From assembly GCA_001783275.1 (NCBI GenBank), contig MFRH01000004.1, positions 6,265-41,423 of the forward strand: a DNA stretch of 35,159 nt, given 5' to 3'. A program made the translations under genes and the position numbers. How positions within the stretch are numbered: the first letter of the stretch is position 1; the number at the start of each line of letters is the position of its first letter. Shown in pieces: positions 1 to 35,159 of this stretch. Below the pieces are notes generated by a model. That model was given only the letters and a program-made list of their open reading frames with translations. It was not told where the DNA came from and did not search any database. This DNA is from Candidatus Margulisbacteria bacterium GWF2_35_9 (lineage in GTDB: Bacteria; Margulisbacteria; Riflemargulisbacteria; GWF2-35-9).

Positions 1-158
1 GCATTAGTTGATGTTTTTGTAGCAATATTTTCAACGTCCGTCTGATAGACAATCCCCTCAAACGTAAATGGCTCACCCTCAGTTGTGTTTTGAACCTTTC
101 CACAACCTGCTAAAAAAGCGAATAAGATAACTATCCAAAGAATTGTTAATTTTTTCAT
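1..158 (-). CDS. Putative lipoprotein, N-terminal part (runs off window edge)
   Basis: Reverse strand from ATG at 158: MKKLTILWIVILFAFLAGCGKVQNTTEGEPFTFEGIVYQTDVENIATKTSTNA..., hydrophobic signal plus lipobox LAGC; open to position 1. Not in the supplied ORF track. Confidence 0.7.
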   Translation of the reverse strand, partial: MKKLTILWIVILFAFLAGCGKVQNTTEGEPFTFEGIVYQTDVENIATKTSTN

Positions 159-279
159 GCTTTTATCATACAAAATTTTCATTAATATTACTATATCTAG
201 GGATGATATTGACTGGCTATTTCTTTTCAGTACTACTATTTGATATAATTGTTTTGATAGTAATAACTAGGAGGATGCA

Positions 280-1347
280 ATGAAAAAAATATTAATATTA
301 GTACTTTTGGTAGCAGTCTCTATTGTCTTTTCATTCAACACAGCAGAATATACTTCGGCAAAAATTATGGGGCTTGGGGGAGCCTATACAGCAATTGCAA
401 ATGATGAAATGGCTCTATTCTATAACCCCGCAGGACTTGCATATATCGATCCCGGTATGATGGGACATATCAATGTCGAAGGTACAGCCGCTCTTGATAA
501 TGGCATTACTCAAATTATTAATATTCTCGAACACCAAAACTTCGTAGCAGCAGCGACTACTCTAAATGGTAAATCTGGATCAGAATTTTTTGGTGCTGGT
601 ATTTCCTATTTTACACAAGGGATGTCGCTTGGAGCATTTACTTCTATGAAATTATTTCATAAATATTATATTGATCACGTTCACGTTGACATAAACAAAA
701 CATCCCTCATCTGTGTTGGTTTTGCTTCTAAAATGAATCCAGATTTCGCACTAGGGGTTACATTTAAGGCTCTTAACCTTGAAGGAATAAACAGCGATTT
801 AACCTATACCTACCTTAATTCAAAAGGTGCGTTTACCGGAATGACCTTTTGGCAAGATGATTACGATAAACGACTTTCTCTTGGTACTAACGTTGGTGCA
901 ATGTATAAAATGGGGGATTTAGGATTTGGAGCGTCAGTTGAAAACCTTTTTACTATGGAAGCAAGTAAAGTTGACTCCAGTGGGAGTAATGTCAGCGTTA
1001 ATAATTCTGAAGCGCCAAAACCAATTATAAGACTTGGGCTAGGCTATGTGACAAACCAAACCCTGTTAGCTGCCGATATCGCAAATATCACGGATGCAGC
1101 CAACATGACCTACCACTTTGGAGTTCAACAAAAACTGCTTGATATTCCGTTTTTTGAATGGCTCGGAGGAATTACAGCAAGGGCTGGCTATTTAACTGGG
1201 AAAAAAGATGGAATTGGCATTTCTTCAGCGACAATCGGAGCACAAGCAAGATTTTTAATTGCTTACTTGAACATCAATTTTGCTGAAAAAATAATCGGTG
1301 GCAATAAAACTCAAGAATTGAGTGTCTCTGGACAATTCACTTTTTAG
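280..1347 (+). CDS. PorV/PorQ-like (UPF0164-type) outer-membrane barrel protein
   Basis: Signal peptide, then KIMGLGGAYTAIANDEMALFYNPAGLAY typical of PorV/FadL-like families; beta-rich, C-terminal F; RBS aggagg upstream. Confidence 0.75.
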   Translation: MKKILILVLLVAVSIVFSFNTAEYTSAKIMGLGGAYTAIANDEMALFYNPAGLAYIDPGMMGHINVEGTAALDNGITQIINILEHQNFVAAATTLNGKSGSEFFGAGISYFTQGMSLGAFTSMKLFHKYYIDHVHVDINKTSLICVGFASKMNPDFALGVTFKALNLEGINSDLTYTYLNSKGAFTGMTFWQDDYDKRLSLGTNVGAMYKMGDLGFGASVENLFTMEASKVDSSGSNVSVNNSEAPKPIIRLGLGYVTNQTLLAADIANITDAANMTYHFGVQQKLLDIPFFEWLGGITARAGYLTGKKDGIGISSATIGAQARFLIAYLNINFAEKIIGGNKTQELSVSGQFTF

Positions 1348-1394
1348 TAAAAAAGCGAGGATTTCTGTTCTGTACTATATCTTAATAATCGCTT

Positions 1395-1400
1395 TATAAT
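1395..1400 (+). promoter_or_regulatory. -10 element TATAAT, placed for a leaderless pth transcript
   Basis: Perfect TATAAT at -12 to -7 relative to the A of the pth ATG (1407); no Shine-Dalgarno between them. Confidence 0.5.
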
Positions 1401-1406
1401 ATAGGC

Positions 1407-2015
1407 ATGGGTGAAACACTTGCTATATTTGGTTTAGGAAATCCAGGGGCAGAATACGCGGATACACGCCACAATGTGGGTTATATGGCAATTGATTGGC
1501 TAGCAAAAGAATGGAATGCTGGGCCTTTTAAGCAAGAGCATCGAGTATGTTCCTATGCCAGCTTGTCAAAACGATCTACGAAATTATTTCTTATTAAACC
1601 GCTGACCTTTATGAATAATAGCGGAAATGCAGTTAACTGGTTTAAGTCTTATTATAAAATTTTACCTGAAAATATATTGATTATTTATGACGACATTGCC
1701 TTGGGTCTTGGAAATATCAGAATTCGAAAACAGGGTTCTTCCGGTGGACATAACGGCATAGAATCAATTATCTCAAACATAGGAGCTAAATTCCATCGAA
1801 TCCGTGTTGGGATTAAGGGAGATCAGGACGTTTTTAAGATGCACAACTATGTTCTTTCAAGATTCAGCTTATATGAACAGGAAACACTTAACAAAAGTCT
1901 GGAACTTTTTCCAGAAATAATACTAACGATACTAAAAAGTGGTTATGACAAAGCAATGAACGTATATAATAATCATCCACCAGTCATTAACACTGGAAAT
2001 CCGTTGGAAATTTAG
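1407..2015 (+). CDS. pth: Peptidyl-tRNA hydrolase
   Basis: FGLGNPGAEYADTRHNVGYMAIDWLA, KPLTFMNNSGNAV, IIYDDIALGLGNIRIRKQGSSGGHNGIESII, HRIRVGI: canonical Pth motifs. Confidence 0.97.
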   Translation: MGETLAIFGLGNPGAEYADTRHNVGYMAIDWLAKEWNAGPFKQEHRVCSYASLSKRSTKLFLIKPLTFMNNSGNAVNWFKSYYKILPENILIIYDDIALGLGNIRIRKQGSSGGHNGIESIISNIGAKFHRIRVGIKGDQDVFKMHNYVLSRFSLYEQETLNKSLELFPEIILTILKSGYDKAMNVYNNHPPVINTGNPLEI

Positions 2016-2020
2016 ATCGA

Positions 2021-2719
2021 TTAGGTATGCTTTAAGCTTTTTATTTCCGTTTCGCTCAATGGCTTATAATCACCGGGCTTAAGGTTGTCCAGTACTATAT
2101 TTCCTATACGAATACGGATTAAACGAATGACTTCTCCGCCCACTTTATTAATCATTTTTCTTATTTGTCGATTTCGGCCTTCTTTCAGGATGAAATGAAA
2201 TTCATTTGAGTTTATAAGAACTACCTTAGACGGCAGAGTTTTCTTTCCCTTTAAAAAAACACCCTCTTCTAACTGGGTAATTATCTCATCTGTTATTTCT
2301 ATATTTACAACAACGATATACTCTCTTTCGTGAAGATCCTGAGTATTTAAAAATTGCTTGGCAAATATGCCGTCATTTGTAAACAAAATAAGTCCCTCGG
2401 AATCTTTGTCCAACCGGCCAACGCTATGCAAATTTTTATATTCTTCCGGAAGTAAATCAAGGACTTCCTTTTCTCCCTCAGAAGGTAAGTTAGTAAAAAT
2501 CCCTCTGGGTTTATATACTTTTATATAGCGATAATCTTGTTTAAGTTGAATTAATTCCTCAGATAGTTCGACAATATCTTTTTCTGGATCAATTTTTCGT
2601 CCAGGCTCAGTGACAACTTCGCCATTAACCTTTATCCATCCTTTAAGCAGATACTCCTCGGTTTTACGACGGGATAAAATGCCCTCACTCGATAAATATT
2701 TCTGTATTCTCATTTCCAT
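2021..2719 (-). CDS. RsuA/RluB/RluF-family pseudouridine synthase with S4 domain
   Basis: S4 domain MRIQKYLSSEGILSRRKTEEYLLKGWIKVNGEVV; catalytic HSVGRLDKDSEGLILFTNDG; EGRNRQIRKM. Confidence 0.93.
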   Translation of the reverse strand: MEMRIQKYLSSEGILSRRKTEEYLLKGWIKVNGEVVTEPGRKIDPEKDIVELSEELIQLKQDYRYIKVYKPRGIFTNLPSEGEKEVLDLLPEEYKNLHSVGRLDKDSEGLILFTNDGIFAKQFLNTQDLHEREYIVVVNIEITDEIITQLEEGVFLKGKKTLPSKVVLINSNEFHFILKEGRNRQIRKMINKVGGEVIRLIRIRIGNIVLDNLKPGDYKPLSETEIKSLKHT

Positions 2720-2756
2720 ATTGATTGGCTCATTATAGCGAACATCTCTTTAAGTA

Positions 2757-2785
2757 AAAAGGGGTTAAAAATCCAGCCCCCTTTT
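2757..2785 (-). terminator. Possible intrinsic terminator (AAAAGGGG...CCCCTTTT)
   Basis: Short inverted repeat aaaagggg / ccccctttt flanked by A/T runs between the CheW fragment and the pseudouridine synthase. Confidence 0.4.
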
Positions 2786-2933
2786 ATATATACAATAAAA
2801 CTGAGAGTCCTCTTGAGTCTATATTCAACTTCTCACATAAATTAATAATCGGAATTACTTTTCCTCTTAGATTTATGACACCCTTAACATATTTATCCAC
2901 ATTTGGTATCGGAGTTATTTCTTCCATTAACAT
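2784..2933 (-). pseudogene. CheW-core fragment (49 codons), truncated at both ends
   Basis: Reverse-strand ORF MLMEEITPIPNVDKYVKGVINLRGKVIPIINLCEKLNIDSRGLSVLLYI*; matches the CheW signature 'EITPVPNAPxYVxGVINLRGxVIPVIDL'; in-frame TAA upstream; not in the ORF track. Confidence 0.7.
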
Positions 2934-3053
2934 CCCCAAAAACCGCTTTTACGTGCTTGTTTTCACATCATAAAATGGCTTACGTTATGGCAAGCATTTA
3001 TAATTTATACTATTCAATTATAAATAAAAGTCAATAGACTAGAAGAAAGAGTA

Positions 3054-3857
3054 CTATAAACCACCATAGGAATAGGATAGGCAATATTTTATTTCTTTAT
3101 TTATGTCATAGGGCATAATAATTGTGTAGTTAATTTTTCCGAAAGTGATCGGAATTTCAATTCCGGCACTATACCCATTTCTATTAATACCCCCTGACAA
3201 AACAAGGTTGTGATCCAGGAGTAAGGCCATCCCCGTCGCGTAGTAAATTCCTTCGCCTGCTTTTCGAGTATATTCTAAAGAATGTGTCCACAATAACTTT
3301 TCCATGGGAATCCATCCAAGACTAAATAAAACATGAGGGGAAACATCAATAGCCGTTTGACTCGACTTTTCTTTAAAAAAATGATCCAAGGTTATGCCCC
3401 AAAACATCTTTGACGGAGGAGACATAATAAAACTTACTCCTACTTTAGTGGTCCATATCTGAGACGATACTGCCCCATCATTAAGATTGATATGTTCAAC
3501 TATCATCCCCCATTTAATCCGTTCACTCATTTGAGCACCAAAGCCTGCAACTTGGATGTCATAAGAATTACCCGTATTTTTCTCCGTGTATTTTACTGAT
3601 CCAAAACCAGTGCTTCCAATGGTTAAATACTCCATTTGATAATTTGTATAATCCAGATTACCCGTATCCAAAAACTGTTTTCCAAATCCAAAACCTTGAT
3701 TAACTAGGAATGCCGGATTTACAAACAATGCTTCTCCATTTAGGATTAAGGCAATATTTGCTCCACCCATACTCAAATAACTGGCACCTTGTAACGTAAT
3801 TGCAAAATCAAATACTAAACAACTCACGACTAATAAGAATATCCGAATTTTATGCAT
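3054..3857 (-). CDS. Small PorV/UPF0164-like outer-membrane barrel protein
   Basis: Signal peptide then SYLSMGGANIALILNGEALFVNPAFLV (cf. GGAYTAIANDEMALFYNPAGLAY of the 280..1347 product); beta-rich. Confidence 0.6.
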   Translation of the reverse strand: MHKIRIFLLVVSCLVFDFAITLQGASYLSMGGANIALILNGEALFVNPAFLVNQGFGFGKQFLDTGNLDYTNYQMEYLTIGSTGFGSVKYTEKNTGNSYDIQVAGFGAQMSERIKWGMIVEHINLNDGAVSSQIWTTKVGVSFIMSPPSKMFWGITLDHFFKEKSSQTAIDVSPHVLFSLGWIPMEKLLWTHSLEYTRKAGEGIYYATGMALLLDHNLVLSGGINRNGYSAGIEIPITFGKINYTIIMPYDINKEIKYCLSYSYGGL

Positions 3858-3982
3858 AATATAATATTATCTAATTTATCTTGATTCGTCATTGAATTAT
3901 TCATTATTAAATCTCAAATCGCTATTTTTTATATACTGCAAATATTATATAATTGAGTCATTATCATAAAAGGAGAAAACCC

Positions 3983-5278
3983 ATGAATCCTCAAGCACTT
4001 GAACTTAACGAAATTATACAAACCAATTCAAACGCCACGTTCACATTATTAAGCCATAAAGGTAAACGCATTTTTTTTCCTAAAAAAGGAATACTAGCTC
4101 AAACCGCTCAAGCAAAAGGTAAACGAATAAATGCCACTATTGGAGCTGCTGTAGAGGATGATGGCTCTCCGATGAGATTAAAATCCATTGAAAAAGAATT
4201 AAATATCGACCCGTCTTTATCCTTTCCCTATGCACCTAGTTTTGGCAGACCCGATCTACGTAAAAAATGGAAAGAACTGCTCGTACAAAAAAATCCGACT
4301 CTTGCATCTAAACCCTTTAGCAACCCAATTGTTACAAATGCTCTTACTCATGGGCTTAGTATCTGCGGATATTTATTTGTCGATCCAGGAGATAGTATTA
4401 TTATGCCAAATCCTTATTGGGGAAATTATAATCTAACCTTTCAAAATGCTTATGATGCCGAATTTGATAAGTTTCCCTTATTTGAAAAAGAGGGAGTTAA
4501 TATAGCTGGGTTTAAAGAAAAGCTGATGACTGGGCATATTGGAAAAAAATTATTACTTCTTAACTTCCCAAATAACCCCACTGGATATACGCCAAAACAA
4601 CAAGAAGTTAAGGATATTTGTGAAATTATTCTTCAATCTGCAAAATTAGGGAATACTATTGTTGTTTTAATCGATGACGCTTATTTCGGCTTGGTTTATG
4701 AAGACGGAATCGAGAAAGAATCCTTTTTTTCTTATTTATCCGATCTTCATGAAAACGTACTAGCAGTTAAAATAGATGGGGCAACAAAAGAAGATTATGT
4801 CTGGGGTTTTCGTGTCGGTTTTCTTACGTTTGGAATAAAGGGTGGAAACAATTCTTTGTATGAAGCACTGGAAGCAAAAACTGCCGGAGCTATACGAGGA
4901 AATATATCTAATGCGTCAAACTTATCACAATCACTCGTTCTTGGAGCTTATTCAAGCAAGACCTATCAGAAAGAAAAAGCCGAAAAAAACATGATCTTAA
5001 ATAACCGATACAAAAAAGTGAAAGATGCTCTTAAAAAAGAGAAATATGCTGAAGTTTTTCAGCCCTTACCTTTTAACTCCGGATATTTTATGTGTGTGCA
5101 ACTTAACGCTGTTCTGGATGAAGAAAAAATAAGGCAAATTCTTTTAGATGAATTCGACACCGGAGTTATTAGTCTTCCAAATATGTTAAGAGTCGCCTAT
5201 TCGGCTGTAGCTGAACATGATATCGAAGAACTTTTTGAGAATATATATAACGCATGTATAAAATCTAAAAGTCTTTAG
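3983..5278 (+). CDS. Class I/II PLP-dependent aminotransferase
   Basis: ORF opens at 3953, but RBS aaaaggagaa precedes ATG 3983 (MNPQALELNEII). NPYWGNY, LLLNFPNNPTGYTP, IDDAYFGLVYED and PLP-lysine region KIDGATKEDYVWGFRVGF. Confidence 0.9.
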   Translation: MNPQALELNEIIQTNSNATFTLLSHKGKRIFFPKKGILAQTAQAKGKRINATIGAAVEDDGSPMRLKSIEKELNIDPSLSFPYAPSFGRPDLRKKWKELLVQKNPTLASKPFSNPIVTNALTHGLSICGYLFVDPGDSIIMPNPYWGNYNLTFQNAYDAEFDKFPLFEKEGVNIAGFKEKLMTGHIGKKLLLLNFPNNPTGYTPKQQEVKDICEIILQSAKLGNTIVVLIDDAYFGLVYEDGIEKESFFSYLSDLHENVLAVKIDGATKEDYVWGFRVGFLTFGIKGGNNSLYEALEAKTAGAIRGNISNASNLSQSLVLGAYSSKTYQKEKAEKNMILNNRYKKVKDALKKEKYAEVFQPLPFNSGYFMCVQLNAVLDEEKIRQILLDEFDTGVISLPNMLRVAYSAVAEHDIEELFENIYNACIKSKSL

Positions 5279-5290
5279 ACTAGTTGATAC

Positions 5291-5812
5291 ATGGTTGCTA
5301 AATTACTTCTGGGAACCATTTTCAGTTTTTGCTTTGTGTTTGGGGCAAATCAGTTTATTCAGGTTATTGAAACAACTACCAATATTTATGTTGAGCCCAT
5401 TCATACATCCGAGATCGTTGCCGTGGCTAAAAAAGGGGATATCTTTTTAGTACAGGAAATAACGAAACATTGGGTCGGAGTTTTCTTATTTTCAGGCGAA
5501 ACTAGGTTCATTCGAAAAAAATCGACTACCTTTGTCGACTACTCAAATAAAAGGATTGATCCTCCCTTAGCAAAAACAGTATTTTCTGCTCTTTATTTTG
5601 TTGAAACCCTTGCAATAGATGATGCGAAAGAGGCTTATCCTGATTATATTAACAATACTTTTATAAAAACAAATTATCTGAAACAGATTCCATTTCAACA
5701 ATTATTAGACGATAAATATAAACTGGATGTGTTCCACAAATTTAACCTCCCAGTTCCCCTTTATGAGGATATTGTTACCTTTGGTATTTTACATAAATGG
5801 TACACAGAATAA
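5291..5812 (+). CDS. Secreted/exported hypothetical protein with SH3-like N-terminal region
   Basis: Hydrophobic N-terminus, then IQVIETTTNIYVEPIHTSEIVAVAKKGDIFLVQEITKHWVGVFL (SH3b-like pattern); 12 nt after the aminotransferase stop. Confidence 0.55.
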   Translation: MVAKLLLGTIFSFCFVFGANQFIQVIETTTNIYVEPIHTSEIVAVAKKGDIFLVQEITKHWVGVFLFSGETRFIRKKSTTFVDYSNKRIDPPLAKTVFSALYFVETLAIDDAKEAYPDYINNTFIKTNYLKQIPFQQLLDDKYKLDVFHKFNLPVPLYEDIVTFGILHKWYTE

Positions 5813-5848
5813 GGAAATCCTCAATCATAAATAGTTTTTTGAAACTTA

Positions 5849-7621
5849 TTGATTTATTTCTACTCTATGGATATAGTAATTTATATTAGTATCAATTTAG
5901 TATCAATACTGATTTCGCATTGGGGGCATTACATTTATATGACCACGACAAAAAAAAATAATAAGATTGATTTATCAAAAAATCATAAAGCTACTTTTTT
6001 TTCAGATTTATCCTTATACAAAAAGATAATAATTGCACCGATAATAATTATTTTTTTTCTAATAATTATTGGAATTGTTGCCTTCTTTTTTACCTCAGAA
6101 CAATCCGATACCCTAAATGACATTTATAACGTTCGAGGAAAAGAGACCAGAGACTGTTCTGTCTTATCAACCCTTCTGGCAAAAAACCACACCTCACTAT
6201 ATAAAGCAATTACATGGGTCGAATCTTCTTATCCTGATGACTTAGTCGACCCATTAATAGCTACCGTAAAGAGTACCATCCTAGACATTCGTCAGAAAAC
6301 ATCTGAAAAGATTAAGGACCCTTCTTTGCTCGAAACTGAACAAAGTATCTATTCCAATATAGACTCCATACTGGGAAAATATTTTATTGGGGTAAGGGAT
6401 ACCTTAGATATTCTTAAAGCTGATACCAGTACTGCAGTTTTATATATGGGGGATTCAGAAGAAATGTTTTTAAATATTATGAATTTATTCGATCAACTAT
6501 ATGAGATGGAAAGCACCTTAGGACAATCTGCATTTAATAATTCTATAACGAACATCCATAAATTTAAACAAATGTTTGTTAGTCTATTTATCATAGGAAT
6601 TACCCTAGCATTAATTATAACCATGATAACCGCAAAAAGCATTTCGACTCCAATTAAGAATTGTATTCATATATTAAAAAAACTTTCTGTTGGCGATGTG
6701 TCGACAAAAATACAGGTTAATCGGAAAGATGAAATAGGCGAATTATTATCTGCCACGCAGGAAATTATTAATAGTCAGATGTCATTAGGGGAGCTATTAC
6801 AAAATATCTCCAAAGGGAATCTGGTCGTTGAGATAGCAATGCTTTCCGATAAAGATATGCTTCGGCAAGCATGCCAATTAATGGTGACAAGTTTAAAAGA
6901 GATTATTACTAAAATTATTGATGCTTCTGCCACGATTGTTTCTGGAAGCGCTCAACTTCACTCCAGCGCCAGCAGTATTGCAGAGGGTGCCGGGCAACAA
7001 GCTGTTGAAACTGAAAAAACCGTTTTATCGGTTGAACAATTGCTTATACAAATTCAATCCACTCTTGATAATGCAATCGCAACTCGCAAAAATGCCGATC
7101 TTTCAGCAATTGAAGCAAAAAATGGCGGAGAATCTTTTATCCAAGCGGTTGAGGCAATGAGACATATATCTAAAGAAATTACAATTATTGAAGATATTGC
7201 GAGACAAACAAATTTACTGGCCCTTAATGCAGCAATTGAAGCGGCAAGAGCCGGCGAGCAGGGAAGAGGATTTGCAGTTGTGGCTGCAGAAATTCGAAAA
7301 CTGGCTGAGCGCAGTCAGAAGGCTGCCGGAGAAATTATCGAGCTGGCAAAAGTCAGTACAGTAGTTGCAGAACAAGCTGGTCAAATTTTAGCTGACTTAG
7401 TTCCAAAAATAGATAAAACCGCTACATTGGTAGCTGACATCACTATTGCAGCAGAAGAACAGGAGGTAGAAGTCTCATCAATAAACGAAGCAGCTTCTAA
7501 GCTCAGTGGAATCACTCAACAAAACTCAGCAGCTTCTGAAGAACTGTCAGCTCTATCAATAGAGTTAGCAACCCAAGCCGAAGAAATGAGCGGAATGATT
7601 TCTTACTTTAAGGTTACCTAG
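5849..7621 (+). CDS. Methyl-accepting chemotaxis protein (two TM, HAMP, MCP signalling domain)
   Basis: TMs [22 protein letters not shown] and [24 protein letters not shown]; hairpin tip [43 protein letters not shown]. Start may be the internal ATG at 5939. Confidence 0.93.
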
Positions 7622-7640
7622 AAATTAGACTTCAAAAAAC

Positions 7641-8471
7641 TTATGCTGTTTTTCTTGAACTAAATAATGTTGCTATAACGCCACCAAAGCCTAATAGATT
7701 TCCGATTAAAATGATGAGGACTCCTATAAAAGGAATCCAGCTAATCACTAGTAGAACCAATATTCCCATCATTGTTTCAACTAAAATTGGAAGATTTTCC
7801 TTTTTAAGTGACGCTGCTGCTTTTTTTCCTACAAGCTGAGCAAATGCAACATATCCAATAATAAATGAACATATTATAAAAAGAATTTCCAGCGGTATCA
7901 GCATTATACCGGCGATTGAAAAAATAAGTATCAATGCGAGTGGGAAAATAAGCACCACGCCTAAAATGCTCCACAAAAATGTCTTCAATGGGTCTGACTC
8001 GATACTTGATGACACCTTGCCTACCTGGGCTGGGAATAAAGCTACAATCAACAACGCAAGAGCAATAAAACCAATTAATCGAAACACCTTGAATACATGA
8101 AAAAAACCTGTCGCTTTTTCTGTTGGAATACTGTGAATGATGGTTGAAATATCTGCTGGGCTTGTTTCAATAATCCTTTGGGCTACTCTCGCCCCTTTTG
8201 TTTTTGTAACCGTTCCCCCAACGGATATAACATTCCCGTTCACGATTGCCTTTTTTCCAAGAACGACTGAACCCCCGATTGAAACAACATCTTCATCAAC
8301 AGTGCCATTTATAATTGCATCGCCCCCAATAGAAATGGCAGAACTCACTTGCAAGCCTTCTTCCACTTCAACGTTTGTTCCAAATTTTATAATATCTTTG
8401 CTTTCTGCAACCGCAATAGACATTAATAAAACACAGCTGACAACACAAATAATCTTAATTAACTTACTCAT
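7641..8471 (-). CDS. Bactofilin-like (polymer-forming) membrane protein
   Basis: RBS ggagggg before ATG 8471 (MSKLIKII...). Signal peptide, short beta-helix repeats (SIGGDAIINGTVDEDVVSIGGSVVLGKKAIVNGNVISVGGTV), then several TM helices. Confidence 0.7.
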   Translation of the reverse strand: MSKLIKIICVVSCVLLMSIAVAESKDIIKFGTNVEVEEGLQVSSAISIGGDAIINGTVDEDVVSIGGSVVLGKKAIVNGNVISVGGTVTKTKGARVAQRIIETSPADISTIIHSIPTEKATGFFHVFKVFRLIGFIALALLIVALFPAQVGKVSSSIESDPLKTFLWSILGVVLIFPLALILIFSIAGIMLIPLEILFIICSFIIGYVAFAQLVGKKAAASLKKENLPILVETMMGILVLLVISWIPFIGVLIILIGNLLGFGGVIATLFSSRKTA

Positions 8472-8623
8472 TTTTATCCCCTCCAATAACTCTATGTTGG
8501 ATTTATTATAGTTAACTTGGGATTAAGATGCAAAGCGTTTTTAAATAATACAATAACTTCATGTTTTAATAAGAAGAATCAGGGAATAATGTAAACATAA
8601 ATACCGGGGGGAGATTTCACTTA

Positions 8624-8914
8624 ATGCGGATAACAGGTGCTCATGGATTCTACTGGCTTGACCGAGTTATTATTCAACTCCGTTATTTCTTTCTTGTTCC
8701 TGTTAGCATACGTATCCAATACTTTAATCTGCGTAAAACCCTCAAATATATTTGGATTCTTTCACTGAAGATTATATGTTTTTTTGCCATTTGTATTTTA
8801 ATGTACTTAGTACTTTTCTCCTTCAATTTTATTCACAAACAGTTTAGAAGTTATACTATGGATTCACTTGATATACCTGAGATTTCTAAAACGAACCCTA
8901 TCGCTGAGAATTAG
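8624..8914 (+). CDS. Small single-TM hypothetical protein
   Basis: 96 aa ORF with hydrophobic segment YIWILSLKIICFFAICILMYLVLFSF; purine-rich ggggggag upstream of ATG. Confidence 0.4.
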   Translation: MRITGAHGFYWLDRVIIQLRYFFLVPVSIRIQYFNLRKTLKYIWILSLKIICFFAICILMYLVLFSFNFIHKQFRSYTMDSLDIPEISKTNPIAEN

Positions 8915-9003
8915 TACACCTATTTTAAATATAATTTTTTCTATCTCTAATCATTTCCAATATTATTTGTTACAATAAATTAAAAAATGGTGTTAAATTC
9001 TTA

Positions 9004-9900
9004 ATGGAAAAAACGAATCAAAAACTATATCAGAAACTAACCTATAAGGTTGGGGACTTATTACCATTACCCACTACAGTTTCAGAACTTATTAAATTAG
9101 CAAACAACCCAAATGTTACCTCTCGGGATATAGGGAAAATAATTGAACGAGACCAAGCTATGGCTTCAAAAATACTTCGTTTGGCAAATTCAGCTTCTTA
9201 TGGGTTTTCACAGCGAATTCGAACAATCTCTCATGCTATTGTGTGTCTTGGTTTCAATAAAGTAAAAAGTCTCGCTTTAACAGTTTCAACATTAAAAATG
9301 TTAAGTGACTCTCTTGCTAAATACAATTTAGACGCTGGAGCACTTTATAAACATAGTTTGGCCGTAGCAGTTGCAGCAAATATCATTGCAGAAAAAACAA
9401 AAGCGAAAGACCCAGAAGAAGTATATTTAATGGGGCTTTTACACGATATTGGTAAGCTGATAATTAATACACATACAACCAACGAGCTTGAGGATGTTTG
9501 GACTTATTACAAAACTCATAAAGATATTAAATTTTTCCAAGCTGAAAAAGCGGTGTTTGGGTTTGATCATGCCGACATCGGGGGAGAAGCAGCCAGAGGG
9601 TGGAATTTGCCAAACGAACTTTGCAATGCTATCGGGTATCATCATACCCCCCATAGTGCTCCAGGAGATAATCGTTGTGCGTTTATTATCCACTTAGCTG
9701 ATGGAATTGCAAAAACGATTGATATTGGGAAAGGATTGTCTTCTGATCAATCTATCGCTGTAGAGCTGGAGGGTACTTTCAAAGAACGAAATCTAGAGGT
9801 TATTAATCTAAAAAATGAAGATATTATGGGAATACGAGAACAAGTATCCATTAAGCTCCATGAGGTTATTGATGAACTTGATAATAATGAGGATTCTTAA
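9004..9900 (+). CDS. HDOD-domain signalling protein
   Basis: LPLPTTVSELIKLANNP, DQAMASKILRLANSASYGFSQRIRTISHAIVCLGFNKVKSLAL, YLMGLLHDIGKLI; TAATG overlap with next gene. Confidence 0.93.
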   Translation: MEKTNQKLYQKLTYKVGDLLPLPTTVSELIKLANNPNVTSRDIGKIIERDQAMASKILRLANSASYGFSQRIRTISHAIVCLGFNKVKSLALTVSTLKMLSDSLAKYNLDAGALYKHSLAVAVAANIIAEKTKAKDPEEVYLMGLLHDIGKLIINTHTTNELEDVWTYYKTHKDIKFFQAEKAVFGFDHADIGGEAARGWNLPNELCNAIGYHHTPHSAPGDNRCAFIIHLADGIAKTIDIGKGLSSDQSIAVELEGTFKERNLEVINLKNEDIMGIREQVSIKLHEVIDELDNNEDS

Positions 9901-12257
9901 TGTTAAAATCTAGCCTAATAAGCCATGATCACCAACAAAGCAGCCCTCTTCTTAAATCTTTTAAGACATATACTGATCTTGAAGGAGCCTCTCCTGATAA
10001 TCTTGTAAAAATCATTTTTGAGCTTCTGGCAAAAGCCGATGATCTTAAAGCTAATGAGGAAGACATCGAAAATAGTTATTTCTTACAAAATGCAATCAGC
10101 GCTATTTTGCAAATTTCCTTAGGGGATCAAGACCTTGAAAACAAGCTTAAACAATCCCTTGAAATGATTATATCTACTCCATGGTTTGATCTGCTGTTAC
10201 GAGGCGGTGTATTTCTTCTGGATAAAGGAACCGATGACTGGGGTTTATCTATAAACTACAATCTCGGACTCGAAGATATTGATAAGAAGGTACACGCATT
10301 TACAAAATCTAATTCATGGCTAAGCACTGTGGACTCCTGCCAGATTAGTCACTTTAATTACAAAGAATCCGATTTTGATATTTTAAAGACTCCTGGCTTA
10401 GAATGCGGGCATTATTTAATACCTCTTATTTCCAACAATCAATCTATCGGAATGATTCTTCTTTTCTCTGTAAAAGACCATATATTCAGCAACGAAGCCG
10501 AAGACTTTTTCGCCATAATATCAAATATATTATCCGGCACAATTGAACGGGACATGACCCAGCAAATTCTGACAAATTATCGAGATCATCTTGAAGATCT
10601 TGTTAAAAAAAGAACTGATGAGCTTATGATACTCAATACAAATCTTGTTGAAGCTGTAAAAAATGCAGAGCAGGCAAATAAATTGAAGGGTGATTTTCTA
10701 GCCAATATGTCTCATGAAATCCGAACTCCGATCAATGGAATCCTTGGGATGACTACTCTTTTTAAGCGTGATAATCTAACTTCAGAGCAGATTGATCAAC
10801 TTGAAATTATTAAAATTTCTACAAATTCTTTATTAAATCTTGTTAATGACATTTTAGATTTCTCTAAAATTGAAGCCGGTCTGCTTGAACTTGAATCAAT
10901 CCCTTTTAATATTAAAAATTTATTATCTGATAAATTAAAGATGTTTAAGCCAATGCTAAATGATAAAGACATTAATCTTTTCTCCTTTGTTTCTGATGAT
11001 GTTCCAGAATATGTAAAAGGCGATCCTGCACGTATCCAGCAAATCATCATTAACCTGATTTCAAATGCCATCAAGTTTACCCATGAAGGCGGGATAGAGG
11101 TCAACTGTACCGTTAAAAAAGACCTCCAAAAACATCTTCTCCTTCAGTTTGAGGTTAAAGACTCTGGGATTGGTATTCCTAAAGGGAAGACTGGCATCAT
11201 TTTTGACAGTTTCCGTCAGGCAGACGGGTCTCACACCCGAAAATATGGTGGTACTGGTCTTGGTCTTTCTATTTGCAAACAGCTTGTTGGATTAATGCAT
11301 GGGAAAATATGGGTTAAAAGCAAGGTGGATGTCGGCAGTTCCTTCTTTTTTAATATCAAACTCGATAAACTGACTGATGCAGAGCTGACAGCACAAAAAA
11401 TAGACGACGTTTCAAAAACCATTAATATTGAAGATTTCAAAACACTTAAAGTTTTATTAGCAGAAGATTTTGCTATTAATCAAAAGGTCTTTAAAGGAAT
11501 GCTCGAAATGTTTGGGCACCAAACTGTTATAGCAAACGATGGAGTGGAGGCTCTTTCCCTATATCAAAATGAAAATTTTGACCTTGTATTTATGGATATC
11601 CAAATGCCAAATATGGATGGAGTAGAATCCACAATTAGAATTCGAGAATATGAAAATAAATCCGGAAAACGAACTCCGATTATTGCTCTTACTGCTCATG
11701 CGATGAAAGGTGATCGTGAAAAATATATTAGCAAGGGAATGGACGATTATTTATCAAAACCTATTAATAGCGAAAATTTAGAAAAGCTATTATATAAATA
11801 TATGTCCAGTGCTAAAGGATTAGGAGTTGTTCAATTAAAGCAGCCCGTTGATAGTGGATCTATTGCTAAAACTGATGCCGTTATTTCTAGCATAAATATT
11901 GACTCATTGAACACTACCAATGCTCCCATCGACATGGCTCAGGCAATAAAAGAGTTTCGTGGTAATGCTGATTTAGTTTATGAATTACTGGCTGAATCCG
12001 TTGTTACTTTCCAGAATCAAGCAACCGAAATTGAGAAAGCATTAGAACGTTCTGACTTTGAGTTTATTCGAAGTAATGCTCATTCAATAAAGGGTGGAGC
12101 AGCAAACATGATTATTAATGATTTATCCGCTGCTGCAAAAAACCTTGAATTTGCTGCAAAAGAAGGTAATATAGAGAAGTGTGCGCTTTATACAAAAGAT
12201 TTACGTTTTGAGTCTGATCGCCTCGCAACCTATTTTCAGGAGGAAGTTAAAAAATGA
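9900..12257 (+). CDS. Hybrid sensor histidine kinase (GAF-like - HisKA - HATPase - REC - HPt)
   Basis: SHEIRTPINGILGM; NLISNAIKFTHEGGIEV; KDSGIGIP; YGGTGLGLSICKQL; receiver LLAEDFAINQ/VFMDIQMPNMDG/IALTAHAM/LSKPIN; HPt AHSIKGGAANM. N-terminal GAF-like assignment is tentative. Confidence 0.95.
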   Translation: MLKSSLISHDHQQSSPLLKSFKTYTDLEGASPDNLVKIIFELLAKADDLKANEEDIENSYFLQNAISAILQISLGDQDLENKLKQSLEMIISTPWFDLLLRGGVFLLDKGTDDWGLSINYNLGLEDIDKKVHAFTKSNSWLSTVDSCQISHFNYKESDFDILKTPGLECGHYLIPLISNNQSIGMILLFSVKDHIFSNEAEDFFAIISNILSGTIERDMTQQILTNYRDHLEDLVKKRTDELMILNTNLVEAVKNAEQANKLKGDFLANMSHEIRTPINGILGMTTLFKRDNLTSEQIDQLEIIKISTNSLLNLVNDILDFSKIEAGLLELESIPFNIKNLLSDKLKMFKPMLNDKDINLFSFVSDDVPEYVKGDPARIQQIIINLISNAIKFTHEGGIEVNCTVKKDLQKHLLLQFEVKDSGIGIPKGKTGIIFDSFRQADGSHTRKYGGTGLGLSICKQLVGLMHGKIWVKSKVDVGSSFFFNIKLDKLTDAELTAQKIDDVSKTINIEDFKTLKVLLAEDFAINQKVFKGMLEMFGHQTVIANDGVEALSLYQNENFDLVFMDIQMPNMDGVESTIRIREYENKSGKRTPIIALTAHAMKGDREKYISKGMDDYLSKPINSENLEKLLYKYMSSAKGLGVVQLKQPVDSGSIAKTDAVISSINIDSLNTTNAPIDMAQAIKEFRGNADLVYELLAESVVTFQNQATEIEKALERSDFEFIRSNAHSIKGGAANMIINDLSAAAKNLEFAAKEGNIEKCALYTKDLRFESDRLATYFQEEVKK

Positions 12258-12655
12258 GCATTATAATTATTGATGATGAGTTAATCAGCAGAAAAAAGCT
12301 GAGTGAGATTTTAAAGCCATATGGAGAATGTATTGAGTTTGACCGTGGTGATTCCGCATTGGTTGCTATTGAAAAAATGATAAAAAGCAAACAGCAGATT
12401 GATCTTATTACAGTTGATATCTCAATGCCCTACTTAAACGGTCTTGCTGTATTAAAGAAAATTCGAACCCTAGAGGTTGATAATAATGTCTTAGAAGTAA
12501 ATCAATCTAAAATAATTATGGTCACATCTAGCGTTAATCGCGATAATGTTATGGAAGCGTTATCTCAAGGTTGTAATGATTATATTCTTAAACCGTTCAA
12601 TGAAGAAGCAATTATTGCTCGGCTTAAAAAACAAAATATAATTGTTAGTGAATAA
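12254..12655 (+). CDS. Stand-alone CheY-like receiver, paralog 1
   Basis: IIIIDDELISRKKLSEIL, TVDISMPYLNG, MVTSS, LKPF; ATGA overlap with the kinase stop. Confidence 0.93.
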   Translation: MSIIIIDDELISRKKLSEILKPYGECIEFDRGDSALVAIEKMIKSKQQIDLITVDISMPYLNGLAVLKKIRTLEVDNNVLEVNQSKIIMVTSSVNRDNVMEALSQGCNDYILKPFNEEAIIARLKKQNIIVSE

Positions 12656-12670
12656 AACAGGAGATTACTT

Positions 12671-13063
12671 GTGAACATAATGATAGTGGATGATGAACTA
12701 ATCAGTCGTAAGAAGTTGAGTATTATATTACAAGCTTATGGAAAGTGCTTTGAATTTTCTGATGGGGCCAGCGCCCTTGAGTTTTACAAAAATGCCGTAA
12801 AAGAAAATACCCAGATCGGATTAATCACCTTAGATATTGATATGCCAAAACTTACTGGGATTGAAACGCTCGGATTGATAAGAGATCTTCAGAAAGCCCA
12901 GAATGTACCTGCAAGTAACCGACCTAAAGTATTCATGGTAACATCCATGAACGATCAAAAAAACCTAATGAATTCTCTCACGCAAGGTTGTAGTGACTAT
13001 ATCGTTAAGCCCTTTGATGAAGAAAAAATTATAGATAAACTACATAATCATTTGCTCATTTAA
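12671..13063 (+). CDS. Stand-alone CheY-like receiver, paralog 2 (GTG start)
   Basis: MIVDDELISRKKLSIIL, TLDIDMPKLTG, MVTSM, VKPF; RBS acaggaga before GTG. Confidence 0.93.
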   Translation: MNIMIVDDELISRKKLSIILQAYGKCFEFSDGASALEFYKNAVKENTQIGLITLDIDMPKLTGIETLGLIRDLQKAQNVPASNRPKVFMVTSMNDQKNLMNSLTQGCSDYIVKPFDEEKIIDKLHNHLLI

Positions 13064-13076
13064 GGAAAAAAGATTT

Positions 13077-13472
13077 ATGGATATTATAATTGTTGATGAT
13101 GAACTAGTTGCCAGAAAAAAACTGACAGAAATTTTAAAACAATTCGGTGATTGTCATGAATTTCCTGAAGGAAACAGCGCAATTACTTACTTTGGTAATA
13201 TGTTGCGCGATAAAAAGAAAATCGGTCTTATTACGTTAGACATCTCCATGCCAAGCGCTAGCGGTATTACAGTTCTCCATCGACTACGCGTTCTTGAACG
13301 AATTTCTGGGATTATTCCCACTCAACAAACTCCCATCTTAATGGTCACTGCCAATACAGACAAATCAAAGGTAAATAAGGCGTTGTCCCTAGGCTGTACC
13401 GATTATATTTTAAAACCTTTTGATGAAGTTACTATTCTTGCCCGTCTAAAAAAACATAATATAATACACTGA
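13077..13472 (+). CDS. Stand-alone CheY-like receiver, paralog 3
   Basis: IIVDDELVARKKLTEIL, TLDISMPSASG, MVTANT, LKPF. Confidence 0.93.
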   Translation: MDIIIVDDELVARKKLTEILKQFGDCHEFPEGNSAITYFGNMLRDKKKIGLITLDISMPSASGITVLHRLRVLERISGIIPTQQTPILMVTANTDKSKVNKALSLGCTDYILKPFDEVTILARLKKHNIIH

Positions 13473-13477
13473 GAACA

Positions 13478-13882
13478 ATGACAAAAAAAATAAACGCACT
13501 AATAATTGATGATGATGTAGTTAGCTGTAAAAAGTTATCTGAAATACTTGAACCCTATGCCACTTGCAGTGTGTTTTATGAAGGCAAAAAAGCAATTGAA
13601 GCTTATGACAGTATCATCCGTAAGGGCGATAAAATTGATTTAATTACTTTAGATATTGCTATGCCATTGTTTGATGGCATTGATACGCTAAAAGAATTAC
13701 GGTCCATTGAAAGCAACTATCATATTAATAAAGATGATTCTGCAATAATTATCATGATTACCAGTAGCTTTGATAAACACAAGATTACAGAGTCCTTTGA
13801 AAAAGGTTGCAACGATTATATTATTAAACCCTTCGACGAAAAGAAACTATTGGCTCGATTAAAAAGTAATAATCTTTTGTAG
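13478..13882 (+). CDS. Stand-alone CheY-like receiver, paralog 4
   Basis: LIIDDDVVSCKKLSEIL, TLDIAMPLFDG, MITSSF, IKPF. Confidence 0.93.
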   Translation: MTKKINALIIDDDVVSCKKLSEILEPYATCSVFYEGKKAIEAYDSIIRKGDKIDLITLDIAMPLFDGIDTLKELRSIESNYHINKDDSAIIIMITSSFDKHKITESFEKGCNDYIIKPFDEKKLLARLKSNNLL

Positions 13883-13926
13883 AACTGTCCGGCATTATTA
13901 AGTAACTAATTGCATAATTTCACTGA

Positions 13927-13946
13927 ATTGGTTAATATTAACTAAT
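13927..13946. promoter_or_regulatory. Dyad ATTGGTTAATATTAACTAAT upstream of the fifth receiver (possible operator)
   Basis: 20-bp inverted repeat with a single mismatched pair and a perfect 12-bp GTTAATATTAAC core, in the 117-bp gap before 14000. Confidence 0.4.
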
Positions 13947-13999
13947 AACGACCATTAAAGTTATTTTTAAAGAAACTAATCACATAAAAGAGGTTATAA

Positions 14000-14392
14000 A
14001 TGAATATACTGATTGTAGAGGACGAAGTTATCAGCAGTAAGAAACTTTCAGAAATACTGTCGTCTTATGGGGATATCAAAGTATTTTATGATGGCAAAAG
14101 CGCAATCTCCTACTACAAAAAAAGCCTTAAAGAAAATATCCCAATTCAGCTAATTACACTTGATATTGCTATGCCAGAGTTTGATGGCATTGAAACCCTA
14201 ATTGAATTAAGAGCCTTTGAAAAAGAGTTAGGATTAAAACAGGACGATTGTTCAAAAATAATCATGGTTACCAGCAGTTTCAATAAAGAGAAAATTACAG
14301 AATGTTTTGCTCAAGGCTGTAATGATTATATTATAAAACCTTTCGATGAGGGGAAAATACTATCTCGTTTAAAGAATAATCGCTTACTCTAA
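14000..14392 (+). CDS. Stand-alone CheY-like receiver, paralog 5
   Basis: ILIVEDEVISSKKLSEIL, TLDIAMPEFDG, MVTSSF, IKPF; closest to paralog 4; RBS agaggt. Confidence 0.93.
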   Translation: MNILIVEDEVISSKKLSEILSSYGDIKVFYDGKSAISYYKKSLKENIPIQLITLDIAMPEFDGIETLIELRAFEKELGLKQDDCSKIIMVTSSFNKEKITECFAQGCNDYIIKPFDEGKILSRLKNNRLL

Positions 14393-14402
14393 TTTTATCT
14401 AA

Positions 14403-15044
14403 TTACTTCGTTGACGCCATCTTTACTTTTTCAACCAAATCTTTACCAATTGTAGCTAAAATTTTATTCCATATTTCCGGCATTTCCATCTCCATTTTTT
14501 TAACCAAAGAATGTGTCCATTGCATATATTGAAGATCTTCTTGTGCAACAACCGTTGCAGAAGCAGCTTCGCCAGTTAATAAACTCATTTCAGCTACAAA
14601 ATTTCCTCGATTAAGAATTGCAACTTCTTTAAAGTTCTTTCTAACACTTGCCTTTCCCCCAGTAATGAACATTAAATTATTTAGTTTCTCTCCTCTGGTA
14701 ATAATAGCTTTCCCATTTTTAGGCTCTTGTTTGTCGCCTAATTTCCAAAAATACAGAAATTCCTTTCTGGTCATGATAGGAAAATGTGCTTGGTATACTG
14801 CTAAAATATCTTCTTCCATTTTAATGGGTTTTCTATCCTTAATAATACCAATAACCTTGTAAATATTCAGAATAACAAAAACTGAGTTCCAAAATGTAAC
14901 AATATAATTTCCAATGAGAATCGAGTATCCAATCATAATGAATTGAGCAGAAGTTAGCATGCATCTAAGAAATAGGATATCTTTGACCGTCAGGGCTATA
15001 AACATCAGCAAATAGCCAATATTTAGCAGTATATATACAGACAC
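14403..15044 (-). CDS. Popeye-like membrane protein: three N-terminal hydrophobic helices + cyclic-nucleotide-binding-like domain
   Basis: GTG start. FWNSVFVILNIYKVIGIIKDRKPIKMEEDILAVYQAHF after the hydrophobic region; CNBD-like NFVAEMSLLTGEAASATVVAQEDLQYMQW; C-terminal IGKDLVEKV. These match my recollection of the vertebrate POPDC layout and motifs. Confidence 0.75.
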   Translation of the reverse strand: MSVYILLNIGYLLMFIALTVKDILFLRCMLTSAQFIMIGYSILIGNYIVTFWNSVFVILNIYKVIGIIKDRKPIKMEEDILAVYQAHFPIMTRKEFLYFWKLGDKQEPKNGKAIITRGEKLNNLMFITGGKASVRKNFKEVAILNRGNFVAEMSLLTGEAASATVVAQEDLQYMQWTHSLVKKMEMEMPEIWNKILATIGKDLVEKVKMASTK

Positions 15045-15047
15045 TTT

Positions 15048-15431
15048 TTAATCCTTTAAGCTATCGATTGCGAGTGATTCATCCTTAAAGTTAGCCACAA
15101 TATCTAAAAGACTTGTAATTTTAAAAATTCTTAAAATATTATTGTTTGTATTACTGATAAGCAGTTTACCGCTTCTCTTTTTTACATTGATCGCACATGT
15201 AAACAACCCTTGAAGGCCTGAAGAATCGACAAAAGAGATATTTTTAAGGTTGATTATTATTTTATTTTTACCTTTTTCTAACTCACGATCAATCTCATCG
15301 ACTAAAATTTTATTATTGCCGATATCAATCGTCACACCTTCTTCTGAAGAGCGATCTTCATCCAACTTTTCAGGAGTAAAAATGACGATATCATTAACCA
15401 CTTTTTTATTTATTTTCATAATACAGTACAT
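15048..15431 (-). CDS. STAS-domain protein (anti-sigma factor antagonist-like)
   Basis: IIINLKNISFVDSSGLQGLFTCAINVKKRSGKLLISN: conserved DSSGL phosphosite; stop is 3 nt before the GTG of the Popeye-like gene. Start may be internal ATG 15419. Confidence 0.85.
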   Translation of the reverse strand: MYCIMKINKKVVNDIVIFTPEKLDEDRSSEEGVTIDIGNNKILVDEIDRELEKGKNKIIINLKNISFVDSSGLQGLFTCAINVKKRSGKLLISNTNNNILRIFKITSLLDIVANFKDESLAIDSLKD

Positions 15432-15578
15432 ATAGTACTTTACTATTTAAAAATTGTTAAGTCCCGATATTTTATTTTTACTTATCTTTTGTAATCATTT
15501 TTTATTAAAATCTTATTCCTTTATTATTTTTTTTAGAGTGCTACAATGTTTATATATAATCCACCAAGGAGGCAAACA

Positions 15579-15740
15579 ATGCAAAAAGAACTACTCATAT
15601 CAGAATTTACAGATGAACTCATCAGCCGAATTGATACACATAAAACGATAGACTGTTGTGTAGACGAAATTAAAAAACTCGCTTTATTAGCTAAAAAAAA
15701 GATTCCAACTGAAAAGATTATTGTTAACTGGAAAAAATAA
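15579..15740 (+). CDS. Small hypothetical protein
   Basis: Strong RBS aaggagg upstream of ATG 15579: MQKELLISEFTDELISRIDTHKTIDCCVDEIKKLALLAKKKIPTEKIIVNWKK. Confidence 0.5.
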   Translation: MQKELLISEFTDELISRIDTHKTIDCCVDEIKKLALLAKKKIPTEKIIVNWKK

Positions 15741-15780
15741 AACGATCTAAGTGTCTATTGATTGTTTTGCCTAGAAACTA

Positions 15781-15808
15781 AAAAGGCCTCAAGAACACTT
15801 GAGACCTT
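15781..15808 (-). terminator. Intrinsic terminator of the tRNA-fMet transcript
   Basis: On minus strand AAGGTCTCAAG-tgtt-CTTGAGGCCTTTTT, 10 nt beyond the tRNA 3' end. Confidence 0.85.
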
Positions 15809-15818
15809 CATATAGTTT

Positions 15819-15894
<76 letters not shown>

Positions 15895-15925
15895 TCATTC
15901 ATACACCTTTTGTTAAGGCTGGATT

Positions 15926-15954
15926 ATTATACCAAGGTCACTCGGTCTAGTCAA
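15926..15954 (-). promoter_or_regulatory. Sigma70-type promoter of tRNA-fMet: TTGACT-17 nt-TATAAT
   Basis: Minus strand TTGACT (15954-15949), 17-nt spacer, TATAAT (15931-15926), about 30 nt upstream of the tRNA; overlaps the 3' end of purU. Confidence 0.85.
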
Positions 15955-16804
15955 ATACTACTGTCTTATTTTGAAACTCAAGAATTTTATGCTCGCTATG
16001 TTTCTTCACTGCGTTAGTTAAAACCTGCTTTTCCAGTTCCTTCCCTTTGCAAATAAAATCGTCCAAACTGTCTTTATGGTCTACATGGATTACTTCTTGA
16101 GCAATTATCGGCCCTTTATCCAGATCATCCGTAACATAATGAGCAGTCGAACCTATAATTTTGACTCCTTTTTCGTATGCCTGTTTATAGGGATTTGCGC
16201 CAATAAACGCTGGAAGAAAGGAATGATGCACATTGATAATTCTATTTTGATAATGAGTTACAAATTCTGGTGAAAGGATTTGCATATACCTAGCTAATAT
16301 AATCAACTCTATTCCCATATTCTTCATTAATTCCAATTGCATCCGCTCCTGCTCCTGCTTATTGTCCTTAAACATGGGATAGAGATAAAAAGGAATTTCG
16401 TAATACTGTGCCAACCGTCGGTTTTCCTCATGATTGCTAATAATACATGAAATATCGATCCCTAATTCTCTGTTTTTTGTTTTATATAATACATCATGCA
16501 AACAATGATCTTTTTTTGAGACAAAAACCGCTGTTTTTGTTTTTACTTTGGAAAAATATAAGGAAATATCCATTCGCCAGGTTTGCTTCATATCTTCTAG
16601 AGAAGATAAAATATTCTCCTGATTGATTTTAAAATTCGTAATATCCCATTCTATCCTCATAAAAAATATATTTTCAGAAGAATCGATGTGTTGTTCAGCA
16701 TGAAGAATATTTCCGGAATTTCTATAAATATAATCGGTAACCGTATATACAAGGCCCTCTCTATCCGGAGCCGCAATTAATAATATGGCAGAATCTCTCT
16801 CCAT
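15947..16804 (-). CDS. purU: Formyltetrahydrofolate deformylase
   Basis: ACT domain (MERDSAILLIAAPDREGLVYTVTDYIYRNSGNILHAEQH) + formyltransferase fold (HHSFLPAFIGANPYKQAYEKGVKIIGSTAHYVTDDLDKGPIIAQEVIHVDH). ORF opens at 16903, but RBS taggaga precedes ATG 16804. Confidence 0.93.
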   Translation of the reverse strand: MERDSAILLIAAPDREGLVYTVTDYIYRNSGNILHAEQHIDSSENIFFMRIEWDITNFKINQENILSSLEDMKQTWRMDISLYFSKVKTKTAVFVSKKDHCLHDVLYKTKNRELGIDISCIISNHEENRRLAQYYEIPFYLYPMFKDNKQEQERMQLELMKNMGIELIILARYMQILSPEFVTHYQNRIINVHHSFLPAFIGANPYKQAYEKGVKIIGSTAHYVTDDLDKGPIIAQEVIHVDHKDSLDDFICKGKELEKQVLTNAVKKHSEHKILEFQNKTVVFD

Positions 16805-16868
16805 GTTTAAATATCTCCTATTTACGTGGTTATAAAAATCCCTGAAAGACATTATAATACAATTAACA

Positions 16869-19800
16869 ATGAAAAAAAATCTTTTGATATTATTTACCGG
16901 CATTGCAGCTATAATTATTTCATCTCAAATATTTATAAATAATTTTATTAAAAAAGAAGTTCTAGCAAATGTTGCTCAATCAATAAATTCAAAAGTTTCG
17001 CTTTCTTCTGTGAGTTTAAGTCGATTCTCTTCTCTCGTCATTCGAAACATTAAAATTAACGATCCAACCCTTACAAATCGCAATATTTTTGAAATTGAAA
17101 AGATTAATATCTCCTTTAAGCCACTTCAGTTTTTACAAACAAAAGACATTATGAAATCCATTACTTCAATTAAGGTAACTAATGGAAACGCCATTATCCA
17201 TCATTATAAAGATGATAGTTTTAATCTCATTTCTTTACTTCGGCAATCGGAATCAACAACACAAAATGCACAAGCAGACCATCCACCTGAATTTGACATA
17301 AAATTTAGAAAATGTTCTTTAACTTACATCGATGAACGGGGATTTGGCCCACAACCGTTTAAAGAAGGGAAAACTCATAGGCTCTTTGATCTTACCGCTG
17401 CTATCGATTTGACAAAAGAACAAACGAAAATTAAAGCAAAGGGGACGCTAAATAAAACTGAAAACAATGTTGAAATAGCCGGAGCGATTCGAAAAGGTGA
17501 TTATCAAATTAATATTCATACCGATCAATCTGAAATATCGGATATTATTAATTACTTTGTTAATATGCCCGAGCTAACCTTTACAAATGCAGTGGGAGAA
17601 GTGGATGTTTCACTGAAACCCAATCAAGTCATTAAAAAAACGGATATTCCAATAGCGATTGATGTATCAGTGAACATCCGAGAAGGCACACTGAAGACAA
17701 AATGGCTCCCGCCACTATTATCTATTACCGGAGGGAAAGTACTCGTCTCAAATAAAGGCGTCTTTATCAAACATGTTCAGGGAGTGGCTTCTAATGAAGA
17801 ATTTGAGGTAAATGGAGACATTCTTGAATTCTATAAACTCAACTTAAACATTGTTGCCAATAATCTTAAATATAAAAACGCTTATGGCTTTCTTCCGTTT
17901 CTTCAATACTGGAATTTGAACGGTTCTGGGCCGTTTACGTTTAAGTTATTTACTGATCTCGATAAAGAACTCGTTATGTCTGGAAAAGTTCATAATTACA
18001 CTGGGAATATATTCCAATACACCGTGAATAATACAGATTTGAGTTTCAGTATGAAAAAAAACAAAATCAACTTAGAAATTCCTGTTATCCATTCATATAT
18101 GGGCTCCGGAATGGGTCAAGGAACAGTGATACTAAGAGATCAAAAAGCTCCCATTATTAACATGCAAATTTCTTTAAAGGATGTGTCGATTCATGATTAT
18201 TTTCAGTCTCCCCAATTTTTGAACAAAGGAAATTTAGAACTTCTCTTATATAATACAGGAGATGATATTAAAGGCACTGTTCTCTTTAGCAGCAATACTG
18301 CAACTGTTTTCGGTCAGGACTTAAAAGCAGTAACCCTTTTCTGGAATAAGAAAGCAGACCGACTGCTTTTTCTAAAAAACTCTTTTGCTTCTCTTAATTC
18401 ACTAAAATCTAAGGTGTTCTTTGATGGTTATCTTGATAACAAGCATTACTTTGATATTAATATTAATAACAAAATATATCCTATTGAAACTAATAATTTT
18501 TATTTCTTTAGCTCTAAAATCGGCACCTATTCTTTTGATTCTAGCATTCAGGGAAATTTTAAAGGTTATTTTAATGATGCTTTCAAGAAGAATCCACTGG
18601 ATACAACAACCGGAAAGTGTGTCTTAACCAATGCAAATTTCCATACTGATTTTCTTAAAACCGATATATTATCTGGAAACGGACAAGTGATTATCGACAA
18701 GTTTGTTTTTATTGATATGAATCTTAAGAACAATCATTCCGCCATCAATATCCATGCAAAAACTAGCAATAAAGGGCTTATTCATAGTTTATTCTCACTA
18801 GAAAATATTGCTATGGTTCACAGCAAATCTTTTGTAAAAACATCTGCGTTTGACTATTATGGATATGCTAGTGGAAAAATAAACTTGTTTCCAAGCCAGA
18901 ATGATTTATTTATTAAGAACTACGGGGTTACTGGCAATTTTATTATTACTAATACCTCTATTATTACAAGCAACTTTGTCACGCAAAATATCCATTACCT
19001 GTCAGGAGATATTAATCTGAATAATGGACTCTTACAATTAAATAATGCTCACCTCATTCAGTCGATTACTAATGCAAAATTTGATTTATCTTATGAGTCA
19101 ATAAAACAATTCTCAATCAATTTTTACAATTCTCGTCTTCAGAGCAATGAAATCGTTTATGTTCCAAACACTATCAAATTGTTTTTTAAAAACTTAGACG
19201 GCCATATTTCAAGAAAACAAGAGAACTATACTCTAAGCCTAAATATTGATACAAATTTTATTTCTTATAAATCCCTTGATATTCCAAATGTTAAAGGGAG
19301 CATCCAGCTACATGACTCTCTATTAAGTTTTAATAATCTAGACATATATAATAAGGAGGATATTTACAATGTTTCAGGAAACCTTACCACGGAATTTAGT
19401 AAGAAAAAAACAATAAATTTTAAACCAAAATATACGCTGGATTGTCGTTTTATTAAAGGGCGCCTAGAAAACCTATCGGAATTATATCAAAGACTTCGAC
19501 CTTTATGGACAGAAGATAATAAAAAAATTATCACTGCCTCTGATAAAGATACTCAAAAAAAGATTAATATATTATTAAATTATAATAAACTAATTCAAAA
19601 AAATTATGTAAATCTATATTCATTAAAAGAAAATAGTGTTGCAAAACTCCTCGATTCTATCAAAATTAAAGAGCAACAAGAAATATTAAATGACCTGCCG
19701 TCAGCAGAAGGCTCCATCACCGGATATCTTCATCTTTCAAATACCGATAACTTCCAGTTCTATAGCAATTTATCTATTCTATCCGGTAGAATTATTTATG

Positions 19801-21764
19801 GTTTTTTTGATTCTCTTAAGCTTCTTGCTAAACAAAAAAACGATGACATTGATATTGACATAAATTGTAACAATTTAACAATTCTTGATAACTTGTTTGA
19901 AGAAATCAATGCGTCTGCGATGTATACCCCTGATACACAAAAGTTATCAATCTCTAACCTTTCCACAACTTTTAAAGGAAATAAGTCGAATAACATTCTA
20001 TCTGGGAAAGTAAATCTGGCGTCATTATTTAAGGAAGAAAAAAAAGGCGAGGCTGATGATTTAGATTTGCATCTTGAGTTATTAGAAAATGATATCAATA
20101 TTTTATCTATCTTTAATGCATCTGCAAGAAAAATTTCAAATTATGGAAATATTGTCATCGATATTTCCGGAGCCCTTCATCAACCGCTTTTTAACGCATC
20201 AAAAATGGTGTTAAGCAACTTTCAAATCGACTTCGTACCTGATTTTCCAATTCAGTCACCCCTTAAAATAAATAGCGCCAATTTAACTCTTAAAAATAAC
20301 GTTTTATCTATTCCGCAAACAACTATTGTTTGGCAAGGGCCCGATACAAATTTTGCTGAAAATAAATTTGTTGTTAATGGAACCATTTTTATCAGTCCTT
20401 TTTTTAATAATTTTGATACACTGCCTATTATGCTTAACTTAACCTGCAAACCCACTCAACTCAATATAAATTTTGAGAATATCTACATAGGCAAATTAAA
20501 AACGGACCAAATATACTTAAACGGCACTCTATTGATCCCCTTCTCAAAGAAATCAAAAGCACAATATGAGGAGAATATTCTAAATGAAAAAGAAACTGGG
20601 CCAATCTTAAGAACGTCAATTACTTTTAATGATGGGAAAATACTCATACTCGGAAATAAATCACCGGATAAGCATAAACCCTCCATTCTTTTTGATACAA
20701 CCATTAATCTGGACAAAGAAATATATGTTACCGGAAAAGACTTCTCCACCGACGTAAATAATGTGTTAAATAATATTTCCATACAACTTGAAGAAGACCG
20801 CTCCAATATCCCTGTAAAAGGGTCATTAAATACAATCGATCTGGAACATAAATTCATTTTAAAAAACGGTAAGATCGTCTTTATGAATAAAGTATTTCAA
20901 TTAATGGAGAAATCCAAACAACGCGATATTTTTAAACAGTCTCCAGAAAACATAAAGGATAATGTTGTTGATATGCGAATGATACCTGACCCCAAATATC
21001 CAGGCAAACGCAAAACACAGCCTTACTTTGATATTAAAGCCTATTCAATTATTAATAAATCGGTCACTGTTACAGGAAACGCCGGGGTAACTACCAATAT
21101 TAAAACCAAAACGGAAGAACATTTATTTATCATATTTATAGAAGGGTTCCTGACATCTGCAAAATCATTTTCAATTGAACATTATCTCGTAAATAATAAT
21201 ACCTATAGCTTAGCCGAACCACGCATATATTTAGATCAACTGACTGCTGAACAGTTAGATACCATTTCAACCTACCTATTGCCAGTTCTGTTAAAACCCG
21301 AGTTTTATCAAAGTCTTATCAATAAAGGGCTACAAAATAACGAGGAAGCCAATGCACTCCTTAGAAATTATTCTGCATCTCAAATTAATTTATGGATCGA
21401 CCAGCAGCTTCGACCCTTTGAAAAAGATGTTGCCAATACAATGGGGCTTTACGACGTTAAAATTGAGCACAATCTTGGAGGAGAAATAATTAATACTGTA
21501 CCGGTTTTCAAAGAAGAAACATCCTCTCTTCCAGATCAGAAAGTTCAGATTGAATATGTGAAAGATTTGTTTCTAAAAAAGCTGTTCGTTAAACTTAAAA
21601 CTGGAATATCACAGGATCCGGTATCCAACAGTTATGCTGTTAAACTTACTGAATATGAACTTGCATGGCTATTAAATGATTACATCAGTATTAACTATGG
21701 TAATCATAATTTACAGGATAATGTATATGGAGCGTTCTCAATCAATGCGAATTTTAACTTTTAG
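16869..21764 (+). CDS. tamB: TamB-like (DUF490/AsmA-like) translocation and assembly module protein
   Basis: 1631 aa, N-terminal TM anchor, long beta-rich body, C-terminal region with KPEFYQSLINKG...INLWIDQQLRPFEKDVANTMGLYDVKIEHNLGG and terminal F; directly followed by Omp85 genes. Confidence 0.85.
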   Translation: MKKNLLILFTGIAAIIISSQIFINNFIKKEVLANVAQSINSKVSLSSVSLSRFSSLVIRNIKINDPTLTNRNIFEIEKINISFKPLQFLQTKDIMKSITSIKVTNGNAIIHHYKDDSFNLISLLRQSESTTQNAQADHPPEFDIKFRKCSLTYIDERGFGPQPFKEGKTHRLFDLTAAIDLTKEQTKIKAKGTLNKTENNVEIAGAIRKGDYQINIHTDQSEISDIINYFVNMPELTFTNAVGEVDVSLKPNQVIKKTDIPIAIDVSVNIREGTLKTKWLPPLLSITGGKVLVSNKGVFIKHVQGVASNEEFEVNGDILEFYKLNLNIVANNLKYKNAYGFLPFLQYWNLNGSGPFTFKLFTDLDKELVMSGKVHNYTGNIFQYTVNNTDLSFSMKKNKINLEIPVIHSYMGSGMGQGTVILRDQKAPIINMQISLKDVSIHDYFQSPQFLNKGNLELLLYNTGDDIKGTVLFSSNTATVFGQDLKAVTLFWNKKADRLLFLKNSFASLNSLKSKVFFDGYLDNKHYFDININNKIYPIETNNFYFFSSKIGTYSFDSSIQGNFKGYFNDAFKKNPLDTTTGKCVLTNANFHTDFLKTDILSGNGQVIIDKFVFIDMNLKNNHSAINIHAKTSNKGLIHSLFSLENIAMVHSKSFVKTSAFDYYGYASGKINLFPSQNDLFIKNYGVTGNFIITNTSIITSNFVTQNIHYLSGDINLNNGLLQLNNAHLIQSITNAKFDLSYESIKQFSINFYNSRLQSNEIVYVPNTIKLFFKNLDGHISRKQENYTLSLNIDTNFISYKSLDIPNVKGSIQLHDSLLSFNNLDIYNKEDIYNVSGNLTTEFSKKKTINFKPKYTLDCRFIKGRLENLSELYQRLRPLWTEDNKKIITASDKDTQKKINILLNYNKLIQKNYVNLYSLKENSVAKLLDSIKIKEQQEILNDLPSAEGSITGYLHLSNTDNFQFYSNLSILSGRIIYGFFDSLKLLAKQKNDDIDIDINCNNLTILDNLFEEINASAMYTPDTQKLSISNLSTTFKGNKSNNILSGKVNLASLFKEEKKGEADDLDLHLELLENDINILSIFNASARKISNYGNIVIDISGALHQPLFNASKMVLSNFQIDFVPDFPIQSPLKINSANLTLKNNVLSIPQTTIVWQGPDTNFAENKFVVNGTIFISPFFNNFDTLPIMLNLTCKPTQLNINFENIYIGKLKTDQIYLNGTLLIPFSKKSKAQYEENILNEKETGPILRTSITFNDGKILILGNKSPDKHKPSILFDTTINLDKEIYVTGKDFSTDVNNVLNNISIQLEEDRSNIPVKGSLNTIDLEHKFILKNGKIVFMNKVFQLMEKSKQRDIFKQSPENIKDNVVDMRMIPDPKYPGKRKTQPYFDIKAYSIINKSVTVTGNAGVTTNIKTKTEEHLFIIFIEGFLTSAKSFSIEHYLVNNNTYSLAEPRIYLDQLTAEQLDTISTYLLPVLLKPEFYQSLINKGLQNNEEANALLRNYSASQINLWIDQQLRPFEKDVANTMGLYDVKIEHNLGGEIINTVPVFKEETSSLPDQKVQIEYVKDLFLKKLFVKLKTGISQDPVSNSYAVKLTEYELAWLLNDYISINYGNHNLQDNVYGAFSINANFNF

Positions 21765-23466
21765 TCTTATTATTTTTCTATTATCTGTTTGCGGTGCTGT
21801 AACCATTAAGCCCAGTAATCCGGATATTTTTAACAATTACACAATCGGAGAAATTGTATTATCTGTTAACGCCAAAACAAATATAGATTTAAAACCTTAC
21901 TTGCAATACTTGGGAGAAAACAAAAAATTCTACACAATTTACCTGATCAATGATATCAGCAGTTTGTTGAATAGTGGCTATATTCAAGATCTATCAGCAA
22001 CTATCATTAAAACGGACCTTTCTACAGTTAAAGTTGTTCTCAATGTTTTTATGAACTCTCCAATAAAATATATCGAATTTAATAATGCCAGTATTTTTGG
22101 ATATAAAGAATTGGTGAATATGATCAGCAATAAAGTGGATTCCATATTAAATATTTCAACGATCAGTCATGACATAGAAGTCGTTGAAAAAGCATATCAT
22201 GACAAAGGATATATATTAGCAAAAGTAACCAATGTTTTTTTTATTAATAAAATACAAACACTCTTTTTTAATATAGAAGAAGGACGCATAAACTCTGTCT
22301 CTTTTGAAGGTCTCGATAAGGTCAACCCAAAACTCTTAATGCGTGAACTTAAAATAACTCCCGGCACTGTTTTTAACTCTAACTATTTGAACGAAGACCG
22401 AAACAGTTTGCTAAAACTGGGCTATTTTTCAAAAGTCAGTATACCTAAACTCACTCCCTCGGAGACTAGATCCGGTTATATCGATAGTATTTATCAAGTA
22501 CAAGAAAGAAAAATTAACAATTTGCAAATTGGTGTTGAGCAACTTCAAAACAGTCGATTGAGCCTTGCGTTGACCTTGAAATTTCCAAATTTTCGCAACA
22601 CCGGTGAGGGTTTATATTTTAAAGGCCAAAGCATTTTTTCAACCTCAGCAAACGACTATAGTTATTACTTAAAATACACCGAGCCTTGGTTTCTTAATCG
22701 CCCTATACCGCTTAATGTTATATTCTGGAATCAGGTGATTGAAGAAAGTATCAACACTACGAATATCACTCCTGTCCAACGAATCGGATGGGAAACAAAT
22801 GCCGAACTTAATTTAATGTCTCACATTCAAACTATCGTAGGGTATAGCAGTGAGGCAGTGAAAGATACCAACTCAACCTCTTCTTATGACAAACGCAATT
22901 TAAAACTGAGTATTCTTAAAAATACAACCACAGAGCTCAATAACCCTTTATCCGGGTACAAAGCCTATTTTACTATTGAAAAAGGAAATAATTTTTTTCA
23001 GATTTTGAAGTTTGGGGGAATTGATTATGTAAAATATAATTTTGACTATTCGGTGTTTTACAATATATACAAATCCGATGTTCTCGCCTTTCACTTCTCC
23101 ACTGGTTATGTTTTATACAATACTCAGGTTCAGCAACTTTTTGAACAAGACAAATTTCTTGTTGGAGGAGCGTATACACTAAGAGGTTATGATGAATCCT
23201 ATGCCAATATTTCGAGCGCTATTTTAGGAAATCGAAAGATCTTATTTAATATGGAATACCGCGTTCTCTTCACTTCATGGCTCCAAGGTGCTCTTTTTGC
23301 AGATTACGGGTTTGCAAGTGATAATCAAATCAATTTATCCGATTTAAAATTTGGCTACGGTGCCGGAATTCGCATCTTTACCCCAATCGCACCGCTTCGA
23401 TTTGATTTTGCTTTTGGGGAGAACAATCGCTTCGTTCTTCACTTTGCCTTAGGGCAATTATTCTAA
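21745..23466 (+). CDS. Omp85-family outer membrane protein (TamA/BamA-like)
   Basis: ORF opens at 21676, but signal peptide MRILTFSLIIFLLSVCGAV begins at ATG 21745, overlapping tamB by 20 nt. POTRA-like repeats, VGGAYTLRGYDE motif, APLRFDFAFG, C-terminal F. Confidence 0.88.
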   Translation: MRILTFSLIIFLLSVCGAVTIKPSNPDIFNNYTIGEIVLSVNAKTNIDLKPYLQYLGENKKFYTIYLINDISSLLNSGYIQDLSATIIKTDLSTVKVVLNVFMNSPIKYIEFNNASIFGYKELVNMISNKVDSILNISTISHDIEVVEKAYHDKGYILAKVTNVFFINKIQTLFFNIEEGRINSVSFEGLDKVNPKLLMRELKITPGTVFNSNYLNEDRNSLLKLGYFSKVSIPKLTPSETRSGYIDSIYQVQERKINNLQIGVEQLQNSRLSLALTLKFPNFRNTGEGLYFKGQSIFSTSANDYSYYLKYTEPWFLNRPIPLNVIFWNQVIEESINTTNITPVQRIGWETNAELNLMSHIQTIVGYSSEAVKDTNSTSSYDKRNLKLSILKNTTTELNNPLSGYKAYFTIEKGNNFFQILKFGGIDYVKYNFDYSVFYNIYKSDVLAFHFSTGYVLYNTQVQQLFEQDKFLVGGAYTLRGYDESYANISSAILGNRKILFNMEYRVLFTSWLQGALFADYGFASDNQINLSDLKFGYGAGIRIFTPIAPLRFDFAFGENNRFVLHFALGQLF

Positions 23467-23549
23467 CGTTAAATCAATTTAATTTGAGGGACAACTCATC
23501 TAATTTATGTTAAAATGTGTCTCAAAATTAGCGATTAAGGGGAACTTAC

Positions 23550-25277
23550 ATGAATTCAATTAAAACCGCACTTATTTTATTATTATTTTCTTTTCTATTC
23601 TCAAATACTATTAATGAAATCATCATCTCTGGAAATAAAAATATACCGAAAGAAAGTATTCTATCGTTATTAAATTCAAAAGGTGGAGAATCTTTCTCGA
23701 CCGATAATGTTGTAAACGATATTGATACTATCTATGAGATGGGTTTTTTCAACGATAATATCTCTGCAGAAACAGTAAATGTTAATAAGGATAAACTAAA
23801 TATAATATTTACGGTTAAAGAAAATTCCGTGGTTAATACAATATACTTTGTGGGGTTACATGCATTTGATACAAGTGAAATTCTCGCCAGCTTCAATACC
23901 AAACAGGGAGAAACCCTTAATTTCAAAAAATTGAGAACCGATATTCAGACCTTAACCAAATTTTATCACGAACGAGGTTATGTTTTGATGAGTATCAAAG
24001 AAATTCTCGAACCCCAAGATGATAACATTCTAACGTTTGTTATCAAAGAAGGCCTCGTTGAAGATATCTTTTTTAAGGGTCTTTCCTTTACAAAAGAATA
24101 TGTTCTTACCAGAGAAATGAAAACAAAACCGGGTGATGCTTTCAACATCCACACCCTTCAGAAAGACATTCAAAATCTTCACAATACCGGGTACATCGAA
24201 GCAATTAATATTGAACCACCAATGGCTGGAATTGACCCAGACAACGTTGTCGTCGTTATCAATCTGAAAGAGAAAAAATCTGGATCATTACAATTTGGAG
24301 GCGGCATTAGTTCTTCTTCCGGTTTCTTTGGATTCCTCCAGCTAGGATTCAATAATTTCCTTGGTGAAGGTTACAATATGTCAACCAAAGCACAATGGGG
24401 CGAAAAACAGTTAACCTATGAATTCACCTATAATAATCCTTGGTTCTACCCAGACAAAACGTCACTAACGTTCAGGCTATGGAACACGGATGGGCAAATT
24501 GATGATTCTGGATTAGGATCCCTTCCTTCCACTCCTCTATACAATCAATCTTCTAGCCTTGAAGCATTAAGTTCCGGTGGAGAGATTACCATGGGAAAAC
24601 CGTTTACAGACGAGATCAGTGGCTTCTGGACTGCTCAGTTAAATAACGTCAAACCAGATGATTCAAGTATTTCTCCATATCGCATTCGAAGTATTGGTGC
24701 TGGAATCAACTATGATACAAGAGATTATATTTTTAACCCTTCATCCGGTGAATTTATTTCTCTCAAGGCCAATACCTCTCTTGAACTACTTGGAGCCACC
24801 GTTGAGTTTCTTAAAATTAAAGGTCGTACATTTAAGTATTTCCCTGTTGCTGATAATTTAGCACTTGGGTTTAAGTTTCTAGGTGATGTTTCTTTTGGGA
24901 CAATCTTTGATACTGAACGTTATTTTGCCGGTGGTGCAACAACCGTTCGTGGATATAAAGATGGTTATCCTTTTGCAATTGGTGGCATGAGAGGTTTGGG
25001 TACCGTTGAACTTCGTTATAATGTTTCTGATATTGTTCAGGTTTATGCCTTTTATGATGCCGGTTTTATTCGAAAAGGTTATGCAGAATGTACTACCTAT
25101 TACGGAACCAACAACTCTGGACACAATATTCGTACCGGAAAAGGTATCGGATTTAAAATAACAACACCCATCGGCCCATTACGGTTTGATTATGCTTGGG
25201 GTGACGGTAATCCATACAATGAAAATCTTGATAGTAGTGAAGGAGTTATTCACTTTAATATTGAAAATTCATTTTAA
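23550..25277 (+). CDS. bamA: BamA-like outer membrane protein assembly factor
   Basis: Signal peptide, about three POTRA-like repeats, FAGGATTVRGYKDGYPFAIGG, GPLRFDYAWG, C-terminal F. Confidence 0.9.
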   Translation: MNSIKTALILLLFSFLFSNTINEIIISGNKNIPKESILSLLNSKGGESFSTDNVVNDIDTIYEMGFFNDNISAETVNVNKDKLNIIFTVKENSVVNTIYFVGLHAFDTSEILASFNTKQGETLNFKKLRTDIQTLTKFYHERGYVLMSIKEILEPQDDNILTFVIKEGLVEDIFFKGLSFTKEYVLTREMKTKPGDAFNIHTLQKDIQNLHNTGYIEAINIEPPMAGIDPDNVVVVINLKEKKSGSLQFGGGISSSSGFFGFLQLGFNNFLGEGYNMSTKAQWGEKQLTYEFTYNNPWFYPDKTSLTFRLWNTDGQIDDSGLGSLPSTPLYNQSSSLEALSSGGEITMGKPFTDEISGFWTAQLNNVKPDDSSISPYRIRSIGAGINYDTRDYIFNPSSGEFISLKANTSLELLGATVEFLKIKGRTFKYFPVADNLALGFKFLGDVSFGTIFDTERYFAGGATTVRGYKDGYPFAIGGMRGLGTVELRYNVSDIVQVYAFYDAGFIRKGYAECTTYYGTNNSGHNIRTGKGIGFKITTPIGPLRFDYAWGDGNPYNENLDSSEGVIHFNIENSF

Positions 25278-25292
25278 AAAAGGAGATTAGCT

Positions 25293-25733
25293 ATGAAGAA
25301 AACAATTATTTTACTACTCGTTCTATTTACTGCCTCATTTTGTGATTCTATTGGGTATATTGATTCACAACTCATTCTTAAACAATATAACCGAGCCATA
25401 ACTGCTCAGTCCGATTTAGCAAAAAAACAAAAAGAATTTCAGGATGTTTTAATGCTAAAACAAGAAGAACTTGAAAAAGCCAAAACCGAAAACAAAACCG
25501 AAGAGGAATTGCTTCAACTAAAAGAAGATCTTGAACAAGAGTTACAACCACAAAAAGAGGCTCTCTTTCAATTAAATCAAGAATTATCTCAAAAAATTGA
25601 AAAGGACATTGTAGATGCAACAAATAAGATTTCTAAACAACTTAGAATTGATGTTGTGTTGGATAAACAAGTAGTCGTTATTGGTGGAATGGATTTAACT
25701 AGCCTAGTTCTAAGCAAGCTAAATAATCAATAG
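25293..25733 (+). CDS. OmpH/Skp-family periplasmic chaperone
   Basis: Signal peptide, IGYIDSQLILKQYNRAITAQSDLAKKQKEFQ, long coiled-coil, C-terminal IDVVLDKQVVVIGGMDLTSLVLSKLN. Confidence 0.88.
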   Translation: MKKTIILLLVLFTASFCDSIGYIDSQLILKQYNRAITAQSDLAKKQKEFQDVLMLKQEELEKAKTENKTEEELLQLKEDLEQELQPQKEALFQLNQELSQKIEKDIVDATNKISKQLRIDVVLDKQVVVIGGMDLTSLVLSKLNNQ

Positions 25734-25775
25734 CTCCACTTGCATCTTTAATCAAGTTACTTTAACCTTATATAT

Positions 25776-26753
25776 ATGAAATTATCATTCATTGCAAACG
25801 CTATTAATGGCAAACTTATAGGTGACGATACCGACGTTCTTCAGATTCGAAGTATCCAAACAGCAACCAAAGATGACCTGACGATTCTGCTCGATAAACA
25901 TTATTTAACCGATGCAAAACAAACCAAAGCAAAAGCGATTATTAGTTTTACGGCTGATTTAAATGCTAAACATATGATACTTGTTGAAAATCCACGTAAA
26001 ATTTTTTCAAAACTTGTGTCGTTGTTTGAAATTAAAGAAACCAAGAAAGGAATCTCTAAACTTTCATCTATTAGCAAAGATGCAAAAATTGGGAAAGATG
26101 TCTTTATTGATGACTTCGTTAAAATCGGATCAAATACGGTCATCGGCAATAACGTAATTATATACAGTAATGTTTCCATTGGAGACAATGTCGTTATTGG
26201 TGAGAATACGGTTATTTATCCAAATGTTACGCTTTATGATAATTCACAAGTTGGTTGTCGGTCTATTCTTCATTCGGGTGTTGTCCTTGGCGCTGACGGT
26301 TTCGGTTTTGAAATGAATGAAAAAAAAGAGTGGGATAAAGTCCCTCAAATCAGCAAAGTTATTATTGGCAATGATGTTGAAATCGGTGCAAACAGCTGTA
26401 TCGATCGAGGTGCAATTCAAGATACTATAATCGGAGATGGTACAAAAATTGATAATCTATGTCAGATTGCTCATAACTGTATTATTGGTAAACATAATGT
26501 CTTTTCTAGTAGTACAGCAATCGCGGGCAGCACAATAATCGGCAATCACAATATGTGGGGAGGTCAAAGCGGTGCCACTGGGCATTGCACTGTGGGGAAC
26601 GGGGTTGTGGTTATGGCAAGAGCTGGTGTTTCTAAAAATACATCCGATGGAGAAATCGTTTCTGGATTTCCAGCTCGAAAACACAAAGAAGAATTCAAAA
26701 AACAGGCATTTTTAAACAACTGGTTAAAAAAACAAATTCGCAAGGAGGATTAA
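25776..26753 (+). CDS. lpxD: UDP-3-O-(3-hydroxyacyl)glucosamine N-acyltransferase
   Basis: Left-handed beta-helix hexapeptides; [71 protein letters not shown]. Confidence 0.96.
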
Positions 26754-26759
26754 TTTATC

Positions 26760-27419
26760 ATGAAAAAAACACTTATTCTTTTACTATTGCTTCCAATTCT
26801 ATTTGGAGCACCATCTTTACTGGGAACCAACGGGCTAATAAATATGCCAGCTGCAACATCCATTAAATACAAAGAATTCGATTTTGGTCTTAATTGGGAA
26901 TTATTACAACAGGCATTGTCAAACGGAAGCCATCATCAAATTAACTACTTTGCCAATCTTGGAATTTTTGATGGGGTTGAACTTGGGTTTATCGGTAATA
27001 ATATAAAAGAAGGTGTATTTATCAGCGCAAAATATTATATGCTTAGCGATAAGTCTGAATATCCACTCGGTTTAGCCGCTGGAATGACAAATCTGTCTTC
27101 CCACACAAATACGGATCTTTATCTCGTGCTTAGCAAGAAATTTCCCAATAAACTTGCTGGTCACCTTGGGTTTAAATCCAATATCTTAGCAGGGAAGATT
27201 AGTTCAACGGTCATGTTCGGGGTGGAAATGCTGATGAGCCAATATTTAACTGTTATTGGTGATTTAATTGGATCGGAAGATACTTGGGTTTTATCATCCG
27301 GAGTTAGATTAAAAGTGATGGACGACATGCTGTTGAATGTATATCTGGCGGATATTGGCAATAATACCCAGAACAAAATGACGTTCAGCATTGGGGTTTC
27401 CTGGCACAATATCCTTTAG
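26760..27419 (+). CDS. YjbH-like exported beta-barrel protein
   Basis: RBS aaggagg; signal peptide then SLLGTNGLINMPAATSIKYKEFDFGLNWE, beta-rich repeats; family assignment tentative. Confidence 0.6.
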   Translation: MKKTLILLLLLPILFGAPSLLGTNGLINMPAATSIKYKEFDFGLNWELLQQALSNGSHHQINYFANLGIFDGVELGFIGNNIKEGVFISAKYYMLSDKSEYPLGLAAGMTNLSSHTNTDLYLVLSKKFPNKLAGHLGFKSNILAGKISSTVMFGVEMLMSQYLTVIGDLIGSEDTWVLSSGVRLKVMDDMLLNVYLADIGNNTQNKMTFSIGVSWHNIL

Positions 27420-27426
27420 CGCAAAC

Positions 27427-28239
27427 ATGGTTTACACCGTCAACAATAGCTTTTCTATTGAAGGAACAGGCATTCACTCAGGAAAAAAGGTAAAAATCAC
27501 CTTCGAGCCAAAAAATACGCCTGGAATCGTTTTCCGATCATGTGCAACACATGTAGAAATTCCTTTGAAACTTAAATATATTAAACCACTTAATCTTGGA
27601 ACGAATTTAGAAAAGAATGGCGTGTGGATTAAGACCATTGAACATTTATGTGCGGTTTTATGGTTTCTTAAAATCTCTGCTCTTTATATTGTTATTGAAG
27701 GAGAAGAAATTCCGATAATGGATGGAAGTGGCAGAGAATTACTAGAAATTATTGAACAACACAAGTTACGAAAGATTACGAAAGAGATAAAAACCTTAGT
27801 CATTACCCATCCAATTCATTTCACTCACAATGACTCTTTCTTTTTTGCACTACCTCATCGTCATTTATATATAAATTACACCATCAATTTTCCAAACACT
27901 CCCATTGGCACTCAGAACTATATATTTTCAAAACGTTCCGATTTTATTCACTCGATCAACCCCAATCGTACGTTTGGAAACATTAATGACGTTGAAAAGC
28001 TACATGCTGCAGGTTTAGCGCTGGGCGCAACTATGGAAAATGCACTTGTTTACAATGCAGAGAATTATATTTCTACCCCTCGATTTAATAATGAAGCTGT
28101 ACGGCATAAAATATTAGACCTATTAGGGGATTTATATTCATCTGGGTACTTTGTTCAAGGAAAAATTTTCGCTTATAAAACCAGCCATATATTAAATAAT
28201 AAATTTACGAAACTCTTAGTTCGACATTTTTCTATCTAA
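27427..28239 (+). CDS. lpxC: UDP-3-O-acyl-N-acetylglucosamine deacetylase
   Basis: NNSFSIEGTGIHSGKKVKITFEP, KTIEHLCAVLW, IPIMDGSGREL, RTFGNINDVEKLHAAGLALGATMENALVYN, NEAVRHKILDLLGDLY. ORF opens at 27391; ATG 27427 fits family starts. Confidence 0.95.
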   Translation: MVYTVNNSFSIEGTGIHSGKKVKITFEPKNTPGIVFRSCATHVEIPLKLKYIKPLNLGTNLEKNGVWIKTIEHLCAVLWFLKISALYIVIEGEEIPIMDGSGRELLEIIEQHKLRKITKEIKTLVITHPIHFTHNDSFFFALPHRHLYINYTINFPNTPIGTQNYIFSKRSDFIHSINPNRTFGNINDVEKLHAAGLALGATMENALVYNAENYISTPRFNNEAVRHKILDLLGDLYSSGYFVQGKIFAYKTSHILNNKFTKLLVRHFSI

Positions 28240-28255
28240 TTTTTTAGGGGATTTG

Positions 28256-28290
28256 AAAACAGCCTCATGAATTACTCATGAGGCTGTTTT
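28256..28290. terminator. Bidirectional intrinsic terminator
   Basis: AAAACAGCCTCATGA-attac-TCATGAGGCTGTTTT, perfect 15-bp arms between convergent lpxC and leuB-like genes. Confidence 0.95.
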
Positions 28291-28295
28291 ATTAT

Positions 28296-29348
28296 TTATA
28301 CTATGTTTTTAACTACTAAATCACCAATTTCAGTAGTTGAATATCCCATTTTCCCAGCTGACATACTTTCCATTTGCTTAATTGTAGCCTTTACTGCTTT
28401 TTCAATACAATCAGCCATTTCCGGCTCTCCAAGATGATCCATCATCATCTGTGTGGCCAATATAGCTGCAAGAGGATTTATCACATTCATTCCAGTATAC
28501 TTGGGAGCACTTCCACCGATTGGTTCAAACATTGAAGCCCCTACGGGATTGATGTTCCCACCGGCTGCAACTCCCATTCCACCTTGGATCATTGCGCCTA
28601 AGTCTGTAATGATATCTCCAAACATATTATCTGTAACAATAACATCAAACCATTCTGGGTTTTTTACAAACCACATTGTCGTTGCATCCACATGGGCATA
28701 ATCACCTGTGATCCCGGGATATTCAGTGGCTACTTCGTTAAATGCTCGTTGCCACAAATCAAAGGCAAATGTTAATACATTTGTTTTTCCAACTAGTGTT
28801 ACTTTTTTTCTTCCATTATTTTTGGCATATTCAAACGCATAACGGATACAACGCTCAACGCCTTTACGCGTATTGATTGACTCCTGAATTGCAACTTCAT
28901 CTGGAGTATTCTTCTTAAGTACTCCGCCAGCTCCAGCATAAAGCCCCTCTGTGTTTTCTCTAATTACAACAAAATCAATTTCCTTAGGACCTTTATTTTT
29001 TATCGGAGTTTCAACTCCTTCATATAATTTTATCGGTCTTAAATTAACATACTGGTCCATTTCAAATCGAAGTCTTAGCAGAATACCCTTTTCAAGTATT
29101 CCTGGCTTTACGTCTGGATGCCCGATGGCACCAAGAAATATTGCTTTATAGGTTTTGAGTTTTTCAACTTCTTCATCTAAAAGAATTGTTCCTGTTTTCA
29201 AGTAGCGATCTCCACCTAAATCAAATTGATCATATTTAAATTTGATATGAAATTTTTTACCGGCTGCATTTAAAACTTTAATACCCTCTGAAACAACCTC
29301 TGGACCAGTTCCATCGCCAGGAATAACCGCTATTTTATATTCTTTCAT
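28296..29348 (-). CDS. leuB: 3-isopropylmalate dehydrogenase (beta-decarboxylating dehydrogenase family)
   Basis: IAVIPGDGTGPEVVSEGIKVL, FVVIRENTEGLYAGAGG, VTDNMFGDIITDLGAMIQGGMGVAAGGNINP, EPIGGSAPKYTG; RBS aggaggag. Substrate (IPM vs related 2-hydroxy acid) not certain. Confidence 0.85.
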   Translation of the reverse strand: MKEYKIAVIPGDGTGPEVVSEGIKVLNAAGKKFHIKFKYDQFDLGGDRYLKTGTILLDEEVEKLKTYKAIFLGAIGHPDVKPGILEKGILLRLRFEMDQYVNLRPIKLYEGVETPIKNKGPKEIDFVVIRENTEGLYAGAGGVLKKNTPDEVAIQESINTRKGVERCIRYAFEYAKNNGRKKVTLVGKTNVLTFAFDLWQRAFNEVATEYPGITGDYAHVDATTMWFVKNPEWFDVIVTDNMFGDIITDLGAMIQGGMGVAAGGNINPVGASMFEPIGGSAPKYTGMNVINPLAAILATQMMMDHLGEPEMADCIEKAVKATIKQMESMSAGKMGYSTTEIGDLVVKNIV

Positions 29349-29516
29349 TTTCTCCTCCTAGAATTAATGTTATGCATACGATATTACAAATAATCAGAAA
29401 CGGGACAACCGTATTAACCATAACACACCATTGATTTACGGTAGCATAACTATAATTGATTCTACAAAGTTAATCAAGAACGATTTTTTAATCTATTTAT
29501 TGGATTGGATTAGTAT

Positions 29517-30419
29517 CTAGTGATTTTTATTAAACTTTTTTCGCAAATTACTTATTGCTTTTGTTTTCTGGAGAGATGGCTTTAATCGAGGACCTTTACG
29601 ATCGATCACCGGAGCAATTCGACTTATTCTTCTTTCAATTTGTGCTAGAAGGGTATCTTCTGTGATTTCTTCTTTGTTAGGTTCTTGTTGATTATTATGT
29701 TTAGAATTATTCTCTATTTCATTTATTTGGCTGTTAAATTTGCTAATAAAGTTTTTCTCATCTCCTGTTAACGTGACGAGTAGAAACTCATCCTCTTCTA
29801 ACTGATGTTGCTTTTCGTTCTTATTGACTTTCTTTGAATCCTTTTTTTCCTTTTTATCAAGTTCGTCTGATTGTGATTGCGACATGAATGTTCGATTATT
29901 ATTAATAAACTCTTCATTTAATTCTTCCGATACACTAACAATATCCCCAATTGACTCTTCTTTCATTGCACTTTGAGCTGACTCTTCTTTATCCACTACC
30001 TTCATGTGGTCCTTCTTATTGGTATTAAGCAACACCCCTTCATCCATTCCTCGGGTATACTCTTTCCCTTCATTCATTGCGGATAAGCGTTCTTGTCCAA
30101 TTTTTACTAACAATTCTTTCTGTCTCAGTTTTTGAATTCGATCTAGCTCCAAGTTGGCAAGATACTCTGTCTTATCTTTAACGATATCCTTATTTTCAAC
30201 ATATAGCACTTCTTCCTCAAAAGACTTCATTTCATTCACATTTGATTGAGAGTTAAAATTTAGCGCTTTTTGCTTATTGTTTTGACCAGGTATAAGGTCT
30301 TGTAAATTGTTAAAAATCGTATCAAGTTCGCTAAACAGGGTATCTTCGTTTAATATTGCAACTTCATCGGATTGATTATTTAACGCTATTTGATTTATCT
30401 GAAGGTTATTACTTCCCAT
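29517..30419 (-). CDS. Acidic/charged protein of unrecognised family, paralog of 30436..31677
   Basis: LDRIQKLRQKELLVKIGQERLSAMNEGKEYTRGMDEGVLLNTNKKD, MKEESIGDIVSVSEELNEEFI shared with neighbour. Confidence 0.8.
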   Translation of the reverse strand: MGSNNLQINQIALNNQSDEVAILNEDTLFSELDTIFNNLQDLIPGQNNKQKALNFNSQSNVNEMKSFEEEVLYVENKDIVKDKTEYLANLELDRIQKLRQKELLVKIGQERLSAMNEGKEYTRGMDEGVLLNTNKKDHMKVVDKEESAQSAMKEESIGDIVSVSEELNEEFINNNRTFMSQSQSDELDKKEKKDSKKVNKNEKQHQLEEDEFLLVTLTGDEKNFISKFNSQINEIENNSKHNNQQEPNKEEITEDTLLAQIERRISRIAPVIDRKGPRLKPSLQKTKAISNLRKKFNKNH

Positions 30420-30435
30420 TCATTAAACCCCGTTT

Positions 30436-31677
30436 CTATTTTTTCCAGTCAACTTCGCTAATTAATTTCTTAATTTTCTTTATATTCTGCTTGCTTTCTT
30501 TTATTTCATTAATTCGCTCTTTTTCTTTTCGATCCAATTCGCTCTGAAGTTCATTTATTTTTTTCTTGAGCTCATTTAATTGATTTTTTTTCTTGCTACC
30601 ATCATCCGTTCGAATTTTTAGATTAAAGAAAAATGCTTTCATTTGTAGAAAAAATGTCTCAACTGCTTCAATTATTTTATCTTGTATTATGTCTAGTGGC
30701 TGAACATTTGTTTTTACTTCCAGCTTTTCATATTTCTTAGGTATTGGTTCAACCACCACATCTTCTCGACCATGGTTGAATCGTTTTCTCAGTTTTTGAA
30801 TATTTTGAGTTTTCGTATTGCCTTTACGATTTTTTATGTCTTGAATTTTCATAATCTTCGCTTGTTGCTGCAAATGATTTCCGAGGTAATTATACATATA
30901 TCGTTCATTACTTGTCTTTATTACCTCTTTCTTAATCTCTTCCCCGATATTGATAATATTCTCCAAATCTGAAACATTATGAAATGCCTTAATAAATGAA
31001 TTATCATCATCTGTTAATTCTATTTCTATTATTTCATCTTCTTCTATTTCATAATCTTTTTCTTCCTGATTTGATTTCTCTTCATGAGCATCCTTATCGC
31101 CTGATTCTTTTTTTCTCTTTATGCCATTATTCGTAAAATCATCCTTCTTATCAAAATTCTTTTCTTGATCTTTTTTAATAAATTCTTCATTCAAATCTTC
31201 CGAAACATCTATAATATCTTCAATATTTTCTTTTTTCATAACAGTTTTAGCATCCAGTTTATTCTCTTCTAATGAACTATCTTTGATGTCTTTCTTCGTC
31301 GTATTTAACATAACCCCTTCATCCAGATTTCTGGAATAGGATTTCCCTTCCATTGCAGCATTTATTCTATCTTGACCTAACTTCACAAGGATTTGCTTCT
31401 GCTTCACTTTCATCATTCTGTCCTGCTCTAGTGACTCTATATACTTAGTTCCATTTTCAACAAAACTATTACTTTCTTTATAAATAACCTCATCTTCGAT
31501 GACTTTGTCCTCACTTATAATTGCATTATTCATATTGATATTAATATTGTTTTTGGAAGCACCCTCCGTTAAGCGTTCTAATCCACTTAATAGAGAATCA
31601 ATTTCATTAAATAAATCACCCGTTTCAGCACTATTGCTTATCGAGTTTGATTGGATTTGATTATTAATCTGTTCCAT
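30436..31677 (-). CDS. Acidic/charged protein of unrecognised family with C-terminal coiled-coil
   Basis: QDRMMKVKQKQILVKLGQDRINAAMEGKSYSRNLDEGVMLNTTKKD, MKKENIEDIIDVSEDLNEEFI; C-terminal coiled coil QLNELKKKINELQSELDRKEKERINEIKESKQNIKKIKKLI. Confidence 0.8.
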   Translation of the reverse strand: MEQINNQIQSNSISNSAETGDLFNEIDSLLSGLERLTEGASKNNININMNNAIISEDKVIEDEVIYKESNSFVENGTKYIESLEQDRMMKVKQKQILVKLGQDRINAAMEGKSYSRNLDEGVMLNTTKKDIKDSSLEENKLDAKTVMKKENIEDIIDVSEDLNEEFIKKDQEKNFDKKDDFTNNGIKRKKESGDKDAHEEKSNQEEKDYEIEEDEIIEIELTDDDNSFIKAFHNVSDLENIINIGEEIKKEVIKTSNERYMYNYLGNHLQQQAKIMKIQDIKNRKGNTKTQNIQKLRKRFNHGREDVVVEPIPKKYEKLEVKTNVQPLDIIQDKIIEAVETFFLQMKAFFFNLKIRTDDGSKKKNQLNELKKKINELQSELDRKEKERINEIKESKQNIKKIKKLISEVDWKK

Positions 31678-31680
31678 TTT

Positions 31681-32100
31681 TTATTTTCCTTTTTCGTAAT
31701 ATTGCTCGATCTCGTTAGCTTTTGTCTCAACCCCTTGTTCCTTTAAAAAAGAAACAACGTCCTGTAGCTTATCCATATTTAAATCTGAATTTAAATACTT
31801 AATCATCTGACTGTACTTCTCAATTGCTTTATCATTAAGCTCTTTCCCAACATAAAAATCGCCAAGTGTTTTGAACGGTAGCGGAGAATACAAGTATTTT
31901 TTCTGAAGTGTATAAAATAGTGCTTCTGCTTCTTTTATTATTTCAGCTCTATCTGAGGTTTTTTCTTTTTTTATTTGTTTATTTTCGATAACAATATTAA
32001 TATTCCCTGTAGATATAGGCTCTTTTATTTTTTGATGAATCAGAATAAAAATACTGATACCTATCACCACTAGAAACACAAAAAATAAAAAAACAATCAC
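31681..32100 (-). CDS. Small membrane-anchored protein with TPR-like segment (GTG start)
   Basis: N-terminal TM IVFLFFVFLVVIGISIFILI; KYLYSPLPFKTLGDFYVGKELNDKAIEKYSQMIKYLN is TPR-like; RBS aaggaaagggg. Confidence 0.7.
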   Translation of the reverse strand: MIVFLFFVFLVVIGISIFILIHQKIKEPISTGNINIVIENKQIKKEKTSDRAEIIKEAEALFYTLQKKYLYSPLPFKTLGDFYVGKELNDKAIEKYSQMIKYLNSDLNMDKLQDVVSFLKEQGVETKANEIEQYYEKGK

Positions 32101-32112
32101 AATATGACCCCT

Positions 32113-32134
32113 TTCCTTACATGCCTATAAGGAA
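32113..32134 (-). promoter_or_regulatory. Hairpin TTCCTTA-N8-TAAGGAA overlapping the Shine-Dalgarno of the 31681..32100 gene
   Basis: Perfect 7-bp arms; the 3' arm (TAAGGAA) contains part of the purine-rich RBS AAGGAAAGGGG. Confidence 0.4.
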
Positions 32135-32179
32135 GTATGCCCTATTTTTTATTTTTTAAACGAATTTATTTTTTACAGC

Positions 32180-32854
32180 TTATTGCGGTTCAGTTTGAGG
32201 TTGTAAAACATCATCGTTTGGGGAAATTACTCCCGCAGACACAATTAGCTTGAGACCCTCTTCAATTGATATACTGAGTACTTGAACATCCTTTTTAGGC
32301 ATCATCAGAAAAAACCCGGATGTGGGATTTGGTGTTGTCGGAACAAAAAGCGAAACAAATTCCTGTCTTCCTTTTGTTAAATCTGGAAAACTTTCTTTTG
32401 TAATAAACCCTAATGAATAAATACCTTTCCTTGGAAATTCAATCAATACAACACTTCTAAAAGATTTATTATCTGTTGTCACCGATTGTATTATTGTTTT
32501 TGTTGTCGTATAAACCATGTTAACAAATGGTAAGGACGTAAAATACTTCTCAAAGTACCTTGCTGCAGATTTTATAAATGCCATTTTTGCAAAATAACCA
32601 ATCGTGGTAATGAGGGCAATCGCAACCAAAAAGCCTAAAATTACTTCTGAAAATTCGTTTAGCTTTCCTCTGAGAAAAAGATTAATAAACCGACCGCTTG
32701 GTGATCCAAATAATCTAAAAATAAAAATAATAATCCAAATTGTAATAATCGAAGGTAAAATTACAACCAGCCCTGTAAAAAAATTATTTCGAGTATATGC
32801 TACTTTGTCCTTTTTTAATAATTTATTAATAACCTTAAAAAATTTGCCAAACAT
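32180..32854 (-). CDS. DUF502 family membrane protein
   Basis: FFTGLVVILPSIITIWIIIFIFRLFG, LPFVNMVYTTTKTIIQSV, SLFVPTTPNPTSGFFLMMPKKDVQVLSISIEEGLKLIVSAGV. Confidence 0.88.
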   Translation of the reverse strand: MFGKFFKVINKLLKKDKVAYTRNNFFTGLVVILPSIITIWIIIFIFRLFGSPSGRFINLFLRGKLNEFSEVILGFLVAIALITTIGYFAKMAFIKSAARYFEKYFTSLPFVNMVYTTTKTIIQSVTTDNKSFRSVVLIEFPRKGIYSLGFITKESFPDLTKGRQEFVSLFVPTTPNPTSGFFLMMPKKDVQVLSISIEEGLKLIVSAGVISPNDDVLQPQTEPQ

Positions 32855-32867
32855 ATATATGTCCCTT

Positions 32868-33530
32868 CTATTTCTCAGAAACTATATTATAAAGCTTAAT
32901 AACCATTTCATCTATTGATATTTTTGATGTATCAATAACAATCGCATCATCAGCTATCGACAGCGGGGAAATAATTCTTTCTCGGTCACTTTTATCTCTT
33001 TCCTTTAATTCCTTCTTAATATCTTCTAGTGTTACATTTTCCGATGGAATTTTTTCTAATAACTCCAAATACCGTCTCTTTGCTCTTATTTCCACTGAGG
33101 CATCTAAATAAAATTTGTACGTAGCACTGGGAAAAACTACTGTTCCAATATCTCTTCCATCCATGATCACCGAATGTTTTTTTGCCAATTCTCGCTGTTT
33201 ACATATAAGAACATCTCGTAACTGTGGAATTTTTGAGAAAGCTGACACATTTGCAGCAACTTCTTGCAAGGCTACTTTATCAGACAAATCCTCTCCATCT
33301 ACCAGTATCTGATTACGAACAATTGTAAACTTTGTCATAGTTGTTATCTGCTCTATTCGGCTCATTTCCTCGACATTAATATTTTTTATTAAACATTTAT
33401 AAGTAATGGCTCGATACATAACTCCCGTATTGATATATGAAAATTTAAGTTTATCGGCTAATAACCTAGCAACTGTACTTTTACCCGAAGCAGCAGGGCC
33501 ATCAATTGCAATTACTGTTTTTTTACTCAT
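32868..33530 (-). CDS. cmk: Cytidylate kinase
   Basis: VIAIDGPAASGKSTVARLLADKLKFSYINTGVMYRAIT, MDGRDIGTVVFPSATYKFYLDASVEIRAKRR, ERDKSDRERIISPL. Confidence 0.97.
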   Translation of the reverse strand: MSKKTVIAIDGPAASGKSTVARLLADKLKFSYINTGVMYRAITYKCLIKNINVEEMSRIEQITTMTKFTIVRNQILVDGEDLSDKVALQEVAANVSAFSKIPQLRDVLICKQRELAKKHSVIMDGRDIGTVVFPSATYKFYLDASVEIRAKRRYLELLEKIPSENVTLEDIKKELKERDKSDRERIISPLSIADDAIVIDTSKISIDEMVIKLYNIVSEK

Positions 33531-33576
33531 TTTTATCCTTCTTTCTACTTATATCTATATATATCTTTTTAAACTC

Positions 33577-34575
33577 TTAATTCAACAAACATGGCACACT
33601 TTGCTTGCATATTTTACATCTAATTCCATCTAAGTTATTTTCTAGTACTGAAAACCCTCTTCGAGCCACCAATATATTTTTACAGTTCTGACACTGCGTA
33701 ATATCTTCATAGCGCCCATAGACATTTTTAAGTCCGACTATTTTTGCAATCAAAATCGCCTTTTCAAAAAACGTATTGCTAATTGGGGTTTTTTGTTTGT
33801 AATCAAGCATCGGTCTAAACATGGATATATGCCAAGGGATATTGGGATTTAATTTAAATATCCATGTTGCAGCTTCTTCTATTTGCTTCTCATCATCATT
33901 TATATCCGTCACTAAATTTGTTACTAATTCAACATGTCTTTTTTCTGCAACAAGAAACTCGATATTATTCTTTACTGTTTCAAACGCATCTACCCCTGTC
34001 AGTTCTCTATATTTAGACTTTGTAAACGCCTTTAGATCAATGCTGTATGCATCAATTAACTCACCAAAATCTTTGAGCACCTCCAAATTAACAAATCCAT
34101 TCGTCACAAGTACTATTTTAATGTTTTTCGCCTTCAGCACCTTAGCAGCCTCAAAGATTGTCTCACTATTTATTAGCGGTTCATTATATGTAAAAGCAAC
34201 TAATTTCAGTCCATTTTTTATGGTCATATCTACAATATGAAGAGGGTCAACTTGTTCTAAGGGCCTTATAATTGTAGATCGCTGCGGTTGTGATATTTCC
34301 CAATTCTGGCAGTGCTTGCAACGGAAATTACAACCGATAGAACCCAATGATAATATGTTATGTCCAGGATAAAAATGATACAGCGGTTTTTTTTCTATGG
34401 GATCAATCGCAATTGAAGAGTACTTATTGAATGTTTCGGTCCATAATTTACCTGTTTTGTTGACTCTTATCTGACAATAGCCTTTTTGACCATCACCAAT
34501 TCGGCAATGATTCAAACATAGCTCACATTGAACACGTTTATTCTCTAATACACTGTAATACCTTGCTTCTTTCAT
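33577..34575 (-). CDS. Radical SAM protein, AmmeMemoRadiSam-system type (AmrS-like)
   Basis: CELCLNHCRIGDGQKGYCQIRVN, YHFYPGHNILSLGSIGCNFRCKHCQNWEISQ (CX3CX2C), FTYNEPLI, YSIDLKAFTKSKYRELTG, C-terminal CX2C pairs. Confidence 0.9.
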   Translation of the reverse strand: MKEARYYSVLENKRVQCELCLNHCRIGDGQKGYCQIRVNKTGKLWTETFNKYSSIAIDPIEKKPLYHFYPGHNILSLGSIGCNFRCKHCQNWEISQPQRSTIIRPLEQVDPLHIVDMTIKNGLKLVAFTYNEPLINSETIFEAAKVLKAKNIKIVLVTNGFVNLEVLKDFGELIDAYSIDLKAFTKSKYRELTGVDAFETVKNNIEFLVAEKRHVELVTNLVTDINDDEKQIEEAATWIFKLNPNIPWHISMFRPMLDYKQKTPISNTFFEKAILIAKIVGLKNVYGRYEDITQCQNCKNILVARRGFSVLENNLDGIRCKICKQSVPCLLN

Positions 34576-34581
34576 GGTCTA

Positions 34582-34587
34582 ATTATA
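34582..34587 (-). promoter_or_regulatory. -10 element TATAAT, placed for a leaderless AmrS-like transcript
   Basis: Minus-strand TATAATtagaccATG: TATAAT at -12 to -7 relative to the start codon. Confidence 0.5.
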
Positions 34588-34606
34588 CCACCTTACGAAT
34601 GATTTG

Positions 34607-34635
34607 TTGCCATCATAACCCCCATTATATATAAT
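34607..34635 (+). promoter_or_regulatory. Sigma70-type promoter TTGCCA-17 nt-TATAAT for the phosphoribosyltransferase gene
   Basis: TTGCCA 34607-34612, 17-nt spacer, TATAAT 34630-34635, leader with gagg RBS, ATG 34680. Confidence 0.75.
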
Positions 34636-34679
34636 GAATGAATCAAAGCGCCTGTCAAAATAGAGCTAACGAGGAAACA

Positions 34680-35126
34680 ATGGTAACAGAAGAAAACAAA
34701 AAACTCACTTGGACTGATTTTGATAAATTAACAAATAAAATTATTCAAAATATTCATGATTCTAATATTAAATTTGATGCAATTATCGGTATTGTCCGAG
34801 GTGGATTATTTCTAGCAGGACAGCTATCTTATAAACTTGATATTAAAAAAGTATACACTATTAACACACAGCTTTATGCTGATAAACAATTAATTAGCCC
34901 CAAGGTTCTATATTTTCCAAAAGATATTCACTTTAAAAATGCTTTGGTTGTTGATGATATCCTTGATACAGGGGCTACATTCAATTTAATCAATGACTTG
35001 CTTAAACAAATTTCTGACAATTACCATTGGGCCATTCTTTTAGATAAGGGAAAATCGAATGAGAAAATCGATTTTATTGGGCAAAATATTAATAGGGATA
35101 TATGGGTCGAATTCCCATGGAACTAG
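34680..35126 (+). CDS. Purine/xanthine phosphoribosyltransferase-like protein
   Basis: FDAIIGIVRGGLFLAGQLSYKL and PRPP motif ALVVDDILDTGATF; RBS acgagga before ATG 34680 (ORF opens at 34638). Confidence 0.88.
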   Translation: MVTEENKKLTWTDFDKLTNKIIQNIHDSNIKFDAIIGIVRGGLFLAGQLSYKLDIKKVYTINTQLYADKQLISPKVLYFPKDIHFKNALVVDDILDTGATFNLINDLLKQISDNYHWAILLDKGKSNEKIDFIGQNINRDIWVEFPWN

Positions 35127-35159
35127 ATTTTCAAATAATTATCCATGACTTATCCACAG

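Follow-up and report, generated by a model that had tools for sequence, protein, structure and literature searches.

The window, a 35,159-nt stretch of DNA from Candidatus Margulisbacteria bacterium GWF2_35_9, contains on its reverse strand an ORF for a small membrane protein with a cyclic nucleotide-binding domain (CNBD) and the features of Popeye (POPDC) proteins, together with an adjacent gene for a STAS-domain protein (Table 1). A Shine-Dalgarno-like stretch (AAGGA) lies a few bases 5' of the GTG start codon of the 213-aa ORF. All sequence stretches that the initial annotation had quoted from this protein, namely FWNSVF...RKPIKMEE, NFVAEMSLLTGEAASATVVA, and IGKD, are present in the ORF (WNSVF at W52-F56 and RKPIKMEE at R71-E78), and its three hydrophobic helices are recovered in agreement by hydropathy and by the structural model (helices 3-19, 23-44, and 47-71).

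Table 1. Positions in the window of the POPDC-like gene, the features of its product, and the adjacent STAS gene
Feature	Position	Strand	Basis or remark
POPDC-like membrane CNBD protein	14403..15044	-	213 aa, GTG start; PF04831 and PF00027 above cut-off
Three transmembrane helices, residues 3-71, including LFLRCMLT and FWNSVF...NI	14832..15038	-	model helices, hydropathy
POPDC-type linker RKPIKMEE, residues 71-78, start of linker helix	14811..14834	-	aligns with KRPVKIEK of POPDC1 (provisional sequence)
Phosphate-binding-cassette-like stretch NFVAEMSLLTGEAASATVVA, residues 148-167	14544..14603	-	alignment with six local canonical CNBDs
IGKD motif, residues 199-202, within long C-terminal helix 189-212	14439..14450	-	aligned with POPDC1 and relative; model helix
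STAS-domain (anti-sigma-factor-antagonist type) protein, DSSG motif	15048..15431	-	PF01740 52.4 bits

The STAS gene is co-oriented with the POPDC-like gene and located 3 nt upstream of it, and the two genes are probably co-transcribed. When compared with the TIGR00377 model, the STAS protein obtained 51.0 bits (cut-off 53.45). This gene pair converges with a set of plus-strand genes for a hybrid histidine kinase followed by five response regulator-like proteins that stand alone; the Pfam searches covered the kinase and two of these five proteins. The kinase (9900-12257) has a C-terminal Hpt domain, and the five consecutive receiver proteins behind it (12254-14392, plus strand, approximately 130 aa each) represent a tandem receiver expansion. 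Further neighbours include genes for a PurU-like formyltransferase, lpxC, and lpxD-like, OmpH-like, and BamA-like genes. The GC content of the POPDC-like gene (0.33) and its GC3 (0.29) match those of the neighbouring genes, and, given these values and its bacterial neighbours, the gene is truly bacterial.

Analysis of the protein by hmmscan revealed matches above cut-off to both PF04831 (POPDC1-3; 37.2 bits, E = 3.9e-9, cut-off 28.1) and PF00027 (cNMP_binding; 42.2 bits, cut-off 27.5). The profile search that had been proposed for telling a Popeye protein from an ordinary CNBD protein thus returned both families. Residues 7-90 align to positions 13-94 of PF04831, and residues 1-106 alone, which comprise the three membrane helices and the linker (TM+linker), obtained 35.7 bits (E = 1.2e-8), so that the resemblance to Popeye proteins claimed in the initial annotation is beyond chance. 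A relative was identified in a different genus of the family (L003:502-1152 in genome G002), which is 42% identical to the window protein over its length and also exceeds both cut-offs (50.5 bits for PF04831 and 52.6 bits for PF00027); its TM+linker fragment alone obtained 36.3 bits against PF04831. This relative is located close to an end of its 109-kb contig, and the genes around it, a lon-type protease gene among them, look bacterial.

Matches to PF04831 were observed in two of the 74 genomes of the phylum and in two of the five genomes of the family, and none was found in 14 control genomes. Searching the genomes of the phylum with a TM+linker profile gave no convincing copy beyond the window protein and the G002 relative. 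Likewise, neither a few strict patterns applied to 85k genomes and viral contigs nor tblastn searches of plasmid and phage sequences detected full-length relatives beyond these two. The plasmid matches obtained by tblastn are partial and lie over the CNBD, and two of them, inspected as candidate relatives, proved not to be POPDC-like. No bacterial POPDC was found in the literature searched, and Pfam/InterPro listings may already include bacterial members. All comparisons reported here involve these two bacterial POPDC-like sequences.

For comparison with the animal family, we used a provisional animal POPDC1 sequence that stems from no database entry and in which single residues could be wrong; it was accepted as a POPDC because it obtains 155.9 bits against PF04831 (17.1 bits against PF00027, below the cut-off of 27.5). 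BLASTP aligned approximately 199 residues of the window protein (E = 5e-11) and of the G002 relative (E = 5e-14) to the provisional POPDC1, and in both cases the alignment is collinear and includes IGKD. We also carried out shuffle tests with 2000 shuffles that preserve the hydropathy pattern. The TM+linker part of the window protein scored 89 against the provisional POPDC1 and the best shuffle 71 (z = 7.6), and no shuffle reached the score of the same part of the relative (z = 8.0). The z values for the C-helices were 3.4 (window protein) and 12.1 (relative), and those for the CNBD were weak (2.9 and 1.8, respectively). Since the values are high in the TM+linker part and low in the CNBD, the homology signal resides in the frame around the CNBD. 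In a tree built from the CNBD together with the C-terminal helices, a small sample of 15 rows in which the provisional POPDC1 forms a very long branch, the two bacterial POPDC-like proteins and POPDC1 are separated from 12 local CNBDs with 99/98 support. Features in common with POPDC1-3 include three membrane helices, a CNBD fold (cytoplasmic in these proteins and, judging by the placement of charges, probably also in the window protein), the WNSVF..N stretch, the R-P-[IV]-K-[MI]-E linker, and P...IGKD in the C-helix. Unlike POPDC1-3, the bacterial protein lacks the glycosylated N-terminus of 20-40 residues and has almost no variable C-terminal tail, and its CNBD passes the ordinary cNMP-binding model.

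The AlphaFold2 model of the window protein, built from 14 sequences, has a pLDDT of 85 and a pTM of 0.58; 12 of these sequences are local CNBDs, and with the two POPDC-like sequences only, the pLDDT was 67. Besides the membrane helices, the N-terminal part of the model consists of a linker helix (77-87) and a helix at 93-102, with the RKPIKMEE region as the block of lowest confidence (pLDDT 56). The C-terminal part comprises a beta-roll, a cassette helix (152-157), a helix at 178-187, and the long C-helix (189-212). When the PDB was searched with Foldseek, the model matched CNBDs and CNBD-bearing proteins best (top match 3gyd, E = 5e-10), in keeping with the CNBD-like fold that had been suggested. 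A sequence search of the PDB with the TM+linker fragment or the provisional POPDC1 as query found no relevant solved relative. In BFVD, 74 columns of a phage protein of 86 aa (A0A8S5M7C6), whose entry bears the name 'Popeye protein conserved region', could be superposed on the model (rmsd 1.5, E = 0.18); this likeness could be a three-helix coincidence.

Crp/PKA-type CNBDs (PF00027) share with the bacterial POPDC-like protein the beta-roll, the cassette Glu, and the hinge and lid helices, but the latter has Ala in place of the cassette Arg, the residue that binds the cyclic phosphate in canonical domains, carries a membrane domain, and has no DNA-binding or kinase part. As had been noted from the sequence, the Glu is kept (E152) and the canonical Arg position is occupied by Ala (A161); the alignment revealed Ala at this position in the G002 relative as well (cassette segments FVAEMSL...ASATV in the window protein and FIGEMSY...ATADV in the relative). 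The DSPE and FQVT motifs, which animal POPDCs use to bind cAMP and which are required for this binding (PMC6562197, PMC4080823), are absent from the cassettes of both bacterial proteins. Thus, the initial reading of the protein as Popeye-like holds for the membrane and linker part, whereas the cassette is not that of a full Popeye domain. The provisional POPDC1 likewise lacks an Arg at the corresponding position, so Arg loss is common to the animal and bacterial proteins, whether by descent or not. With Ala at the Arg position, ligand binding by the window protein must be non-canonical, weak, directed to another ligand, or absent.

The cassette Arg is present in six CNBD proteins from bacteria of the same family and absent from six small CNBD proteins encoded in six genomes of this order (L004, L005, L006, L011, L014, and L017). 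The latter have a GEMSL cassette and share the lack of Arg with the POPDC-like protein, but they are soluble proteins with reading frames of 143-146 aa and possess neither a membrane domain nor IGKD; they are possibly receptors for another ligand. Another frame (L007:1063-2355) encodes a multi-pass membrane protein of 431 aa that on visual inspection resembles a transporter and contains an inserted CNBD with the canonical Arg.

On balance, we favour with moderate confidence the explanation that the window protein is a bacterial relative of animal POPDCs with a non-Popeye cassette, acting as a membrane-anchored, ligand-dependent switch on a partner. The three membrane helices, preceded by a very short outside N-terminus, would anchor the linker helix, the CNBD beta-roll, and the long lid/C-helix in the cytoplasm. 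A ligand entering the beta-roll would reposition the lid/C-helix and the linker, and this movement would in turn switch partner binding or membrane recruitment of the partner. The output would be a partner switch instead of an enzymatic, DNA-binding, or pore activity. In animals, the interaction of POPDC1 with TREK-1 is cAMP-dependent, which is a proposed mode of action of POPDC1 (PMC4918794). The genome contains two class III cyclase (PF00211) genes, both on other contigs, whose products read as CHASE2-type cyclases with adenylate-type Lys/Asp substrate-contact residues. With two such adenylate cyclase-like genes, cAMP is probably made in this organism and would be the most plausible ligand.

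A variant of this explanation, in which the CNBD serves as a fixed docking domain and either has no free ligand or binds something other than a nucleotide, is possible but appears to us less than probable. It would fit the Ala at the cassette Arg position in both copies and the six Arg-less soluble CNBDs of the order, which imply that a different chemistry may be in use throughout the local group. However, the cassette Glu, the beta-roll, and the lid are retained, the provisional POPDC1 lacks the Arg too, and the cassette of animal POPDCs is diverged but binds cAMP (PMC6562197).

The two bacterial proteins also bear on the history of the family. Mutations in POPDC proteins, an established class of cAMP effectors, occur in heart arrhythmia and in limb-girdle muscular dystrophy. 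Published accounts report the family from animals and a single protist (PMC4918794), and reviews give CRP as the nearest bacterial relative; the present data point to an older and wider origin. We tentatively propose, as one possible history, that the membrane frame of Popeye proteins arose in bacteria: members of this lineage would have kept a form in which the POPDC anchor, linker, and C-helix surround an ordinary CNBD already devoid of the cassette Arg, and eukaryotes would have inherited or acquired this protein and then evolved the DSPE/FQVT cAMP site. If so, the bacterial form would be a living intermediate between CRP-type domains and a cAMP effector of heart and muscle. The reverse course, in which this bacterial lineage acquired a eukaryotic POPDC gene whose nucleotide-binding region was later replaced or remodelled, would account for the patchy occurrence in family and phylum, but it is unlikely: the CNBD is bacterial-like and passes PF00027, which the provisional animal sequence fails (17.1 bits), and GC and GC3 agree with the surrounding genes. 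As the two bacterial copies are only 42% identical, any transfer must be old. Beyond its value as a handle on the origin of the family, a compact bacterial version with the POPDC anchor offers a tractable protein for the structure of the frame and a way to study the role of the membrane and linker part separately from cAMP binding.

We also considered whether the gene encodes a Pycsar-type (PycTM-like) anti-phage effector that opens pores once a cyclic pyrimidine such as cUMP or cCMP is made. PycTM and PycTIR are likewise bacterial CNBD effectors, the former sharing the membrane-plus-CNBD architecture (PMC11224242), and the CNBD of the window protein matched PADLOC PycTIR/TIR-effector models (E ~1e-11) as well as PycTIR in the PDB. 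However, the PADLOC matches all fall within the CNBD, no TIR domain is present, and the N-terminal membrane part matches POPDC. Moreover, no cyclase adjoins the window gene, whose neighbours encode the STAS protein, response regulators, and the PurU-like formyltransferase, and visual inspection of the first 12 kb of the contig that carries the G002 relative revealed none. Because of the missing adjacent cyclase and the restriction of the PADLOC matches to the CNBD, a Pycsar pore is highly unlikely. Membrane helices are often fused to CNBDs, and a generic membrane-anchored CNBD protein resembling POPDC by chance or convergence would agree with the weak CNBD-only similarity to the provisional POPDC1; nevertheless, this is exceedingly improbable given that the TM+linker part alone passes PF04831 in both proteins, that none of the 2000 hydropathy-preserving shuffles reached the score of either, and that the full-length alignment is collinear through IGKD.

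Returning to the ligand-dependent switch, its partner may belong to a sigma factor partner-switching pathway, as suggested by the co-oriented STAS gene, and the STAS protein itself may be the acting partner, which we regard as a lead only. The pairing may be incidental, because no STAS gene was found beside the G002 relative, which has other neighbours, and STAS genes are numerous in the window genome (13 matches). The same genome contains HATPase_c_2 genes and five SpoIIE-type genes; together with the 13 STAS matches, these suggest that partner-switching regulation is probably extensive in this organism. With the window STAS protein as query, at least seven STAS-domain matches were detected in a run on one strand of a contig (G000 contig C51:5209-9540), forming an array of anti-anti-sigma-like genes.
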